Source: a virus
DNA: 64,000 bases
Reading direction: 5' to 3' (one strand)
IMG/VR virus record: IMGVR_UViG_3300037010_003311
Span: 1 to 64,000 of that record
The position numbers and the translations under genes are program-made. Shown one piece after another: positions 1-64,000 of this stretch; within the stretch, counting starts at the first letter, position 1, and each line of letters begins with the position of its first letter. The notes beneath the pieces were generated by a model. It saw nothing but the letters and a program-made list of their open reading frames with translations, ran no database searches and was not told the origin of the DNA.

Positions 1-24
1 ACATAGAAATTATATTATTGAATA
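1..24. repeat. Partial copy of palindromic intergenic element
   Basis: The window opens inside the right half of an element that recurs at 271-330, 539-600 and 1359-1420. It shares ACATAGAAAT followed by an ATATTATTGAATA-like tail. The left arm lies outside the window. Confidence 0.6.
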
Positions 25-59
25 AAACAAAAAGGCCAAAAGAGCCAAAAAGGAATAAC

Positions 60-218
60 ATGAAAAATGTCGAAATAAAAAATATTGCGCCAAGAGCGCT
101 AGTTGCCAGAACGCGTTATGCGTTCGAGCGTGCAACAATAGGTACGATTGAGTACAAAAAAGCATTAATTGCTTATGATAGGGCATTGAGAAATGCCGAA
201 AGAAGAAGAAGTGCGTAA
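60..218 (+). CDS. Small basic protein, unknown function
   Basis: A 52-residue protein rich in Arg, Lys and Ala. I chose the ATG at 60 because AGGA sits just upstream; an in-frame ATG at 18 would add 14 lysine-rich residues but lacks a clear ribosome site. The chain is predicted mostly helical, with the motif RTRYAFERA and an Arg-rich end (NAERRRSA). No family is recognised. It lies between two copies of the palindromic element. Confidence 0.5.
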   Translation: MKNVEIKNIAPRALVARTRYAFERATIGTIEYKKALIAYDRALRNAERRRSA

Positions 219-270
219 GCACTTCTATATTTGTACAGTTATTTATTTTTATTAGAGGATAAAAGGTCGT

Positions 271-330
271 TATTTCTATACTACATTAAATAATTATTAA
301 TAGTTAACATAGAAATAATATTATTGAATA
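271..330. repeat. Palindromic intergenic element, copy 2
   Basis: The left arm TATTTCTAT at 271 pairs with ATAGAAATA at 309-317, giving a 9-bp core. The arms are separated by TTAAATAATTATTAATAG and followed by ATTATTGAATA. It differs from the copy at 1359 by a few bases in the arms. Confidence 0.65.
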
Positions 331-538
331 ACTAGATGGAATGATATATTAGAGGGCATTAGTTAGAGTAAATTAAATTGATAAGATTAAGTATTAACCT
401 ACTTAGTCGAGTAATACCAATTTGAGGAGTAGACGTAAAAGTTTATGAATTAGAACGATATTAAAATCAGTATAACACTTTAACAAAATGTGTTCGAAAT
501 GTTGAAGCCCATTTTAGTTTTTGTTTAAATCTATTCTT

Positions 539-600
539 TATTTCTATGTTACCGTAAATAAATATTATAGTTTAACATAGAAATTATAATATTGAATAGG
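539..600. repeat. Palindromic intergenic element, copy 3
   Basis: The left arm TATTTCTATGTTA (539-551) pairs with TAACATAGAAATT (573-585) at 12 of 13 positions, then ATAATATTGAATAGG follows. The arm bases differ from the other copies (GTTA/TAAC instead of ACTA/TAGT) but pairing is kept. Such compensatory change suggests that the fold matters. Confidence 0.65.
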
Positions 601-626
601 AGATAACAGACCCTATTTGCTACCCT

Positions 627-662
627 GATTGGGCCGACGGGCCCAATCAATTTTGTTAATTT
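627..662 (+). terminator. Hairpin terminator candidate ahead of HD gene
   Basis: A perfect 9-bp GC-rich stem (GATTGGGCC / GGCCCAATC) with a GACG loop is followed by AATTTTG and then a T-rich run. It stands out in an AT-rich sequence. It lies directly upstream of the HD-domain gene, so it could end transcription from upstream or regulate that gene. Confidence 0.6.
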
Positions 663-679
663 TTTTAAAAGGTTATATT

Positions 680-1321
680 ATGGAAAATATTAAAAGTGCT
701 GTAGAAAGCTATTACCAAGCGGAAATTGCGCGGAATGATACCGCTCATAATTTGGATCATATTAGATCGGTTGCGGAAAAAGTTATTGTGATCAGAAAAG
801 ATCTTTATCCAGATAAGCCAGAATTTGATTATCTTTTAATTTTGTGCGCATATTTACATGATTTAAAATGTCAGGTAAGTAGAAAAATGCATAATGAATT
901 AGCATCCGAATATATTCTGACTCATTATAAAACTGACAAATTCTTAAAAGAATTATGTCTAGGAGATGTAAAACGAATAGCGAATGCTGTTTATTTGCAT
1001 AGATCATCTATCGAATTAGATGAAATGAATCCAAAGCATAAGGATCCCTTAGTTTTAATTCTACGGTTGGCCGATAAAAACCGACCAGAACTAAGGGAAA
1101 TGTTAAAGAGATCATTAAAGTTTAATAAGTATAATGCAGAAGGAGTTCTTAATCATTTAAAGGAGAAATTCTCTAGAAATGGTTATGCCTCAAAAGATAA
1201 GCATTATGCCGAATATTATAAAAAGGATCTCGAGCAATTGTGGAATAAAATAGATAAATTAACGTTGCGTAATATGGAGCGTTACAGTAAATATTTTAAA
1301 TCAATTGATTCTAATCTTTAA
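680..1321 (+). CDS. HD-domain phosphohydrolase-like protein
   Basis: A 213-residue protein with the HD metal-binding signature. It has His23 and His27 in AHNLDHIRS, the His60-Asp61 pair in AYLHDLK and a further His in VYLHRSS. HD proteins hydrolyse phosphomonoesters or phosphodiesters, often of nucleotides, using divalent metals. I chose the ATG at 680 because AAAAGG lies 7 bases upstream; an in-frame ATG at 629 would place 17 residues across the terminator hairpin. The substrate cannot be told from sequence. A role in nucleotide or signal-nucleotide turnover is inference. Confidence 0.7.
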   Translation: MENIKSAVESYYQAEIARNDTAHNLDHIRSVAEKVIVIRKDLYPDKPEFDYLLILCAYLHDLKCQVSRKMHNELASEYILTHYKTDKFLKELCLGDVKRIANAVYLHRSSIELDEMNPKHKDPLVLILRLADKNRPELREMLKRSLKFNKYNAEGVLNHLKEKFSRNGYASKDKHYAEYYKKDLEQLWNKIDKLTLRNMERYSKYFKSIDSNL

Positions 1322-1358
1322 GAAGTAAGTGGTAGTAGAAGGGAGGATATTAGTATAT

Positions 1359-1420
1359 TATTTCTATACTACCTTAAATAATTATTAATAGTTAGTATAG
1401 AAATAATATTATTGAATAAG
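1359..1420. repeat. Palindromic intergenic element, copy 4 (perfect arms)
   Basis: A perfect 13-bp inverted repeat (TATTTCTATACTA at 1359-1371 and TAGTATAGAAATA at 1393-1405) encloses CCTTAAATAATTATTAATAGT and is followed by ATATTATTGAATAAGG. It lies between the HD gene and a small coiled-coil gene, so it could carry a promoter or a processing site. Its function is unknown. Confidence 0.7.
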
Positions 1421-1461
1421 GACAAAGAACCTTATTGAAATTAAAAGTACGGGAGTACAAA

Positions 1462-1638
1462 ATGAATGCGAAAAAAATAGAAAAAGAAATATTGCAAATA
1501 AAGTTGACAATATCAAAGATTGAATTGGATAGATTTGAATATATCCAAAAAGTTAAAGAGCTAAGAAACACGAGAGAAAGTCTCAAAAATGATTTGGCTA
1601 TGTTGGAGCTTATGCTCCTAGTAGCGGATGATCTATAA
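1462..1638 (+). CDS. Small coiled-coil protein, unknown
   Basis: A 58-residue, highly charged helical protein with heptad-like spacing (KKIEKEILQIKLTISKIELD). I chose the ATG at 1462, with GGAG 8 bases upstream; a TTG at 1435 is the alternative. Its stop codon lies inside the following terminator hairpin, a compact arrangement. It may be a small regulatory or structural helix; nothing more specific is supported. Confidence 0.55.
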   Translation: MNAKKIEKEILQIKLTISKIELDRFEYIQKVKELRNTRESLKNDLAMLELMLLVADDL

Positions 1639-1662
1639 CCAAACGGTTATAGATCATCTTTT
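1627..1662 (+). terminator. Rho-independent terminator
   Basis: A perfect 14-bp stem (GATGATCTATAACC / GGTTATAGATCATC) with an AAAC loop is followed directly by TTTT. It overlaps the last codons of the upstream small gene. This is one of the clearest terminators in the window. Confidence 0.85.
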
Positions 1663-1740
1663 GTGACCGGAATGTCGTAAAACTATAACATATAGTGTAA
1701 CTCATTTATCGCAATGAATGAGTTTCTCACCAATTATAGT

Positions 1741-1808
1741 AAATAAAAAATAACTCAAAAAGAAGGAAATATTATGACACAATCAAATGAAATTAAAAAC
1801 GAGAACAA
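1741..1808. repeat. Long direct repeat shared with 32.9 kb and 36.7 kb
   Basis: The leader and first codons of the YdcK-like gene here (AATAAAAAATAACTCAAAAAG and the following bases through the 5' coding region) are repeated almost exactly at about 32921-32987. A close version occurs at 36716-36790. The match is far longer than chance allows and links dispersed members of one gene family. Confidence 0.8.
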
Positions 1809-2448
1809 CACAATTACTCCAAAGTATAAACTTGGAGCAGCAAAAGAGTTTAACGGAAAAACTCTTTTTAGAATTATCGCTCTTAGATCTTTCAGCAATG
1901 TAATTGCTGGAGATATTGGCGGCTGGATTGAAAGCGAAGCCAATTTATCCCATGACGGAAACGCATGGGTATTTGACGAAGCCATGGTATATGGTAATGC
2001 CAAAGTATTTGGCAATGCCGAATTATGGGGTAATGCCGAAGTATTCGGCAATGCTCGCGTATACAACTACGCGCGCATTGCCGATAATGCCATGGTATGG
2101 GACAATACCATGGTATATGATTATGCCTTGGTATTGGATGATGCCAAGGTATATGAAAATTCCCATGTATTTGGGAATGGTGTAGTGAGAGGTGACACCT
2201 CAATATTTGGTGACGCTATAGTCACCAAAGCGGCAGTGTCGCTTCCAACCGACGAACATATGATTGTCATCACTGACAATCATATATCGATTGGGGGGAA
2301 AAATTTCCCAATCGAGAATTGGAACGAAACTGATAAAGAAATAGCCAAAATAAATTTTGGCGCTGACAATTGGTGGAAAAAATGGAAACCAATTGCCTTT
2401 GGGATAATTGAGGCTTATCCCAACGGGGCCTTCGTAAAAAGAGGTTAA
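1774..2448 (+). CDS. YdcK-like left-handed beta-helix protein (dispersed copy)
   Basis: A 224-residue member of the family amplified at 31-39 kb and 62-64 kb. It has three parts. The N-terminal domain (about residues 10-60) contains KYKLG, TLFRIIALRSF and AGDIGGWIE. The middle (about 65-150) is hexapeptide repeats of the form V-(Y/F)-G-N-A-x, typical of left-handed beta-helices. The C-terminal module (about 150-224) contains ITDNHISIGG and WWKKWKP. E. coli YdcK has the same general N-terminal and repeat design, but its role is unknown. This copy lies 30 kb from the main array. It may be a ligand- or protein-binding scaffold. Confidence 0.75.
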   Translation: MTQSNEIKNENNTITPKYKLGAAKEFNGKTLFRIIALRSFSNVIAGDIGGWIESEANLSHDGNAWVFDEAMVYGNAKVFGNAELWGNAEVFGNARVYNYARIADNAMVWDNTMVYDYALVLDDAKVYENSHVFGNGVVRGDTSIFGDAIVTKAAVSLPTDEHMIVITDNHISIGGKNFPIENWNETDKEIAKINFGADNWWKKWKPIAFGIIEAYPNGAFVKRG

Positions 2449-2527
2449 CACTATAACGTTTGATGCACTTAATCATACAATCGATTAAGTGTATTAAACG
2501 TGAGGTGTTACCATCGAACTTTTTTTA
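2443..2527 (+). terminator. Long hairpin terminator candidate
   Basis: CACTTAATC and GATTAAGTG form a perfect 9-bp stem around ATACAATC. The pairing extends outward (ACGTTTGATG with TATTAAACGT using wobbles, then AACAC with GTGTT). A run of seven T follows at about 2521. It closes the YdcK-like gene. Confidence 0.65.
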
Positions 2528-2547
2528 TTAATGAAAGGATATATATA

Positions 2548-2796
2548 ATGTTAAAATTAAAAAAAGGACTGAGTTTTGAGGAATTAGGTTTAGTCATTTC
2601 CTCGATAGAAAGTAGAGGGTCGACACTCGACTTGTTTTATATAGACCCAAAAATAATCAAAAAAATTAAAGTTGACGAAATATGTAGATATCTCGTTATT
2701 ATTAATGACGAAATCGAGATTCGTTTTAGTAGATCCGATTATGAGAAAGTCAATCTCAAACAACTCGAAGATTGGATTGATATTTATTTGATTTAA
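2548..2796 (+). CDS. Conserved-looking small protein, unknown
   Basis: An 82-residue acidic protein (SFEELGLVISSIESRG, ISRSDYEKVNLKQLEDWIDIYLI-like end) with alternating strand and helix character. I chose the ATG at 2548, preceded by AAAGGATATATATA; the upstream in-frame ATG at 2500 lies within the terminator region. No family is recognised. It is followed 13 bases later by a secreted-protein gene and is probably co-transcribed with it and queC. Confidence 0.55.
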   Translation: MLKLKKGLSFEELGLVISSIESRGSTLDLFYIDPKIIKKIKVDEICRYLVIINDEIEIRFSRSDYEKVNLKQLEDWIDIYLI

Positions 2797-2809
2797 TTGG
2801 AGGATAAAT

Positions 2810-3790
2810 ATGAACATATTAAGGTTTGCCATTTTAGTGGCTATTTCTGCAGCAATTCTTAATGCAACCCCAGACTGGTTCCAAGATCGGTCTTTAATTG
2901 CCGATAAAACTTTTATTGGTTACGGTGAAGATGCTAATCTTCAAAATGCGGTTACCTTAGCTAGAGCTGATATTAGTAATCAGTTACAGACGAAGGTTAA
3001 TAGTAATATTAGCATTACACAAGCTGATCATAATGGTGTAATCAGTAGTGATTCTGTGCAGCAAAATGACTCAACTAGTGCTTCGGTGTTAGAGGAGTCC
3101 CAAATCATTAAGCAATCATACCAAGATGGTAGATGGTTTGTTGCGGTACAGTATCAAGAACTTACCCAAATAAATCGCTTTGTAAAAAAAGTTGAAGCTA
3201 GTAAGGGCTCAGAAAATATAACTGAGCACCAAAATCAATATTTTGTACATACTTATTTAGGTATGGAACTTAATAAGAAACTTGGTAAGATGGATATCGG
3301 TCTCCAGCGTCAAGCTGGCGAATGGTATCTTAATTATAAAGATATCTATCAAAAAATAGATATCAATATTCCAGATCTTTTTATTACGTTTTCTACTACT
3401 GAAGCAAATAGATTAGATATTGAAAAAAGCAGTAGGTTCGAAAGAATCATCAATGATGGCGAACCAGTTCACTTTCACCCAGTATCTAAAAAAAGGTATT
3501 GGAGCCTATTTGCTATGTCACCAGAGGGTGAAGTATATGTTATAGAAGACAACATGCCTATAAACATGAAACCAGGAAATTTTAATTTCAGGAAGAAAAC
3601 TGGGGACACAGAACGTCCAACAATGTTTGTAGCAGTCTTTAGTAATAGTCGTATAGATAACTCATACTTCCGTTTAATGAATGGTTATGAGTCATTAGAT
3701 ACTTACAAAAACGATAAAGTTCGTTTTAATAAATTTATCGAATTTTTAGATGACAAAGAATATGTCACTAAAAAAATGATAATTAAATAA
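2810..3790 (+). CDS. Secreted LPP20-like protein with C-terminal DUF4384-like region
   Basis: A 326-residue protein with a signal peptide (hydrophobic residues 4-18, cleavage likely near NATPDW). The region FIGYGEDANLQNAVTLARAD (about 40-60) resembles the LPP20 family of outer-envelope proteins known from Helicobacter and relatives. A later segment (about 220-300), with HFHPVSKKRYWSLFAMSPEG, resembles DUF4384. No lipobox cysteine is present, so it should be a periplasmic or secreted soluble protein rather than a lipoprotein. It sits directly before queC. A host-derived gene that alters the envelope is one possibility. Family placement is by eye. Confidence 0.6.
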   Translation: MNILRFAILVAISAAILNATPDWFQDRSLIADKTFIGYGEDANLQNAVTLARADISNQLQTKVNSNISITQADHNGVISSDSVQQNDSTSASVLEESQIIKQSYQDGRWFVAVQYQELTQINRFVKKVEASKGSENITEHQNQYFVHTYLGMELNKKLGKMDIGLQRQAGEWYLNYKDIYQKIDINIPDLFITFSTTEANRLDIEKSSRFERIINDGEPVHFHPVSKKRYWSLFAMSPEGEVYVIEDNMPINMKPGNFNFRKKTGDTERPTMFVAVFSNSRIDNSYFRLMNGYESLDTYKNDKVRFNKFIEFLDDKEYVTKKMIIK

Positions 3791-3803
3791 AAAAGGAGAA
3801 ATA

Positions 3804-4565
3804 ATGAAAAAATTGTTAGTTGCGAGTATGAGTGGTGGATTAGATTCAGCCACTTTGGTCCGTAAAGCATTAGGGGAAGGATATATAGTTCTTCCCGTAA
3901 ATTTTCAATATGGTCAAAAAAACTATATTGAATCCGTCGCTCAAAGCAATCTTATCGAATTTTTCGATAAGAAATTTCCAAACCAAATTTTAAAAACGGT
4001 TAGTATAGACACCACCCGTATTATTTCGGACTTTATTGTCCAATACCAAAGTGCTAGAGATAGTGGTTTGGTATTGGAGAAAACCGGGGAGGAGTTCTAT
4101 ACCCCAAGCCGAAATCTTTTATTTATGACCCTATGTGCGGTCATAGGTGAAATTACGGCAATAGGTAGTGGATACGATGAGATCAGTATTGGTCTCGGTA
4201 TTCATAAACATAGTAGTGAAAACTACAAAAAGGACTACTGGGATATAACCCCAGAGTTCGTAAACCGGTTACAAAACCTGCTGGAGTTAAATGATAGTGT
4301 GAAAATCAATATCTATTCTCCATATGTGGAAGAATTCAAATCTGGTATCATTCAAGATGCCGAAGATATGAATCTTCCATTTTCTTTAACTTGGTCATGC
4401 TATGATCCGGTTTTAGAAATCCACGAAGATGGATTTTCTTCGAAAAAAAATATTTTTAAACCATGTAAAGCATGCGAAGCATGTCTCGAAAGAGATTCAC
4501 AAGCCCGTAAAATTGGAATATATGGAATTAATGATTATTTCATAGAAACTAAAATAGCAAACTAA
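3804..4565 (+). CDS. queC: 7-cyano-7-deazaguanine (preQ0) synthase QueC
   Basis: A 253-residue enzyme that converts 7-carboxy-7-deazaguanine, ammonia and ATP into preQ0. The PP-loop SGGLDS (residues 10-15) binds ATP, FQYGQKN follows, and the C-terminal zinc site appears as a Cys in WSCYDP plus KPCKACEAC. The length fits the family. With folE (47611), queE (51541) and dpdA (57415) it completes most of a pathway that makes a deazaguanine base for insertion into phage DNA; queD is not seen here. It starts at an ATG with AAAAAGGAGA upstream and is followed by a hairpin terminator. Confidence 0.93.
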   Translation: MKKLLVASMSGGLDSATLVRKALGEGYIVLPVNFQYGQKNYIESVAQSNLIEFFDKKFPNQILKTVSIDTTRIISDFIVQYQSARDSGLVLEKTGEEFYTPSRNLLFMTLCAVIGEITAIGSGYDEISIGLGIHKHSSENYKKDYWDITPEFVNRLQNLLELNDSVKINIYSPYVEEFKSGIIQDAEDMNLPFSLTWSCYDPVLEIHEDGFSSKKNIFKPCKACEACLERDSQARKIGIYGINDYFIETKIAN

Positions 4566-4586
4566 AACGATAGATGGTGTGGTAGT

Positions 4587-4624
4587 TGTAGGGATATCGT
4601 AATGATATTTCTATACTACTTTTC
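4587..4624 (+). terminator. Terminator candidate after queC
   Basis: TGTAGGGATATC (4587-4598) pairs with GATATTTCTATA (4604-4615) across a GTAAT loop, with three G-T wobbles, and is followed by CTACTTTT. The 3' arm matches the left arm of the palindromic elements near the start of the window. It is followed by TCCTGTCGC, a motif also found after the hairpins at 61.6-63.6 kb. Confidence 0.55.
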
Positions 4625-4645
4625 CTGTCGCAAAAAAGGATATTA

Positions 4646-4954
4646 ATGATAAAATTATCGTACATAAATGCCCCAGAAACTAGTGTGGGTGATATTATGA
4701 TAAAAGGGTTTGGTTCTAAAAAATATAAATTTAGTGTTTGTTTACATAATGGTATCAATCATGACCAAAGGATTAAGATAATACATGATTCTAACCCTAT
4801 ATCTTATAATCCAGGGAATGAGTATATACTATTGATTAAGACGCACCTTTTTTCGGTATGGCGTTATCCAAATGGATATGATTATTTATTTATAATAGAT
4901 CATCATCAAGTTATAGTTGATCCATTTATACCTAAGTGGTGTTATTTGGATTAA
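4646..4954 (+). CDS. Hypothetical protein
   Basis: A 102-residue protein rich in aromatic residues and beta-strand-like segments (YILLIKTHLFSVWRYP, YDYLFIIDHHQVIVDPF). It starts at an ATG with AAAAAAGGATATTA upstream, directly behind the queC terminator, so it probably begins a new transcript. No family or motif is recognised, and no signal peptide or membrane segment is evident. Confidence 0.5.
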   Translation: MIKLSYINAPETSVGDIMIKGFGSKKYKFSVCLHNGINHDQRIKIIHDSNPISYNPGNEYILLIKTHLFSVWRYPNGYDYLFIIDHHQVIVDPFIPKWCYLD

Positions 4955-4989
4955 ACCTAATGCCCAAAGTGGTTCTAATAAGGAAAAAA

Positions 4990-5544
4990 ATGAAAGAGGA
5001 AACATTAAATCTAACAAGCGTTAAAAACGACTTGCAAAAAATTAAAGATAGTAATAGTAAAATAATCTATCTTTATAACGCGATAAGCTTTATGTTTAAT
5101 TTACTAAAAGAGAAAAATCTTTTAATTAAATATTGGCGAGAGCGAGCAGAAGCCCTTGGGGATAATATCCTAGTCGAAAAAGATGCGGAAATTATTAAAC
5201 TGAAGGAGCAGTTACAGAAATCCAAATGTAATCTGGAGCAGGCCAAGGCCACAGAAAAATTGTTGCTTGAGAAGCTAGCATCTTCACTCAAACAAGTCGA
5301 AGAAACATTCAAAGTTCTTAAACAAGAGCGACAGTTGAATAAATTAGGTGATATGACGGAAGCTTGGAAAAATCAAGTAAAAGTTTTAGTTGATAATGAA
5401 TTAACTATAACTACCACTAACACTACTACAATATCTTCTAGTATTCCAATCCGAGAAATTAAAGATGAAGACCGTCCAAGTTCTCGGATATTATATAAAC
5501 AGCATACTAGTTATAATAAATATGGTAATGGTTTTAGATATTAA
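4990..5544 (+). CDS. Coiled-coil protein, unknown
   Basis: 184 residues dominated by a long coiled coil (about 10-120, including DAEIIKLKEQLQKSKCNLEQ). A Thr/Ser-rich linker (TITTTNTTTISSS) and a short tail ending YGNGFRY follow. I chose the ATG at 4990, after AAGGAAAAAA; an in-frame start at 4936 lies inside the preceding gene. A near-copy of its 3' end (AATGGTTTTAGATATTA) recurs at 6244, after the next gene. It may be structural or a scaffold protein; the function is unknown. Confidence 0.55.
   Translation: MKEETLNLTSVKNDLQKIKDSNSKIIYLYNAISFMFNLLKEKNLLIKYWRERAEALGDNILVEKDAEIIKLKEQLQKSKCNLEQAKATEKLLLEKLASSLKQVEETFKVLKQERQLNKLGDMTEAWKNQVKVLVDNELTITTTNTTTISSSIPIREIKDEDRPSSRILYKQHTSYNKYGNGFRY
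5527..5543. repeat. 17-bp direct repeat, left copy
   Basis: AATGGTTTTAGATATTA encodes the last residues of the coiled-coil gene (NGFRY and stop). It is identical to 6244-6260, and both copies are followed shortly by AGTCGAA. The pair flanks the secreted gene at 5585-6190, as expected if that gene was inserted or the gene end was duplicated. Confidence 0.7.
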
Positions 5545-5584
5545 CTGGCGCATAGTAGTCGAATTTCAAATTAAAGGACTAACA

Positions 5585-6190
5585 ATGAAAATCATTACAA
5601 AATTTTTACTAACCTTTATGTTGTTGGTAAGTACCGCAATTACATTAAATGGAGCAGTGGCTCCGGCTGCCGGAGCCACTGAGGTAATTATTAATATTAG
5701 AGATGGTGACGTTTCAATAAACGGTGGTAACGTTATTTATAAAAAATCAACAACTACTAATTTACTGGACGTATTATTATCGCATACAAATGCTGGTGAT
5801 TCAAAACCAAACGATAATAATAATAATCAATCTATGATTGACAATATTATTATAGGGAAAAGTACTTATAAATTTATAGGTACTCCAGTTATCACTTTAA
5901 CTGGTACGGGAACTGGTGCAAAGTTTTATGGAAAATTAAATAATGATAGAACATTAAATTCCATTTTAACAGTTTCTCCTGGTTCTGGTTATACTCCGGG
6001 TAATGTTGTATCTATTACTGATAGCGCAACTGGAAAAGTAGTACCTATAACCACAGGTGTAGTTTTAGATAGACAAGTTAAGTTTGGAGATGGGGGTGGT
6101 AAGTTTTGGGATGGGGGTGGTTCATACTTCTCAAGTTTAGTTGTGGCGATTATGATAGTAATGTTAGCATTTGTATTCCTCTCATTGTAA
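5585..6190 (+). CDS. Secreted/membrane-anchored protein with GSGYT-type beta segment
   Basis: 201 residues: a signal peptide (about 1-24, MKIITKFLLTFMLLVSTAI) and then an Ala/Pro stretch AVAPAAGATE. A beta-rich central region follows, with PGSGYTPGNVVSITD resembling the GSGYT repeats of phage virion proteins. The C-terminus has two Gly-rich FGDGGGKF/WDGGGSYF motifs before a hydrophobic tail (SLVVAIMIVMLAFVFLSL) that should anchor it in a membrane. I chose the ATG at 5585, with AAAGGACTAACA upstream. A perfect GC-rich inverted repeat lies early in the coding region. It could be a virion-displayed or envelope protein; the family is unknown. Confidence 0.55.
   Translation: MKIITKFLLTFMLLVSTAITLNGAVAPAAGATEVIINIRDGDVSINGGNVIYKKSTTTNLLDVLLSHTNAGDSKPNDNNNNQSMIDNIIIGKSTYKFIGTPVITLTGTGTGAKFYGKLNNDRTLNSILTVSPGSGYTPGNVVSITDSATGKVVPITTGVVLDRQVKFGDGGGKFWDGGGSYFSSLVVAIMIVMLAFVFLSL
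5655..5681. promoter_or_regulatory. Perfect 12-bp inverted repeat inside the secreted-protein gene
   Basis: CAGTGGCTCCGG and CCGGAGCCACTG form a perfect stem around CTG just after the signal-peptide codons. It is far more GC-rich than its surroundings and has no T-run after it. It would form a very stable mRNA hairpin and could pause ribosomes during export. It may also be a simple inverted-duplication scar. Confidence 0.5.
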
Positions 6191-6243
6191 AAGTTGGTAA
6201 CCAGTCATTAAGTGTTGAGGTGAGATTTGTAACAGCTACCGGC

Positions 6244-6260
6244 AATGGTTTTAGATATTA
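6244..6260. repeat. 17-bp direct repeat, right copy
   Basis: Identical to 5527-5543. Here it is preceded by ACCGGC and would read TGNGFRY-stop, a remnant of the upstream coiled-coil gene's end lying 3' of the secreted gene. Confidence 0.7.
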
Positions 6261-6292
6261 GTCGAACTCAAATAATTTTTAAAGGATAATAA

Positions 6293-6550
6293 ATGTTAAT
6301 AGAAAAACAATCAGACCTACTTGCTGAGAGTGTAGCGAATTGTATGGTTGATCCACAAAAGGCGCTGGAAGATGCTTTCGGTGATGAGTACTGTGAATTG
6401 GCTCAAGCCATAGTGGAACCAAAAGGTATAGACGATGAGTACTATACCTTTATGGAAGTTGATCCCTATAACTGGATGGGGTTTGTATTAACCGTAATAG
6501 GGAGTAAGTACAAAGATTTTGTACAACATATTATCGATAATGGTTATTAA
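6293..6550 (+). CDS. Small acidic protein, unknown
   Basis: An 85-residue, strongly acidic protein (PQKALEDAFGDEYCELAQ, GIDDEYYTFMEVDPYNW) starting after TAAAGGATAATAA. The net negative charge and aromatic content are typical of phage host-takeover proteins or DNA mimics, but no family is recognised. Confidence 0.5.
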   Translation: MLIEKQSDLLAESVANCMVDPQKALEDAFGDEYCELAQAIVEPKGIDDEYYTFMEVDPYNWMGFVLTVIGSKYKDFVQHIIDNGY

Positions 6551-6682
6551 ATAATAATTAAATACCAATCCAAATTAAATCTATTTGGAAAAGGTTAGAT
6601 TAGTAACTTATAATAACTTAATTCGAATAAGGAGGTGATGAAAGAAAAACTAAATACCAAACCAAAACTACAAAGGAGAAAT

Positions 6683-7393
6683 ATGACACAAAGTTCCCGG
6701 AGCCATTTTGTGAGCACTAGGAAAGCTTGCGAAACGGAAAACTTATTTAAAACATTTAGTTCTGGCATAAGAAAATATTTCTATATTTTCTTAATTTTCG
6801 TGGTAATGATTATTGGGGTATTCGAATATACGGAATCCGAATTTGAACATAGTACGAGATTTAACGTTTATGAGAAAAAGATACAACAATTGCAACAGCA
6901 AGTCATAGAAGCTGAAAAAGCTAAAGTGGCTGAACAGCAACAAGTTGCCAAGTTAAAGAAAATTGTTGCCCTTCAAGATCAAAAACGCACGCAGATTAAT
7001 AGTATTATTAAGGACTTAGATCGGTGTAAACATCCGAAGATAGCATTGGGTATTGGGTTTAGCGAATCGCACTTAAGATACGATGTTAAACATCCAACAA
7101 CCGATACACATGGAATAGGTGGTATTAAAGATGGGTACTGGAGTAAACAGCTTCGTGCCCATAATATACCACTGAATAGTCTGCAGGCAATAGACTATGT
7201 TTTTAATGCTTCATTAAAACTGAAAGGTAATAATTATGAAGCATTAAAGTTCTATAAAGGTTCAAAAGATAATGATTATAGTTATCGTTTGACTAAAACC
7301 TATATAGAAAAGGTTGAGCATTCGCCAAACTTTAAAAAGTTAATTGCTATCAATCAATTGCAAACCAACCTTAAGCGCGAGGTTGGTATTTAA
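6683..7393 (+). CDS. Membrane-anchored SLT-like lytic transglycosylase
   Basis: 236 residues from the ATG at 6683 (AAAGGAGAAAT upstream). GTG 6635 or ATG 6638 would extend it, but a Shine-Dalgarno abuts them. One membrane segment (about 32-49), a coiled coil (about 60-105, Gln-rich) and a C-terminal domain with GIGFSESHLR (Glu128 the likely catalytic acid), THGIGGIKDGYW and a late YKGSKDNDYSYR segment give the order seen in soluble lytic transglycosylases. It should cleave peptidoglycan from the periplasmic side. A second SLT protein follows at 7841. A role in entry or lysis cannot be separated. Confidence 0.65.
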   Translation: MTQSSRSHFVSTRKACETENLFKTFSSGIRKYFYIFLIFVVMIIGVFEYTESEFEHSTRFNVYEKKIQQLQQQVIEAEKAKVAEQQQVAKLKKIVALQDQKRTQINSIIKDLDRCKHPKIALGIGFSESHLRYDVKHPTTDTHGIGGIKDGYWSKQLRAHNIPLNSLQAIDYVFNASLKLKGNNYEALKFYKGSKDNDYSYRLTKTYIEKVEHSPNFKKLIAINQLQTNLKREVGI

Positions 7394-7436
7394 TTTTTAG
7401 CGCTGGGGGGTTCGCCCTCCTAAAAAAAGGTTAAAG

Positions 7437-7820
7437 ATGGAAGAAGAAAATACCAATAACTTGGGTGATCCAAAAGTGGTTGCCCAAAACCAAGTAAAAA
7501 AAATTGTGAACCATTTTATTTGGTCAAAAAATAGGACTCATTATTTAAAATGGGAATTATTTCACCATTTAGATAAACATTGGTCAATACGATTTTATTT
7601 TACTTTCGATCATAAAAAAGAGTATGTTGGCAAATGGGTGCTTAAGCATCATGTAGACAAAGTTTATATTATATTAACCAGCGGGGAAGCTCGCAGGTAT
7701 ATACAATATTATGCAAAACAACTAGAACCAAAAGAGTTCTGGTCAGTGAGAGAGGGTAAACGTTATCGTAGGTCTATAATTGACCATAGTACGTTGCAAT
7801 CACAATTTATATTAGAATAA
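7437..7820 (+). CDS. Hypothetical protein between two transglycosylase genes
   Basis: 127 residues with many aromatic and basic amino acids (HYLKWELFHHLDKHWSIRFY, YAKQLEPKEFWSV, GKRYRRS). There is no signal peptide or membrane segment. It starts at an ATG after AAAAAAAGGTTAAAG, with a GC-rich hairpin (GGGGGG-TTCG-CCCTCC) just upstream at about 7405-7420. Its position between two SLT-like genes may mean a shared role in cell-wall action, but nothing in the sequence shows it. Confidence 0.5.
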   Translation: MEEENTNNLGDPKVVAQNQVKKIVNHFIWSKNRTHYLKWELFHHLDKHWSIRFYFTFDHKKEYVGKWVLKHHVDKVYIILTSGEARRYIQYYAKQLEPKEFWSVREGKRYRRSIIDHSTLQSQFILE

Positions 7821-7840
7821 TTAAGTAATGAGGTATCAGG

Positions 7841-8380
7841 ATGAAAAAATTAGTTACCTTCCTATTCGCTATAGGTTTAGCTACTAATTTAGTAGCTAAA
7901 AAAATAAGCGTGTCACCAGTTGAGGTCTGGAATATTGCCAGTAAACATACTGACCAACCAGATGTGTTGGTTGGTATTGCTTACACTGAAAGCTCTTTTG
8001 GTAAAAGCAAGATTGGGGATATCCCAAAAGATGGAAACCTCTCTAAAGCCTCTTTTGGGGTATGCCAAATAAAACTGGAAACGGTAAGATTTCTTGCAAA
8101 GCGGGATAAATCATTAGCTTGGGCTAAAACAGTTAATGATCGCACTTTAATTTCGGAACTTGTGAATAATGATAAATTTAATATCATTGTTGCCAGCAAA
8201 TATATAAATTGGCTTAAACAACATAACTCCAACGAAATTAAAACAATAGGTGCCATCAGTAGATATAATGGTGGCAATAATAATATCGTTTATATAAACC
8301 GTATTATGATCGCTAGAGACATGTATATGCCAATGGTAGATACTGGTCTAGCTATACAAAATGCATTAGCATTAAACTAG
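7841..8380 (+). CDS. Secreted SLT-family lytic transglycosylase
   Basis: 179 residues with a signal peptide (1-19, KKLVTFLFAIGLATNLVA). The SLT fold signatures are GIAYTESSFG (Glu50 catalytic), ASFGVCQIKLETVRFL (the G-x-x-Q motif), AISRYNGGN and a final YINRI. The enzyme would cleave the N-acetylmuramic acid-N-acetylglucosamine bond in the periplasm, leaving a 1,6-anhydro end. It has the small single-domain size usual for phage and secretion-associated transglycosylases. The ribosome site is weak (TGAGGTATCAGG). It is the second of two such genes in 1.7 kb. Confidence 0.85.
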   Translation: MKKLVTFLFAIGLATNLVAKKISVSPVEVWNIASKHTDQPDVLVGIAYTESSFGKSKIGDIPKDGNLSKASFGVCQIKLETVRFLAKRDKSLAWAKTVNDRTLISELVNNDKFNIIVASKYINWLKQHNSNEIKTIGAISRYNGGNNNIVYINRIMIARDMYMPMVDTGLAIQNALALN

Positions 8381-8389
8381 GAGTAAATT

Positions 8390-8593
8390 ATGTTAGAATC
8401 TCTCTTAATGGTGGTAATATGCCATCGGCAAGTAACTGCTACCGAAAAACTTAGTGAGGATGGTTGCAAAAAAGCAACCGAATACATTATGGATAAAAGT
8501 AGCTGTACAGCAGAATGTGTACCAATTGGTGGCCTTAAAGGCTTAAAAGATAGGGCTAAGAATGGTCTTAAAAAAGTGGAGGAAAAATTATAA
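8390..8593 (+). CDS. Small cysteine-containing protein
   Basis: 67 residues with four Cys (ICHRQ, DGCKK, SSCTAEC) after a short hydrophobic start, ending in a Lys/Gly-rich helix (GGLKGLKDRAKNGLKKVEEK). It begins 10 bases after the transglycosylase and its end overlaps the next start (TAATG), so it is translationally coupled. It may be exported; the function is unknown. Confidence 0.5.
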   Translation: MLESLLMVVICHRQVTATEKLSEDGCKKATEYIMDKSSCTAECVPIGGLKGLKDRAKNGLKKVEEKL

Positions 8594-9480
8594 TGAAAAA
8601 AAATAAAGTTTCCAAAGCTAAGATTCTTAGTCTTTTAAAACGAATTGCAGAAGCTTCATTTACTATAACTAAATGGAATAATAAAATAGAAGTTAGGTTC
8701 CAGACTCCATTTTATAAAGATCATTACACTTGGAGGAATAATGAAGTAAAATGGATTGCTCCAGATAATAACCTTATCTGGGAAAGTAGTAGATCAAATG
8801 TATTAACCCTCAACAATGTTACAAATAACATTCTTACAAACGAGGAAAAAATGTTATTTGAACGATGTGGGTTCCAAGTTATGGGTAATGATGTTATTTT
8901 GTTTATGAGTAATTTGGAGTTATCTATTAATATTGGAACTGAGGAAAGCCTTAAAGAAATTTTTATTGCTGCAAAAAACCGGGCAGAAAAAGAAGCCAGT
9001 AAGATCACAGATCCAACAAAGTTTCATTTTAAAAAAAAGGCAATTGGTACCAATTACAAGGTGGAAGCTTTTATTCAAAAGGATGGCCGACCAACATTAT
9101 CTACTCTAATCTTAAATGAGAACGAACTTAGTTTCGTGCAGGAAGCCATAAAACTCTTCAAAAATAAGAAAGCCACTACTACCAAAATTGTAGATTTTTT
9201 TATTAAGTACAAATTTGAAGTTTGTAAAAATGTAAGATCCAGTCGGGATAATGGGTATGGTAGTTACACCTATTTCAATGCTCAATATAAATTAATACTA
9301 CCAGGTCCTGCAGTGGATCACACCAACCAGCAGGTTCTAGATTTTAAAAAGATTATGCCAATTCTAACGGATGCCTATCGTATTTATATGCAACCGAGGT
9401 CTGGTTTATATCTTGATAATGAAACGAGCACTGGATGGGCAATATATAGTACTCAAGGGGGATACACATATGTTGGATAA
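8593..9480 (+). CDS. Hypothetical protein
   Basis: A 295-residue protein without signal peptide or membrane segments. It has mixed alpha/beta character, with Lys-rich stretches (SKAKILSLLKRIAEASFTIT) and a C-terminus with a Tyr/Gly-rich segment (RDNGYGSYTYFNAQYK). It starts at the TAATG overlap with the previous gene. No family is recognised. Downstream genes overlap it, so it belongs to a long co-translated run. Confidence 0.5.
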   Translation: MKKNKVSKAKILSLLKRIAEASFTITKWNNKIEVRFQTPFYKDHYTWRNNEVKWIAPDNNLIWESSRSNVLTLNNVTNNILTNEEKMLFERCGFQVMGNDVILFMSNLELSINIGTEESLKEIFIAAKNRAEKEASKITDPTKFHFKKKAIGTNYKVEAFIQKDGRPTLSTLILNENELSFVQEAIKLFKNKKATTTKIVDFFIKYKFEVCKNVRSSRDNGYGSYTYFNAQYKLILPGPAVDHTNQQVLDFKKIMPILTDAYRIYMQPRSGLYLDNETSTGWAIYSTQGGYTYVG

Positions 9481-9880
9481 ATTGGAACATTATAAACCAG
9501 GGAATGAAGAGTTGATTCAAGATATCAAACTTATTCATCTTAATGTAAAAAAATATGGTGTCACATTAAAAGATGCCGATATTTCCCGAGAGGATATTTT
9601 AATTATAAAAAAACCTCTAGTTGCAATACTTGAAAGTTTCGATATCCAGCTTTTAAAAACTGGTATTTTTGTCGATTTGTATAAAAAGAAACATAGTTAT
9701 TTGAAAGTAAAGATAACTATTAATCCAGTTAAATGGAAAAAGGTTGATCAGGAGTTAGTTGATAGCATATTTGATGCAGTAGATAAAGCTACTAATGGTC
9801 TGGTGAAAGTTGAATACTTTGACTCAAAGTTTCAATTTTTTAATTTATGGTTTACGGACCCAAAAAACTTAAAAGGATAA
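9470..9880 (+). CDS. Hypothetical protein
   Basis: 136 residues from the ATG at 9470, which has AAGGGGGAT upstream and overlaps the previous gene by 11 bases. A longer in-frame version from 9371 would run inside that gene and is unlikely. The sequence alternates Lys-rich strands and helices (DISREDILIIKKPLVAILES). No known motif. Confidence 0.5.
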   Translation: MLDKLEHYKPGNEELIQDIKLIHLNVKKYGVTLKDADISREDILIIKKPLVAILESFDIQLLKTGIFVDLYKKKHSYLKVKITINPVKWKKVDQELVDSIFDAVDKATNGLVKVEYFDSKFQFFNLWFTDPKNLKG

Positions 9881-9883
9881 ATA

Positions 9884-10324
9884 ATGATTAACAGTATTGA
9901 TTTTAAGGATAATGGTAATAGAAATTTTACTTTAAAGGGTGCCTGGTATTTCTTGGGCAATAAAAATTTTACTTTAAAAGGTGCCCGTTATTTCTTGGGT
10001 CATATGGAATTTACCTATAATGCAAAAGATCATAATTGGGAGCATTTTGTAGAACAACTTGATATCAATAAACAGGTGTTATGGTATGATAAAAATATTA
10101 TAACTTACCAAGAGGACTATGATAAAGCGGATGAGGTGATTAAGAAATATTCTTATATTTCTAGTTTTAAAAAAGAACTGAATAAGCAGACCGAAATTTG
10201 TAAACAAAAACAACTGCATATCAATGAACTTAAGCAGGCTAGAGAGACAATCCTATCTAATCAAAATGATAAGGATGCATTTATTTATGGGCTTGTGGCT
10301 GCTAAAATACTAAGATCTCAGTAA
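9884..10324 (+). CDS. Hypothetical protein with internal repeat
   Basis: 146 residues beginning with an imperfect duplication of about 15 residues (NFTLKGAWYFLGN then NFTLKGARYFLGH). A predicted helical and coiled-coil C-terminal half with Lys/Gln-rich sequence follows. The repeated DNA (ATTTTACTTTAAA-GGTGCC) suggests a recent tandem duplication inside the gene. Function unknown. Confidence 0.5.
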   Translation: MINSIDFKDNGNRNFTLKGAWYFLGNKNFTLKGARYFLGHMEFTYNAKDHNWEHFVEQLDINKQVLWYDKNIITYQEDYDKADEVIKKYSYISSFKKELNKQTEICKQKQLHINELKQARETILSNQNDKDAFIYGLVAAKILRSQ

Positions 10325-10360
10325 TTCAAAAATAAATATAAAAACTTAAAAGGATAAATA

Positions 10361-10915
10361 ATGAAAAACTGGAAAAATGAAATAACGGCAACAGATATAA
10401 AAGATAATGATATCCATCAGGCTATTCTAAATATCATGTATAATGAATGGAGAACTATCAAGGCCATTTCGTATGAAGATATGGTTCGTAAGTTTTGGGG
10501 TGAATATGGTGATCTCGCAGCTTTTGCTGTACTTATAGGTAAATATAATCAGCAGGTTTGTAATGGTGGTCACTATCAATACTTTGATAATGGCTATGCT
10601 GGAAAGAATATGGACCAGGATATTAGTCTTCATAAAGTTTTAATTGATCTTTTTCCAATCGAATTATTGAATGAAAAAGATCTGTTTCAAAATACAATTA
10701 TTCAAAAAGTTTATACAATTTTGAATAAGTTCAACGTTGTATTATATAATGAGGAGGATATTGATGATGATGATGATTATAGTGATGATATAGTGGCTAA
10801 TTTTAATGAACTAGAGGACTTAGACAACGAGTACTATGAAGTATCCGATCAGTTTATGATACTCTTAGAAAACTTTTTTGAAGCTAAATATCATGAACCG
10901 AGTGAAATTAAATAA
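10361..10915 (+). CDS. DUF4375/DMP19-like acidic protein
   Basis: 184 residues. The segment KYNQQVCNGGHYQYFDNGYA (about residues 64-83) matches the core of the DUF4375 family (typically NGGHxQYF), which includes the Neisseria DNA-mimic protein DMP19. The C-terminal half is extremely acidic (EEDIDDDDDYSDDI), which would suit DNA mimicry. Its target is unknown; inhibiting a host DNA-binding or defence protein is a hypothesis. It is preceded by AAAAGGATAAATA. Confidence 0.6.
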   Translation: MKNWKNEITATDIKDNDIHQAILNIMYNEWRTIKAISYEDMVRKFWGEYGDLAAFAVLIGKYNQQVCNGGHYQYFDNGYAGKNMDQDISLHKVLIDLFPIELLNEKDLFQNTIIQKVYTILNKFNVVLYNEEDIDDDDDYSDDIVANFNELEDLDNEYYEVSDQFMILLENFFEAKYHEPSEIK

Positions 10916-10925
10916 AGGATAAAAG

Positions 10926-11474
10926 ATGAAAGATATAACTAAAGTATTAAAAGGCAAAATAATAGACCTTTTAAGTGGTAAGAATCAAAACGAAGGTACC
11001 TTAGAATACTCAACATCTATTAAGCAATTGATTGATACATACTATAAGTATAATACCCTTTTAGAAGCGGCTAAGCAAGTAAAATTTATAGAACCAACTA
11101 TTTTCCAAAATAGTTGGAAAACGGAGGTTGTGAAATCTAGGGGTCGACCTCGTGGTCCGGTTGGCAACATTAATCCCCAACTTGTTGATAATAAAATAAC
11201 GTTTCGGAAAAAACAGAAATCCGGCACAAAGCATACCCACCATAAATCCCCGGTATATCTAAGTCACACAATTTGGACAAATACCGAAGTTCAATTGCTT
11301 ACAGAAGCAATTGAACAATATCCGCCAAAAACTACGGTGGTTGAACTATTTAAACTATTTGACTACCGTTCAAATAGTTCAGTTTTAAGTAAGTTATATA
11401 AACTAGGTGGCTATATAAAAAATGGTCTAGTAATTAAAGATCGAAGTGATATAAATGAAAAGGTTAAAAAATGA
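10926..11474 (+). CDS. AT-hook-like DNA-binding protein
   Basis: 182 residues with a central AT-hook-like motif (SRGRPRGPVG, about residues 74-83; the G-R-P core binds the minor groove of AT-rich DNA) followed by a basic His/Lys segment. The C-terminal domain (TIWTNTEVQLLTEAIEQYPP, about 114-175) could be a Myb/SANT-like or HTH fold. DNA binding is the best inference; the role (packing, transcription or replication) is open. Its last codons overlap the next start. Confidence 0.55.
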   Translation: MKDITKVLKGKIIDLLSGKNQNEGTLEYSTSIKQLIDTYYKYNTLLEAAKQVKFIEPTIFQNSWKTEVVKSRGRPRGPVGNINPQLVDNKITFRKKQKSGTKHTHHKSPVYLSHTIWTNTEVQLLTEAIEQYPPKTTVVELFKLFDYRSNSSVLSKLYKLGGYIKNGLVIKDRSDINEKVKK

Positions 11475-11833
11475 ATGCAAAAAATATAATCAAAAATCTA
11501 AAACTATATGAGGACTTAGAATATTGTTCATTTGATGTTCCGATGATACCATTAGAAATAATCAGTTGGAGAGGCTCATATTCGGAACCGGCAATTGTAT
11601 GTACTACTAGTTCGAATTATCCAAAAACTAGTGTAAAAGAATGGATTGAGTTTTTTGAAAAAATTGAAGGGACTACAGTAACTGGTTATAAGGGTGGAAC
11701 GTTTACCCTTTCTGAAAATGATGACATATGGTTAGTATCTGGCCCAAGTAATGTTCACCATTGTGGAATTTCGCATATAACATGCGTTGATAACTTCGAA
11801 GTTATTATTCATACATGTTATCAGAAAGTATAA
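11471..11833 (+). CDS. Hypothetical protein
   Basis: 120 residues starting at an ATGA overlap with the AT-hook gene. It has beta-rich and aromatic features (EIISWRGSYSEPAIVCTTSS, GYKGGTFTLSENDDIW) and a likely compact fold. The pattern WRGSYxEPA recurs in unknown phage proteins, by recollection only. No catalytic motif is evident. Confidence 0.5.
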   Translation: MNAKNIIKNLKLYEDLEYCSFDVPMIPLEIISWRGSYSEPAIVCTTSSNYPKTSVKEWIEFFEKIEGTTVTGYKGGTFTLSENDDIWLVSGPSNVHHCGISHITCVDNFEVIIHTCYQKV

Positions 11834-11835
11834 AA

Positions 11836-12105
11836 ATGAATACGAATGATAAACTAAATAGTTATGTATTTACTTTTGGATCCGGACAATTAAAAAAATT
11901 TAATGTTTCGAATCCAAATGATATAGCTTTACTAATTAAAGCTAAAACCGAGTCTGAAGCCAGACGAATAGTTTTTGATGATCCAGATATTGGATCAGAG
12001 TTTTGTACAAGTTATACACTTGATACATTCAATGAACAATTCCAAATTTATAGAATAGAATTGCTAGATCTAGTTGCTTTAAAAAAAAGGAAAACTGATG
12101 CCTAA
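11836..12105 (+). CDS. Hypothetical protein
   Basis: 89 residues from the ATG at 11836; an in-frame ATG at 11815 would add 7 residues and overlap the previous gene. Mixed alpha/beta with KAKTESEARRIVFDD and DTFNEQFQIYRIELLDL. It overlaps the DNA ligase start by 8 bases (frame shift ATG-CC), so it is probably translated in the same run. Function unknown. Confidence 0.5.
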   Translation: MNTNDKLNSYVFTFGSGQLKKFNVSNPNDIALLIKAKTESEARRIVFDDPDIGSEFCTSYTLDTFNEQFQIYRIELLDLVALKKRKTDA

Positions 12106-13633
12106 AGAAATAATCGAAATAATCACTAACGTTAGTAACTGCTCGAAAAGTAGTGAGAAAAAGAAAATATTAGAGGAAATAGATCTTAATACCGATTTAG
12201 GGAAAAAGTTTATAACATATATGAATTATGTTTATAACGAAGCGGATTATGTTTACAATATTAAAAATTTATTGAGTCTTTTTGATCAGGACGATATAAT
12301 TAATGAAAAACATGGTACCTTTGATATAGGAGATCTTTTTTTATTACTTGAGCAACTTAATGCTGGATCTGGGGGAAAAGATGAAAAACAATTAATTCGT
12401 GACTTTATAGACAATTCCAGTTTCGACTTATATCAGTTACTTGAGTACGCAATTGATCGCACTATTCGAGCTGGGATTGATGTTAAAGGATTAGTAAATG
12501 CTATCCCAGAACTGAGCTATTTAATTACTCCATATATGAGATGCGAGAAAGAAGAGAAGCTGGATACTAGAATTACGTATCCAGCGATTGCTCAGGTTAA
12601 GGCTGATGGTCTATTTATAAATATGATCTGTGATGAAGATATAAAATTTGTAACTCGTTATGGTAATAAGGTTGATTTTGATGGCCCCTTAAAAGTTGCT
12701 TTAAAAAACCTTTTAAGTGAAATAGTTGGTGAAAAAAGTACGGATATTAGTACCCAAGTTATAATGGGTGAGCTACTAGTACTTGATCAAAATGGTGAAC
12801 CACTACCTCGCGAGGTAGGTAATGGTTTACTAAATTCATTATTTAAACGTGTAGCAACTGAGAGAGGTCTGGAAGCAAAACTTATTAAAGCTAAAACACC
12901 AAAAGCTAAAAAGAAGTTAATGGAAGAACAGGCCTTAAATATTAGCGAATGGGAAAATACGAGAAAGAATATTGTAGCAAAAGTTTGGGACATAGTTCCT
13001 TATGAAGATTATAAGAAACTTTCATGTAGTATTCCATATAGTGATAGACTAGAAACTCTCAAAACTTTACTAGCTAATGTCCCATCGCCTAGTATAAACA
13101 TCATCGATACTAAAATAGTGAACTCAAAAAATGATATTTACAATTACTACGGTGAAGTGCTAGACAAAGGAGAAGAGGGATTAGTTGTTAAAAATTTTAA
13201 TATTACTTGGAAGCATGGTACTAGCACCGAGGGTATGATTAAAATGAAAGAATTCTTTGACTGTGATCTTAAGATCACTGGTTGGGTACCAGGTGAAGAT
13301 AGTTATACTGGTGGTATTGGAGCACTAATATGTGAAAGTTCCGATGGAATAATAAAGGTTGACCCTAGTTCTGGATTAAGTATGGCTCAACGTGGACTAC
13401 AAAGAGTCGACGAAGAGGACTCAAGTAAAGGTTGGGAACCGATCCCATGCTTCGATTTAAATCAATACACAGGTTTAATAGCAGCAATAAAGTTTAATAC
13501 TCTTATGGTTGAAAAGGAAGATGGTACTAGATCTCTATTTTTACCAAAAATTGTAGAGATTCGGGATCCATCGGATAAACGCGAGGCGGATAGTATAGAA
13601 GATATATTATCAGAAATTAAATCAAAAAAATAG
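12098..13633 (+). CDS. ATP-dependent DNA ligase (T4 gp30-like)
   Basis: 511 residues. It seals nicks in duplex DNA through an enzyme-AMP intermediate. Motif I is VKADGLF with the adenylated Lys at residue 168; motif IIIa lies in the region around AKVWDIVPYED; motif IV is EEGLVVK; motif V is IKMKEFFDCDLKITG. An N-terminal helical domain (1-150) and a C-terminal OB-fold (about 400-500) give the T4 gp30 layout and similar size (T4 has 487 residues). No zinc finger or BRCT domain is present, which excludes the bacterial NAD type. It probably joins Okazaki fragments during phage replication. It overlaps the upstream small gene. Confidence 0.93.
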   Translation: MPKEIIEIITNVSNCSKSSEKKKILEEIDLNTDLGKKFITYMNYVYNEADYVYNIKNLLSLFDQDDIINEKHGTFDIGDLFLLLEQLNAGSGGKDEKQLIRDFIDNSSFDLYQLLEYAIDRTIRAGIDVKGLVNAIPELSYLITPYMRCEKEEKLDTRITYPAIAQVKADGLFINMICDEDIKFVTRYGNKVDFDGPLKVALKNLLSEIVGEKSTDISTQVIMGELLVLDQNGEPLPREVGNGLLNSLFKRVATERGLEAKLIKAKTPKAKKKLMEEQALNISEWENTRKNIVAKVWDIVPYEDYKKLSCSIPYSDRLETLKTLLANVPSPSINIIDTKIVNSKNDIYNYYGEVLDKGEEGLVVKNFNITWKHGTSTEGMIKMKEFFDCDLKITGWVPGEDSYTGGIGALICESSDGIIKVDPSSGLSMAQRGLQRVDEEDSSKGWEPIPCFDLNQYTGLIAAIKFNTLMVEKEDGTRSLFLPKIVEIRDPSDKREADSIEDILSEIKSKK

Positions 13634-13687
13634 AAATAATAGTTATTTTTATTTCTATTTAAATTAAATAAAGGATAAAGGATAAAG

Positions 13688-14278
13688 ATGATGCAAGAAC
13701 CTCTTACCGAAGAAAAAGGGATTGAAATACTTAAAGAGTATTTTGAACACGATGCCGATGCTCAGAAATATTTAAAAGCTTTTGAAGATGGTGAAACCTT
13801 AGTTAACTGTTTAAGACGTATTTCAATGCGTCGAAGTAATGGTGTAAAACCAAAGGTAATTGCTTGGAACTTTTACCAAGCTAAATTGATCAACTTGGCT
13901 CAACTTGGTTTTATAATCAACATCGGGCCAAACGAACGATTAATCACACAAAAATTAAAAAGCTTTAATTCTACATATTTTTTAGAATCTGATGGTTGTA
14001 ACTTTGCTTTCTCTACTATTAGTGATTCAGTTATGGCTAAATATTTTTTAGGGGAAAGGTTCACCAAGAATACTACTTTCTCGAACCAGATACAGATAGC
14101 TAAAACTAAAAAAAATTCGTCTGATATTGATCCGGATTGGTATAAAAATGCTATCGAAGATTGGATGAAAAAAAATAATTTTACCGAGATTCCTTATTAT
14201 GAGGGAAATAAACCTATAAACAGAGAAGCAAAACTTCAAGTTAAGCGGCAACGCATGAATACAAAAGATAAGGACTAA
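13688..14278 (+). CDS. Hypothetical protein
   Basis: 196 residues, mostly helical (KGIEILKEYFEHDADAQKYL), then a mixed segment (NCLRRISMRRSNGVKPKVIA, AKLINLAQLGFIIN) and a Lys-rich tail. It begins at tandem ATGs behind two AAAGGATAAAG sequences, which suggests efficient initiation after the ligase. No family is recognised. The region before it (13634-13687) is AT-rich without a clear terminator. Confidence 0.5.
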   Translation: MMQEPLTEEKGIEILKEYFEHDADAQKYLKAFEDGETLVNCLRRISMRRSNGVKPKVIAWNFYQAKLINLAQLGFIINIGPNERLITQKLKSFNSTYFLESDGCNFAFSTISDSVMAKYFLGERFTKNTTFSNQIQIAKTKKNSSDIDPDWYKNAIEDWMKKNNFTEIPYYEGNKPINREAKLQVKRQRMNTKDKD

Positions 14279-14279
14279 T

Positions 14280-14903
14280 ATGTGTGAAAAATATAATGAT
14301 AATCAAGTTAAAGTTAATTTTGGGAAAATTATACAAACTACAAAAATCGTTCCAGGATTTAAATACATCAAACCATCTAAAATAGTTGGGGAGGTTAATG
14401 GTAAGAATATTGAATGGGAATCAATTAAACAAAAGGATTCGGTTCATATTATTATTAATGACAAAGTTCGGGAGGAGATTATTTTAGTTCTCCAAGTAAG
14501 GTTACCGGTTTATGTAAATGATCGAAACCATAATGGGTTTGTATTTGAGGCATGTGCTGGTCTGGTTGATAAAGAATTCTCTGGTACTAAAATTGAAAAT
14601 CTTAAAAAGATTGCTCAAGAAGAACTAGCAGAAGAGATAGGTTTAATCGCCTCAACTAACAGTTTAAAGTATATTCGGACTATTAAAACAAACGTTGGTA
14701 TTAGTGGTAGTAATGCTTATTTATTCTACCTCGACTTCCAAAATTGTATGATGGCTAAACCAAAAGAGGAAGACCTCCCGATCAGTCTTGCAAAATTATC
14801 ATATAATGATGTTAATGAATTTATTATGGATGATGAAATAAATACTGATGCAGTAACTTTATTTCTTATTTCCTATGTAATGAATCGTGAGTTTGAAAAA
14901 TAG
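14280..14903 (+). CDS. Nudix hydrolase (ADP-sugar pyrophosphatase-like)
   Basis: 207 residues with a Nudix box around residues 92-122: ACAGLVDKEF leads into AQEELAEEIGL, which supplies the metal-binding glutamates (E115, E118, E119). The usual Arg of the box is Glu114. The AG.VD element upstream of the box is typical of ADP-ribose/ADP-sugar pyrophosphatases. It would hydrolyse a nucleoside diphosphate linked to another group. Together with the macro-like A1S_2505 protein at 45347 it may act in ADP-ribose or NAD metabolism; that link is inference. Confidence 0.8.
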   Translation: MCEKYNDNQVKVNFGKIIQTTKIVPGFKYIKPSKIVGEVNGKNIEWESIKQKDSVHIIINDKVREEIILVLQVRLPVYVNDRNHNGFVFEACAGLVDKEFSGTKIENLKKIAQEELAEEIGLIASTNSLKYIRTIKTNVGISGSNAYLFYLDFQNCMMAKPKEEDLPISLAKLSYNDVNEFIMDDEINTDAVTLFLISYVMNREFEK

Positions 14904-14911
14904 GGGGTAAA

Positions 14912-15121
14912 ATGGGTAATAATATATATATCAAACATGGTTTCAAATCAAGAAACGATTATTTACTTGATTTGGCTGATAGCTATGGAGTAGAACCCGA
15001 AAAGGTTTTTCAATTGGCTAATATGCTTGGGGAAACCGAAGATTTTGATGGTTTAGTAACTGCTATTCAGGATATGGATTGGGATATGAAAGGTTACGAT
15101 GATAATTGGGATGACGAATGA
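14912..15121 (+). CDS. Small acidic protein upstream of topoisomerase
   Basis: 69 residues, strongly acidic (GETEDFDGLVTAIQDMDWDM, GYDDNWDDE). Its TGA stop overlaps the ATG of the topoisomerase large subunit (ATGA), so the two are translationally coupled. The N-terminal segment HGFKSRNDYLLDLADSYG resembles a short helical fold. Function unknown. Confidence 0.55.
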   Translation: MGNNIYIKHGFKSRNDYLLDLADSYGVEPEKVFQLANMLGETEDFDGLVTAIQDMDWDMKGYDDNWDDE

Positions 15122-17016
15122 AAGAAAATAAAGTCAAAAAACTCAATTTTATTGAAAAGGTTTTGAAGCGACCCGCTCGCTTCATTGGTAGTACGCAAAT
15201 ACAAACTCATACCCGGCACATATTAAACGATGAGACTAAAAAAATTGAATATAAAAGTATTCAATATTCGCCAGGGTTAATCAAAATATTCAAAGAGCCT
15301 TTGGATAATGCATTGGATGAAGCAGTACGTACAAACTTTAAAATTTGTAATAAAATTGAGATAACTATTAAAGATGGTTGGATTGAAATTATAGATAATG
15401 GTCGAGGAATTCCTTCGGAAATTGGGGAAGATGAACACAAGGTGCCGACATTAGTTGCTGACTTATGTTGGTGTCATCTAGATGCTGGATCAAATTTTGA
15501 TGATGAAGAAACCAACCAAACTGCTGGTCAGAATGGGGAAGGGGTTTGTCTTACCAATATTTTCAGCAAAGAATTTATTGGGGAAACACAAGATGGTAAA
15601 TTATTTACTACTTTAAAATGTAGTAATAATCTTGGTACAAAAGATTTGAACCAAAGTAAAATTAAAAATAAAAAAACTTTTACCAAAGTTAAATTTTTAC
15701 CCGATTATAGTAAGTTTAATGTTACTAGTATAGAAGATTTTGATCATATGGCATTAATTAAATTCGATATAATTAATGCTAGTGTAAATTTTCCACTTGT
15801 AGATATCTATCTTAATGGGGAACTGGTTAAATATAGTTTTAGTGATTACTGTGGCCTATTCCAAGTAGAAACTTATGAATCTTTCAGATACCGGGGTTTG
15901 GATATTATGGTGTTCCCTAGTGAGGAGGAGTTTCAGTTTATACATTTTATTAATGGTATAAACGTTAATCGTGGTGGTACTGCTTTAGATTGGGTAACTG
16001 ATAATATAGTAGATGAACTTCGTGATAAATTGTCTCGAGGTTGTAAAGGTATTAAACCAGGGGATATTAAAAACAAGCTTGGGCTAATTGCTATATTTTA
16101 TGGGATGTATAATCCTAGGTTTGAAGATCAGGCTAAAACGATTTGTGAAACTACTTATGTACAATTTAAATCACAAATCGAAGATATTAATTTCGAAAAG
16201 CTTGGTAATACAATTTATAAAAATAAAGTAATTATCGATCCAATAATTGCACTATTCCAAGCTAAAGCCTCGGCTGAGGATATGAAAGCTATTAAAGCCA
16301 AAGATAAAATTCTTAAGAAAAAAGAGGTTGAGAAATATAAACCGGCTTTTAAAAAGAAATATGGTTTAATACTATCCGAAGGAGATAGTGCGATCGATTC
16401 TGTTGTAGCAAATGTTGGTAGAGAGAACTATGGGTTCTTACCCACTAGTGGGGTTCCACAAAACTCACTAGAAAAAGAGACTAGTAAAATCATTAATAGT
16501 GATAAATTTGCAGATCTCGCAGTGGTACTTGGTATCGAGTTTAGTAAAGCACCAAAGGAGGTATTAAATTATGAAATCATTATTCTGGGTATGGATGCCG
16601 ATTACGATGGCATTCATATTATTGGGCTTTATCTTGCCTTTTTTTATAGGTATTGTCCTGCCTATTTATTTGGTGGAAAAATTTTTATATTTAAAACGCC
16701 AGTAGCGATGTTAAAAGATAGGAATGATAAAACCATAGATGTATTCCTTACCCAAGCTGAATTCGAAAAGTATTCCAAAAATCCAAAAGCTAAATACCAC
16801 ACGGAAATTAAAAAAGGTCTTGGTTCACTAAGTGAAACTGAATGGGATGAATTTTTTAATATAATCCCATTTGAAAAAACTCTGGAGCCACTTATAGTTA
16901 AAAATAAAGAAGCCGTCGAGGATATACTTTATAACTGGTTAGGTGACTCTAATCATAATATTACTTACAGGAAGCAACAGATAATCGATTATAGAAAAAA
17001 TAAAAAGGAGACGTAA
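15118..17016 (+). CDS. DNA topoisomerase II large subunit (T4 gp39/gp60-like, GyrB-type)
   Basis: 632 residues. ATP-binding GHKL domain: EPLDNALDEA and DNGRGIP near the N-terminus. TOPRIM domain: LILSEGDSA (catalytic Glu) and GMDADYDGIHI (metal-binding Asp triad). T4 splits this subunit into gp39 and gp60, but here both parts are one chain. The product is expected to pair with the medium subunit at 17463 to pass DNA duplexes through one another during replication. Start ATG overlaps the preceding stop. The next gene starts on its own stop (TAATG). Confidence 0.93.
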   Translation: MKENKVKKLNFIEKVLKRPARFIGSTQIQTHTRHILNDETKKIEYKSIQYSPGLIKIFKEPLDNALDEAVRTNFKICNKIEITIKDGWIEIIDNGRGIPSEIGEDEHKVPTLVADLCWCHLDAGSNFDDEETNQTAGQNGEGVCLTNIFSKEFIGETQDGKLFTTLKCSNNLGTKDLNQSKIKNKKTFTKVKFLPDYSKFNVTSIEDFDHMALIKFDIINASVNFPLVDIYLNGELVKYSFSDYCGLFQVETYESFRYRGLDIMVFPSEEEFQFIHFINGINVNRGGTALDWVTDNIVDELRDKLSRGCKGIKPGDIKNKLGLIAIFYGMYNPRFEDQAKTICETTYVQFKSQIEDINFEKLGNTIYKNKVIIDPIIALFQAKASAEDMKAIKAKDKILKKKEVEKYKPAFKKKYGLILSEGDSAIDSVVANVGRENYGFLPTSGVPQNSLEKETSKIINSDKFADLAVVLGIEFSKAPKEVLNYEIIILGMDADYDGIHIIGLYLAFFYRYCPAYLFGGKIFIFKTPVAMLKDRNDKTIDVFLTQAEFEKYSKNPKAKYHTEIKKGLGSLSETEWDEFFNIIPFEKTLEPLIVKNKEAVEDILYNWLGDSNHNITYRKQQIIDYRKNKKET

Positions 17017-17450
17017 TGAACAGATATGAAAAGCGGTTTTTACGAATTGATAGGGAAAAAGCCAGAAAAAATAAAATGGTGAAACCTAAACCAGTAATCA
17101 ATACTGAGCGAGTAAAGGCTATCTCATTAGCGATAGCTGAATACTTTAAAAATTCGGAAAAATATAAACAGGAACCAAAACCGCGACCAAAACAGTATTA
17201 TACTGTGCCCAGAATATTGAAACGATTTCAAAAAGAAGTATCCATAACATTAATAAACGAAATTAAAAACTTACCAAGAGATCGGATTAATATTAATTAT
17301 CTCAGTAAGAAATTTAACGTTAGTATCAAGACCATATATAGTTGGAAAAAATTTGGGTTTGATATTATTAACAGCGAAGTAGATAAAATACAATTTATTG
17401 AGGCTGTACAAAATAGCCCGAAAAAATTTATAATTCGGTGGGGTGAATAA
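17016..17450 (+). CDS. Small basic helix-turn-helix protein
   Basis: 144 residues, very basic at the N-terminus (KRFLRIDREKARKNKMVKPK). A predicted helix-turn-helix lies near residues 95-118 (INYLSKKFNVSIKTIYSWKK). It starts inside the stop of the topoisomerase large subunit and ends 12 bases before the medium subunit. It may be a DNA-binding accessory factor or regulator inserted between the two subunits. The exact family is unknown. Confidence 0.6.
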   Translation: MNRYEKRFLRIDREKARKNKMVKPKPVINTERVKAISLAIAEYFKNSEKYKQEPKPRPKQYYTVPRILKRFQKEVSITLINEIKNLPRDRININYLSKKFNVSIKTIYSWKKFGFDIINSEVDKIQFIEAVQNSPKKFIIRWGE

Positions 17451-17462
17451 TGAGGACTAACT

Positions 17463-18938
17463 ATGTTTATTGAAGATTTCTTTAATGAGGAATACGTAGT
17501 TTTTGCGAACTACCGGACGACGCAACGGTTACCAAATTACGATGGATTAATTGAAACCCAACGTAAGGTGGTTTATACATTCCTGGAATTAAATAAAACC
17601 GGAAAAGAGAAAACCGTAACCTTAATATCAGACGTAATGAAACATACCCATTATAATCACGGGGATAAATCGGTTGGTACCGTTATTAATACTTTAGCTG
17701 CGAGTTGGGGAAATAATATTCCTTTACTTACTGAAGATGGTTCATTTGGTTACAGGTCTAATAACCGAGCTGCCGATTCCAGATATACCTATACTAGGAT
17801 GAAAGAGTATTTAAAAGTACTTTTTAATCCAATTGATAATGAACATTTCGTAGATAAAAAGACAGATGGTGATGGCAATAAAATAGAACCAAATTCTTTA
17901 ATACCAATTTTACCACTCTTAATAATAAATGGGCAAAATCAAATTGGTGTAGGATTTGCTACTAAGGTCTTACCGAGAGATCCAAAGGTTATAATAGGTC
18001 TTATTAAGGATATATTAGAAAAGAAAACCACTAAAATACCAAGTAATATTGCTCCTTGGTATTGGTGCTTTAATGGTACCATAGAACCAGTATTAAATAG
18101 TTCGAGTTGGAATATCAATGGTTTATGGAGCAGAGGTAAAAATAATACAATTATAATTACAGAAGTTCCATTTAAGTATGATCGAGACGGGTATTTAAAG
18201 CTATTAAACGATCTAAAAGAACCACAAGTAGTCAAAGCTATTAAAACCAAGAAAGGTGACCCTAAGCTTGAGATTACACCAGTTATAAGTTATAAAGAGA
18301 ATATAAATAAAAATTCTTTTTATCTAGAAGTTAAAGTAGATAAACTGATTTACGATCTACCGGATAATAAATTAGAAGAATTTTTATCGTTGACTTCTAC
18401 CGAATCGGAATTCTTCACAATTATAAATGAAAAGAATGAAATAGTTAGTATAGAAAACATTGGGGTATATCTTTATAACTTTATTAAATGGCGGCTTGGT
18501 ATTTATACTAAACGAAAAGCATATTTGCTAAAAAAGATGAAAGATGATATCCAGACTATTAAAGAAATAGTTCGATTCATTAACTTAGTGAATAATAATG
18601 TTATCATTATCCATAAGCAGAGTAAAGCCAATTTAATTAAGCAGATTGAAAATAACCAGTTTCTACCAATTAATGATTCTTTTAATTATATACTTAATGT
18701 AAAAATTTATGAACTTACAACGGAAAGGATTATTGATTATTTAGATGAAGTAGATAAGTTACAGAAAGAACATGATAGGCTTGAAAAGGTTACAATTTCT
18801 GAACTTTGGTTGGAGGATATTAAAAAATTTGAAGCTTTATTTTTTAAAAATGAAAAGGTTCCAAAAGTATTAAAACCAAAACCAGAGAAGTTAGGAAAAC
18901 CAGAGAAAAAGACAAGAACCAAAAAAGGAGCAATATGA
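17463..18938 (+). CDS. DNA topoisomerase II medium subunit (T4 gp52-like, GyrA-type)
   Basis: 491 residues. The winged-helix breakage-reunion domain shows YDGLIETQRKVVYTFLE, HTHYNHGDKSV, and NRAADSRYTYTRM with the likely DNA-linking Tyr at residue 108 (RYT). LLIINGQNQIGVGFATKVLP follows, the equivalent of the GyrA NG..GIAVGMAT motif. A coiled-coil segment lies near residues 420-450, and the tail is Lys/Pro-rich. T4 gp52 has 442 residues and, as here, lacks the GyrA beta-pinwheel. It acts with the 15118 product as the phage type II topoisomerase. Confidence 0.93.
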   Translation: MFIEDFFNEEYVVFANYRTTQRLPNYDGLIETQRKVVYTFLELNKTGKEKTVTLISDVMKHTHYNHGDKSVGTVINTLAASWGNNIPLLTEDGSFGYRSNNRAADSRYTYTRMKEYLKVLFNPIDNEHFVDKKTDGDGNKIEPNSLIPILPLLIINGQNQIGVGFATKVLPRDPKVIIGLIKDILEKKTTKIPSNIAPWYWCFNGTIEPVLNSSSWNINGLWSRGKNNTIIITEVPFKYDRDGYLKLLNDLKEPQVVKAIKTKKGDPKLEITPVISYKENINKNSFYLEVKVDKLIYDLPDNKLEEFLSLTSTESEFFTIINEKNEIVSIENIGVYLYNFIKWRLGIYTKRKAYLLKKMKDDIQTIKEIVRFINLVNNNVIIIHKQSKANLIKQIENNQFLPINDSFNYILNVKIYELTTERIIDYLDEVDKLQKEHDRLEKVTISELWLEDIKKFEALFFKNEKVPKVLKPKPEKLGKPEKKTRTKKGAI

Positions 18939-19228
18939 ATTATGATATAAGTGTCGTAGTAGATCTTATTCGTATTAAGGTTGAAAATGCTGGCTATAAA
19001 CTCCGGCAGATAAATTTGAAAAAAATAGATAGTGAAATTTTTTGTTTCACTATACAAGGCGCTGATGGCAGAAGAGCCCCTTTAACTATTAGTAATAATC
19101 GGGATTGGTCAAAATTCGTAATGGAAAATATCACTAGGTTTATTTATCCAGGTTGGGGGATACTTTGTGGTGGAGCTGGAAATTTTTCAGAGCCATATTA
19201 TTTTAAACTTTATAAAGTTAATAGCTAG
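18935..19228 (+). CDS. Hypothetical protein
   Basis: 97 residues starting at an ATGA overlap with the topoisomerase subunit. Features include VDLIRIKVENAGYKLRQINL, FTIQGADGRRAPLTISN and a Gly-rich end (YPGWGILCGGAGNF). Probably a small alpha/beta protein. No family recognised. Confidence 0.5.
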   Translation: MNYDISVVVDLIRIKVENAGYKLRQINLKKIDSEIFCFTIQGADGRRAPLTISNNRDWSKFVMENITRFIYPGWGILCGGAGNFSEPYYFKLYKVNS

Positions 19229-19255
19229 GGATCTAAAATTAAATAAAGGATAAAG

Positions 19256-19627
19256 GTGACACATGAAATTAAGGAAATAACTTTTTTACATACTAATACT
19301 ATGTGTAAGTTATTAAAGATAAAAAAATATATTGAGGAGGATGATCCGGTTTGTTTATTTGATAAAATGAGATTATACTTTAATATATCCGATATTTTTG
19401 TATTCAAATTGAATACCAGAAAAGATCATTCATTACTAATACCTAAACCTCTTATCCAGAGAGATATGATTATTAAGGTACCAATTTATCTTCGAGAAGA
19501 TATCGGTTCATTCGTAGGCAAAAAAGCTAATAACCTTAAACGGTTATTAACAGAAATAAACGAATACAGTTCCCGATATAATCTATCAGAAGTTAAAACA
19601 ATAAACTATGTGGGATTCGACTTATGA
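19256..19627 (+). CDS. Hypothetical protein, GTG start
   Basis: 123 residues. The frame opens with a GTG at 19256, 6 bases after AAAGGATAAAG; the next in-frame ATG at 19301 has no ribosome site. It contains SLLIPKPLIQRDMIIKVPIY and a Lys/Arg-rich helix (VGKKANNLKRLLTEINEYSS). Its stop overlaps the next start. Function unknown. Confidence 0.5.
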   Translation: MTHEIKEITFLHTNTMCKLLKIKKYIEEDDPVCLFDKMRLYFNISDIFVFKLNTRKDHSLLIPKPLIQRDMIIKVPIYLREDIGSFVGKKANNLKRLLTEINEYSSRYNLSEVKTINYVGFDL

Positions 19628-19866
19628 AAACCTTAATAATATTAATAATTTTAATAAGTTCAATTTTTGCCACAACGAATACACAAAATAAATGTGATTT
19701 ACCATTTGAAACATTTATTAAAAATAGAGAGCAAGAAAATTGCAAAAGTATAAAAATTGCAGCTCTAGCTTTTACTCAACTCCAATCATTAAGGTGTAAA
19801 CTAGATGACCTAGATATAGATCTTGGACATTATGTATTGGAACAAGCGAAATATTGTACCGATTAA
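19624..19866 (+). CDS. Small secreted cysteine-containing protein
   Basis: 80 residues with a clear signal peptide (KTLIILIILISSIFA, cleavage near ATTNT) and four Cys in the mature part (NKCDLP, ENCKS, LRCKLD, KYCTD). These could form two disulphides in the periplasm. It starts at an ATGA overlap. A possible superinfection-exclusion or envelope factor; this is inference from location only. Confidence 0.55.
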   Translation: MKTLIILIILISSIFATTNTQNKCDLPFETFIKNREQENCKSIKIAALAFTQLQSLRCKLDDLDIDLGHYVLEQAKYCTD

Positions 19867-19878
19867 AAGGAGAGAAAA

Positions 19879-20160
19879 ATGGAAATATGTGCAAAAGACC
19901 TAAAGCAGTTTGGTTATAATTCCGAGCAGTCTAGATCCATAATTACAACTCTGATCCGAGAAAATGTACCATATGTATCCCAGCTACCGGAAGGAACTAC
20001 AAACTTACGTCTCAGTACTCGGTATTTAGATATTGATGTTTGCATTAATACTTTAACTAGGATTATTCAAGAAAATCGGGTCCCTTGGATAAAAAATCAT
20101 ATTGAGCATAAGAAAAAAATACTAGAAGCTCTAATAGAGATTAAAAAGATTAAAAATTAA
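19879..20160 (+). CDS. Small helical protein, unknown
   Basis: 93 residues starting after AAAAGGAGAGAAAA, one of the stronger ribosome sites here. Helical sequence with KDLKQFGYNSEQSRSIITTL and a Lys-rich tail (HKKKILEALIEIKKIKN). The start could form a small DNA-binding helix pair, but no known motif is certain. Confidence 0.5.
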   Translation: MEICAKDLKQFGYNSEQSRSIITTLIRENVPYVSQLPEGTTNLRLSTRYLDIDVCINTLTRIIQENRVPWIKNHIEHKKKILEALIEIKKIKN

Positions 20161-20170
20161 AAGGATTAAA

Positions 20171-20782
20171 ATGTTTAGTGATGATAAAGATTGGGAATTA
20201 ACTTTAGATGTTAAAAAACAAGAAGAATTAAATGTTATAGAACCTGCGATAAAAGCATTGGAAGATATAGCATCAGATTGTAAAATTTTAACGAATGAAG
20301 TGACCCGGTTGACGGAAGAAAAAATTGCTTTAATGCAAGAAGTTGATTTATTAAAAATGCAATTAATGGAATCTAAAGCCCAGATCCTAAACCGCGAGGT
20401 TACCCCATGGGAACCAAAGGGTGGTAGTTGGTATATTTTAATAGAAGGTGTAAGATTCTCAACGAGCTCTAAGAAACATAGACAATTTGGTCTCGTATAC
20501 GAAACTGAAGAGCAAGCAAAGTTAGCTAGAGATAATATGCGAACCCGTAATCGTTTACTCGCATATGTGGCGGAGCATGATATAGATGAAAATGGTAACC
20601 AATGGGTTCCAGTTTGGAAAGATAATAAGCAACCTAAAGGATTAGTATTATACGATGGTTATAGGGAAACTTATGAAGCTACTACAGTATGGGGTAACCA
20701 ACTTGTAGGCGCAGTATATATGTCACAAAAATGTGCTGAAAAGCTAGCAAAAGATTTAAATTCAGGGAGAGTAAAATTATGA
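20171..20782 (+). CDS. Coiled-coil protein with phage-type WYI domain
   Basis: 203 residues. The N-terminal third is a coiled coil (about 40-75, VTRLTEEKIALMQEVDLLKM). The C-terminal part (about 78-200) starts WEPKGGSWYILIEG and continues with FGLVYETEEQAKLARDNMR and GNQWVPVW. The pattern WxPxxGxxYW-IxxxG...xFxTxEEAE occurs in many unknown phage proteins. Function unknown. It overlaps the following dehydrogenase gene by 4 bases. Confidence 0.6.
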   Translation: MFSDDKDWELTLDVKKQEELNVIEPAIKALEDIASDCKILTNEVTRLTEEKIALMQEVDLLKMQLMESKAQILNREVTPWEPKGGSWYILIEGVRFSTSSKKHRQFGLVYETEEQAKLARDNMRTRNRLLAYVAEHDIDENGNQWVPVWKDNKQPKGLVLYDGYRETYEATTVWGNQLVGAVYMSQKCAEKLAKDLNSGRVKL

Positions 20783-21645
20783 GCAAAGATAAAAAAGGGT
20801 TATCTCTAGAAATGGAAAAAATAAAATTACCAACCATAGTTTTTATAGGTTTTGGTGTAGTTGGTCAATCAGTATATAATGCATTAGTCCCGAAAGCAAA
20901 AGAAAATGTTTATATAGTCGACCCAAATAAAATCATAGATACTAAGCATCAATGGGACCTAGCAGTTAGTATAAGTGATTCGGCCGATGGGTATCAGGAT
21001 GCTATTATTTTTTTAAGTGTACCAACTAGTACTGGTTTAGATATTAATGCTGAATATAATCCAGAACTAGTGGTTTATTATTTAAATGAATTATACGTTG
21101 CTGGATATAAAGGATTGGTGGTTATAAAAAGTACTATCCTTTATGCTGATATTATGAGTTTTACTAATAAGTTAAAAATTATTTATTGGCCAGAGTTCTT
21201 AAATGATCTTACACCAAATAGTGATTTCATAAATGAAATTGATATAATTCTTGGTTCTGATATGATGGAGCAGGATACTATTAAAAATTGTATACTGATA
21301 GAAAGTGTATTTGATCATATTGAAAATATAGATTATTTATCAATATCAGATGCCATAAATTTTAAATATATACGCAATAGCTATATTGCTTGGAAAATTA
21401 CATTCTGGAATATGATGGCAGATAGTAGTTTAATGGATCAACGGACACTTAAAAAGCTGATGAGAAAATATCCATTAAAATCAGAAATGATTGAAATAGC
21501 TTTGGATGGGAAACTTGGTTATGGTGGTAAATGTATTCCAAAGGATTTTGATGCATTCCATAGCACATTATCTAATAAATCAAAAATTATGTTTGAAGCA
21601 GTGAGCTCTTTTAATAGAATAATTAGAAAATTTGAAAAGGAATAA
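20779..21645 (+). CDS. UDP-glucose/GDP-mannose dehydrogenase family protein, short form
   Basis: 288 residues. The N-terminal NAD-binding Rossmann motif is GFGVVG (residues 24-29). SVPTS appears where the family has VPTP, and the active-site motif LGYGGKCIPKD gives the catalytic Cys. Known members oxidise a nucleotide sugar to its uronic acid using two NAD+. The usual third domain (about 100 residues that close the sugar site) is missing; the chain ends soon after the active site. It may be a reduced enzyme acting on another substrate, or inactive. The start overlaps the previous stop (ATGA). Confidence 0.75.
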   Translation: MSKDKKGLSLEMEKIKLPTIVFIGFGVVGQSVYNALVPKAKENVYIVDPNKIIDTKHQWDLAVSISDSADGYQDAIIFLSVPTSTGLDINAEYNPELVVYYLNELYVAGYKGLVVIKSTILYADIMSFTNKLKIIYWPEFLNDLTPNSDFINEIDIILGSDMMEQDTIKNCILIESVFDHIENIDYLSISDAINFKYIRNSYIAWKITFWNMMADSSLMDQRTLKKLMRKYPLKSEMIEIALDGKLGYGGKCIPKDFDAFHSTLSNKSKIMFEAVSSFNRIIRKFEKE

Positions 21646-21646
21646 A

Positions 21647-22150
21647 ATGAATAAATTGAATGAATTGAATAAATATCAAAAATTATTTGATATTTTTGAT
21701 TTAGTTATCCAGGATTTTCAGCATCCGGATGGCAGTGTTGGTTTTACAACAGCTGAAAAGTTTAGAATGCTAAATGAATACCAAAACTTATTAGCTGACC
21801 GTATCGAACATTCAAATAATAAACAGATGCAAAGCGCTATGAGTCGAACAGCAATGTATGAACTCAATGAAGTATTCCAAGATATTAAAAGGGCTGAAAA
21901 ACTTAAAAAATGGAGTCATAAATACCACCGGTTGGTAAATATGTTTTGTCTTAATATCACTAGTGTTGATATGTTGGAGCATCTAACCCCACTAGATATT
22001 AAGGTATATGATTACTTAATGTCTAAGAAAGAAGACATACTTGAACATTCTGGTTGGTATTATAGAGTAATACCTGAATCAATTTGGTTGTTAAAACATA
22101 TGTTTGCAATAAAGGATTCCGAAAATAATATAACCAAGGATAAAAAATGA
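21647..22150 (+). CDS. Hypothetical helical protein
   Basis: 167 residues from the ATG at 21647 (AAAAGGAATAAA upstream). All-helical in appearance, with IQDFQHPDGSVGFTTAEKFR and a repeated amphipathic pattern (LNEVFQDIKRAEKLKKWSHK). No motif recognised. The end overlaps the start of the next gene by four bases. Confidence 0.5.
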   Translation: MNKLNELNKYQKLFDIFDLVIQDFQHPDGSVGFTTAEKFRMLNEYQNLLADRIEHSNNKQMQSAMSRTAMYELNEVFQDIKRAEKLKKWSHKYHRLVNMFCLNITSVDMLEHLTPLDIKVYDYLMSKKEDILEHSGWYYRVIPESIWLLKHMFAIKDSENNITKDKK

Positions 22151-22473
22151 GAGAATATGCAAAATTATGGGTAGGTATTGCGATAGGTTTTGCAGTTTGT
22201 TGTATGACAACTTTTCTGGAACCATTTCATTTAAGAGGTGTAATCGAAGCTTTAAAGGATAATAATATGGCTTATTACAATAAAGCCGGTAATTTTGTTT
22301 TAAATAGACCTACACCATTAGTATGTAATAATCTTAGTGTAGTTAATAATGAGATTATATCTAATGAAGTCGAAGTTACTAATTGGTCTTTAACGGACCA
22401 AAAGGTTATACGAGATAATGAAACGAAGAGCCTTTACTCATTCGAAGGTTGCAAAATTTCAAAAACCAAATAA
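22147..22473 (+). CDS. Small membrane protein, paralogue A
   Basis: 108 residues with one N-terminal membrane segment (about 8-25, WVGIAIGFAVCCMTTFL). A soluble part follows that is nearly identical to the product at 23126 across NNMAYYNKAGNFVLNRPTP and close again at VTNWSLTDQK. Two Cys (PLVCNN, EGCKI) could form a disulphide outside the membrane. The pair arose by duplication; three small genes lie between them. Function unknown. Confidence 0.55.
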   Translation: MREYAKLWVGIAIGFAVCCMTTFLEPFHLRGVIEALKDNNMAYYNKAGNFVLNRPTPLVCNNLSVVNNEIISNEVEVTNWSLTDQKVIRDNETKSLYSFEGCKISKTK

Positions 22474-22484
22474 AAGGACAAAGA

Positions 22485-22760
22485 ATAGAATATATTCAAT
22501 ATTTGATTATTAGATTAATCAGAAAACTTAAAAATAAAATGGCATATTTTTACTGGCGGATGCGACTTAATAACTTAACCGATTATAGATTAAGCTTATC
22601 TTTTTATGAAACGGTTTTTAATAAAAATTACCGTTTAACATTATGGTATATTGCTGGTAAGCGGCATGGTTACCGGGGCGCTATTCATTATGCATTCTTT
22701 AAAGTATATCACTTTTGGGGAATGGATATCTTAGATGAAAAAGAAGCAGAAGGCTTCTAA
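22485..22760 (+). CDS. Hypothetical basic protein lacking a normal start codon
   Basis: An open frame of about 91 residues, basic and aromatic (KLKNKMAYFYWRMRLNN, LWYIAGKRHGYRGAIHYAFF). The position expected for the ATG, after AAAAGGACAAAG, reads ATA at 22485. TTG at 22503 or ATG at 22530-22540 are alternative starts without a ribosome site as good. The start codon may have mutated from ATG to ATA. It could be a weakly translated or recently silenced gene. Confidence 0.4.
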   Translation: MEYIQYLIIRLIRKLKNKMAYFYWRMRLNNLTDYRLSLSFYETVFNKNYRLTLWYIAGKRHGYRGAIHYAFFKVYHFWGMDILDEKEAEGF

Positions 22761-22775
22761 TTAAAAGGAATTAAA

Positions 22776-22871
22776 ATGGGATTAATATTTTTAATAATTA
22801 GTGTTGTGTGCTTGTTCACTGGAAATTTTCTATTTGCATTAATATTTTTTACATTAATGTTTCTAGTATAA
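22776..22871 (+). CDS. 31-residue single-span membrane peptide
   Basis: The ATG at 22776 follows TTAAAAGGAATTAAA. The peptide is almost entirely hydrophobic (GLIFLIISVVCLFTGNFLFA and on), enough for one or two membrane spans. Its position between duplicated membrane-protein genes suggests an envelope role, but this is only context. Confidence 0.45.
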   Translation: MGLIFLIISVVCLFTGNFLFALIFFTLMFLV

Positions 22872-22880
22872 GGATTAAAG

Positions 22881-23111
22881 ATGGGAGAAAATCAATGTGG
22901 TCCAATTATTGAATTCACATTCGATCATTTGGATGATTTTGGGCGCAAAGTTTATAAAGGTAAATGCGAAGGATTTTCATTTACTGATATTTATAAGATG
23001 GTGAATGGTATAATTCATTACTGTACAAAAGATGGTGAACCAAGTGCCCCAACGGCGTATAATTATGTAATCATAAAAGATTACGAAGGGGTAGATCACA
23101 CATCAAATTAA
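22881..23111 (+). CDS. Hypothetical protein
   Basis: 76 residues after AAGGATTAAAG. Contains EFTFDHLDDFGRKVYKGKCE and HYCTKDGEPSAPTAYNY, with three Cys in total but no clear zinc motif. No membrane segment. Function unknown. Confidence 0.5.
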   Translation: MGENQCGPIIEFTFDHLDDFGRKVYKGKCEGFSFTDIYKMVNGIIHYCTKDGEPSAPTAYNYVIIKDYEGVDHTSN

Positions 23112-23125
23112 ATAAAGGATACGAA

Positions 23126-23470
23126 ATGAGATTATTTACCAAAACTGGGTTATGGTGTGGATTAGGTTTTATAGTTTTTTGTATAGCAACTTTTTTTCAG
23201 CTAATTAGTGTAAGACATGAACTGGTTAAAAACGATATGGCTTATTACAATAAAGCCGATAATTTTGTTTTAAATAGACCAACACCATTAGTATGTAAGA
23301 GAGATACATTCATTAATAATGAGTATACTGTTAAAGAATTCGACGTTACTAATTGGTCTCTAACTGATGAAAAGTTTATACTAGATAACGAGACGAATCG
23401 GCTTTTCACATTTGAAAGTTGCAAAATTTCAAAAGATGTTATTAAAAAGGGGATAAATGAAAATAGTTAG
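23126..23470 (+). CDS. Small membrane protein, paralogue B
   Basis: 114 residues, a paralogue of the 22147 product. It has an N-terminal membrane segment (about 8-26, WCGLGFIVFCIATFF), then NDMAYYNKADNFVLNRPTP, VTNWSLTDEKF and ESCKI. The DNA of the middle region is almost identical to that of copy A, while the signal-anchor region has diverged, suggesting duplication with selection or gene conversion on the extracytoplasmic part. The end overlaps the next start. Confidence 0.55.
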   Translation: MRLFTKTGLWCGLGFIVFCIATFFQLISVRHELVKNDMAYYNKADNFVLNRPTPLVCKRDTFINNEYTVKEFDVTNWSLTDEKFILDNETNRLFTFESCKISKDVIKKGINENS

Positions 23471-24053
23471 AGATATGAATGTATTTGATTATATTAATAC
23501 TATAAAAGAGAAACCAGAGAAGGTACATTATGGGTTTGAAACTCTGCAGCGGAAGTATCAGACAAGTTCTGGACCAAGTACTATACTAAATTTAATTATG
23601 CTTGGTAACGAGTACGATGATGAATTAATCATACCTGACTACCAAAGAGATCTAGTTTGGACCTTAAAACAGAAGCAAGATCTTATATTAAGTATTTTAT
23701 TTGGTAATCCAATCGGAGACTTTATTTTTAAGAAAGTTAAATATAAAGGTAGTACTACGCATATAATCTGGTCGGTTATAGATGGTCAACAACGCATGAA
23801 TGCAATAAAAGGTTTTGTGACCAATGAATTTAATCTACCAGATGGAAGAAAATTTGAAGATCTTGAGTATTGGGATATACGCGAGTTTATAGATGGATAT
23901 CAATTGCAATCATATGTGGTTGGTGATATATCCAAAGAGGCCGAACTGGAACTATATTTCAAAAGAAATTTTGGTGGTACAGCTCACTCATTAGAAGATT
24001 TGAAACGTTTTTATGAAATAGATTTAAAAATAAAGGATACATACGGACAATAG
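23457..24053 (+). CDS. DUF262 (GmrS/ParB-like) protein
   Basis: 198 residues with DUF262 signatures: IPDYQRDLVWTLKQKQDLI near residue 60, WSVIDGQQRMNAIKGF near 105 and RNFGGTAHSLEDL near 175. DUF262 forms the N-terminal half of GmrSD-type modification-dependent restriction enzymes and of other ParB-like nucleases. Only this domain is present. A phage copy could use it against competing phages or act as a decoy; that is inference. It overlaps the previous gene by 14 bases. The 123 bases after it hold only scrambled short frames. Confidence 0.75.
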   Translation: MKIVRDMNVFDYINTIKEKPEKVHYGFETLQRKYQTSSGPSTILNLIMLGNEYDDELIIPDYQRDLVWTLKQKQDLILSILFGNPIGDFIFKKVKYKGSTTHIIWSVIDGQQRMNAIKGFVTNEFNLPDGRKFEDLEYWDIREFIDGYQLQSYVVGDISKEAELELYFKRNFGGTAHSLEDLKRFYEIDLKIKDTYGQ

Positions 24054-24176
24054 AACACCGAGTAGAAACACTGGCGCTAAGTATCTAGGTTGGGTAAGAT
24101 ACCTGAAGATGAAGCTGATTTAACTAAACCGTTAGATCATAAATTATATAATAACTTTGGTTATTAAGGAGATAAA

Positions 24177-24821
24177 ATGGAAATCAAAATTTTAATGGAT
24201 ACTGAGTTTACTAGAGTGATTAAAATACAGGATAAGGTATTTAAACTTATTTATATTAATGAGTGCCATACTAATGGTACTATCAAATATATTTTCACAA
24301 TTGATACCTTACTGCCTAATAATACTTGGGAACGGGTCGCTACTCATTTAGATACTGACTATAAACCAGGAAAAGGAACTTGGGCGGTGGGTGAAAAAGC
24401 TAAAGATCAAGAACAATATTACGAAAGCATGATATCTTACATTAAAAAAGTTTTTTTAGTCGATACCGAAACAGAAGATAAAAAATATACAAATATACCA
24501 ATTAGTGGTATATTATTAGAAATTGATCGAGAAATTGGTAAAATCACTTTAGATAATAATTGGACATATGATTTTGGGAGCCTCAGCCTAACTATGATCA
24601 AAAATATCCACAGTGATGAAAGTTATAATGATATTTTTATTCATAATGGTATGCAACTATCGGATAGCGGATATCTAGCTCATACAACGAACAATGGAAT
24701 ACGACTTGGCCATACTGAACTTATATTGAATGAAGCTTCAAGCCTTCAAAAAAATAAGTTACTAACAATGATCGCTTCAATTGCTGATGGAGCAAAACTA
24801 GTTAATTGGGAGAATCAATGA
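24177..24821 (+). CDS. Hypothetical protein
   Basis: 214 residues beginning after AAGGAGATAAA. Beta-rich N-terminal half (TRVIKIQDKVFKLIYINECH) and acidic, polar C-terminal half. No family recognised. The last codon region overlaps the next ATG (ATGA). Confidence 0.5.
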   Translation: MEIKILMDTEFTRVIKIQDKVFKLIYINECHTNGTIKYIFTIDTLLPNNTWERVATHLDTDYKPGKGTWAVGEKAKDQEQYYESMISYIKKVFLVDTETEDKKYTNIPISGILLEIDREIGKITLDNNWTYDFGSLSLTMIKNIHSDESYNDIFIHNGMQLSDSGYLAHTTNNGIRLGHTELILNEASSLQKNKLLTMIASIADGAKLVNWENQ

Positions 24822-25045
24822 AAAAGGGGCAAAAATCAAAAGATGGTAGAGAGATAATTACAAAAACAGTATTAAAAACAATGTTTGATGAGGTACTTAA
24901 TGATAAGGGCCCTATCGATATTTATGGTACTGAATATTTACCATCTAATATTCATAAGCGTTTAAATTCTAAAAAGTACGAAAGAGGACTTAAAGAATTT
25001 TATGATAGTGTAGGTCGGTTCTACTGTAAAACCTACGAGGGTTAA
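24818..25045 (+). CDS. Small basic protein, unknown
   Basis: 75 residues from the ATG at 24818, which overlaps the previous stop. Lys-rich, with KTVLKTMFDEVLNDKGPIDI and a helical tail (KYERGLKEFYDSVGRFY). Function unknown. Confidence 0.5.
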   Translation: MKKGQKSKDGREIITKTVLKTMFDEVLNDKGPIDIYGTEYLPSNIHKRLNSKKYERGLKEFYDSVGRFYCKTYEG

Positions 25046-25066
25046 AATTAAAATAAAGGCTATAAA

Positions 25067-25498
25067 ATGGATACAATGTCCCTTATAGGGCTTATTCGGA
25101 ATAATGGGATTGATTTAAATCAATCAGAAAATGAGTTATGGTGGGATATTATCGAGGTGGCTAATTTTAGCTTAGAAACACATGGTGATGATATGGCTTC
25201 GGAATTAATCGATGAGCTAATGAGAAGCAAAAAATATTATATTGATATATGGGAGGAAATGATTTTACCGGCTCTTAAAAAACGTAGAGCCCAAGGAAAA
25301 ACTATTGATCCTTTTCGGGTTATTTATGTTTTAGTGAACTATCATCCAGGGAAACATAAGCATACCGATATAGATATGATAAAAGAACATTTATTATCAG
25401 CTCTAGGTTTATATCACCAACGGATGTTACCGGAAGAGGTCGTAGATTATTTGAAAGCAGAAGAACTATATCCAGAAGAGTGGATAGAAGAACTATAA
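25067..25498 (+). CDS. Hypothetical protein
   Basis: 143 residues, acidic and helical (NELWWDIIEVANFSLETHGD, MASELIDELMRSKKYYIDIW). It ends PEEWIEEL. No known motif. Preceded by AAATAAAGGCTATAAA. Confidence 0.5.
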   Translation: MDTMSLIGLIRNNGIDLNQSENELWWDIIEVANFSLETHGDDMASELIDELMRSKKYYIDIWEEMILPALKKRRAQGKTIDPFRVIYVLVNYHPGKHKHTDIDMIKEHLLSALGLYHQRMLPEEVVDYLKAEELYPEEWIEEL

Positions 25499-25516
25499 CA
25501 GTAAGAAAGGTTATAA

Positions 25517-25918
25517 ATGTTTAAGGGTGCAAAAATTGGAGATAAAGTTTGGTACATAGGTAGAGGATGGGGAACAATAGTTGACATTGTTCCTAATTCA
25601 TCATACCCAATCGTGGTTGAGTTTAAACTGGATCAGGTGATTTCCTTTTTAGTTGATGGCCGTTTATTTATAGAGGATGAGTATCCAGTATTATTTTGGA
25701 ACGAGGTTGTTATATCAGATAGTGCTTATAAAAAACCTTTACCTAAAGATACAAAAGTTCTGGTATGGGATATAGATGAATTTGAAGCATTAAAAAGACA
25801 CTTTAGTCATTTCGATAAAGATGGTAGAATTTGGGTATTTAATTGTGGTACCACATCGTGGTCATCGAATACAGTAAGTTCGTGGCCTAATTATAAAATA
25901 GTTGAGGAGAATGAATGA
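25517..25918 (+). CDS. Conserved phage-type protein of unknown function
   Basis: 133 residues. The pattern KIGDKVWYIGRGWGTIVDI at the start, then DGRLFIEDEYPVLFWNE, KPLPKDTKVLVWD and a late HFSHFDKDGRIWVFNCGTTS, matches a small protein type I know from many unrelated phages. The N-terminal part looks like an SH3-like beta barrel. No function is established. Confidence 0.65.
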   Translation: MFKGAKIGDKVWYIGRGWGTIVDIVPNSSYPIVVEFKLDQVISFLVDGRLFIEDEYPVLFWNEVVISDSAYKKPLPKDTKVLVWDIDEFEALKRHFSHFDKDGRIWVFNCGTTSWSSNTVSSWPNYKIVEENE

Positions 25919-25965
25919 TTATACGTTTCGATCCTTTTAAAATAGAACACTTAGGAGATGATTAA
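25915..25965 (+). CDS. Possible 16-residue coupled micro-ORF
   Basis: An ATG overlapping the previous stop (ATGA) opens MIIRFDPFKIEHLGDD, which stops at a TAA overlapping the next ATG (TAATG). The Shine-Dalgarno for the next gene (AGGAGATGAT) lies inside it. It may serve only to couple translation of its neighbours. Chance is possible at this length. Confidence 0.3.
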   Translation: MIIRFDPFKIEHLGDD

Positions 25966-26195
25966 TGGAATTACGAGAAACCCACACAACTGTTTCAGTT
26001 GAAATGACTCTTCATGAAATCGAGTACATTCGCCGTATGACTCAGAATTATATGGCTGGACCCGAGGAATCATCAACTGATTTCCAAACTCGTTTATCCT
26101 TATTCGTAGGATCATCAAGAATATTAGGTTATGATATGGAGGACGACGGTTCCATAAAAAAGGCAAAAGAAATTATAGCTATACTGGATCAGTAA
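25965..26195 (+). CDS. Small acidic protein
   Basis: 76 residues with TTVSVEMTLHEIEYIRRMTQ at the N-terminus and SRILGYDMEDDGSIKKAKEI later. Probably helical. It starts with AGGAGATGATTA upstream. No family recognised. Confidence 0.5.
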   Translation: MELRETHTTVSVEMTLHEIEYIRRMTQNYMAGPEESSTDFQTRLSLFVGSSRILGYDMEDDGSIKKAKEIIAILDQ

Positions 26196-26227
26196 GCTAT
26201 ATAAAATTATATACAACGGACAAAAAA

Positions 26228-26458
26228 ATGAATTATGATTTAAAAGCAGACGATAAAAAATTTACGGTAAAGATCGATTCAGCCAAACAATATGGATATT
26301 TTGAACATCACACGTATGGTGATGAAATGGGTGGTGGATTGTGGTTTGAGAATAAAATCTTAACCGATTTCGATGGAATGATGGTACTTCCTAAAGAAGT
26401 GGCCAATCTTATAAATGAATTAGGCTATTATGCCAACTTGGAGGAATTTTGTGAGTAA
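26228..26458 (+). CDS. Phage-type protein with GYFEHHTYGDEMGGGLWF motif
   Basis: 76 residues. The segment GYFEHHTYGDEMGGGLWF and DFDGMMVLPKEVANLINELG match a small protein family often seen in phages of many hosts (by recollection), of unknown function. Preceded by ACGGACAAAAAA. The end overlaps the GTG start of the next gene. Confidence 0.6.
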   Translation: MNYDLKADDKKFTVKIDSAKQYGYFEHHTYGDEMGGGLWFENKILTDFDGMMVLPKEVANLINELGYYANLEEFCE

Positions 26459-26684
26459 TAAAAAATTTATACAACTGGTACCAAAATTTAAAATGGGGCA
26501 ACTGGTTTGGTTAGCGAATGGATCATCGGGTAGAGTATCAGAAATTACTATTCGTGAGGATACTATACTGTATCGGCTGAATAATATTCATAGCGAAATG
26601 AAGCTTGAATACCAGGTATTTAGTGATAAAGATGAATATCTAAATTTTCATGCTTCACAATTTAAGGAGAGTAACGATGAATGA
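26451..26684 (+). CDS. Small phage-type protein, GTG start
   Basis: 77 residues from the GTG at 26451 (GGAGG 8 bases upstream, inside the previous gene). Contains MGQLVWLANGSSGRVSEITI and DKDEYLNF, resembling the short beta-barrel proteins (G-x-x-V-W-x-x) frequent in phages. Overlaps both neighbours. Function unknown. Confidence 0.55.
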   Translation: MSNKKFIQLVPKFKMGQLVWLANGSSGRVSEITIREDTILYRLNNIHSEMKLEYQVFSDKDEYLNFHASQFKESNDE

Positions 26685-26937
26685 AATCGAACGCAATACG
26701 ATAGTTAAAGCAACTAGAACTAAAGATGGTTTTAGTTATCAAGCAAAATATTATGCTAAGTGTGGAGATAAGCATGCTGTTGATTTCAATGGTACGAATG
26801 CTATGTTAGTCGATGAAGTAGAAGTACTTTCAACTTTATCCAAAAAAGAAGCGAAGCAAATCATTTCGCAAATGTTTAGTAAAGGTCGAACCCCGACATC
26901 TAGCATGATTCGGGAAGTTATTGATCTTATACAATGA
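26677..26937 (+). CDS. Hypothetical protein
   Basis: 86 residues from the ATG at 26677 (AAGGAGAGTAACG upstream). It has a beta-rich start (TIVKATRTKDGFSYQAKYYA) and a C-terminal helix (LSKKEAKQIISQMFSKGRTP). No known motif. Confidence 0.5.
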   Translation: MNEIERNTIVKATRTKDGFSYQAKYYAKCGDKHAVDFNGTNAMLVDEVEVLSTLSKKEAKQIISQMFSKGRTPTSSMIREVIDLIQ

Positions 26938-26979
26938 GTCAAAAATTAGATAAAATAAACAACGCATAAAGGAAATAAA

Positions 26980-28194
26980 ATGCAAAACTGTTATAAATCA
27001 AACCCATATAGTGGGTCAGTGTTAGATATTAATATTGCTAAACAACTAGTTCGTAATATAGTAAATTTATGCGAATCGAAATCTATATTGCTATCCGATG
27101 GTAAAAGCAAAATCGAAACAATTTTCATTGGACTTGATTTGGTAAGAACTATTTATAATGTACTTGGGATTGATTACCAAGAATCAGTAACTGGGGACAA
27201 AGAAATAGACAACAAAAATTTTTTGGAATCGATTACATCAAATATTGAAAAATTTATAAAATATTATGATGGAGGAATATTTATGGGATTCGTGAAAAAA
27301 AATAAGGACTATTATTTGATATTAGATACAACTGATGAATCAGTTCGTCAAGCATTAAGAGATGGTAGTTTATTCGCACCAACTGGAGATGAACCAGTTG
27401 ATGATAAAGTTAGTTTAGATGATCAGAAAGAAACCACAGGAGATTATTCTCCTCAAATTTCAACATTGTTAGAGTGTTTTGGTATTCAACTTGAAGACGT
27501 TATAGATGAAACAATTGAAAACATTAAACTAAAAGATCTAGAAAAAACTAGAAAAGAGTTTGAGAACCTAGTAATCAAACATAATGAAAAAGTTGAGCAG
27601 CTATTTACTAGTAACTCAAAATGGGGCCATATCATGGAAGCTGCTAAACAGCTTAACCCAAATATTACACCGGAGTATTTAAACCAGTACAGTGCACTAT
27701 CGATTCTCAATAATCAATATGTTGATGATAATTTTGATTTAATTTCAATTTTTAAAGCTTACATACCAACAATTGAAAATGCTGCAACGGATATTAATCC
27801 AGATTTAAAATTACCAGTCATTTTCGTGGATGGTACTGGCTTGTTTGTAGAAATTACTGGTAAAGTTAAAATAGATGTTAACTCTAAATTATATTCTATG
27901 GAGGAAATTAATGACGAATTAACCGAATTAGTTTATAAAATTCGTGTGATACCAAATGTTTGGTTCTATCATACCGATAATTTATCTGATCATTATAAGG
28001 ATATAATTGAATATCTAAATACAGATTTTTACAAAATTGATTCAATTTCCACGTTTGAGACAATACTCGGTTACCAATATATTAAATTAAAAGAAAATAT
28101 TGATAAAATATTGGGACTCTATGTTAAGATTTTTCAATATATGTTAGTTGCTTCGAATATGCAAAAACTTGATAACTATGATTTAATCTCATGA
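26980..28194 (+). CDS. Large hypothetical protein
   Basis: 404 residues without membrane segments or recognised domains. It is acidic and helical in the middle (ENIKLKDLEKTRKEFENLVI) with a more mixed C-terminal third (INPDLKLPVIFVDGTGLFVE). An internal ATG at 27283 has GATGGAGGAATATTT upstream, so a shorter product is possible. It starts after AAAGGAAATAAA and ends over the start of the broken SLOG-like gene. Confidence 0.5.
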   Translation: MQNCYKSNPYSGSVLDINIAKQLVRNIVNLCESKSILLSDGKSKIETIFIGLDLVRTIYNVLGIDYQESVTGDKEIDNKNFLESITSNIEKFIKYYDGGIFMGFVKKNKDYYLILDTTDESVRQALRDGSLFAPTGDEPVDDKVSLDDQKETTGDYSPQISTLLECFGIQLEDVIDETIENIKLKDLEKTRKEFENLVIKHNEKVEQLFTSNSKWGHIMEAAKQLNPNITPEYLNQYSALSILNNQYVDDNFDLISIFKAYIPTIENAATDINPDLKLPVIFVDGTGLFVEITGKVKIDVNSKLYSMEEINDELTELVYKIRVIPNVWFYHTDNLSDHYKDIIEYLNTDFYKIDSISTFETILGYQYIKLKENIDKILGLYVKIFQYMLVASNMQKLDNYDLIS

Positions 28195-28538
28195 AATTAG
28201 TAGTTATTGGAAGTCGAGGCTTTAATAACTACTAATTGTTATTTCAAACACTAGAAAAAATCAATGAATCTGGAAATATAGAGTTAATTGTTTCTGGTGG
28301 AGCAGCTGGTGCAGATAGTTTAGCTGAACGTTATGCTAAAGAACGTAATATTCCTATTCTTATCATTAAGCCAGAATGGGAACTTTATGGTAAATCGGCT
28401 GGTTTCATACGTAATGAAAAATTATGGAATGCCGCAACACAAGGTATAGCATTCTGGGATGGGCAAAGTAAAGGTACTGCCCATTCATTCCAGATTGCCA
28501 AAAAGCAGAATAAACCACTTACTATCATAAGGTATTAA
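28191..28538 (+). pseudogene. SLOG/DUF2493-like gene interrupted by an in-frame stop
   Basis: Translation from the ATG at 28191 gives MKLVVIGSRGFNNY, a TAA at 28233-28235, then in the same frame LLFQTLEKINESGNIELIVS and GGAAGADSLAERYAKERNIP to the natural end. The whole matches the DprA-like SLOG fold of DUF2493 (GSRxF near the start, SGGAxGAD in the middle), which binds a nucleotide-derived ligand. One base change, probably GAA to TAA, breaks it. Re-initiation at TTG 28236 would lose the first strand. Confidence 0.75.
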
Positions 28539-28539
28539 T

Positions 28540-28752
28540 ATGAATAAAAAAAATAAAAGGATGCCAGTCCATAAATTAAAACGTGGTAGCCAATTTTCAT
28601 TACTAGATGATGATGGGAATATACTTAAGTGTACTTTTATAAAATGCGATGGGGCTTATGCCCAAATTATAATACAGTCTACAAATGAGTTACAATTTAT
28701 AGGTTGTATGACCGAGATTGAGGTTGTTCCGGACAGAAAGGATACCAAATGA
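28540..28752 (+). CDS. Hypothetical small protein
   Basis: 70 residues. Basic start (NKKNKRMPVHKLKRGSQFSL) followed by beta strands (GNILKCTFIKCDGAYAQIII). The end overlaps the next gene by 4 bases. Function unknown. Confidence 0.5.
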   Translation: MNKKNKRMPVHKLKRGSQFSLLDDDGNILKCTFIKCDGAYAQIIIQSTNELQFIGCMTEIEVVPDRKDTK

Positions 28753-29003
28753 AAAAAGGTGATTGGATATATGACCCAAATGATGGTGATATCTGGCAGC
28801 TAGAGATTGATGCTGAACCGGGTAGTTACGCAATGGAGGACTGTATTTTATGGGAACCGATCCATGGTTCAGATTATATTGCAATTAAGAACGATGAGGA
28901 TGAAAACAGTTTCACCGTAGCTATATTTAATAAGCAATTACATGATAACTTAAAGTATGAACCATATCTTGGTCCATTACCAACCTGGTTATTAAAAAAT
29001 TAA
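28749..29003 (+). CDS. Hypothetical small acidic protein
   Basis: 84 residues starting at an ATGA overlap. Contains KKGDWIYDPNDGDIWQLEID, a pattern like the SH3-like beta-barrel proteins of phages, and an end with YLGPLPTWLLKN. No function known. Confidence 0.5.
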   Translation: MKKGDWIYDPNDGDIWQLEIDAEPGSYAMEDCILWEPIHGSDYIAIKNDEDENSFTVAIFNKQLHDNLKYEPYLGPLPTWLLKN

Positions 29004-29016
29004 AAAAGGATAAATT

Positions 29017-29334
29017 ATGGCAACACCATGTGTAATTAAAATTGAAGGTATAAATTTTGCAAAAATCTATAAACATTGGGATGGGGATAGTGACGATCTT
29101 TTCATCTGGTTACAAGATTTCAATAAAAAGTTTGAAGCTATTAGAAAGAGTGACCCAGAATATAAGTTTGCACAATTATTGCGAAATGCTTATGCAGATG
29201 CTTTAAATTCCCCAAATTCCCCACTAGATGGTTCATTGGATACTGGTTGGGGGGTCGTTAGCTTTAATGACCAAACTGGGGCATATGTTGAATACCTTCT
29301 AACTGGAACTGAGGTTATTAAAAAAATTTTATAA
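29017..29334 (+). CDS. Phage-type protein of unknown function
   Basis: 105 residues. The pattern CVIKIEGINFAKIYKHWDGD, with WLQDFNKKFEAIRKSDPEYK and a Gly-containing WGVVSFNDQTGAYVEYL, resembles small proteins encoded in many phages (by recollection). Probably alpha/beta. Preceded by AAAAAAGGATAAATT. Confidence 0.55.
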   Translation: MATPCVIKIEGINFAKIYKHWDGDSDDLFIWLQDFNKKFEAIRKSDPEYKFAQLLRNAYADALNSPNSPLDGSLDTGWGVVSFNDQTGAYVEYLLTGTEVIKKIL

Positions 29335-29342
29335 AGGCACCA

Positions 29343-30428
29343 ATGATGAAAATGATTAATACTAAAGCCGAGCTAATAGAATATTTATTTGAATTATCAA
29401 AAGATACAATCCAAATAAATCCAGATTTAAATGGTATAGTAGTTGATATTCACAGGAAGTTATTAGATCAACCAAAGATCAAAAAACAGATTAAAGGTGT
29501 TGATATTATTTGGATTGATGATAGCAATGAGTTGATAAATAGACATAAAGGATTAATTGAAAAATTCGATATAAAGCGTAGTGCTTTATTTCCATTTAAA
29601 ATCAATGATCTATTACAATGGTTATTTGATGGAGCTTCTGTGGAAATCCCGGAGTTATTTCTATATTACAAGAAAGAGATAGATGGAATACTTTGGTATC
29701 TTCATAATAGCTTTTTAAAGAATATAAGATTTGTAGTTCTTTTAAATGAACATGGTAATAGTCTTTATAACAATGATACTTTCCAGGTATTAAAGTTTTA
29801 TAAGTTTTTGATTCAGCAACAGAAGTTAAATCAATCACAACTGATGCAATATTTTCCAAATAAAAACTATCGTAAAGAATTTGTAGCTAGGATGAATGAA
29901 ATCCAACTTGCCGATACGGGGAATGCTAAATCACTTTATGAATTACTATTATCTGGAGCATTTGGAAAAAATTATAGTGCCGCAGATATTCAAAAACTTA
30001 TCGAATCAACTTATGGTGAAGTAGTTGATACTAAAACAGATACCACTACACTTGAGGAAATCAATAATATTTTATCCAGTCATGAAGATAGTAAACGTAT
30101 GCAAGATTCTAAAGTTATTACTACTCTTAACCAGCAAGTAATAGATGATCTCCAACTGACTATATTTGATGTAAGGACCATCAAAGCAAAGAATCTTATA
30201 TTATATATCTTTATCGATAAAGATAATAATAAACGGTATTATTACGAACCATTTAGTTATACTTTTTTCATATCTATGAATCCAAGTATTATTCAAAATG
30301 ATTATTTGGTTGATTACGATCCCCAAATTCATATACCATACACTATGACTAATTATGATCAGGTTACAAAATTTAAATTTGCAATAACCGATCTATATAA
30401 AAAGCATATGGTTAAATTTTTAAAATAG
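29343..30428 (+). CDS. Large hypothetical protein
   Basis: 361 residues, no recognised domain. Helical N-terminal half (TKAELIEYLFELSKDTIQIN; QKLNQSQLMQYFPNKNYRKE) and a more beta-like C-terminal end (YYYEPFSYTFFISMNPS). It could be distantly related to the 404-residue product at 26980, but the only similarity I see is a short INPDL segment. Tandem ATGs mark the start. Confidence 0.45.
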   Translation: MMKMINTKAELIEYLFELSKDTIQINPDLNGIVVDIHRKLLDQPKIKKQIKGVDIIWIDDSNELINRHKGLIEKFDIKRSALFPFKINDLLQWLFDGASVEIPELFLYYKKEIDGILWYLHNSFLKNIRFVVLLNEHGNSLYNNDTFQVLKFYKFLIQQQKLNQSQLMQYFPNKNYRKEFVARMNEIQLADTGNAKSLYELLLSGAFGKNYSAADIQKLIESTYGEVVDTKTDTTTLEEINNILSSHEDSKRMQDSKVITTLNQQVIDDLQLTIFDVRTIKAKNLILYIFIDKDNNKRYYYEPFSYTFFISMNPSIIQNDYLVDYDPQIHIPYTMTNYDQVTKFKFAITDLYKKHMVKFLK

Positions 30429-30440
30429 AATTGGGGGTTA

Positions 30441-30653
30441 ATGATGAGTAAACATGTCGTATATATTAATCGTGGTGATGAAAAAGAAAAAATTGTAATC
30501 GTAATAAGTGATACAACGGTGGCCACAAAACCTCACAATATGCTAATCGAAGATGCTGTAGTAGAAATGATAGAGGATATTGGAGAATTTGATTATGCCT
30601 ATCTTAAAGAATTGGTACAACAGGATTGTCACTTGCATCCAGGGAGTATGTGA
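30441..30653 (+). CDS. Hypothetical small protein
   Basis: 70 residues (EKEKIVIVISDTTVATKPHN; acidic end DIGEFDYAYLKEL). It starts at tandem ATGs behind TTGGGGGTTA. The 67 bases after it contain no gene; a tRNA-like look was considered and rejected. Confidence 0.45.
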   Translation: MMSKHVVYINRGDEKEKIVIVISDTTVATKPHNMLIEDAVVEMIEDIGEFDYAYLKELVQQDCHLHPGSM

Positions 30654-30720
30654 GAGCGTAGTGGTACTAAGTACTAGATAAATCGTTCGAGAGTTGATGA
30701 ATATATAATGGAGATTATAA

Positions 30721-30933
30721 ATGGCACAAATGACTTTTTGTAGAGACAAAGATGGAGTAATAGTTAGAGCTACTACAGCGTTGGGCGTGAAAAAGCTCTA
30801 TGCTATAGGTTGCAAAATTTTATTCGCTATTAGTGGTAGGAACTTATCCTTTGTTGATATTCATGATAATTGTATTTTAGCAAATGAATATTTAAGGGGT
30901 AAAGATATAAATAAAGTTTCGATAAAGGAGTAG
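30721..30933 (+). CDS. Hypothetical small protein
   Basis: 70 residues with a beta-rich pattern (CRDKDGVIVRATTALGVKKL; AISGRNLSFVDIHDN). It begins after ATGGAGATTATAA, and its end is close to the HNH-like gene. Function unknown. Confidence 0.45.
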   Translation: MAQMTFCRDKDGVIVRATTALGVKKLYAIGCKILFAISGRNLSFVDIHDNCILANEYLRGKDINKVSIKE

Positions 30934-30940
30934 TGATTCA

Positions 30941-31411
30941 ATGGCTAAGAAAAAGAACGAACAAGAAGAACTCCTATGGTATGATTATAATGTTGCGGAC
31001 GAGAAGCAGTTTAAAATGGTAGTTAAAGCCATACAAAAGGTTTGTCGGGGGTCTTTGGAATATGATCAGTGGCAAACTAGAACTAAAGCTGGTTCTAAAA
31101 CCTGCCCAATATGCGACGAGTTTTATACGTATATGAAATCAGAAACTCATCATTATCCCAAAACAATGTATTCAGTCTGCGAGGAAGTAATAGAAAAACA
31201 TATATACGAAAACACATTAGATGAACAATCAGGATTTGGTATTTGCCAAGAGATTATGAATAAACATATACTTGGTAATGTTGAATACATAGTGCTTTGT
31301 AAAAGCTGTCATGAGAAATTTCATGCCGACCATCCGGAAGTTTGTACTAAAGTTAGTGAAGTATATAAACAACAGTTGCTGGATAAGCAGAATAAGCTAG
31401 ATAATAAATAA
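30941..31411 (+). CDS. HNH-type zinc nuclease-like protein
   Basis: 156 residues. A CPICDEF zinc knuckle and ETHHYPKT (the HH pair at the position of the catalytic His) are followed by CKSCHEKFHADHPE, which gives the second Cys pair and the terminal H-N-H type His. This is the order of zinc-containing HNH endonucleases. An insertion of about 40 residues separates the two halves. It may nick DNA as a free-standing homing or recombination nuclease. The nearby array of repeated genes makes a role in recombination tempting but unproven. Confidence 0.65.
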   Translation: MAKKKNEQEELLWYDYNVADEKQFKMVVKAIQKVCRGSLEYDQWQTRTKAGSKTCPICDEFYTYMKSETHHYPKTMYSVCEEVIEKHIYENTLDEQSGFGICQEIMNKHILGNVEYIVLCKSCHEKFHADHPEVCTKVSEVYKQQLLDKQNKLDNK

Positions 31412-31427
31412 AGGGTAAAGATAAAGA

Positions 31428-32453
31428 ATGACAACAGTTAAAATTAAAAATAAAGATAAAACAGTTGGGCCAAAATATAAACTAGGTGAGCCAAAAGATT
31501 TTAACGGAAGAACTCTGTTTAGAGTTATAGCATTAAGAGCTTTTAGCAATGTAAATATTGGCGATATCGGTGGCTGGATTGAAACCGAAGATAACTTGTC
31601 CCATAGTGGTGACGCTTGGGTAGGCGATGAGGCAAGAGTCTATGACGAGGCAAGAGTATATGATAATGCTCATGTATTTAATAATGCCTGCGTGTATGGT
31701 AAGGCTCAAGTTAGGGGCGATGCCAGAATATATGACCAAGCTACTATATTTGGTAAAGCTAATGTATTTGGTAAAGCCCAAATATTTGAGGATGCAAATA
31801 TATACGATGAGGCTAAGGTTTATAATAATGCAAGAGTGCGTGGTAATACCAAAGTATATAATAATGCTAAAATACATGATCGAGCTAGAGTAAGTGATAA
31901 TGCTAGAGTAAGTGATAACGCAATAATAGATGGATCGGCTCAGGTATATGGTAATGTTAGGATATATGGGAATTCTAGAATTTTTGGTAATGCCAAAGTA
32001 TATGATGATGCCTGCGTGTATGGTAAGGCTCAAGTTAGAGGTGAGGCCAGAATATATGACGAAGCTACTATATTTGGTAAAGCTAAGGTATTTGGTAAAG
32101 CTCAAATATATGAGGAAGCAAATATATATGATGATGCTCAAGTGTACGGTAATACTAAAATATCTGGTTATGGTGAAGTATATGATAATGCTCAGGTATT
32201 TGGTAATGGATTGATTAAGGGTAATACCCAAGTATATGGTGACGCCATAGTTACCAAAGCCGTTAATACAATATCCACTTCTAGATATGATATTACGATT
32301 ACCGACAATTATCTAAAAATCGGGAGTGAAAATCACCCAATCGATGATTGGGAAGCTTTTACAGACGAGCAGATAGCTGACATGGATACCGGAGCACTAG
32401 AGTGGTGGAACATTTGGAAGCCAAGCATATTCAGCATGATAAAAAAGTATTAA
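31428..32453 (+). CDS. YdcK-like beta-helix protein, array member 1 (longest single-domain copy)
   Basis: 341 residues: N-terminal domain with PKYKLGEPKDFNGRTLFRVI and GDIGGWIETEDNLSHSGDAW, then about 200 residues of hexapeptide repeats (VYGKAQVRGDARIYDQATIF), then the C-terminal module TKAVNTISTS and WEAFTDEQIADMDTGALEWW. The repeat region contains a large internal duplication: the block from about 31686 recurs at 32010, an offset of 324 nt or exactly 18 hexapeptide units. The helix should be unusually long. No catalytic His of acyltransferase type is evident. Role unknown. Confidence 0.75.
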   Translation: MTTVKIKNKDKTVGPKYKLGEPKDFNGRTLFRVIALRAFSNVNIGDIGGWIETEDNLSHSGDAWVGDEARVYDEARVYDNAHVFNNACVYGKAQVRGDARIYDQATIFGKANVFGKAQIFEDANIYDEAKVYNNARVRGNTKVYNNAKIHDRARVSDNARVSDNAIIDGSAQVYGNVRIYGNSRIFGNAKVYDDACVYGKAQVRGEARIYDEATIFGKAKVFGKAQIYEEANIYDDAQVYGNTKISGYGEVYDNAQVFGNGLIKGNTQVYGDAIVTKAVNTISTSRYDITITDNYLKIGSENHPIDDWEAFTDEQIADMDTGALEWWNIWKPSIFSMIKKY

Positions 32454-32555
32454 ATTATAATAATTTTAATTTATAATGTGACTGAGGGTTGAGGTTTAGA
32501 ATTCCATATTATATAACGATTCGCGAAGCTGAATCGGTAAAGAGAAAGGTAACTT

Positions 32556-32855
32556 ATGAAATACGTAATACTTGATTTTAATAACGGTAAAGTCTTCCCA
32601 GATAATCATTTATATCAAGAAGCTTTAAACTTTTGTAATTCTGATATGCAAACTATAACGATTGGGTCCGAATTATTTTTTCATCAGTTTAGACTGTTGG
32701 TTAAAACCAAAGTTATCAATAATGAAGATTATCAGTTTATTTTCAAAACTGATAATCACGAAATGTTATTAAATGTTAGCTCCGATGGTGCGTTATGTGA
32801 ATGGTATCCATCGGATTATAATGTATCATTTAATACAATTATCAAAATTATATAA
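32556..32855 (+). CDS. Hypothetical protein inside the beta-helix array
   Basis: 99 residues of mixed character (KYVILDFNNGKVFPDNHLYQ; DGALCEWYPSDYNVSFNTI), unrelated to its neighbours. Upstream, 32454-32555 contains a small hairpin (CGATTC-GCGAAGCT-GAATCG). It starts after AGAAAGGTAACTT. Function unknown. Confidence 0.5.
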   Translation: MKYVILDFNNGKVFPDNHLYQEALNFCNSDMQTITIGSELFFHQFRLLVKTKVINNEDYQFIFKTDNHEMLLNVSSDGALCEWYPSDYNVSFNTIIKII

Positions 32856-32865
32856 CTGGAATATT

Positions 32866-32963
32866 ATGACATTACAAAAAGAAATTAAAATCCTTTAGAA
32901 GATGTTCAATTACTGTATAAATAAAAAATAACTCAAAAAGAAGGAAATATTATGACACAATCA
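32866..32963. repeat. Remnant leader segment, second copy at 36664
   Basis: An 11-codon frame (MTLQKEIKIL and stop, 32866-32898) and the DNA after it match 36664-36766, where the same frame (MTSQKEIKN...) stays open and joins two genes. Both contain GTATAAATAAAAA shortly before the next YdcK-like start. It shows that array leaders were copied with the genes. Confidence 0.65.
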
Positions 32964-33785
32964 AATGAAATTAAAAACGAGAATAAAGCAATTGCACCAA
33001 AATATAAACTTGGTGAAGCAAAAACGTTTAACGGGAAAACTCTTTTTAGAGTTGTAGCATTGAGAACATTTAGCAATGTTGCTGCTGGTGATATCGGTGG
33101 CTGGATTGAAATCGAAGCTAACTTGTCCCATAGTGGAGATGCTTGGGTTTATGACGAAGCTATGGTATATGATGGGGCAAGAGTTAGTGGTAATGCTATG
33201 GTATTGGATCATGCTATTGTATTTGGTAACTCGATGATATACGATAATGCCATGGTATTGGATCATGCTATTGTATTTGGTAACTCGATGGTATTTGATA
33301 ATGCCATGGTATTTGATAATGCTATGGTATTTGATTATGCTATGGTATTTGATAATGCCATGGTATTTGATTATGCTATGGCATATTGTAAAGCTAGGGT
33401 ATATGGTGATGCTCGGGTATTTGGTAATGCTGAAGTATATGGTGATGCTCGGGTATTTGGTAATGCTGAAGTATATGGTGATGCGGTTGTATATGGTAAC
33501 TCGATGGTATACTCCGGAGCTAAAGTATATGGTGGTGCTCAGGTGTATGGCGAAACTGAGATTTCAGATAGTGCTCAAGTATGGGGTAATGCAAAAATTT
33601 TTGGTAAAGCAAAAATTTCTGGGAACGCAAGAGTTTTTGATAAAGCCGAAGTTTTTGGTAATATTTGGGTTTATGGTGATACATTAGTTCATGATAACAC
33701 AAAAATTTATGATAATGCTAAAATTTCTTGTAAAACAATCATTTGGGGCAAAACACTTATTACTGAAACATACAAGGATAAGTAA
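32952..33785 (+). CDS. YdcK-like beta-helix protein, array member 2 (no C-terminal module)
   Basis: 277 residues: the N-terminal domain (KYKLGEAKTFNGKTLFRVVA, AAGDIGGWIEIEANLSHSGD) then repeats to the very end. It lacks the WEAFTDEQ...WWKVWKP module present in most members and stops after WGKTLITETYKDK. Tandem DNA repeats inside include a 54-nt unit (encoding NAMVLDHAIVFGNSM plus linker) twice and a 36-nt unit (VYGDARVFGNAE) twice. Its first 60 bases are almost identical to those of the gene at 1774. The stop overlaps the next ATG. Confidence 0.72.
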   Translation: MTQSNEIKNENKAIAPKYKLGEAKTFNGKTLFRVVALRTFSNVAAGDIGGWIEIEANLSHSGDAWVYDEAMVYDGARVSGNAMVLDHAIVFGNSMIYDNAMVLDHAIVFGNSMVFDNAMVFDNAMVFDYAMVFDNAMVFDYAMAYCKARVYGDARVFGNAEVYGDARVFGNAEVYGDAVVYGNSMVYSGAKVYGGAQVYGETEISDSAQVWGNAKIFGKAKISGNARVFDKAEVFGNIWVYGDTLVHDNTKIYDNAKISCKTIIWGKTLITETYKDK

Positions 33786-34489
33786 TGATAGAATTAAAAT
33801 ATAAACTAGGTGAATCAAAAGAGTTCGAAGGGAGAACTCTTTTTAGGGTCGTAGCACTGAGATCATTTAGCAATGTAACAGCCGGTGATATCGGTGGCTG
33901 GATTGAAATCGAAGATAATTTGTCACATAGTGGAGATGCTTGGGTCTATCGTGATGCTAAGGTATATGGGAATGCCCGAGTATTTGGTGATGCTCATATA
34001 AGTAATAATGCTCAGGTATTTGGTAATGCTCGAATAAATGATGATGCCTGGATAGGCAATAATGCTCAGATATATGGTAATGCTTGCGTGCATGGTAATG
34101 CTCAGGTATATGATAATGCTGAAGTATATGATAATGCCGAAGTATTTGATAATGCCGAAGTATTTGATAATGCCTGCGTATATGGTAATGTTCAGGTATT
34201 TGATAATGCTGAAGTATATGGTGATGCCCGGGTGGTTGATAATGGTGTAGTTGATAGTAATGCTCAAGTATGTGGCAATGCTTTGGTAACTAAAGCAGTT
34301 AATACAATAACCACCAATAAATATATTATCACGATTGCTGACAATTACATGAAAATCGGTTGTCGGAATCACCCAATCGATGATTGGGAAGCTTTTACAG
34401 ACGAGCAGATATCTGACATGGATACCGGAGCATTAGCTTGGTGGAAAGTTTGGAAGCCAATTATATTTACCATAATAAATGCTTATTAA
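33785..34489 (+). CDS. YdcK-like beta-helix protein, array member 3
   Basis: 234 residues. Starts directly with the core (ELKYKLGESKEFEGRTLFRV) and lacks the TQSNEIKNENKAI leader of some copies. About 16 hexapeptides (VFGNARINDDAWIGNNAQIY; VYDNAEVYDNAEVFDNAEVF) precede the complete C-terminal module (DWEAFTDEQISDMDTGALAW). Coupled to member 2 by TAATG. Confidence 0.75.
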   Translation: MIELKYKLGESKEFEGRTLFRVVALRSFSNVTAGDIGGWIEIEDNLSHSGDAWVYRDAKVYGNARVFGDAHISNNAQVFGNARINDDAWIGNNAQIYGNACVHGNAQVYDNAEVYDNAEVFDNAEVFDNACVYGNVQVFDNAEVYGDARVVDNGVVDSNAQVCGNALVTKAVNTITTNKYIITIADNYMKIGCRNHPIDDWEAFTDEQISDMDTGALAWWKVWKPIIFTIINAY

Positions 34490-34516
34490 ATAAGCTAACT
34501 ACAAAAAGGAAAGATT

Positions 34517-35167
34517 ATGATACAATCAACTGAAATTAAAAACGAGAATAAAGCAATTGAACCAAAATATAAACTTGGAGGCACAAAAACATTTAACGGG
34601 AGAACTCTTTTTAGAGTTATAGCATTAAGATCTTTTAGCGATGTGATGGCTGGTGATATCGGTGGTTGGGTAGAAACTGAAGATAACCTAGCACAAGATG
34701 GTGACGCTTGGGTCTATGATGATGCTATGGTATATGATGGGGCAAGAGTTAGTGGTAATGCTGTGGTATTGGATCATGCTATTGTATTTGGTAACTCGAT
34801 GATATACGATAATGCCATGGTATTTGATAATGCCGTGGTATATGGTAATGCCATGGTATATGATTATGCTATGGCATATTGTAAAGCTAGGGTATATGGC
34901 AATGCTCGGGTATTTGGTAAGGGATTGGTTAAAGGTAAAGCCCAAGTATATGGTAACGCCATAGCTACCAAAGCAGTTAATACGATGCATACTGATGCTT
35001 ACAATATTACCATTATTGATAATTATATAACTATTGGGTTCGAAAATCACCCAATCGCTGATTGGGAAGCATTTACCGACGAGCAGATAGCTGACATGGA
35101 TACTGGAGCCCTAGCGTGGTGGAAAGTTTGGAAGCCAATTATATTTGCTATAATAAATGCTTATTAA
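34517..35167 (+). CDS. YdcK-like beta-helix protein, array member 4
   Basis: 216 residues with leader, N-terminal core, a short repeat region and a full C-terminal module. Its repeat segment (GARVSGNAVVLDHAIVFGNS; YDYAMAYCKARVYGNARVFG) is nearly the same as that of member 2, including the unusual AYCKARVYG coil. The C-terminal DNA is nearly identical to the tail of the next, broken copy. The gene is therefore a mosaic. Confidence 0.75.
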   Translation: MIQSTEIKNENKAIEPKYKLGGTKTFNGRTLFRVIALRSFSDVMAGDIGGWVETEDNLAQDGDAWVYDDAMVYDGARVSGNAVVLDHAIVFGNSMIYDNAMVFDNAVVYGNAMVYDYAMAYCKARVYGNARVFGKGLVKGKAQVYGNAIATKAVNTMHTDAYNITIIDNYITIGFENHPIADWEAFTDEQIADMDTGALAWWKVWKPIIFAIINAY

Positions 35168-35194
35168 CTAAGCTAACTGCAAAAAGGAAATAAT

Positions 35195-35974
35195 ATGACA
35201 AAAGTAGATAATAAAGCAATTATACCAAAATATAAACTTGGTGTAGCAAAAGAGTTCGATGGGAGAACTCTTTTTAGAGTTGTAGCGTTAAGAGATTTCG
35301 GTGACATAAAAGCCGGTGATATCGGTGGCTGGATCGAAACTGAAACTAACTTATCTCATAGTGGTAACGCTTGGGTCTATGATGATGCCAAAGTACAAGA
35401 TAATGCAAGAGTGAAGGATAATGCAGTAATTTGGGATAATGTGGTTGTATATGATAACGCAATGGTATATGGTAATGCAGTAATTTGGGATAATGTGGTT
35501 GTATATGATAACGCAATGGTATATGGTAATGCAGTAATTTGGGATAATGTGGTTGTATATGATAACGCAATGGTATATGGTAATGCCCGGATATTGGATA
35601 ATGCCAAAGTATATGATAACGCAATGGTATATGATAATGCAAGAGTTAGTGATACCGCCCAGGTTTATGGTAATGCTAAAATATATGGTATGGTTGAAGC
35701 ATACGATAATGTTCGTATATTTGGTGACACATGGGTTACCGGTAATACTTAAGTATATGGTAACGCCATAGCTACCAAAGCAGTTAATACGATGCATACT
35801 GATGCTTACAATATTACCATTATTGATAATTATATAACGATTGGATTCGAAAATCACCCAATCGTTGATTGGGAAACATTTACAGATGATGAAATATCTA
35901 AAATGGATACCGGAGCACTAGCGTGGTGGAAAGTTTGGAAGCCAATTATATTTGCTATAATAAATGCGTATTAA
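35195..35974 (+). pseudogene. YdcK-like gene, array member 5, broken by TAA
   Basis: The frame opens at 35195 and reads normally until a TAA at 35750-35752, where sister genes have CAA (GNTQVYGNA). The same frame then continues through an intact C-terminal module to 35974. One C-to-T change explains it. The 185-residue upstream product could still be made as a beta-helix without its C-terminal module. Confidence 0.8.
35420..35581 (+). repeat. Three perfect 54-nt tandem repeats within a gene
   Basis: The units begin at 35420, 35474 and 35528 and encode NAVIWDNVVVYDNAMVYG, 18 residues or exactly one turn of a left-handed beta-helix. Perfect identity means the expansion is recent or actively homogenised. 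Confidence 0.85.
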
Positions 35975-35991
35975 ATAAATAAGGATAAAAA

Positions 35992-37584
35992 ATGGTAGGA
36001 AAAAAATATAAACTTGGAGAATCAAAAAAGTCCCAAGGAAGAACTCTTTTTAGAGTTGTAGCGTTAAGAGATTTCGGTGACGTAAAAGCAGGTGATATCG
36101 GTGGTTGGATAGAAACTGAAACTAACTTATCTCATAGTGGTGATTCTTGGGTCTATGATGAGGCCAGAGTTAGTGGTGATACTTGGGTCTATGGTAATGC
36201 CAAAATATCCAATAATGCACAGATATTCGGTAATGCCTGCATATATGGTAATACCAAAGTAGGGGATGAAGCTCAGGTATTTGGTAATGCCATCGTATAT
36301 GGTAATGCTTTGATATATGGTTCTACTCAGGTATTTGGTAATGTTGAAATATATGAGAATGCCCAAGTATTTGGTATGGCTAAAGCATACGATAATGTTC
36401 GTATATTTGGTTATGCATGGATTACCGGTAATACTCAAGTATATGGTAACACCATAGTTACCAAAGCGGTTAATACAATATACACTGGTGAGTATGATAT
36501 TATCATTACTGACAACTATATAAAGATTTGGTGGGAAAATCACCCAATCGACGTTTGGGAAGCATTTACCGACGAGCAGATAGCTGACATGGATACCGGA
36601 GCGCTAGCGTGGTGGAAAGTTTGGAAGCCAATTATATTTGATATAATACAAAAAGGAAATAATATGACATCACAAAAAGAAATTAAAAACTTCTGGGAAA
36701 AGATGCTTAATTACCGTATAAATAAAAATAACTCCAAAAAAGAAGGAAATAATATGATGCAATCAAATGAAATTAAAAACGAGAATAAAGCAATTGTACC
36801 AAAATATAAACTTGGTGAAGCAAAAACCTTTAATGTAAGAACTCTTTTTAGAGTTGAAGCTCTGAGATCATTTGGCAATGTGTCTACCGGTGATATCGGT
36901 GGCTGGATTGAAAACGAAGATAATTTGTCTCATAGTGGAGATGCTTGGGTCTATGACGAAGCTATGGTATATGGTAATGCTCGAGTGAGTAATGACGCAA
37001 TAGTGAGGGATAATGCCTGCATATATGGTAATACCAAAGTAGGGGATGAAGCTCAGGTATTTGGTAATGCCATCGTATATGGTAATGCTTGTATAAGTGA
37101 TAATGCTCAGGTATATGGTAATGCTCGTATAAGTGATGACGCCCAAGTATACGATACAGCTCATGTATTCGATAACGCATATATAATCGATAATGCTTGG
37201 ATAGGTAATAATGCAAGAGTATGTGGCAATGCGCGTATAACTGATGATTCGCGAGTATACGATAACGCATTGATTAGTGGTCATTCCTTGATTTCTGATA
37301 GGGCTTTGATATATGGCAATGCCCAGGTATTTGATAATGGCTTGGTTAAGGGTAATACCCATGTATGGGGTAACGCCGAAGTTACCAAAGCAGTTATTAC
37401 GATACATACCGATGCTTACAATATTACCATTACTGATAATTATATAACTATTGGGTTCGAAAATCACCCAATCGCTGATTGGGAAACATTTACTGATGAT
37501 GAAATATCCAAAATGGATGCAGGAGCGTTAGATTGGTGGCGAGTCTGGAAGCCAATTATATTTGCTATAATAAATGCTTATTAA
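35992..37584 (+). CDS. Fused two-domain YdcK-like protein, array members 6 and 7
   Basis: 530 residues made of two complete family proteins. The first ends in IIFDIIQKGNN where sister genes end in IIFAIINAY-stop. The loss of about 25 bases around the stop joins it to the short frame MTSQKEIKNFWEKMLNYRIN and then to the leader of the second copy (MQSNEIKNENKAIVPKYKLG). The ribosome site and ATG of the second copy at 36754 remain, so it may also be made separately. Each half has its own repeats and C-terminal module. Confidence 0.75.
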   Translation: MVGKKYKLGESKKSQGRTLFRVVALRDFGDVKAGDIGGWIETETNLSHSGDSWVYDEARVSGDTWVYGNAKISNNAQIFGNACIYGNTKVGDEAQVFGNAIVYGNALIYGSTQVFGNVEIYENAQVFGMAKAYDNVRIFGYAWITGNTQVYGNTIVTKAVNTIYTGEYDIIITDNYIKIWWENHPIDVWEAFTDEQIADMDTGALAWWKVWKPIIFDIIQKGNNMTSQKEIKNFWEKMLNYRINKNNSKKEGNNMMQSNEIKNENKAIVPKYKLGEAKTFNVRTLFRVEALRSFGNVSTGDIGGWIENEDNLSHSGDAWVYDEAMVYGNARVSNDAIVRDNACIYGNTKVGDEAQVFGNAIVYGNACISDNAQVYGNARISDDAQVYDTAHVFDNAYIIDNAWIGNNARVCGNARITDDSRVYDNALISGHSLISDRALIYGNAQVFDNGLVKGNTHVWGNAEVTKAVITIHTDAYNITITDNYITIGFENHPIADWETFTDDEISKMDAGALDWWRVWKPIIFAIINAY

Positions 37585-37610
37585 ATAGCTAACCGCAAAA
37601 AGGAAATAAT

Positions 37611-38360
37611 ATGATGCAATCAAATGAAATTAAAAACGAGAATAAAGCAATGGTAACTCCAAAATATAAGCTTGGTGAGTCAAAAGAGGTCTTAGGGAGA
37701 ACTCTTTTTAGAGTTGTAGCGTTAAGAGATTTCGGTGACGTAAAAGCAGGTGATATCGGTGGTTGGGTAGAAACTGAAGATAACCTAGCACAAGATGGTG
37801 GAGCTTGGGTAGAAACTGAAGATAACCTAGCACAAGATGGTGGAGCTTGGGTCTATGATGAAGCTATGGTATATGATGGGGCAAGAGTCTATGATGACGC
37901 AAGAATATTTGATAAAGCGATTGTATGTGGTAACTCGCTGGTATATGGTAACTCGCTGGTGCGCGAGTATGCTATGGTATATGATAATGCTGAGGTAGCT
38001 GGTAAGGCCGGGATAGCTGGTAATGCTAAAGTATATGATAACGCGTTAGTTAGTGGCTATTCCTTGGTCTCTGGTAATGCTTCGATATATGGTGCAGCCC
38101 GGATATTTGATAATGGGGTAGTTGATAGTATCGCCCAAGTATGCGGTAACGCAGTAGTTACCAAAGCAGTTAATACCATACACACTGATAAATATATTAT
38201 CACGATTACTGATAATTATCTAAAAATTGGATGTCAGAATCACCCGATCGACGTTTGGGAAGCATTTACCGACGAGCAGATAGCTGACATGGAGGTAGGA
38301 GCATTAGATTGGTGGCGAGTCTGGAAGCCAATTATATTTACCATAATAAATGCTTATTAA
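37611..38360 (+). CDS. YdcK-like beta-helix protein, array member 8
   Basis: 249 residues with all three parts. The N-terminal core has a 42-nt tandem duplication encoding VETEDNLAQDGGAW twice, before VYDEAMVYDGARVYDDARIF and the other hexapeptides. The C-terminal module ends DWWRVWKPIIFTIINAY. The duplication lies at the junction of core and helix and may alter the cap of the helix. Confidence 0.73.
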   Translation: MMQSNEIKNENKAMVTPKYKLGESKEVLGRTLFRVVALRDFGDVKAGDIGGWVETEDNLAQDGGAWVETEDNLAQDGGAWVYDEAMVYDGARVYDDARIFDKAIVCGNSLVYGNSLVREYAMVYDNAEVAGKAGIAGNAKVYDNALVSGYSLVSGNASIYGAARIFDNGVVDSIAQVCGNAVVTKAVNTIHTDKYIITITDNYLKIGCQNHPIDVWEAFTDEQIADMEVGALDWWRVWKPIIFTIINAY

Positions 38361-38387
38361 CTAAGCTAACTATGAAAAGGAAAGATT

Positions 38388-39051
38388 ATGACAAAAGTAG
38401 ATAATAAAGAAATTACACCAAAATATAAACTTGGTGAAGCAAAAGAGTTCGATGGGAGAACTCTTTTTAGGGTCGTAGCGTTAAGAGATTTCGGTGACGT
38501 AAAAGCCGGTGATATCGGTGGTTGGGTAGAAAATGAAACTAACTTGTTTCATAGTGGTGACGCTTGGGTCTATGATGAGGCTAGAGTTAGTGGTGATGCT
38601 TGGGTCTATGATGAGGCTAGAGTTAGTGGTGATGCGCGGGCATATGGTAATGCCTGCATATATGGTAATACCAAAGTAGGGGATGAAGCTCAGGTATTTG
38701 GTAATGCCATCGTATATGGTAATGCTTGTATAAGTGATAATGCTCAGGTATATGGTAATGCTCGTATAGGTAATAATGCGCGGGTATATGGTAATGCTTG
38801 CGTGCATGGTAATGCTCAGGTATATGGTAATGCTGAAGTATATGGTAATGCTGAAGTATATGGTAATGCTGAAGTATATGGTAATGCTGAAGTATATGGC
38901 AGCGCAAAAATATCTAACAATATTTGGATATTTGATAATGCCCGTATATATGGTAAGGCCTAAATATTTGATAACGCTCAAGCATACGATAATGCATTGA
39001 TTAGGGGGTTAGTCCACGATCTCTGGTAATGATTTGATATACGCGGATTAA
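38388..39051 (+). pseudogene. YdcK-like gene, array member 9, truncated and decayed
   Basis: The frame runs 191 residues from 38388 to a TAA at 38961-38963, again at a codon that is CAA in sister genes (GKA-TAA-IFDNAQAYDNA). Beyond it a few hexapeptide codons and scrambled sequence end in ACGCGGATTAA, the kind of end seen in intact copies. The C-terminal module is missing. The upstream part contains VYGNAE four times in a row, encoded by near-perfect 18-nt units. Confidence 0.75.
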
Positions 39052-39077
39052 ATAGCTAAATACAAAAAGGAAAGATT

Positions 39078-39857
39078 ATGACAAAAGCAGATAATAAAGG
39101 TGTGACACCAAAATATAAACTTGGTGAAGCAAAAACCTTTAATGGAAGAACTCTTTTTAGAGTTGTAGCATTGAGAACATTTAGCAATGTTGCTGCTGGT
39201 GATATCGGTGGCTGGATTGAAATCGAAGCTAACTTGTCCCATAGTGGAGATGCTTGGGTCTATGATGAAGCTATGGTATATGGTAAGGCCAGAGTTGGTA
39301 ATGACGCAATAGTGAGGGATAATGCCAGAATGAGTGATAATGCTCATGTATATGGTAATGCGTTGATAGGTGGTAATGCGGTTGTATATGGTAACGCAAT
39401 AGTATACGCTAGAGCGCAAGTATATGATAATGCACAAATATCTGGTGATACCCATGTGTGCGATAATGCTAAGGTATTTAATAATGCTAAGGTATATGGT
39501 AATGCTCAAATTTCTGGTTATGCTAAGGTATTTAATAATGCTAAGGTATATGGTAATGCCCATATCCATGGTAATGCTAATGTTGGGGATAATGCTAAAG
39601 TATATGGTAATGGTTTGGTTGGCGGATATACTAGGATATATGTTGATACGATAGTTACCAAAGCAGTTAATACCATATTCACTGATAAATATGAGGTTAC
39701 AATTTCTGACAATTATATAAAAATCGATTGCGAGAATCACTCACTATTCGATTGGGAAAATTTTACTGATAATCAGATATCCAAAATGGATACTGGAGCA
39801 TTAGAATGGTGGAAAGTTTGGAAGCCAATTATATTTGCTATAATAAATGCAGATTAA
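39078..39857 (+). CDS. YdcK-like beta-helix protein, array member 10
   Basis: 259 residues, intact, the last of the main array. Core PKYKLGEAKTFNGRTLFRVV, then diverse hexapeptides (VCDNAKVFNNAKVYGNAQIS, with a 54-nt partial duplication KVFNNAKVYGNA). The C-terminal module is slightly divergent (FDWENFTDNQISKMDTGALE). It ends IINAD rather than IINAY. Confidence 0.75.
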   Translation: MTKADNKGVTPKYKLGEAKTFNGRTLFRVVALRTFSNVAAGDIGGWIEIEANLSHSGDAWVYDEAMVYGKARVGNDAIVRDNARMSDNAHVYGNALIGGNAVVYGNAIVYARAQVYDNAQISGDTHVCDNAKVFNNAKVYGNAQISGYAKVFNNAKVYGNAHIHGNANVGDNAKVYGNGLVGGYTRIYVDTIVTKAVNTIFTDKYEVTISDNYIKIDCENHSLFDWENFTDNQISKMDTGALEWWKVWKPIIFAIINAD

Positions 39858-39912
39858 ATTAGAATAATTTAATCCCGTATAAGAATAACTACGAAAAAAG
39901 AAGGTATTTAAA

Positions 39913-40167
39913 ATGAAAATTAAAGGATTACGAAATAAACAATACTGAACATTTAAATGGTACGGGTAAAAGTAAATATACCCATGTAATGATAAACCGG
40001 TTCAAATATTGAGTACGGATAGAAAAAATAATTTATATCCAGTATTAGCGCACAGTGATGAATTCCAAGAAGAATGTGGCGTAAGGGCATTTACTAAATT
40101 TGGAAAGTTTACTCACGGAATAGATTCGGTATATGATCTAGTAGAGTTGAATACATTAAAACTTTAG
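39913..40167 (+). pseudogene. Frameshifted remnant of the KYTSNG family
   Basis: The ATG at 39913 gives only MKIKGLRNKQY before a stop. Downstream, KYT in one frame and NDKPVQILSTDRKNNLYPVL followed by VYDLVELNTLKL in another match the family amplified just downstream (KKYTSNGKPVRILCxD ... LVEVWEP). At least two frameshifts separate these pieces, so it is a dead first copy. Confidence 0.65.
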
Positions 40168-40215
40168 AATCAATAATTTATAATTTTGGATTAAAAAAAT
40201 AGTAAAGGAGTTATC

Positions 40216-40527
40216 ATGCATGTACATGATTGGATAAACGAAAGAATGTATGGGAAATGCCCGGATGAAGAAAAATATGCTGTAGCTTTTTTACATATAA
40301 AGGCTACTACAACAGCAGTAAGTACTTGGGTTATAGAACCCATAATGAAACAACATAAACTTTTTTGTACGTACAAAGGAAGCAAATATAGAGTCACTGG
40401 ATGCAGCCGTATGGGTGATATATGGTTAGTAAAAAATTATAATAAAGATAATGGATACGATCTTAGAGTAGACGTTGAAGAGTGTACGGATTGGTCTGAA
40501 AAATTGGATAAAGAAAAAGGAGAATGA
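40216..40527 (+). CDS. Phage-type protein of unknown function
   Basis: 103 residues. The C-terminal half (FCTYKGSKYRVTGCSRMGDI then WLVKNYNKDNGYDLRVDVEE) resembles a small protein found in other phages, by recollection. Two Cys are present, with no metal motif. Starts after AAAGGAGTTATC. The next gene begins two bases after its stop. Confidence 0.5.
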   Translation: MHVHDWINERMYGKCPDEEKYAVAFLHIKATTTAVSTWVIEPIMKQHKLFCTYKGSKYRVTGCSRMGDIWLVKNYNKDNGYDLRVDVEECTDWSEKLDKEKGE

Positions 40528-40528
40528 T

Positions 40529-40882
40529 ATGAAGATATCAATGGATAAAAAATATACATGTTGCGGAGAGCCAATACGTATATTATGTATAGATGGAAAT
40601 GACAGTCTCTATCCGGTCATTGGGCTGAGAGATGATGGAACTATACTTAAATTCAGAGAAGATGGGAAATGTTCGCCAGAGTATAACCTCGTGGAGGTTT
40701 GGGAACCAGTAGTAGAAGAATGGTGCCTATTTACCGATGAAACATTAGTTGGGGCATGGTTGTTGCAATTTCTTGATAATGAAGATGGTCGTTTTTATGC
40801 CCTGGGGGTATCGGATAGTTTTGATAAATGTTATAAATTTACGGGAACCATCCCTAAACACTTAAAAGGAAATTTAAAATGA
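40529..40882 (+). CDS. KYTSNG-family protein, copy 1
   Basis: 117 residues from the ATG at 40529, which has AAAAAGGAGAATGAT upstream. The family pattern is MDKKYTCCGEPIRILCIDG at the start, a YPVIGLRDDGTI segment, LVEVWEPVVEEWCLF in the middle and a final YKFTGTIPKHLKG. The first half resembles a domain seen in many small phage proteins (KYTTRDGREVRI type). This copy has CC in place of SN. Function unknown. The end overlaps the next ATG. Confidence 0.6.
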   Translation: MKISMDKKYTCCGEPIRILCIDGNDSLYPVIGLRDDGTILKFREDGKCSPEYNLVEVWEPVVEEWCLFTDETLVGAWLLQFLDNEDGRFYALGVSDSFDKCYKFTGTIPKHLKGNLK

Positions 40883-41238
40883 AAATAGAAATGGGTAAGA
40901 AATATACGAGTAATGGTGACTCTGTTCGAATATTATGTACCGATAGACCTAACGATAATGGGTACACAGTTGTTGGATTATTTGAAAATGGCATGATAGG
41001 CTATTTTACAGAAGACGGGGAAAGTACAACTACTGATCGTCGTAACTTAGTTGAGGTCTGGGAACCGCAACGTGGCGAGTGGTGCCTATTTACAGATTCA
41101 TCATTTAATGGAGCAATGCTGATGCAATTTCTTGTTTGTACAATTTATGGTAGATTTCATGCGATGGGGTCGTACCGCAGTTTTGATCACTGTTATAAAT
41201 TTGATGGAATACTCCCAGAACACTTAAAAGGAGAATGA
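40879..41238 (+). CDS. KYTSNG-family protein, copy 2
   Basis: 119 residues, coupled to copy 1 by ATGA. Pattern MGKKYTSNGDSVRILCTDRP, then YFTEDGE, LVEVWEPQRGEWCLFTD and YKFDGILPEHLKGE. Several invariant Trp/Cys positions (VWEP, EWC) suggest a shared fold. The 3' end AAAGGAGAATGATATG includes the ribosome site and start of the next copy. Confidence 0.6.
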   Translation: MKIEMGKKYTSNGDSVRILCTDRPNDNGYTVVGLFENGMIGYFTEDGESTTTDRRNLVEVWEPQRGEWCLFTDSSFNGAMLMQFLVCTIYGRFHAMGSYRSFDHCYKFDGILPEHLKGE

Positions 41239-41239
41239 T

Positions 41240-41956
41240 ATGAAGATATCAATGGATAAAAAGTATACAAGTAATGGGCAAGCAGTAAGAATTTTGTGCA
41301 TAGACCGAAAGAATGATTTGTCAGTCGTAGGAATGCTTACGAATAGTAAAATATGTTATTTTTCGGATAACGGTCATAGTCTCGCCGGAGAATGTTATAA
41401 CTTAGTAGAAGCATGGGAACCGCAACGTGGAGAGTGGTGCCTGTTTTATAATATTCTGCAGCCTCACATCATTTTAGATCAATTTGTAGAAATGACTGAT
41501 CAAGGAGAATTCAAAACTCCCGATAATTTAAGTTGGAAATATTGTTATAAATTTACTGGTATTCTACCAGAACATTTACAAGTGCAGAAAAAATATATAG
41601 AACTAACGGTAGAAATGGATAAAAAATATACGTCTGATGGAAGGCCAGTTCGCATATTATGTAATGATAGACCAAGTGGTGATTCTGTAGTAGGACTTTA
41701 TGAAAATGGCGATTTATGTTATTTTACTGGTAAAGGTTATAGTCTCGCCGGAGAATGTTATAACTTAGTAGAAGCATGGGAACCGCAACGTGGAGAGTGG
41801 TGTTTATTTTGTAATGTTCTGAAACCACACAACACTATTTTAGATCAATTTGTAGAAATGACCGAACTCGGAGAATTCCAAACTCCTGATAATTTAAGTT
41901 GGAAATATTGTTATAAATTTACTGGTATTCTACCAGAACACTTAAAAGGAGAATGA
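41240..41956 (+). CDS. KYTSNG-family protein, two-domain copy 3
   Basis: 238 residues containing the family domain twice (about 1-115 and 124-238). Both halves share HSLAGECYNLVEAWEPQRGE-type sequence and QFVEMT. The junction (EHLQVQKKYIELTVEMDKKY) lies where a stop and restart occur between other copies, so the fusion arose by loss of that stop. The halves are closer to each other than to the other copies, indicating recent duplication. Confidence 0.65.
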   Translation: MKISMDKKYTSNGQAVRILCIDRKNDLSVVGMLTNSKICYFSDNGHSLAGECYNLVEAWEPQRGEWCLFYNILQPHIILDQFVEMTDQGEFKTPDNLSWKYCYKFTGILPEHLQVQKKYIELTVEMDKKYTSDGRPVRILCNDRPSGDSVVGLYENGDLCYFTGKGYSLAGECYNLVEAWEPQRGEWCLFCNVLKPHNTILDQFVEMTELGEFQTPDNLSWKYCYKFTGILPEHLKGE

Positions 41957-41957
41957 T

Positions 41958-42314
41958 ATGAAGATATCAATGGATAAAAAGTATACAAGTAATGGACAAG
42001 CAGTAAGAATTTTGTGTATAGATGGGTATAAAGAAGATTACCCAGTCGTCGCGATGTATTTAGATGGTGATATTAGATATTTTACTGAAGATGGAGAAAG
42101 TGCAACTGGTGCTCATCGTAACTTAGTTGAGGTATGGGAACCGCAAGTTGGTGAGTGGTGTTGGTTCTGGGATAGTAATGATCAAAAACATGCATCTTTA
42201 TATGAATTCGTAAAAATGGATGATGTTGGAAAATTTACCTCCACTGCTGGTTGTCATTGGAAACATTGTGCCCAATTTGATGGAACTCTCCCAGAACACT
42301 TAAACGGAGAATGA
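41958..42314 (+). CDS. KYTSNG-family protein, copy 4
   Basis: 118 residues starting with MKISMDKKYTSNGQAVRILC, identical at DNA level to the start of copy 3 for most of 60 bases. Then RYFTEDGESATG, LVEVWEPQVGEWCWFWD and FDGTLPEHLNGE. Same ribosome site repeat upstream. Function unknown. Confidence 0.6.
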   Translation: MKISMDKKYTSNGQAVRILCIDGYKEDYPVVAMYLDGDIRYFTEDGESATGAHRNLVEVWEPQVGEWCWFWDSNDQKHASLYEFVKMDDVGKFTSTAGCHWKHCAQFDGTLPEHLNGE

Positions 42315-42315
42315 T

Positions 42316-42834
42316 ATGAAGATATCAATGGGTAAAAAGTATACAAGTAATGGAAAGAACTTACGTGTAGTTTGTATAGATAGAGAAAATACATTTGGGT
42401 ATAAAGTTGTTGGGGTATTTGATGATGGAGATATAAAATGCTTTAGATCAAATGGTGATAGCGCGCTTGACTCAAAATATGACTTACAAGAAGTATGGGA
42501 ACCAACTGAAAACGAGTGGTGTTGGTTCTGGGATTGTAATGATTCACAACATATAATTTTATCTAAATTTAAGGAAAAGAATGCTGATGGAATGTTCGGG
42601 TCGGTCGATGGATATTTCTGGATTTATTGTGCTAAATTTACTGGAGAACTACCAGAACATTTACAAGAGAAGACTATAGATTTTAAAAAAACTTTTGTAG
42701 CGAGGGAAGCCAGATGTCAGGATTGTACATATTTGCTTGAATTAGATGGTGAGGGGTATTGTAATTCGGTTAATGATATAGTTAAGAATATAATCGACTG
42801 TCCTTATGGCCGCAGCGAAATTCATAATTGTTAA
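42316..42834 (+). CDS. KYTSNG-family protein with extra C-terminal cysteine domain, copy 5
   Basis: 172 residues. The first 118 follow the family pattern (MGKKYTSNGKNLRVVCIDRE; EWCWFWDCNDSQH; FTGELPEHLQ). A C-terminal extension of about 50 residues has four Cys (ARCQDCTYLLELDGEGYCNS and IDCPYG), resembling a small zinc or disulphide module. A comparable Cys-rich tail occurs as a separate gene at 63358 (CGECIFFEP). Confidence 0.6.
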   Translation: MKISMGKKYTSNGKNLRVVCIDRENTFGYKVVGVFDDGDIKCFRSNGDSALDSKYDLQEVWEPTENEWCWFWDCNDSQHIILSKFKEKNADGMFGSVDGYFWIYCAKFTGELPEHLQEKTIDFKKTFVAREARCQDCTYLLELDGEGYCNSVNDIVKNIIDCPYGRSEIHNC

Positions 42835-42915
42835 ACGTACCCAATATGAGCTTAGTATTATTTGGGATAATTGATGTTGATATGCATAAATAGAAAAATA
42901 TAAAAAAGGAAATAA

Positions 42916-43482
42916 ATGGCTACTAAAGAACTTGAATTAACAGAAGAACAACAGGCCAAGTTTAAGTTGTATTATGAAAATGTTCATTATAAAATGTTGG
43001 GTATTAAACGGGTTAAATACACTTTTTATAAATGTGAGGTGTGCATCAGAGAAGTTGAAGTTAAATTGAACGAAATTAAACGTAGAATAAAAGTAGGTAA
43101 ACCTTTAATTTGTAGTAAATGTAGAGCAAAAGGTTTACACCTCTTGGCACCAAAATTTTCATCCGATGAATATTCTAAGATGATTTCTTCTCGAGGATTA
43201 AGTAAAACTAATACATCCGGTTATTTAGGTTCATCTCTGTATACCACAAAAGGTTATACATGCGTACGCAACCAAGTTAGGTACAAACTAGTACGAAAAT
43301 GTTTTCATATTCCGTATAACTCAGATGATGATTTAAAATGGGGGGCCTGGTTACGCGATGATTATATTAGGAGTATGGGGTACCCACATGCTTTAAATTT
43401 TTCAGATGAAGAACATGAAGCGTTACGCATTAAGTACCAGGACCACCCAAAGAAAGATTGGGTATCAAAAAATAAGGGATAA
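42916..43482 (+). CDS. Zinc-ribbon protein with AP2-like domain
   Basis: 188 residues. A four-Cys zinc ribbon (CEVC ... CSKC, about residues 37-75) is followed by a segment (about 105-170) with NTSGYLGSSLYTTKGYTCVR and DDYIRSMGYPHALNF. This segment resembles the AP2-like DNA-binding domain and typical ending (xPHxLN) of phage-encoded HNH/AP2 homing proteins. No HNH catalytic motif is visible. It may be a DNA-binding remnant of a mobile endonuclease. Confidence 0.5.
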   Translation: MATKELELTEEQQAKFKLYYENVHYKMLGIKRVKYTFYKCEVCIREVEVKLNEIKRRIKVGKPLICSKCRAKGLHLLAPKFSSDEYSKMISSRGLSKTNTSGYLGSSLYTTKGYTCVRNQVRYKLVRKCFHIPYNSDDDLKWGAWLRDDYIRSMGYPHALNFSDEEHEALRIKYQDHPKKDWVSKNKG

Positions 43483-43485
43483 AGT

Positions 43486-43653
43486 ATGTATGATGCATTA
43501 ATCAAAGCCACTAGCCTTATGGTTATAATGGTAGCGATACTACTTATACTGGGGGAAATTGCAATAACTGTGGTTTATGGTCATTGGGGTTATGCAATTG
43601 GTGAAATATTTATAATATTATTTTTTGCGGCATTATATGACTTACGAACGTAA
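43486..43653 (+). CDS. Small membrane protein, paralogue 1
   Basis: 55 residues from an ATG after AAGGGATAAAGT. Two hydrophobic stretches (LMVIMVAILLILGEIAITVV and IGEIFIILFFAALY) flank YGHWGYA. Its twin at 43696 shares the same pattern. Probably two membrane spans; function unknown. Confidence 0.55.
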   Translation: MYDALIKATSLMVIMVAILLILGEIAITVVYGHWGYAIGEIFIILFFAALYDLRT

Positions 43654-43695
43654 TTCATATAGTTATGAGAAAAAATTAAATAAAAAGGTTAAAGA

Positions 43696-43866
43696 ATGTT
43701 TGATGCGTTACGAAATACAATTATTTTGGTGGTTATAGCGGCATTGATGTTACTTATACCGGGCGGAATCGTAATAACCATGATTTATGGTCATTGGGAT
43801 TATATAATTGGTGAAATATTTATAATATTCTTTGCTATTGTATTATCTTACGTCTACGCCGAATAA
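43696..43866 (+). CDS. Small membrane protein, paralogue 2
   Basis: 56 residues, twin of the 43486 product. Shared features are M-x-DAL at the start, LLIxGxI, YGHWxY and IGEIFIIxF. The DNA around the GAAATATTTATAATATT segment is identical. Conserved residues cluster in the loop and second span, suggesting selection on the protein. Confidence 0.55.
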   Translation: MFDALRNTIILVVIAALMLLIPGGIVITMIYGHWDYIIGEIFIIFFAIVLSYVYAE

Positions 43867-43909
43867 TGAAATAATTATGAGAAAAAATTAAATAAAAAAA
43901 GGATAAAGA

Positions 43910-44308
43910 ATGAAATATGTACACTGCGCAGACTGGTGTGACACGGATGAAATCGAGATCACAGAAGTTATTAAATACGAGGTACTAGTAACTTTTGGTG
44001 GTGGAATGGGTGGAGCAAATATTACTTATTATAGTAAGGATATTATGAAATCAACTATAATAGATAATGAAAATTATATTAGTATTGATCATTTTGGTGA
44101 TATAATTGAATTAAATCTTGCTCACGTAGTTGAACTAAAAAAATGTTTAGTAATTGAAATGCTTAATAAAACCAAAAATAGTTTTAGAGTATTTAAGGTT
44201 GGCAGAATAGATACAAACTATGAAATTGTATACCGCTACACTGGAGACTGGTATAAATCTTTATTATATGAAATAAAAAATCTTGAAACTGACACAAAGG
44301 ATATATAA
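43910..44308 (+). CDS. Hypothetical protein
   Basis: 132 residues. Begins KYVHCADWCDTDEIEITEVI and continues with a Gly-rich VTFGGGMGGANITYYS segment, then beta strands. No recognised family. Starts after AAAAAAAGGATAAAGA. The stop shares a base with the next ATG. Confidence 0.5.
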   Translation: MKYVHCADWCDTDEIEITEVIKYEVLVTFGGGMGGANITYYSKDIMKSTIIDNENYISIDHFGDIIELNLAHVVELKKCLVIEMLNKTKNSFRVFKVGRIDTNYEIVYRYTGDWYKSLLYEIKNLETDTKDI

Positions 44309-44523
44309 TGAAAGTAAAACTAAAACACGTTGCTAGCCACCGGTTAGCTCATTTTGAAAATTGTGTAGGGGAATTGGAATTCTTACCAAATAATGTTTTT
44401 ACATTTAAAACTTCTGATCGTGAACTAACGTCTACGACGATTACTGAAATAGAAGAGTATGATAAGCATATCAATATTTATACTATTAATTCAGTATTTG
44501 CGTTCAAGAAAAAAGATAAGTAA
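44308..44523 (+). CDS. Hypothetical small protein
   Basis: 71 residues of beta-rich sequence (GELEFLPNNVFTFKTSDREL; INIYTINSVFAFKKKDK). It overlaps both neighbours by TAATG junctions. Function unknown. Confidence 0.5.
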   Translation: MKVKLKHVASHRLAHFENCVGELEFLPNNVFTFKTSDRELTSTTITEIEEYDKHINIYTINSVFAFKKKDK

Positions 44524-45347
44524 TGAAAGTTTGTAGAACCTTACGAGTAGAAGAACTAGTAGATGTCAACTGGGCGGAAGAGATATTAAATAATTTTCAT
44601 CAAACCTTAAAATCAAAAGGTTTTAATTTTTGCGAAATTAGGTATAGCGGATTTAATTCGCAAGGTGATGGAGCATCATTTACTTTTAATTCCGTCGATG
44701 TCGAGCGGTTTATTAAAATAAATAGCTGTGCTAGTAAATACAAACATTTACTTAAAGCTATTAATAATGGTATGACCCAACTAACCTTCCATAGTCAAAT
44801 TGTGAATCATTTTTACGCTCATAATAAAACCATTATTATTGAGGCATCTAAATATATATCAGATAATGTTTCGGAAAAAAAATGCATTAAAATAAATAAC
44901 GAAATTATCGAACTACAAAATGAGATTGAAGAAAAATATATATCATTATGTGATGAGATCTATAAGGAGTTAGAACAAGCATATTATGGTTTGGTTGAGA
45001 ATATAGAAGAAGATCTCAAGGAAGAAGAAGAAACCAAACGTAAAAATGAAGAAATATTTAAAAAGTATAATGGTGAACTGGTAAAATTTCAGTGCCTTGG
45101 AAAATTTAGACCGGGTTTAGTAATTGGATATGATTATGATACAACATGTCTTAGAATTGCAACACCCTCTGGTCTCGGAACTGCGACCTTTCCAGAGTTT
45201 GGGATTGTTGCGCCAGAAGTACAAAAAAGCTTTCTAATCATATTACCAATTAAGGATTGTGAAATTATTATAACTGATCCTAATATGGTTAATGATATTA
45301 AAGCTGGAATTCTAGCTGCTTTTAATAAAAGATATGGAGATGACTAA
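44523..45347 (+). CDS. Hypothetical protein with central coiled coil
   Basis: 274 residues. N-terminal domain (VNWAEEILNNFHQTLKSKGF; GFNSQGDGASFTF), a coiled coil at about 120-180 (EIIELQNEIEEKYISLCDEI) and a C-terminal beta segment (KFQCLGKFRPGLVIGYDYD). The pattern SGFNSQGDGASF occurs in phage antitoxin- or inhibitor-like proteins, by recollection only. Coupled to both neighbours by TAATG. Confidence 0.5.
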   Translation: MKVCRTLRVEELVDVNWAEEILNNFHQTLKSKGFNFCEIRYSGFNSQGDGASFTFNSVDVERFIKINSCASKYKHLLKAINNGMTQLTFHSQIVNHFYAHNKTIIIEASKYISDNVSEKKCIKINNEIIELQNEIEEKYISLCDEIYKELEQAYYGLVENIEEDLKEEEETKRKNEEIFKKYNGELVKFQCLGKFRPGLVIGYDYDTTCLRIATPSGLGTATFPEFGIVAPEVQKSFLIILPIKDCEIIITDPNMVNDIKAGILAAFNKRYGDD

Positions 45348-45751
45348 TGATTAACCCGGAGATATTTACAGTACCAGAAAGAATCAATACCCTTAAACCA
45401 AATGAGGTTTTTGTATTTGGTTCTAACTTGGCGGGTATACATGGTGCTGGTGCAGCACTGCTTGCTCGTAATAAGTTTGGTGCGGCCCAAGGTTTTGGGT
45501 ATGGTTTATGTGGACAATCGTTTGCAATACCAACTAAAGATATGCAGATCAAAACATTACCATTAAGTAAAATTAAAAATTATGTTGATCTGTTTATATT
45601 GGAAGCCGCTAAGCACCCAACTAAAACATTTTTGATTACCCAAATCGGTTGTGGACTAGCTGGTTATAAACCAGAAAACATGTTTCCACTTTTTGAAAAA
45701 GTACCAAGTAATTGTAGATTACCAATAGCTTGGTCATATTTAAATAAATAA
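45347..45751 (+). CDS. A1S_2505-family (macro-like) phage protein
   Basis: 134 residues with FVFGSNLAGIHGAGAALLAR and GFGYGLCGQSFAIPTKD, then ITQIGCGLAGYK. This matches the A1S_2505 family of non-structural phage proteins, whose Gly-rich loops resemble macro domains that bind ADP-ribose. A role in NAD or ADP-ribose metabolism, perhaps together with the Nudix enzyme at 14280, is plausible but unproven. Confidence 0.75.
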   Translation: MINPEIFTVPERINTLKPNEVFVFGSNLAGIHGAGAALLARNKFGAAQGFGYGLCGQSFAIPTKDMQIKTLPLSKIKNYVDLFILEAAKHPTKTFLITQIGCGLAGYKPENMFPLFEKVPSNCRLPIAWSYLNK

Positions 45752-45761
45752 AGGATTACAA

Positions 45762-46304
45762 ATGAAATTCGGATTAATCGAAAATAAAAAACGTTTACCA
45801 TTCTTTGGTTTTATGTGGTTAGTGCTTATAGTTGGATTTTTTCTTGGTTCTAATGTAATTGGAAATGAATTAAAATCAACGGAATTAATATGTACCAATG
45901 CTGAAATTAAAAATATTATAACTGATGGTTATAATAAAAGTGGTCATAATTTATTCGGTCAGATGTTTTTTAATACAGAATCCGCTATTTCGAGTAAAAA
46001 TAAAAATATTGTAAAAATTTGGTTATATTTTATGTTTAATCAAATTGGTGCCCATGAAATAACGACTTATGCTTCGGATAGAGATTTATTATATTTTAAC
46101 CCATTAGGATATCAAAAGTCGTTAGTTGAAATCGATTTAAATAAAAATTTAATAAGAAAATCGTCTGATTCGTATTATGATTGTAATGGTAGAATTATAT
46201 CAAAAAATGTAATTTCCGAAAAATGGGAGCCGATAAGTGTTGGATCACCTAATAATTATGTATTAGAAGTTCTTAAAAACAGTAGAAACCAAATGGGTAA
46301 ATAA
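45762..46304 (+). CDS. Membrane-anchored protein, unknown
   Basis: 180 residues with one N-terminal membrane segment (about 14-32, LPFFGFMWLVLIVGFFLGSN) and an extracytoplasmic domain with two Cys (ELICTN, YDCNG). No family recognised. It overlaps the next gene, which also encodes a membrane-anchored protein of similar design. Confidence 0.5.
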   Translation: MKFGLIENKKRLPFFGFMWLVLIVGFFLGSNVIGNELKSTELICTNAEIKNIITDGYNKSGHNLFGQMFFNTESAISSKNKNIVKIWLYFMFNQIGAHEITTYASDRDLLYFNPLGYQKSLVEIDLNKNLIRKSSDSYYDCNGRIISKNVISEKWEPISVGSPNNYVLEVLKNSRNQMGK

Positions 46305-46660
46305 TGAAGTTTAAGCGAATTGGATTCAATGTTGCCAAAACAGTAGCGGCCATTATTGGTATATTTGGTTTATTAATAAATTCCCAGTTTATTATAAGTG
46401 AGTCAAAATTATTATGTGATAATGACAATAATACGAATCTTATTTCTAATTATATCATTACTAATCAGTTAGCAAATGGCTCAACATATCAGATACTTAG
46501 TATTAAAGAGCAACAACTGAATACCGAACATAATTTGAAACAATGTCAAATTACTTATAGTGATGCAAAAAATGAGCAAACTACCTTAATATATTCAATT
46601 GGGATAAATAATAATCAGATTGAACTTATCGATGTAAAACCAGAGAATTTAAATATTTAA
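46304..46660 (+). CDS. Membrane-anchored protein, unknown
   Basis: 118 residues with an N-terminal membrane segment (about 9-27, VAKTVAAIIGIFGLLINSQF) and a polar Asn-rich outer domain with two Cys (KLLCDN, LKQCQI). Start at a TAATG overlap with the preceding gene. Similar general design to that gene and to the pair at 22147 and 23126. Function unknown. Confidence 0.5.
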   Translation: MKFKRIGFNVAKTVAAIIGIFGLLINSQFIISESKLLCDNDNNTNLISNYIITNQLANGSTYQILSIKEQQLNTEHNLKQCQITYSDAKNEQTTLIYSIGINNNQIELIDVKPENLNI

Positions 46661-46845
46661 CTATTTTATTTATCTTAGTATAAGGGGCAATATGTTTAAT
46701 ATATTATAGTAGTGCAACTATGATCATAAATATAGAAATATATTAGTGTTTCGCTTATTTTAAAAGTACATAAGCGATATGTATACTGATATCGTCTTCC
46801 GTACATAAGGTACGAAAAATAATTTAAAAGGTAAAAGGATTAAAA
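46661..46845. promoter_or_regulatory. Intergenic region with inverted repeats, probable promoter area
   Basis: 185 AT-rich bases without a gene. An 8-bp inverted repeat (TCGCTTAT / ATAAGCGA) lies near 46753-46780 and a smaller one (CGTAC-ATAAG-GTACG) near 46800-46815. After the tightly overlapping genes upstream, this is a natural place for a terminator and a new promoter for the replication block. No promoter can be called with certainty. Confidence 0.35.
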
Positions 46846-47577
46846 ATGGCAAGTAAAGTTATTTCTACTTATTATATAGGAAATGTTCCAGTATATGCCG
46901 GAGCTCAAGGTGGTGCTCATACTCAAAATGGGTGCATGTTTAATTTTAACATCCGAGTTAAACCAGAAATCAATAATGTTGGGATTATGATTATTAAAAC
47001 GAATGATCCAATAATTCATAGTTATGATAATACAACTAGGGCTCCAGAATTCGAATTGGATCTTAGTAATCTCACAAAACTGATTACGCTTTTAAAAGTA
47101 AGAGGTTTCGCTAGCCCAACACAAGGAGCTCAGGAGTTTATTAAACTTGGAGTGACTACTCAAGCGAAATATGCAGACCGCATAAAAATGGCATGGGTTA
47201 AATCTTTTCAAGATACTACAACCTTTATAATTGAAACTAACGGTCAACAAGAAATGTTCGTGGTAGAAGGGATATTTCAAAATGAATATCTATTAGATGT
47301 ATTACAATCAACAAGAGAACTTTTAATTAGCTCTAAAGTAGCCGATGAAATAATCGTTACTCGTGGTACAACTAATAATGTTGGAAATTCGATGCCTGGT
47401 ATTCCAGGTGGAATAGGTATGTCACCAGTATCTACCGTTGGAACAATGTTACCAAACTTTACTGGAACTCCAGCGGCACCTACTGCTCCAGCGGCACCTA
47501 CTGCTCCAGCGGCACCTACTGCTCCAGCGGCACCAGCAATACCAGGTGTACCAAATATGCCTGGATTGCCGGCTTAA
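46846..47577 (+). CDS. Hypothetical protein with Pro/Ala repeat tail
   Basis: 243 residues. A globular part (about 1-175; TYYIGNVPVYAGAQGGAHTQ, MFNFNIRVKPEINNVGIMII) and a Gly/Met/Pro-rich tail. The tail has an 18-nt tandem repeat encoding PAAPTA three times (47470-47523) and ends IPGVPNMPGLPA. Flexible tails of this type occur on ssDNA-binding and virion proteins. The product at 54190 has a Pro/Gln tail at the other end. Function unknown; expressed just before folE. Confidence 0.5.
   Translation: MASKVISTYYIGNVPVYAGAQGGAHTQNGCMFNFNIRVKPEINNVGIMIIKTNDPIIHSYDNTTRAPEFELDLSNLTKLITLLKVRGFASPTQGAQEFIKLGVTTQAKYADRIKMAWVKSFQDTTTFIIETNGQQEMFVVEGIFQNEYLLDVLQSTRELLISSKVADEIIVTRGTTNNVGNSMPGIPGGIGMSPVSTVGTMLPNFTGTPAAPTAPAAPTAPAAPTAPAAPAIPGVPNMPGLPA
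47470..47523 (+). repeat. 18-nt tandem repeat (3 copies) coding for PAAPTA
   Basis: CCAGCGGCACCTACTGCT is repeated three times perfectly, with a partial fourth copy after it. It lies in the disordered tail of the surrounding gene and could vary in number by slippage. Confidence 0.85.
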
Positions 47578-47610
47578 TAAATTAAATAAATTTCAAGGAC
47601 CATATATAAT

Positions 47611-48378
47611 ATGTTAACCGAGCAAGATAAATTAAAAATCGTTTTAAAAAGTATGTCTAAAAAAAGATATAAAGCAGCGTTAAAAGAGCTTAACAATATT
47701 CCGTTATTTAAAGCTGATGGCAACTATCCGTTGTCGTTAGATGTTAGAGCTGTAATGGCGAATGAGGGTTCGATTGGTTTGGCTAAACTTTTAAGAGATA
47801 CGTTTAGATTTGATTTAACAGATCCAAACGTTAAAGATACCCCAAGTAGAGTAGCTAGTATGTGGGTAAATGAACTTATGGTTGGCAGATATACGGATAA
47901 ACCACGTCTGGAAGCATTTCCCGTCGAGGAAAAACATTTAAGTAAACATAGTATAGAAATGTTGCACGAAGATGCCTCTGTTTTAGAGTACGATGGGATA
48001 ATCATTAAAAAGATTGATGTTCGATCATTATGTTCGCATCATCTTATGCCTTTCTTTTCTGATGGTAAAAAGTCTTTTGCTTTAGTAGCTTATATACCAA
48101 CAACTAAGTTTTTAGGTATTAGTAAAATTCAACGTTTATCTAATTGGTATGGTGCAAGACCATCACTACAAGAGCAATTAACTTGGTCAATATATAAAGA
48201 GATGTGTGACACTCTTGGTACAGACGATGTATTTGTAATTATGAAAAACATTACACATACTTGCGAAACTCTACGTGGAGCTAAAACTGAAGATGGTAGT
48301 ACTACTACTATGTTCTATGGTGGAAAATTTAAAGATATCAAGAAACGTAATGAAGTAATCAATTTGGCAGCAGATTAA
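47611..48378 (+). CDS. folE: GTP cyclohydrolase I (FolE)
   Basis: 255 residues. The enzyme converts GTP to 7,8-dihydroneopterin triphosphate, the first step toward preQ0. Signatures: DVRSLCSHHLMPF with zinc ligands Cys141 and His144, FLGISKIQRLSNWYGARPSL, and THTCETLRGA with the third zinc Cys. An N-terminal helical extension precedes the core. In this window it most likely supplies the deazaguanine pathway with QueE and QueC rather than folate synthesis. Starts after TTCAAGGACCATA. It is followed by a strong GAGGAGG ribosome site for the polymerase fragment. Confidence 0.93.
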   Translation: MLTEQDKLKIVLKSMSKKRYKAALKELNNIPLFKADGNYPLSLDVRAVMANEGSIGLAKLLRDTFRFDLTDPNVKDTPSRVASMWVNELMVGRYTDKPRLEAFPVEEKHLSKHSIEMLHEDASVLEYDGIIIKKIDVRSLCSHHLMPFFSDGKKSFALVAYIPTTKFLGISKIQRLSNWYGARPSLQEQLTWSIYKEMCDTLGTDDVFVIMKNITHTCETLRGAKTEDGSTTTMFYGGKFKDIKKRNEVINLAAD

Positions 48379-48418
48379 TCGTTTAGGTTAAGTTATATCC
48401 AAATTAGAGGAGGTAATT

Positions 48419-48877
48419 ATGGAGAATAATGCAATTAATGATCTATGGTTTCTACCATTAGATTTCATTGAAAAGACCGAAAACGATAAGCGTTTAGTGT
48501 ATAGTGATACTGATTCTGTGGTGGGAAATTCAATTATTATAGTAAATGGTAAACCTATTAAAATTGAAGATTTTTATAATTCTTTACCTAATAACTATAT
48601 TGAAGAAAAAGATCATCACTTTGTAAAAAAAAGTGATGGTTTTGTAACGTTAACCGTTAATGATAATCATGAGCTCATAGATAAAGAAATTATTTATTGT
48701 ATGAAGCATTTAGTAAAAAAAAGATTTTTCCGAATTAAAACTGATACAAATGAAGTAATAATCACAGAGGATCATTCATTGATGGTTAAAAGAAATGGTT
48801 ATTTAATTGGTATAAAAGTTAAAGAACTGATGGAAGGTGATGAAATATATGAAATTTCAGAATCCCCCACTTTGTAG
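48419..48877 (+). CDS. DNA polymerase B fragment (N-extein) fused to split-intein N-half
   Basis: 152 residues. Residues 1-32 end in RLVYSDTD, the start of polymerase motif C (YxDTDS). From Ser33 the sequence is an intein N-half: block A SVVGNSIIIVNG and block B EVIITEDHSLMV (Thr116, His119), ending at YEISESPTL-stop. A strong GAGGAGG precedes the ATG. About 120 residues is the usual N-half length of natural split inteins. The chain should trans-splice with the product of 49000, joining YSDTD to SAYLLFDLPF. The extein is very short, so the rest of the palm must come from another gene. Confidence 0.8.
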   Translation: MENNAINDLWFLPLDFIEKTENDKRLVYSDTDSVVGNSIIIVNGKPIKIEDFYNSLPNNYIEEKDHHFVKKSDGFVTLTVNDNHELIDKEIIYCMKHLVKKRFFRIKTDTNEVIITEDHSLMVKRNGYLIGIKVKELMEGDEIYEISESPTL

Positions 48878-49022
48878 AACGTGCTCTAATAAATTGATTG
48901 ATGATTCAATTTGGCAAAAATATATTAATGGTGAAACCGATCTAAAGGATAAAAAATTTTTCAATAATTTTTATTCTAAACTTAAAAAAAGGATATCAAA
49001 TGATATTAAAATTGAAAAATGA
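48849..49022 (+). CDS. Small cysteine protein between the intein halves
   Basis: 57 residues from the ATG at 48849 (GGAAGG upstream); GTG 48837 would add four residues. It overlaps both intein genes in other frames. It has one CxxC knuckle (PPLCRTCSNKLID) and a Lys-rich helix (FFNNFYSKLKKRISNDIKIE). In known fractured genes a free-standing homing endonuclease sits exactly here. This could be the decayed zinc-finger start of one, or an unrelated small protein. Confidence 0.45.
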   Translation: MKFQNPPLCRTCSNKLIDDSIWQKYINGETDLKDKKFFNNFYSKLKKRISNDIKIEK

Positions 49023-50004
49023 TTTTATAGTTGAAGATTTAGGTATTCGAGAAGAATGGGTTTATGATATAGAAGTTAAAGATAATCATAATTTCTTTGC
49101 AAATAATATCTTAGTACACAATTCCGCATATTTGCTATTCGATTTACCATTCAATAAATTTGATGATATCCGGCAACTGGTTGATTATATACAGCAGTTG
49201 TCGACTAAAATTGATACAGAATACAATAATGCTTTAAATTATTATGGTTCAATGTTTGCGGGGTTAAATCCTGAATTCAATATTATGAAATTTAAATCAG
49301 AAGTTGTAGCGTATCAAGGCTTCTTCAACACCAAAAAGTTTTATGCATTGAGTAAAGCTTGGGACGAAGGAGCTTTCTTTGATACGCCAGAAATTAAAAA
49401 GACCGGTGGCCAAATTAAGAAAGCAGACGTTACTAAGATATCGGAACAGCTTTTATCCTTAGTCTATAAAATACTTGTTTTACCATCAGAAACTAAAGAT
49501 CTTGAGTCATTATATAAAAAGATCTTTATTGAGACTAAAAACCGTATTAAAATGCAACTAAAGCATGATATAGATAATCTTGATTTTAAAAGTTTCGGTG
49601 TACCAAAAAAATGGAGTTTTAAAGCTACAAAAGATATGCAGTGGGTAACCGGTGCAAGATTGTATAATCAAATAGTGGAGGATCTTCACCGCCCTGGAGA
49701 TTCAATGTTAACTCTTCCAATTAAAGGGAATTTTAACATTCTTCAAAACTATGATGAACAATTATCTTTAAAAAATAAAGATTTAACTTATCTACTTAAA
49801 GCTGATGATTATAATGATATATCTACTTTAAGTATTCCACCGAATATGAATTCTGAACAAGTACAAAAACTATCAGCGGCATTTGAAAAATATTCAATTC
49901 GAGTAGATTTTGATCAGGTAATGTTATTTAATATAGATATGAAATTGGAAGTATTTGAAAAACTATTTCCCCCAGAAATTAAATTATTGGTAAAGGGAGA
50001 TTGA
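49000..50004 (+). CDS. Split-intein C-half fused to DNA polymerase B C-terminal palm/thumb
   Basis: 334 residues with its own ATG behind AAAAAAAGGATATCAA. Residues 1-41 form the intein C-half: VYDIEVKDNHNFFANNILVHN, block F followed by the terminal His-Asn. Ser42 is the +1 residue. From there SAYLLFDLPFNKFDD completes polymerase motif C. FFNTKKFYALS and IKKTGGQIKKADVT correspond to the KKRY-type region after the active site, and a thumb domain runs to the end. The product needs trans-splicing with 48419 to regain the Asp pair of motif C. Confidence 0.82.
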   Translation: MILKLKNDFIVEDLGIREEWVYDIEVKDNHNFFANNILVHNSAYLLFDLPFNKFDDIRQLVDYIQQLSTKIDTEYNNALNYYGSMFAGLNPEFNIMKFKSEVVAYQGFFNTKKFYALSKAWDEGAFFDTPEIKKTGGQIKKADVTKISEQLLSLVYKILVLPSETKDLESLYKKIFIETKNRIKMQLKHDIDNLDFKSFGVPKKWSFKATKDMQWVTGARLYNQIVEDLHRPGDSMLTLPIKGNFNILQNYDEQLSLKNKDLTYLLKADDYNDISTLSIPPNMNSEQVQKLSAAFEKYSIRVDFDQVMLFNIDMKLEVFEKLFPPEIKLLVKGD

Positions 50005-51089
50005 TGTTAATAGATCCTGCGAATACTCATATTTGTACCCCAGAACTTTATCAACAGTTAATGGATATGATTAAAAAACAACAAATTGCATTTCATCAAT
50101 TTTATAACGTTGAGATAGAAACTGATGAATTACCATTTCTAAATTTCATGCAAACCTATAAAGATAATCAAGCTACAAAGGTTTTAAATAAAACCTACTA
50201 CGATATCGAAACTTATGGTGTCAATGAAAATGGTGAAATAGTAGATGAATTCCCGGAAGTAGATAAAGCTGCGTTTCCAGTAAACGCTGTAGCCTTATAT
50301 AACAATATTACTAATGAAGCTACCATTATATCTTATGTAAATGATTGTAACATTACTGATCCAGTAGCTTTACAAGCTGGGGTTGAAGAATACTATGCTA
50401 AAACGGTCATAGAAAATCCAATCTATGAAATTCAAGATTTAAAAATCATAGTCGAAATAGTTGAAAATGAAAAACAACTTTTCCAATCATTTCATACCAA
50501 AATTCATTCGTTAGATACACTAATGTTGATTGGATTCAATAGTTCATTATTCGATGATGTATATATGATGAATAGAGGATCTAAGCTTTTTGGTGAGGAA
50601 GTATATCATAGTATGGTTTCAGAATTTCAAGTTACCAAATATAGTAGCCGGGTATTTGAGTGGCCAGATTATCTTTTGGTTGATCTATTAAAACTATACC
50701 AACCAGTTGATTCTGGTGGTATGGGCCTAGGCCAATCATTATCAAGTTATAAGCTAGATAATATTGCCGAAGTTGAATTAGGTATACAAAAATTAGATCT
50801 TGATGGGGGTTTCGTAAAAACCTATAGAACCAACATCGTTCAATATTTGACATACAACCTGATGGATACACTATTGACTTTTAAATTAGATCAAAAACTT
50901 CAATTTATTGAGCAAATTTATAGCTTATCGAAGTATAATAATTCGTCGATTGGTGCAACTATTAATGGTCGGTCAATCATGTATAAATATAGAAACGATC
51001 TTATTTATGCTAATCAAAAAAAATTGATCCGTGCTAAAAAATATTCTAGGGAAGTTTTTTATCAGATTGAAAAGGAGGTTAAAAAGTGA
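50004..51089 (+). CDS. DNA polymerase B 3'-5' exonuclease domain as a separate protein
   Basis: 361 residues from the ATG at 50004 (TGATG overlap with the previous gene). The three exonuclease motifs of family B polymerases are present in order: YYDIETYG (Asp67, Glu69), LIGFNSSLFDD near residue 170 and YNLMDTLLTF near 290. The chain ends soon after (YANQKKLIRAKKYSREVFYQ) where a complete polymerase would continue to motif A (DxxSLYPS). It therefore provides proofreading but not synthesis. It is the N-terminal portion of a polymerase yet lies downstream of the C-terminal portion, a permuted gene order. Confidence 0.8.
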   Translation: MLIDPANTHICTPELYQQLMDMIKKQQIAFHQFYNVEIETDELPFLNFMQTYKDNQATKVLNKTYYDIETYGVNENGEIVDEFPEVDKAAFPVNAVALYNNITNEATIISYVNDCNITDPVALQAGVEEYYAKTVIENPIYEIQDLKIIVEIVENEKQLFQSFHTKIHSLDTLMLIGFNSSLFDDVYMMNRGSKLFGEEVYHSMVSEFQVTKYSSRVFEWPDYLLVDLLKLYQPVDSGGMGLGQSLSSYKLDNIAEVELGIQKLDLDGGFVKTYRTNIVQYLTYNLMDTLLTFKLDQKLQFIEQIYSLSKYNNSSIGATINGRSIMYKYRNDLIYANQKKLIRAKKYSREVFYQIEKEVKK

Positions 51090-51529
51090 AACAACTTGGA
51101 TCCGAGAATTTAACTATAATTGATAAATTAGAAAATATTAATAAGTTAACTTCCGATATAGACCAAAATATAAAACTGTGTAAATCAATTATAACAGTAA
51201 ATAATAAAGTCTCCGAGGATACATTAGAGCTCATCGAATCTATAAATTTAGATATTGATAAGCTTAAACAAGAGCAATTTTATATACTCGAAAATAATTA
51301 TAATTCAAAACTAACGTTCCGTGGCATCGAATATCGAGTATTAGAATTGATTAAAATTAAAGAAGCGTTAAAAGCTAAAATGGATGCAATTATTGATTAT
51401 TTAAAAGTCATGGAAGATCAGGAGATTGATCAATACCACCTTAGAGTCCAAACCTTATTAAATACAATAAAAACGGAATACCGAGATATAAATAGAGTGT
51501 TGTATCTCCACAATACTAAAAAGGCTTAG
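51086..51529 (+). CDS. Coiled-coil protein, GTG start
   Basis: 147 residues starting at a GTG overlapping the previous stop, with AAAGGAGG upstream. Long helices and coiled coils throughout (KLENINKLTSDIDQNIKLCK; LVLELIKIKEALKAKMDAII-like region). Coupled to the polymerase exonuclease gene, so it might assist the fractured polymerase, but sequence gives no evidence of this. Confidence 0.5.
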   Translation: MKQLGSENLTIIDKLENINKLTSDIDQNIKLCKSIITVNNKVSEDTLELIESINLDIDKLKQEQFYILENNYNSKLTFRGIEYRVLELIKIKEALKAKMDAIIDYLKVMEDQEIDQYHLRVQTLLNTIKTEYRDINRVLYLHNTKKA

Positions 51530-51540
51530 AAAGGCGCAAG

Positions 51541-52383
51541 ATGAAAGAAAACGAAAAAAATAGATTCGAGTTAAGTGAAAGGGATCCATATCTTTCACAA
51601 ACTTTTTATAGCTTAGAGGGTGAAGGAATGACTCTAGGGCGAACAGCTTTATTCTTAAGAATAAATGGTTGTAATGCTACTTGTACATTCTGTGACACAA
51701 GTTTTAGTATCAAGGGTGAAGAAAAATATAATCTTGTAAATATGGCAGAACCAGAATTTGTGGATTATCTTCGTAAAGAATACCAGCATCTTGATATTGA
51801 ACATGTGAATTCTATTACTATAACCGGTGGTGAACCACTTAAAAATATTAAACAGTTTAATAGAATGTTTAAAAATATTCTACATGTGTTTCCTAAAGTG
51901 GAGCATGTAATATTCGAAACTAATGGTACCTACCTAAGTTCGACTAGTAACTGTTTAAAGCTATTACGAGAAATTGGAGAATTTATTAATATAGATCAGA
52001 TTAACTTTACTTTAAGTATCAGTCCAAAACTATCCAGTAAAATGAGCTGGAGTAAAACAGATGATGCTGAAGTTTTATCTTGGTATAACGATATTCTTCA
52101 TAATTATAAATATTATCTAAATCGTTATTTAGATATACAAATGAAGTTTATTCAATTTCCAAATGATAGTGAATACTTTAATTTGAATCAAAATCTAATA
52201 AATTTATGTAAGGAATACAATATTCCAAACTATAAGATATTGATTATGCCTTTTACTCCACCAGATCCACTTGGTAAAGATAGTGCTATTTGGACAGAAT
52301 CTAAAGATACTGCGGCGAGATATGCGTTAAAGCATAATTTTAGATACAGTCCTCGTATCCATATTGATCGCAAATTGGATTAA
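51541..52383 (+). CDS. queE: 7-carboxy-7-deazaguanine synthase QueE (radical SAM)
   Basis: 280 residues. It converts 6-carboxy-tetrahydropterin to 7-carboxy-7-deazaguanine. FYSLEGEGMTLGRTALFLR leads to the iron-sulphur cluster motif NGCNATCTFCDT (Cys44, Cys48, Cys51; C-x3-C-x2-C), then TITGGEPLKN binds SAM. It is larger than the smallest QueE proteins but within range. It acts after FolE and QueD and before QueC. QueD is not in the window and could come from the host or elsewhere in the phage. Confidence 0.92.
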   Translation: MKENEKNRFELSERDPYLSQTFYSLEGEGMTLGRTALFLRINGCNATCTFCDTSFSIKGEEKYNLVNMAEPEFVDYLRKEYQHLDIEHVNSITITGGEPLKNIKQFNRMFKNILHVFPKVEHVIFETNGTYLSSTSNCLKLLREIGEFINIDQINFTLSISPKLSSKMSWSKTDDAEVLSWYNDILHNYKYYLNRYLDIQMKFIQFPNDSEYFNLNQNLINLCKEYNIPNYKILIMPFTPPDPLGKDSAIWTESKDTAARYALKHNFRYSPRIHIDRKLD

Positions 52384-52385
52384 TT

Positions 52386-53666
52386 ATGGGAAATGTTAGT
52401 ATCCGGGATATTACTGCTTATGTTTGGAATACATCTCTTAATAACTACAGTCCGGTAGCTACATCTGATTTCGAAGTACATAAAGATCCGATCAGGACCC
52501 AACACAGTGATGGTAACCAGTATCGATTAAAGATTAATGCTATCTCAAGTACTATAGATGAGGTTAATCCAGTTTTTAATATGTTTGGTATTATTAATAC
52601 AACTGATACAAATAATGAGCATTTCTGGCTTAAAAAATGTTTTAAAGTTGAGGTTAACATATCATCTCAAATTAAAGTAATTTATCTGTTACCAATGTCC
52701 TATAATGTTAACTTGGAGAAATCAGTAACTTATATCTGTATGGAAATGAGCGAACGATTATTAGAGCTTGGAAATTTTAAATACTTTACGGAATTAGGAT
52801 TATCCGATTTTACAACATTTTTCAAAAATCGGATAACTGAAGCAAATAACTATTTAAATGAATTGGCCAAGTTAGCTTGCAAGCTTGATAAGTCTTTTGA
52901 AGGATTTAAGATTATTCCGAGAGCACCAGTTAGTACTATGGATCGGGCTTCTAATCAGATAAATAATAATAACATTATGCAGCTAGCCGATCAGTTATTC
53001 GAACTCGGCTGGTTTAAATGTCCAGCATATGCGAGTTATGATTCCTTTGATTTACAAGCTATGTCAGCTAACCCAAAAGATAAGTGTATTATAACGTATA
53101 AGATACTTGATCTAGGGGATATTCGAAAAATAACTAACGCAGTAAATGTTACTACTATGGCTCTATATTCTGGGTTACAAGATCAAACAGTGAAGCCATT
53201 TTTTGATACCGCATTTTTTGATAATTTTATCAATAAGAAAGCTACATTTGAATTTTCAAAATATGGTTCTTGGGTAAACTGTCTTATGGATGGTGGGCTT
53301 GAACAGGGTGATAGTACTAATCGTATTGAATTGGAAGCATTATTTGGTTCCAAAGAAAATATGGAAGCTAAACTCTGTTGTTTAAAACAACTCGTAGCTA
53401 TTAATCCACAAGTCTATTCATATGTATTACCAAATATGTTGTTAGGCGCAGATTTTGGGGTTTATAATCTTGGCTCGGGTGGTATTACTGCCTATGATTT
53501 TATAGTAGCTATAAACTATTCGGCCACCAATTTAGATGGCCGAACGGATGGTAGCAATTTAACGTTTACTACTAAATTAAAAACGCTAAAATTTAATTAT
53601 CCGATAATACAAACGGATTTTTATAATAACTTAAATATTAATGGGACACCATGTTTAAATGGATGA
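52386..53666 (+). CDS. Large hypothetical protein
   Basis: 426 residues, no recognised family. Beta-rich and soluble, with NYSPVATSDFEVHKDPIRTQ near the N-terminus and LGADFGVYNLGSGGITAYDF near the C-terminus. It starts two bases after queE. The location suggests a replication, recombination or DNA-modification role, but nothing in the sequence specifies it. Confidence 0.5.
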   Translation: MGNVSIRDITAYVWNTSLNNYSPVATSDFEVHKDPIRTQHSDGNQYRLKINAISSTIDEVNPVFNMFGIINTTDTNNEHFWLKKCFKVEVNISSQIKVIYLLPMSYNVNLEKSVTYICMEMSERLLELGNFKYFTELGLSDFTTFFKNRITEANNYLNELAKLACKLDKSFEGFKIIPRAPVSTMDRASNQINNNNIMQLADQLFELGWFKCPAYASYDSFDLQAMSANPKDKCIITYKILDLGDIRKITNAVNVTTMALYSGLQDQTVKPFFDTAFFDNFINKKATFEFSKYGSWVNCLMDGGLEQGDSTNRIELEALFGSKENMEAKLCCLKQLVAINPQVYSYVLPNMLLGADFGVYNLGSGGITAYDFIVAINYSATNLDGRTDGSNLTFTTKLKTLKFNYPIIQTDFYNNLNINGTPCLNG

Positions 53667-53697
53667 CATTAATAACAATAACCATTAAAGGGAAATC

Positions 53698-54168
53698 ATG
53701 GGAACGCACAAACGAAAGTCGAAGCGAGTAGAACTCCTTGAATTATCAAGGCAGCAGGAATTAAGAAGTGTATTAACTCCAGAAGAATACGATTATAAAT
53801 TTAAGTCGTTTCTGACAGAGTTTAATATTGATCCGGCTTATATGAATTTTTATAAATTTTTACAAGATCCGGAATTCGAATTACCTCTTCAGGGGCTTTT
53901 AAGTCTTATACGTGGCGCTGGTTTTGATCTTCAGTTAACACTAGTGAATAAAAATTTTAAATACGATGATGCAAAAGAGTGGGACCAATTCCTAACTCAT
54001 TTAAAAAATGTAGTATTTAAATACCATGTACCTAAAAAGATTATTGACCCAACAGATGGAAAACCTCTCAAAAAGAGAGTTAGTTCGAAAACAATAATGA
54101 CTTCTATGAACGAGGTTGATACAATATCTACTTCAGAATTACAAAATCTTATGGATGAGGTTTGGTAA
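53698..54168 (+). CDS. Basic hypothetical protein
   Basis: 156 residues with a basic N-terminus (GTHKRKSKRVELLELSRQQE), a helical centre and a Lys-rich tail (HVPKKIIDPTDGKPLKKRVS). Starts after AAAGGGAAATC. Possibly nucleic-acid binding from charge alone. No family recognised. Confidence 0.45.
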   Translation: MGTHKRKSKRVELLELSRQQELRSVLTPEEYDYKFKSFLTEFNIDPAYMNFYKFLQDPEFELPLQGLLSLIRGAGFDLQLTLVNKNFKYDDAKEWDQFLTHLKNVVFKYHVPKKIIDPTDGKPLKKRVSSKTIMTSMNEVDTISTSELQNLMDEVW

Positions 54169-54189
54169 TTTAATATATAAAGAGGTTTT

Positions 54190-54942
54190 ATGACAGGATT
54201 ACCAGGGGCGGGAATACCAGGACAAGGTGTACCACAATATCAACAACAGGTACCATCATCATATCAACAAGTTGGTGTACCACAAGCTACGGTGCCAATG
54301 CAACAAGCTACGGTGCCAATGCAACCAATGCAACAAGCTACGGTGCCAATGCAACCAATGCAACAAGCTACGGTGCCAAGCAACGGATTACCAGGACCGA
54401 CGAATACTAGTACCTACCGAAATTTAATTACTGTAGGAACTATTACCCATACTGGTAACCAACTATTTGAAATTAATGGTAGAATTGATATTACCGATAA
54501 ATTCCCAGATGAATTTGCGTTTGTTTGGATTGCACCATCAGTTATTAATAATACTAAACAATCAAATAGAAGTTATGTATTGACTGATAAAATTAATATG
54601 AAATTCAGTTCAGAAGAGTTGCATGGATTAGCAGAAGCTTTAACAGAAGCTGGTATGTGGGGACGTTGTTCTTTTATTAAATTTAGTGATCCAAAAAAAT
54701 CGGGGTCGAACAATAACACTACCTCAAATGATTCAAAAAAGTTTACTGTTACTGCAAGCGTAGAAGGTGATAAAGTTAAAGTATTTATGAACATCATACA
54801 GGGTTCTAAAAAAATAGCTATGCCATTAGAAAAGTATACCGCATTAGGTTTAGCTCATCAAATACATGATTTAGCTACGGAAATTAATAGAATGAAATTT
54901 GAGCTAGATAGAGAAAGAGCAAAAAATTTTATTAAACAATAG
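54190..54942 (+). CDS. Hypothetical protein with Pro/Gln repeat N-terminus
   Basis: 250 residues. Residues 1-65 are low-complexity (GLPGAGIPGQGVPQYQQQ then QATVPMQ repeated four times, sometimes with PMQ). A globular domain (about 70-235) follows, with LITVGTITHTGNQLFEINGR and ELHGLAEALTEAGMWGR. A disordered tail on a compact domain is seen in ssDNA-binding proteins, but the tail is usually C-terminal and acidic, unlike here. Function unknown. Confidence 0.45.
   Translation: MTGLPGAGIPGQGVPQYQQQVPSSYQQVGVPQATVPMQQATVPMQPMQQATVPMQPMQQATVPSNGLPGPTNTSTYRNLITVGTITHTGNQLFEINGRIDITDKFPDEFAFVWIAPSVINNTKQSNRSYVLTDKINMKFSSEELHGLAEALTEAGMWGRCSFIKFSDPKKSGSNNNTTSNDSKKFTVTASVEGDKVKVFMNIIQGSKKIAMPLEKYTALGLAHQIHDLATEINRMKFELDRERAKNFIKQ
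54283..54378 (+). repeat. Tandem repeat coding for QATVPMQ(PMQ)
   Basis: CAAGCTACGGTGCCAATGCA occurs at 54283, again about 21 bases later, then twice more at about 27-base spacing. The first interval lacks the extra CCAATGCAA. It lies in the disordered N-terminus of its gene and may change length by slippage. Confidence 0.8.
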
Positions 54943-54953
54943 GATTAGACAAT

Positions 54954-55406
54954 TTGAAACTTGATTCTAATATTTCGAATCAGACTTATACTGATTATCT
55001 ATTATCAAAATCAAATCGGTCTTTACGAGATACCGGGATACCCGGTATTCATATTCATTATTCCAGGAATAGGAGCGAAGTTTTTTTCCGGCCAACCCTA
55101 AAGATAAATAAAAAAGATATAATGAAACATCGTAATTTTGATTTAAACTATTTTGGGCTTTGGATAGCAATCCGATATTACAATAAAATAGTTTTAGATT
55201 TTGCAACAGATGAAAAAAATAAGGATACTCGGTTAAATATAAATACAGTTTTCGATTTTATGTTATTCAATAACGTAAAACTTGATCAACAAGTATACGA
55301 AGCTATTGCAAATAGAGATGAAAAATCTTTACAATTGCTTTATGAAATTACTTTCAATCAAAAACCATTTGATTTCGAAAGTATTATTAACGATATACAA
55401 ACGTGA
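54954..55406 (+). CDS. Hypothetical protein, TTG start
   Basis: 150 residues from the TTG at 54954, with AGGATTAGAC upstream. Contains KSNRSLRDTGIPGIHIHYSR, then a basic and hydrophobic centre and an acidic tail. No motif recognised. It belongs to the continuous transcript ending in dpdA. Confidence 0.45.
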   Translation: MKLDSNISNQTYTDYLLSKSNRSLRDTGIPGIHIHYSRNRSEVFFRPTLKINKKDIMKHRNFDLNYFGLWIAIRYYNKIVLDFATDEKNKDTRLNINTVFDFMLFNNVKLDQQVYEAIANRDEKSLQLLYEITFNQKPFDFESIINDIQT

Positions 55407-55433
55407 AAAATATAAAGGTTAAAAGGATTAATT

Positions 55434-55865
55434 TTGATAGATTTAAAAATGAGTGAAACAGAAGTATCTCCACCAGCAATTGCGGAAGTAAATGCCTCTA
55501 CCGATTTAGATACTGGTGGGAAATATACAAAGATTATAAATCTTACGAATCATAAACTAACGGAAATTCTTAGTGGGATCCAAATTGATTTCTCTGAGAG
55601 TGGCGTAGCTAGAGTTGATTGTAGAGATGAAATCATTTATCGTGATCCATCTGGTTATACAATTTCTCGTACAAAATATGTACATATTGTTGGCATCGAT
55701 TTGGATAATATTAATCCAAATCATTTATACATAGTTTCAGCTGTGGTATTGAATGCCATTCGTGAACGTGGATTACAATTTGATAATATTGTGGCACCAG
55801 CTAAAATCATTAGGGATAGTGATAACAACGTTATTGCGGCTAGGGGGTTCCGAGTAAATGGTTAA
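55434..55865 (+). CDS. Conserved phage-type protein, TTG start
   Basis: 143 residues from the TTG at 55434 after AAAAGGATTAAT. The pattern KIINLTNHKLTEILSGIQID, SGVARVDCRDE, and then LYIVSAVVLNAIRERGLQFD and APAKIIRDSDNNVIAARGF matches a protein type common in phages (NLTPH ... YIVS ... RD-G-VIG). Function unknown. The stop overlaps the next ATG. Confidence 0.6.
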   Translation: MIDLKMSETEVSPPAIAEVNASTDLDTGGKYTKIINLTNHKLTEILSGIQIDFSESGVARVDCRDEIIYRDPSGYTISRTKYVHIVGIDLDNINPNHLYIVSAVVLNAIRERGLQFDNIVAPAKIIRDSDNNVIAARGFRVNG

Positions 55866-57418
55866 TGGAAAAGTTAAAATTAGAAATTGAGCAAAAATTA
55901 TTCAATTCCAGGAACCGAATCGATTATGTATATTTGAAAAAATATCCAGAAATCTTAAATCGGGCCCAAGAGCATATGACTGGATTTGATGATAAGATTA
56001 CTTCATCTCAATTAGTTTTATTTTTTTACGAAGGTATATTGTCACCACCTAAGTGTCAGAACGCACATTGTGAAAAATATGTTAAGTGGTGGTCGAATAA
56101 AAAATGCTTTTCCAAATATTGTTGCATAAAATGTAGTAATTCTGATCCAGAAAAAGATCAAACAACTATTAAAAATAATATGGAAAAATATGGTGTACCA
56201 AGAGCATCTATGACCACTGAATCTAAACAGAAACTTTTAAATACTAATTTGTGCCGGTATGGTGTAAGTAGTACCGCTCAATTAAAAGAAGTAAAAGATA
56301 AAGCTAAACAAACCTGTTTAAAAAAGTATAATTATATATCAAGTTCTATATCCGATATAAAAAATCTGGAAGAATATTCTAATCGGGATTTTATAATTGA
56401 AAATTTTATAAACGATAATATTTTTGATTTATATGGATTTCGAAATTATTTTAATTGTGGTCAAGTTGCTGCTCATAATACTTTAAACCGCTTAAATATT
56501 GATTATAATAAGTACGCGGCAAGAAATACTTTTATAGAGCGGATCGTTGAAGATTTTTTAAAAGAAAATAATATAACTTTTATCAAAAATGATAGAATGG
56601 TTCTTAATGGTAAAGAACTTGATTTCTATTTACCAGAGCATAAGCTTGGAGTAGAATTAAATGGTTTATATTGGCATAGTTATAATACAAAAACAAAAAT
56701 TTTAAAATCAAAAAAAGATATTAAAAATTTTCACCGTATTAAAACCGATAGATGTGAAGAACAGAATATACAACTTTTTCATATATTCGAAAATGAAATT
56801 CTTTATAAGTTTGAGATATGGAAATCAGTATTAGAAAACACTCTTGGTAGAAGCATACAACTAGAAGCCGAGGATCATACTATTAAGCCGGTACCCAAAT
56901 ATGATATAAAACCATTTCTAGAAGCTAATCACTTACAAGGTTACTGCTCAAGTTCAATTGCTTATGGTCTGTATTATAATAACAATAATACTGGAATACC
57001 AGAGCTAATAAGCATTATGACTTTTACTAAAGGTAGTGGAAGTGCTGATTGGGAGCTAATGCGATTTTGTAATAAACTTGGTTATAATGTTTATGGTGCA
57101 GCAAGCAGATTGCTTAAAGCATTTCGGGTTGGGTACAAAGGAAATATTAAAACCTGTGTAAATAGGCGCTGGTCGAATGGTAACTTATACCGACAACTTG
57201 GTTTCCAAGAAATTGGTATAAGTGAACCGAATAAATTCATTATTAATTTTAATAAGATTAATAATTTATATAGTAGACTAGCTTTTCAAAAATACAAATT
57301 GCCAAAAAATTCAAATTTCGATAATACTTTATCAGCTGATGAAAATATCATAAATAATGGTTATGGAATCATTTGGGATTCTGGTCAAATAAATTTTATC
57401 TTAAAAGGAGATATATGA
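55865..57418 (+). CDS. Vsr-like (EDxHD) homing endonuclease
   Basis: 517 residues. Zinc-finger region (CQNAHC, CFSKYCCIKC; about 60-95). A NUMOD-like repeat region with KYGVPRASMTTESKQKLLN and RYGVSSTAQLKEVK (about 115-160). Then a Vsr/EDxHD-type nuclease core (FIERIVEDFLKENNITF; GKELDFYLPEHKLGVELNGL then YWHSY; RCEEQNIQLFHIFENE), and a C-terminal domain with TCVNRRWSNGNLYRQLGF. Such free-standing endonucleases cut intronless or intein-less alleles and spread with them; this type is associated with fractured genes and split inteins. It lies 6 kb from the split intein, just before dpdA. Confidence 0.72.
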   Translation: MEKLKLEIEQKLFNSRNRIDYVYLKKYPEILNRAQEHMTGFDDKITSSQLVLFFYEGILSPPKCQNAHCEKYVKWWSNKKCFSKYCCIKCSNSDPEKDQTTIKNNMEKYGVPRASMTTESKQKLLNTNLCRYGVSSTAQLKEVKDKAKQTCLKKYNYISSSISDIKNLEEYSNRDFIIENFINDNIFDLYGFRNYFNCGQVAAHNTLNRLNIDYNKYAARNTFIERIVEDFLKENNITFIKNDRMVLNGKELDFYLPEHKLGVELNGLYWHSYNTKTKILKSKKDIKNFHRIKTDRCEEQNIQLFHIFENEILYKFEIWKSVLENTLGRSIQLEAEDHTIKPVPKYDIKPFLEANHLQGYCSSSIAYGLYYNNNNTGIPELISIMTFTKGSGSADWELMRFCNKLGYNVYGAASRLLKAFRVGYKGNIKTCVNRRWSNGNLYRQLGFQEIGISEPNKFIINFNKINNLYSRLAFQKYKLPKNSNFDNTLSADENIINNGYGIIWDSGQINFILKGDI

Positions 57419-58737
57419 AATATGCAGCGGTATTAAGCTCACAACCTGGTGCGGATGTATATACGCCAATCTTTAATTACTTCCCGGATTACTTAATTAC
57501 GCTTGGTGAACCAACAGCTGGTAATGCAAATAAGATTAAAACAGCAGGTTGGGATATCCAAACAATTGTAAAGCATGCAAAAAAAATAATCTATAAAGAG
57601 AATATGGGGGATGGAAAAAATCTTTACATAGATTCAGGTGGTTTTCAAATCATCAAAGGGCACATCACTAGAAATATGCTATCGGTATACGAGCAATGCT
57701 TCCATGATATTATTGAAAAAATGTATAGTGACATCTATCGTATATTTTCATTAGATATTTTTAATTTTAAGATGTCCCCAGAAGATGCCCATTACTATAA
57801 TATGGTTAGTATTCGTGACAGTATTGATCTAATTAAAATGATACCATCTATTGCAGATAAAGAACTATTTGTAATTCAAAGTACGAATAAGAATATGTTT
57901 GATCTTTGGAAACAGATTATGGTAGAACAAAAAGTTTTTGATTATTTTAAACTATGGTCACTTGGTGGGTTAGTTGGTTTAAAAAAAGATACTAATGCTG
58001 ATTTCAGTCATGCAGTACCAGCTACTTTGTGGTTACTAACCTATGCTAAGCACTATAATGGTACAATTAACCAGGTGCACTGGTTAGGGCAAAGTTCAAG
58101 GCTTGCGTTTTTAAGTATGGCAATGATTGAATCATTATATGGTATAAACATGACTGCTGATAGCAGTCAGTTAATAAAATTCGCCCCGATTGAGCAGAAG
58201 ATGCCATTTATGTCTTTTGATGATGATATACAAGATTTCGTACTAGCCCAAGATCATATATCGATCGAAAAAATGCTTGCTAAACATTCACTTGGGTCAG
58301 CACATAGTAAAAAAGCGTTACAAAGTTTTAAAAACTATGCAATTAATAGCTCAACGTTTGTTGTTGCAGATCATGATGGTTCGGAAGAAGAACTATCCGA
58401 AGCCGATTACGATGATGCAATTTCTAATTTTTCTAAAAAATCGAAAAGCAAATTCAGTATCCCAAATGAAGATATAATTGAATTGCAGTCTCAAAATATA
58501 TTTTACGAGATGAAATTTGCTGAGAAGATTGTTACAGAATTGCTCAAGCATCCACTAGAGCATTGGAATACCGATAACCTAAAAGAGGTACACCCAATTC
58601 TTAATCGCGGCCGTATTGCTAAAGAGTTTAATAACAATCTAAACTATTTTAGAATCTTCGCTCCAATCATTGAAGCTGGTGATATTAAAGCGGCCGATGA
58701 AGTTATGTACAGTGTTCTAGAAAAATTCTCGAGATAA
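57415..58737 (+). CDS. dpdA: DpdA-like DNA guanine transglycosylase
   Basis: 440 residues from the ATG at 57415 (AAAAGGAGATAT upstream; ATGA overlap with the endonuclease). It is related to tRNA-guanine transglycosylase: YIDSGGFQI (residues 71-79, substrate-binding and general acid Asp73), RIFSLDIF (Asp114, probable nucleophile), SLGGLVG and WLGQSS. The classical CxCxxC zinc site is not visible. DpdA enzymes exchange guanine in DNA for preQ0. With FolE, QueE and QueC here, it would modify phage DNA and block host restriction. The C-terminal region (about 290-440) is an extra domain. Confidence 0.85.
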   Translation: MKYAAVLSSQPGADVYTPIFNYFPDYLITLGEPTAGNANKIKTAGWDIQTIVKHAKKIIYKENMGDGKNLYIDSGGFQIIKGHITRNMLSVYEQCFHDIIEKMYSDIYRIFSLDIFNFKMSPEDAHYYNMVSIRDSIDLIKMIPSIADKELFVIQSTNKNMFDLWKQIMVEQKVFDYFKLWSLGGLVGLKKDTNADFSHAVPATLWLLTYAKHYNGTINQVHWLGQSSRLAFLSMAMIESLYGINMTADSSQLIKFAPIEQKMPFMSFDDDIQDFVLAQDHISIEKMLAKHSLGSAHSKKALQSFKNYAINSSTFVVADHDGSEEELSEADYDDAISNFSKKSKSKFSIPNEDIIELQSQNIFYEMKFAEKIVTELLKHPLEHWNTDNLKEVHPILNRGRIAKEFNNNLNYFRIFAPIIEAGDIKAADEVMYSVLEKFSR

Positions 58738-58746
58738 GGAATAGTT

Positions 58747-58926
58747 ATGGAAAAAAAATTTAAATTAGTTGAAATACTAAATGGTTGTAAAACTGGTGAA
58801 AGTATAACTCTTACCGAAGATGAATACAATAAGCTTAATCTAAAAAATGTTTTTAAAATCCATAAAGGGAATAACGTGCAAGAAATTGCGGTCGACAATA
58901 CATATTTTAAAAGCTTAAAATCATGA
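58747..58926 (+). CDS. Small protein between dpdA and DUF6884 gene
   Basis: 59 residues (KKFKLVEILNGCKTGESITL and TEDEYNKLN), with AAGGAATAGTT upstream. Its TGA overlaps the next ATG, so it is coupled to the DUF6884-like gene. The middle resembles a small beta-barrel of phage proteins. Function unknown, probably expressed with dpdA. Confidence 0.5.
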   Translation: MEKKFKLVEILNGCKTGESITLTEDEYNKLNLKNVFKIHKGNNVQEIAVDNTYFKSLKS

Positions 58927-59387
58927 GTGGTACAAACCACTCGGATACTATCTTAAAGACGATTGTCTTAATAAGTTGCGTCTCCAAGAAAAAGGCTGGT
59001 AAGCAACCAGCATGTAACTTATATGGTGGCCCATTGTTTTCAAGCAGTTGGGAATACGCCAAAAATCTTAAACCAGACTTCATTCATATTATGAGTGCAA
59101 AATATGGGTTAATTGATTATAAAGAGGTTATTGAACCATATGATGTTACATTAAATGATATGGATAAAGAAACAATACAAGTATGGTCAGATAAAGTATT
59201 CGAAGATTTAAAATCTAAATACGATATCGAAAAAACCAAGTTTATTATTCTTGCGGGTAAAAACTATTATTCTGGATTTATCGATAAATTACCACATATT
59301 GAATTACCACTTGGTAGTCTCCCTATTGGTAAAAGAGTACAATATCTTCAAAATCTGAATAAAAAATATAATCAAGGATTGTTATGA
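58923..59387 (+). CDS. DUF6884/YaaA-like protein, DpdA-associated
   Basis: 154 residues with VLISCVSKKKAGKQPACNLY, then YGGPLFSSSWEYAKNLKP, IMSAKYGLIDYKEVIEPYD and a late FIILAGKNYYSG. This is the DUF6884 pattern. I recall related proteins next to DpdA-type transglycosylases, supporting a role in DNA deazaguanine modification, perhaps in DNA binding. Overlaps the DEDDh exonuclease gene by 4 bases. Confidence 0.7.
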   Translation: MSGTNHSDTILKTIVLISCVSKKKAGKQPACNLYGGPLFSSSWEYAKNLKPDFIHIMSAKYGLIDYKEVIEPYDVTLNDMDKETIQVWSDKVFEDLKSKYDIEKTKFIILAGKNYYSGFIDKLPHIELPLGSLPIGKRVQYLQNLNKKYNQGLL

Positions 59388-60118
59388 AGTATAAGGAAGA
59401 TTCCAGGGATAATCAAACGTTATTTCTATGGTTAGATCTTGAGACTACTGGTCTTAATAGTAAGACTTGTGGTATTATTGAAGCAGCTGGATGCTTTGAA
59501 TTAAATGGAGAAGTGTTAAAAGAATTTGAACTTTTAATTAACCCGTTTACATATCCAAATCAAATTGAAGTACAAGAAAAGGCTCTAGCTGTAAACAATC
59601 GAACTATTCCAGAAATACAAACATTCCTGGATCAGAAACAATGTCTAGACTGGTTAAATAGTTGGATCGAATACTACATAACACAATATGGTTGTAATAG
59701 GCCATATATAGTTGGGTATAATGTTGGATTCGATGTAGATTTCGTTAAAGAGTGGTACGCGGCTAATAACGTGAAGTATTCATTGTATTTTCAATATAAA
59801 TTTATTGATGTGATGCAACATGTTATGATGTTAAGCTATCTTGGAGTACTTGATCCTTATAATAACACCCTAAAAGAGATGTGTTTAAAGTTTGGGATTA
59901 ATATTGATAATGCTCATACGGCAATTGCTGATATCCGAGCAACAAGAGAATTAAGTCAAAAGTTAGTACAAACTCATAAATATATACAGTGGTTAAAACC
60001 AACACCTATAGAGGAGGGAAGCACAGACATAGATAGTATTGTAGCAAACTGGGGTTCAAAAAGAGTTACTGAAAAATTAGGTTTAGTACAACATGATGTT
60101 ACTAAAGATTATAATTAG
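59384..60118 (+). CDS. DEDDh 3'-5' exonuclease (DnaQ-like)
   Basis: 244 residues. ExoI: FLWLDLETTGL (Asp18, Glu20). ExoII: YNVGFDVDF (Asp near 118). ExoIII epsilon: HTAIADIRAT (His and Asp near 188-193). A single exonuclease domain without polymerase parts. It could proofread for the phage polymerase, degrade host DNA or process recombination ends. A separate polymerase exonuclease domain already exists at 50004, so it is probably not that polymerase's missing proofreader. Confidence 0.85.
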   Translation: MKYKEDSRDNQTLFLWLDLETTGLNSKTCGIIEAAGCFELNGEVLKEFELLINPFTYPNQIEVQEKALAVNNRTIPEIQTFLDQKQCLDWLNSWIEYYITQYGCNRPYIVGYNVGFDVDFVKEWYAANNVKYSLYFQYKFIDVMQHVMMLSYLGVLDPYNNTLKEMCLKFGINIDNAHTAIADIRATRELSQKLVQTHKYIQWLKPTPIEEGSTDIDSIVANWGSKRVTEKLGLVQHDVTKDYN

Positions 60119-60160
60119 AATTCATTCTAATTCAAAATAAAATAAGATAAAGGCTAAAAG

Positions 60161-61615
60161 ATGACATATGATATTTCCAACTCAAGCATTCTTCTAATGG
60201 AGAATAACAAGAAAAAGTTTATAAATCTGGACGCGACATTTAAACCATTCGAACCAGAATTATTAAAAATGATCCTTATTGATCAAAAATCTTTTACAGA
60301 AATTTGTAATTTTGTAGATTCAAAAATTAATGCGTTAGTTAAGGCGGTTGAATCAACAACTACCCCGACCGAATTAAAAATGGTCAAGATAGATGACTTC
60401 TTGGATGATACACCTCTTACTGGAGAAGAGGCAAAAATAATTAACTCTGATAAATTAGAAGAGTTAATTGAATTTAGTTCTGGGCAATTAACTATAAAAG
60501 ATAATACTTTATATTGGAGAGGGGAACCTATCTATAATAAAAAGATGATTGAATTCATTAGTCATTATCAATCAAATATGGTAAATATTGAATTCGTTGA
60601 ACGTTTTTTAGATAAAGTCTATCAGAATCCAGATGTAAACGTTCGTAACGATATTTTCGATTTCATTGTTAATAGATGTGGTATCTTAAGCGATGGGGAT
60701 TTCTTAGCCTATAAAAGAGTTCGTGATTCATATATGGATATTCATTCTAATTCTATGGATAACAGTATTGGAAAAATAGTTTTTATGGACCGTATAAAAT
60801 GTGATCCAAACTCTAATCGCACCTGTTCTAGAGGGCTTCATGTTTGTACGAAGGGTTATTTATCTTCGTTTTCTGGAGATAGAATAGTACTTTGTAAAGT
60901 TAATCCAAAAGATGTTGTAGCTATACCAGTTGATTATAGTGCTATGAAAATGCGTACATGCTACTATAAAGTAGTAGGTGAAGTTAAAAGTAATAGTGAG
61001 TTTTCTGATATCTTAGCAAATCTATATGATGATCCAACCAGTGGTGATAAATTATTTATGGAAGTAGCGGAAATCAATGACAATATTGAAGTTGGTATTC
61101 AAGTAAACACAACTACCGTAGAAACTGATTCTCGAGTTCCAGTTACTCCGGCTGGTAAAGTTATAGATATAGAAGTAACAACTCCGGAAGAAACATTATT
61201 GTTAATTTTCGGTAATGATTCTAAAGTACTAAGTTCCTTAAATGTTGCTAAGAAAGCTTATGCTGAACATAAGGATTTAGATTTATATAATACTGATCTT
61301 ATTAATAGGGCTACAAAAATTAGACCTAAAAATACTAAACTATTATATGCTATTGATGTTTGGTCTACTAGAACTACTAAAGCCAAACAACTTGATGAAG
61401 TGTTAAAAAACAATGCTTCGGTTACTGATGATGCTAAAACAATTAAAGAAGTAATTGAACTCTTTAGTACGGACACTAAGGTAGCAAAAGCATTAGAAAA
61501 AATAGTGGAACCTGAAGAGAATAAAAATTTATTCGAAACTATAGTTGATCGGATTAAACAACTGCGTCCAACTAGTGCTAAACTAGTTAAGTTTCTAGAT
61601 AATTTAAAAAAATAA
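60161..61615 (+). CDS. rIIB-like protein
   Basis: 484 residues. The central region (about 185-290) reads FLAYKRVRDSYMDIHSNSMD, NRTCSRGLHVCTKGYLSSFS and VAIPVDYSAMKMRTCYYKVV, which matches phage T4 rIIB and its relatives. In T4, rIIA and rIIB affect lysis timing and exclusion by lambda; the biochemical role is unknown. The C-terminal part (about 340-484), with two similar helical segments, is longer than in T4 rIIB (312 residues). No rIIA is in the window. A terminator follows closely. Confidence 0.8.
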   Translation: MTYDISNSSILLMENNKKKFINLDATFKPFEPELLKMILIDQKSFTEICNFVDSKINALVKAVESTTTPTELKMVKIDDFLDDTPLTGEEAKIINSDKLEELIEFSSGQLTIKDNTLYWRGEPIYNKKMIEFISHYQSNMVNIEFVERFLDKVYQNPDVNVRNDIFDFIVNRCGILSDGDFLAYKRVRDSYMDIHSNSMDNSIGKIVFMDRIKCDPNSNRTCSRGLHVCTKGYLSSFSGDRIVLCKVNPKDVVAIPVDYSAMKMRTCYYKVVGEVKSNSEFSDILANLYDDPTSGDKLFMEVAEINDNIEVGIQVNTTTVETDSRVPVTPAGKVIDIEVTTPEETLLLIFGNDSKVLSSLNVAKKAYAEHKDLDLYNTDLINRATKIRPKNTKLLYAIDVWSTRTTKAKQLDEVLKNNASVTDDAKTIKEVIELFSTDTKVAKALEKIVEPEENKNLFETIVDRIKQLRPTSAKLVKFLDNLKK

Positions 61616-61619
61616 AAAA

Positions 61620-61645
61620 CTTACCGGATAACCCGGTAAGTTTTC
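61620..61645 (+). terminator. Hairpin terminator after rIIB
   Basis: CTTACCGG / CCGGTAAG, an 8-bp stem with ATAAC loop, is followed by TTTT and then CCTGTCGCTAAAAAAGGAGA. Similar hairpins recur at 62732 and 63608, each again followed by a CxGTCGC motif and the next YdcK-like gene. Confidence 0.75.
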
Positions 61646-61699
61646 CTGTCGCTAAAAAAGGAGATGGTATGAAAGCAGAAAGGGCAAGAGGGAATATAA

Positions 61700-62629
61700 A
61701 TGGTAGAAAAAAAATATAAACTTGGTGAGTCAAAAGGGTTCCAAGGAAGAACTCTTTTTAGAGTTGTAGCAATAGTTGGATTCGCTGATGTAAACATTGG
61801 TGAAATCGGTGGTTGGGTAGAGAAAGAAAATAACCTAGCTCACGATGGTGATGCCTGGATCTATGGTGACGCTATGGTATATGGGGATGCTCGAGTTAGT
61901 GGTGATGCTATAGTATATGGTGATGCCCGAGTTAGTGGTGAGGCCCGAGTATATGGTAAGGCTCACGTTAGTGGTGAGGCTCGCGTTAGTGGTGAGGCTC
62001 ACGTTAGGGATAATGCTGAAGTATATGGTAATGCTCAAGTATACGGTTATGCTATGGTATATGGTAATGCTGAAGCATATCGTTTTGCCAAAGTATATGA
62101 TTATACCGAAGTGTATGATAATGCAGAAGTATATGGTAATGCTGAAGTATATTGTGATGCTCGAGTTAGTGGTAATGCTAAGGTGCATGGTAATGCGATG
62201 GTATATGGTAATACTCGAGTTAGTGGTAATGTTATGATACATGGTAATGCGATGGTATATGGTAATTCTGAGGTATATGATAGAGCTCAAGTATATGGGG
62301 AGGCCCAAGTGTATGATAATGCCAAAGTGTATGGTGATACTTATATATATGATAAAGCCATTATATACGATGATGCTGAAGTGTATGATAATGCTAAAGT
62401 ATATGATAATGCCCAAGTGTATGGTTTTGCTGAAGTATATGATAATGCTAAAGTATATGATAGGGCTCAGGTATCTGGTATTGCTGAAGTATATGGTAGG
62501 GCTCAGGTATCTGGTATTGCTGAAGTATATGATAGGGCTCAGGTATATGGTATGGCTCAGGTATATGGTTGGGCCAAAGTATATAACGATACTCATGTAT
62601 CTGGTTATGATGAAGTCTATAGTGTATGA
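61700..62629 (+). CDS. YdcK-like beta-helix protein, downstream cluster copy 1
   Basis: 309 residues: core KKYKLGESKGFQGRTLFRVV and GEIGGWVEKENNLAHDGDAW, then about 40 hexapeptides (VYGDARVSGDAIVYGDARVS and so on) running almost to the end, finishing HVSGYDEVYSV. Unlike most copies in the main array it has no WWKxWKP C-terminal module. A 16-codon frame with a strong ribosome site (61668-61718) overlaps the start but is probably not real. One of the longest uninterrupted repeat runs in the window. Confidence 0.75.
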   Translation: MVEKKYKLGESKGFQGRTLFRVVAIVGFADVNIGEIGGWVEKENNLAHDGDAWIYGDAMVYGDARVSGDAIVYGDARVSGEARVYGKAHVSGEARVSGEAHVRDNAEVYGNAQVYGYAMVYGNAEAYRFAKVYDYTEVYDNAEVYGNAEVYCDARVSGNAKVHGNAMVYGNTRVSGNVMIHGNAMVYGNSEVYDRAQVYGEAQVYDNAKVYGDTYIYDKAIIYDDAEVYDNAKVYDNAQVYGFAEVYDNAKVYDRAQVSGIAEVYGRAQVSGIAEVYDRAQVYGMAQVYGWAKVYNDTHVSGYDEVYSV

Positions 62630-62714
62630 TATCAAAGTAATACCATCATATAAACCAAAGTTGCCAATACCGGACCGAGGACATACTACTTCAGAACTTG
62701 AAGCTAAGTTATGA
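62626..62714 (+). pseudogene. Deleted remnant of the small Cys gene at 63358
   Basis: In one frame the sequence reads PSYKPKLPIPDRGHTTSELE and AKL-stop, matching SYKPKLPIQ and RGCTTSKLEAKY of the intact gene at 63358. About 110 bases in between, including the CGECIFFEP segment, are missing. A one-base loss also puts the original ATG out of frame. Confidence 0.65.
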
Positions 62715-62731
62715 AGATTGAAACGAAAGAA

Positions 62732-62758
62732 CTTACCGGATAACCAGGTAAGTTTCCC
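62732..62758 (+). terminator. Hairpin with downstream CGGTCGC motif, copy 2
   Basis: CTTACC / GGTAAG encloses GGATAACCA; the stem is weaker than in the other copies (one CC/GG change). TTTCCCGGTCGCTAAAA follows. It separates two YdcK-like units. Confidence 0.55.
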
Positions 62759-62827
62759 GGTCGCTAAAATGTTACAGATTGAAATTTGATACAATATACT
62801 AGCGGTCGATCATTAAAAGGAATATAA

Positions 62828-63361
62828 ATGGTGGAAAAAAAATATAAACTTGGTGAGTCAGAAGAGTTTCCATCTGGAACTCTTTTTAGAGTTATAGCAT
62901 TAAAAGATTTTAACGATGTAACTGCTGGTGAAATCGGTGGTTGGATCGAAAAAGAAGATAACCTAGCGCAAGATGGTGACGCTTGGGTCTATGGTGACGC
63001 TATGGTATATGGTGATGCTCGAGTTAGTGATGATGCTCAGGTATATGGTAATGCCCGAGTTAGTGGTGAGGCTCGAGTATATGATAAGGCTCACGTTAAG
63101 GATAATGCTGAAGTATATGGTAATGCTCAAGTATATGGTTATGCTATGGTATATGGTAATGCTGAAGCATATCGTTTTGCCAAAGTATATGATTATGCCG
63201 AAGTATATGATTATGCCGAAGTGTATGATAATGCTCAAGTGTATGATTATGCTGAAGTATATGATAATGCTGAAGTATATGGTATGGCTCAGGTATACGG
63301 TTGGGCCAAAGTATATAACGATACTCATGTATCTGGTTATGATGAAGTATATAGTGTATGA
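62828..63361 (+). CDS. YdcK-like beta-helix protein, downstream cluster copy 2
   Basis: 177 residues, a shorter version of the preceding copy: core KKYKLGESEEFPSGTLFRVI, about 18 hexapeptides (including EAYRFAKVYDYAEVYDYAEV) and the same HVSGYDEVYSV end. Compared with copy 1, roughly 130 residues of repeats are absent, which fits deletion between 18-nt units. Its stop overlaps the next ATG. Confidence 0.75.
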   Translation: MVEKKYKLGESEEFPSGTLFRVIALKDFNDVTAGEIGGWIEKEDNLAQDGDAWVYGDAMVYGDARVSDDAQVYGNARVSGEARVYDKAHVKDNAEVYGNAQVYGYAMVYGNAEAYRFAKVYDYAEVYDYAEVYDNAQVYDYAEVYDNAEVYGMAQVYGWAKVYNDTHVSGYDEVYSV

Positions 63362-63630
63362 TGACAAAGTATATGCTATCCTATAAACCAAAGTTACCAA
63401 TACAAGAACTCAGCGAAGAAACTTTTAAAAGGGAATACCTAAGCGAGGATATACTTTACGCTAAGTCATATAATATGTGCGGTGAATGTATTTTCTTTGA
63501 ACCGGGTCGTGGGTGTACTACTTCAAAACTTGAAGCTAAGTACGGGAATAGTCGTACACCAGCCTGCGAAGAATTTAAAATAAAAGGAATGAGCAATGAC
63601 AACGAAAGAGCTTACCGGGATATCCGGTAA
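63358..63630 (+). CDS. Small cysteine-containing protein
   Basis: 90 residues starting in the stop of the beta-helix gene (ATGATGA). Cys pattern CGECIFFEPGRGC and PACEEF suggests a small zinc or disulphide fold, similar to the tail of the product at 42316. The last codons run into the following hairpin. A damaged copy lies at 62626. Function unknown. Confidence 0.55.
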   Translation: MMTKYMLSYKPKLPIQELSEETFKREYLSEDILYAKSYNMCGECIFFEPGRGCTTSKLEAKYGNSRTPACEEFKIKGMSNDNERAYRDIR

Positions 63631-63645
63631 GCTCTCCTGTCGCGA
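63608..63645 (+). terminator. Hairpin with downstream TCCTGTCGC motif, copy 3
   Basis: A perfect 11-bp stem (GAGCTTACCGG / CCGGTAAGCTC) with loop GATAT is followed by TCCTGTCGCGAAAAAG. No long T-run follows, so it may act as a processing site or regulator rather than a simple terminator. It overlaps the end of the small Cys gene. Confidence 0.65.
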
Positions 63646-63707
63646 AAAAGAAGACATAATGAAATTGGATATACTATACTATCGTATGATCATTAAAAGG
63701 AATATAA

Positions 63708-64000
63708 ATGGTAGGAAAAAAATATAAACTTGGGGAGTCAGAAGAGTTCTTAGGAAGAACTATTTTTAGAATTATAGCACTAAGAACATTTAATGATGTA
63801 TCTATCGGAGACATTGGTGGATGGGTCGAAAGTGAAAATAACTTAGATCATAATGGTGGTGCCTGGATTTATGGTAATGCTATGGTATATGGTGATACTC
63901 GAGTTAGTTGTAATGCTATGGTATATGGTAATGCTATGGTATATGATAATGCTCAGGTATATGGTGATGCTCAAGTATACGGGGATGCCCAAGTATATGG
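63708..64000 (+). CDS. YdcK-like beta-helix protein, downstream cluster copy 3 (cut by window end)
   Basis: Starts at an ATG after AAAAGGAATATAA: core KKYKLGESEEFLGRTIFRII and IGDIGGWVESENNLDHNGGA, followed by hexapeptides (VYGNAMVYDNAQVYGDAQVY). The frame is open to the last base, so the C-terminus lies beyond the window. The third unit of this local cluster. Confidence 0.75.
   Translation, partial: MVGKKYKLGESEEFLGRTIFRIIALRTFNDVSIGDIGGWVESENNLDHNGGAWIYGNAMVYGDTRVSCNAMVYGNAMVYDNAQVYGDAQVYGDAQVY

What the first reader, a model, noticed from the sequence alone, without database searches (positions are those of the whole stretch)
48419..50004. DNA polymerase B fractured by a naturally split intein at the motif C active site
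Seen: the upstream gene ends its extein with YSDTD at residue 32 and continues as an intein N-half (block A SVVGNSIIIVNG, block B TEDHSLMV) to a stop. A separate downstream gene with its own ribosome site opens as a 41-residue intein C-half (VYDIEVKDNHNFFANNILVHN) followed by SAYLLFDLPF, which completes motif C. Known: split inteins at conserved sites, with a small gene between the halves, are the 'fractured gene' arrangement described from environmental phage data. Inference: polymerase activity depends on protein trans-splicing.
Basis: partly seen in the sequence, partly recalled or inferred. Interest (0 to 1): 0.9.

Follow-up and report, generated by a model that had tools for sequence, protein, structure and literature searches.

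The report
Phage polymerase rebuilt by split intein
In this uncultured large-phage genome the only recognisable replicative DNA polymerase is scattered over four reading frames, two of which are predicted to be stitched into one protein by a split intein exactly at the catalytic site; the split-intein trick is already known from other phages, but the three-protein polymerase with rotated gene order underneath it is unusual.

Summary
Observation confirmed. Window 48419-48877 encodes a 32-aa N-extein ending YSDTD plus a 120-aa intein N-half; 49000-50004 encodes a 41-aa intein C-half followed by SAYLL... and the PolB thumb. Both halves match the solved Aes123 PolB1 intein 9HTH (E 1.8e-24 and 3.5e-8), and Ser1, TxxH, NX (KH), HN and Ser+1 are present. 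Five uncultured relatives have the same gene uninterrupted (e.g. YADTD|SAYLL), which fixes the insertion point; two others carry the same split intein. The 61-aa ORF between the halves is a deletion remnant of the VSR-type homing endonuclease that is intact in relative L004.

Exonuclease (50004-51089) and palm/fingers (motifs A and B, contig 88924-90168, outside the window) are separate genes, and the order motif-C/thumb, exo, palm is a circular permutation, kept in three contigs. The three products tile one T4-type PolB profile.

A split intein at this PolB site with a VSR endonuclease between the halves is known (Aeromonas Aes508/Aes123, Campylobacter CP21, Tenacibaculum PTm1); Aes and CP21 splice in vitro. 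So: new variant of a known kind. Trans-splicing and three-subunit assembly here are inferred; both structure predictions were uninformative.

The parts
48419..48514 (+). N-extein, 32 aa, ends YSDTD (motif C aspartates)
   Evidence: aligns with the start of uninterrupted homologues such as L032 5005 (MISENHPWFLPENFIEKTDTDDVLLYADTD|SAYLL)
48515..48874 (+). Intein N-half (120 aa): Ser1, NX motif KH (intein residues 64-65), TEDH (84-87); stop codon at 48875-48877
   Evidence: 9HTH E=1.8e-24; PF14890 positions 5-93 E=2.9e-6, below cut-off; 50% identical to CP21 IntN, 44% to Aes IntN
48837..49022 (+). 61-aa ORF: deletion remnant of a VSR-type homing endonuclease gene (first ~29 and last ~21 residues kept, core missing)
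   Evidence: Aligns to residues 1-29 and 351-371 of the intact L004 endonuclease; 0 of 1000 shuffles reach either score against the matching end (blastp)
49000..49122 (+). Intein C-half (41 aa), ends LVHN
   Evidence: 9HTH E=3.5e-8; PF14890 positions 132-155; 73-77% identical to L004 and L005
49123..50004 (+). C-extein: Ser+1, rest of motif C, palm end and thumb of PolB (293 aa)
   Evidence: phrog_262 DNA polymerase positions 581-793 of 856, E=7.2e-13
50004..51089 (+). PolB 3'-5' exonuclease gene (ATG at 50004 overlaps the thumb stop codon as TGATG)
   Evidence: PF03104 E=9.1e-8 over cut-off; phrog_262 positions 102-350, E=1.8e-34; exo motifs YDIE, NSSLFDD, YNLMD

Best explanation
The phage makes its family B DNA polymerase from three proteins. 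Gene 1 (motif C plus thumb) is interrupted at the codon after YSDTD by a naturally split Ser1/Ser+1 intein, so it is two ORFs. The two translated halves (N-extein-IntN and IntC-thumb) associate, splice in trans by Ser1/Ser+1 oxyester chemistry with Asn cyclisation, and release a 325-aa protein reading ...LVYSDTD-SAYLLFDLPF..., which restores motif C. This protein then assembles non-covalently with the separate exonuclease protein (gene 2, directly downstream) and the palm/fingers protein with motifs A and B (gene 3, 39 kb downstream). Shown here: the pieces, their homology, the insertion point from uninterrupted homologues, the endonuclease remnant, and the conserved gene order. Inferred: that splicing occurs in this phage, that the three proteins form one enzyme, and that replication depends on it. 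Origin (inferred): an intein with a VSR-type homing endonuclease entered an already detached polymerase gene; the endonuclease has since decayed here and in L005 but is intact in L004.
For: 9HTH and Pfam intein matches to both halves. Intein residues needed by Ser1 inteins present, including the NX histidine preceded by Lys. Relatives Aes and CP21 were shown to trans-splice in vitro (PMC11923092, PMC12707363). Five uninterrupted homologues (L032, L035, L037, L038, L039) and two with the same split intein (L004, L005). The three products tile phrog_262 without overlap: exo 102-350, palm/fingers 382-550, motif C/thumb 567-767 in L032 and 581-793 here. Order thumb, exo, palm on one strand in three contigs: G000, G001 and L036. 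Palm fragments of G000, G001 and L105 all end soon after motif B. No PolA or PolIII alpha match in the contig. Endonuclease intact in L004, remnant in window and L005.
Against: No expression or splicing data. Pfam intein scores are below the curated cut-off. The window palm ORF passes only weakly in Pfam (E=3.6e-4, below cut-off), although its relative in L104 passes and PHROGs match strongly. AlphaFold models of the thumb protein (pLDDT 65) and palm protein (pLDDT 52) were too poor to test the fold. The palm gene was not found in five partial relative contigs. The contig is not known to be complete.
Confidence: 0.82

Rival explanations
1. The split intein splices, but the joined motif C/thumb protein is not part of the working replicase: the fragments are a decaying polymerase and another polymerase replicates the genome.
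For: The polymerase is in four ORFs and spread over about 42 kb; the contig may be incomplete.
Against: Exonuclease motifs, motifs A and B and motif C are all intact; eight relatives keep exo and/or thumb genes with 38-54% identity and open frames; no PolA or PolIII alpha match in the contig.
Confidence: 0.1
2. The intein halves no longer splice; the 32-aa peptide and the thumb protein complement each other without a covalent join.
For: The N-extein is only one short segment, so non-covalent complementation is conceivable; IntN of relatives Aes and CP21 aggregates and splices incompletely in vitro.
Against: All catalytic intein residues are conserved in the window copy; the IntC is 73-77% identical to those of L004 and L005, more conserved than the thumb (44-46%), as expected under selection for splicing.
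Confidence: 0.06
3. Assembly or frameshift error splits a contiguous intein-containing gene.
For: Contiguous inteins at the same PolB site exist in L006 and L020.
Against: The same two-gene layout with separate start codons and ribosome sites occurs in L004 and L005 from other metagenomes; remnants of the same endonuclease lie between the halves.
Confidence: 0.01

Closest known systems
Aes123/Aes508 PolB1 split intein of Aeromonas salmonicida phages (JN377894; structure 9HTH)
   Same: Same insertion point in PolB motif C (DTD|S), Ser1/Ser+1, typical split, VSR-type endonuclease gene between the halves, polymerase also split elsewhere (gp43A/gp43B)
   Different: There the N-half follows the rest of the gp43B palm and the gene order is linear; here the N-extein is only 32 aa, palm/fingers is a distant gene, order is rotated, and the endonuclease is a remnant
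CP21 PolB1 split intein of Campylobacter phage CP21
   Same: Highest identity of the inteins compared (54% over 153 columns; IntN 58/115, IntC 25/38), one non-conserved Cys, endonuclease of the same family between the halves
   Different: Host polymerase is a T4-like gp43 in linear order
Tenacibaculum phage PTm1 split PolB
   Same: Large phage (225 kb), polymerase in several genes, split intein at motif C with VSR endonuclease between
   Different: Exo stays joined to motif A, motif B stays joined to the N-extein (about 145 aa), linear order
Nanoarchaeum equitans split Pol intein (own knowledge; structure mentioned in PMC10189870)
   Same: Split intein in a family B polymerase
   Different: Archaeal, two-gene polymerase; not compared here
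Bacillus phage AR9 / PBS1 PolB fragment
   Same: Large phage with PolB in pieces: g132 annotated as exonuclease and partial catalytic domain
   Different: Exo and motif A remain together; no intein seen in the stretch examined

Membership tests
Class 1 split intein, Ser1/Ser+1 ('cysteine-less' type) | Intein N-half and C-half matching the Hint/intein fold, in separate genes | tested here: met
   9HTH matches for both halves, PF14890 split 5-93 / 132-155; two ORFs 122 nt apart
Class 1 split intein, Ser1/Ser+1 ('cysteine-less' type) | Ser1, TxxH, terminal HN, Ser+1 | tested here: met
   S1, T84-E-D-H87, VHN, S+1
Class 1 split intein, Ser1/Ser+1 ('cysteine-less' type) | NX-motif histidine preceded by Arg/Lys | tested here: met
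   MKH at intein residues 63-65, aligned with the NX region of relatives
Class 1 split intein, Ser1/Ser+1 ('cysteine-less' type) | Complete absence of cysteine | tested here: not met
   One Cys (intein residue 62, IIYCMKH), at a non-catalytic position; LCGC14, CP21 and GOM-OPS-1 also each have one
Class 1 split intein, Ser1/Ser+1 ('cysteine-less' type) | Protein trans-splicing activity | not testable with these tools
   Needs expression; relatives Aes and CP21 are active
Fractured gene with split intein and endonuclease between the halves (Dassa et al. type) | Intein halves separated by a free-standing homing endonuclease gene | tested here: met
   Intact VSR-type endonuclease in L004, deletion remnant in the window, N-terminal remnant in L005
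Family B DNA polymerase, T4 gp43-like | Exonuclease, palm/fingers (motifs A, B), motif C/thumb present once | tested here: met
   Tiling of phrog_262 by three products; PF03104; PF00136 in the L104 palm relative
Family B DNA polymerase, T4 gp43-like | Fold of the fragments | tested here: inconclusive
   Low-confidence models, no meaningful Foldseek hits

The most novel reading that the evidence does not exclude
A replicative PolB assembled from three separate polypeptides with rotated gene order, in which motif A and motif C, the two halves of the metal site, come from different proteins, and one of those proteins is itself made by trans-splicing of a 32-aa N-extein. The fracture points are flanked by homing endonuclease genes in relatives, suggesting repeated endonuclease-driven breakage of one essential gene.
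Probability: 0.65. Interest if true: 0.7.

Novelty: new variant of a known kind. Interest (0 to 1): 0.55.

Why it matters
If three separate proteins form one polymerase, the metal-binding carboxylates of a replicative PolB can sit on two different chains, and a phage tolerates a replication enzyme that needs both subunit assembly and protein splicing. The lineage also preserves several stages in uncultured relatives (no intein, intein with intact endonuclease, intein with endonuclease remnants), which makes the homing cycle of a split intein traceable. The intein itself is another Ser1/Ser+1 candidate for protein-engineering use.

Tried and rejected
Structure prediction of the uninterrupted thumb protein (L032) and of the palm protein (L104) gave low confidence (pLDDT 65 and 52), and Foldseek of the first gave no meaningful match; not used as evidence. 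A tree of 19 PolB inteins resolved almost nothing (one starred branch) and did not show whether the inteins of window, L004 and L005 share one origin. The palm query found nothing in isolated phages and nothing in five partial relative contigs. Exo profile found no relative in bacterial or archaeal genome contigs, so the host is unknown. Rfam found no intron or other RNA in the window. Literature searches found no report of a three-gene, rotated PolB, but the library holds only open-licence papers; Dassa et al. and the 2019 Aes123 paper were not held.

Full report
What is there. The window is bases 1-64000 of a 226,657-base virus contig. ORF 48419-48877 encodes 32 residues ending YSDTD and then 120 residues beginning SVVGNS; ORF 49000-50004 encodes 41 residues ending LVHN, then SAYLLFDLPF and the rest of a polymerase thumb. 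Against the PDB the first ORF matches 9HTH at 1.8e-24 over its whole intein part and the second matches 9HTH at 3.5e-8 over the IntC. 9HTH is the Aes123 PolB1 split intein of Aeromonas phages (PMC11923092). Pfam's intein model is divided cleanly between the two ORFs, though each half alone scores below the cut-off. Ser1, TEDH, HN and Ser+1 are present, as is the NX-motif histidine preceded by Lys, which was reported as the signature of Ser1 inteins (PMC10189870). There is one non-catalytic Cys.

The insertion point is proven by comparison. Five uncultured relatives (L032, L035, L037, L038, L039; 38-48% identical over this protein) carry the same gene without an intein: 320-336 residues that begin about 30-40 residues before YxDTDS. 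L032 reads LLYADTDSAYLLYDLPF across the site. L004 and L005 carry the same split intein at the same codon. So the 32-residue N-extein is simply the start of a small gene, and the two-ORF layout is not a sequencing error.

The ORF between the halves. In L004 the gap holds a 373-residue protein homologous to the endonucleases found between the intein halves in Campylobacter CP21 (35%, 1e-59), Vibrio VPALA, Tenacibaculum PTm1 and Aeromonas Aes508, the last annotated as VSR-like. The 61-residue window ORF aligns with its first 29 and last 21 residues, neither score reached in 1000 shuffles against the matching end, so it is an internally deleted remnant. L005 keeps only an N-terminal remnant (PKCVECGETEIDDIIWDNY). 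No full copy was found elsewhere in the contig. This is the expected decay of a homing endonuclease.

The rest of the polymerase. The gene right after the thumb is the exonuclease (PF03104 over cut-off), its ATG overlapping the thumb stop. Motif A (DARSLYPTIM) and motif B (KTTLNTGYG) lie in a 414-residue ORF at contig 88924-90168. Against the T4-type PolB profile phrog_262 the pieces tile in order: exo 102-350 (1.8e-34), palm/fingers 382-550 (6.9e-17), motif C/thumb 567-767 for L032 and 581-793 here (4e-23, 7e-13). The palm protein has about 200 extra residues between motifs A and B. Relatives of the palm protein in G001 and L105 (50-52%) match the same profile and end at the same place after motif B. 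In the window contig, in G001 and in L036 the order on one strand is thumb, exo, palm. That is a circular permutation of the usual order exo, palm, thumb. Because intein-free relatives share the detached thumb gene placed before exo, the fracture is independent of the intein and probably older. No PolA or PolIII alpha match was found. In relatives, endonuclease genes sit directly after exo (L036, L038, L039) or overlap the palm end (L029), so endonuclease-driven fracture is plausible; this is inference.

How it most likely works. The two halves associate and splice in trans, giving a 325-residue protein with intact motif C. From established polymerase structure (own knowledge), motif A and motif C supply the metal-binding aspartates; here the motif C aspartates are the last residues of the N-extein, so without splicing they are not linked to the thumb protein. 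The spliced protein would join the exo and palm proteins non-covalently. Splicing is supported by activity of relatives: CP21 and Aes trans-splice in vitro, incompletely because their N-halves aggregate. Nothing was measured for this phage. AlphaFold models were poor and do not bear on the question.

What is known and what is new. A split intein at this PolB codon with a VSR-type endonuclease between the halves is an established arrangement, annotated in Aeromonas phages and present in at least ten further viral contigs here; contiguous versions also exist (L006, L020). The intein tree is unresolved. I found no earlier description of a PolB in three genes with rotated order and with motifs A and C on different proteins, but the literature available was limited. 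Hence: new variant of a known kind.

Noticed in passing
L004:8518-9825: QueE-like radical SAM protein with a mini-intein of about 157 aa inside the CX3CX2C iron-sulphur motif (RCNF|CFGSPKG...VHN|CDTAYS; PF14890 1.7e-7, PT-HINT over cut-off). The window QueE homologue (51541-52383) has no intein.
   Followed up: partly
window 47611-48378 and 51541-52383: GTP cyclohydrolase I (PF01227, 5.7e-35) and QueE-like radical SAM gene flank the polymerase genes; suggests a 7-deazaguanine pathway, possibly DNA modification. The same two genes flank the polymerase cluster in L004 and L032.
   Followed up: no
window 55865-57418: 517-aa homing endonuclease relative (phrog_3339 6e-95; DUF7487 over cut-off; weak Vsr match), free-standing.
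   Followed up: partly
L039:3653-4411: Endonuclease-like ORF directly after exo ends with a copy of the exo C-terminus (KLNKEIHFEV), as if its insertion duplicated the 3' end of the exo gene.
   Followed up: no
L006, L020 (PolB motif C): Contiguous, unsplit inteins at the same PolB site in other viral contigs, while most contigs found have the split form.
   Followed up: partly
L009:4049-5421: Another T4-like contig whose split intein has a short N-extein ORF (26 aa) and only 17 nt between the halves, with no endonuclease.
   Followed up: no
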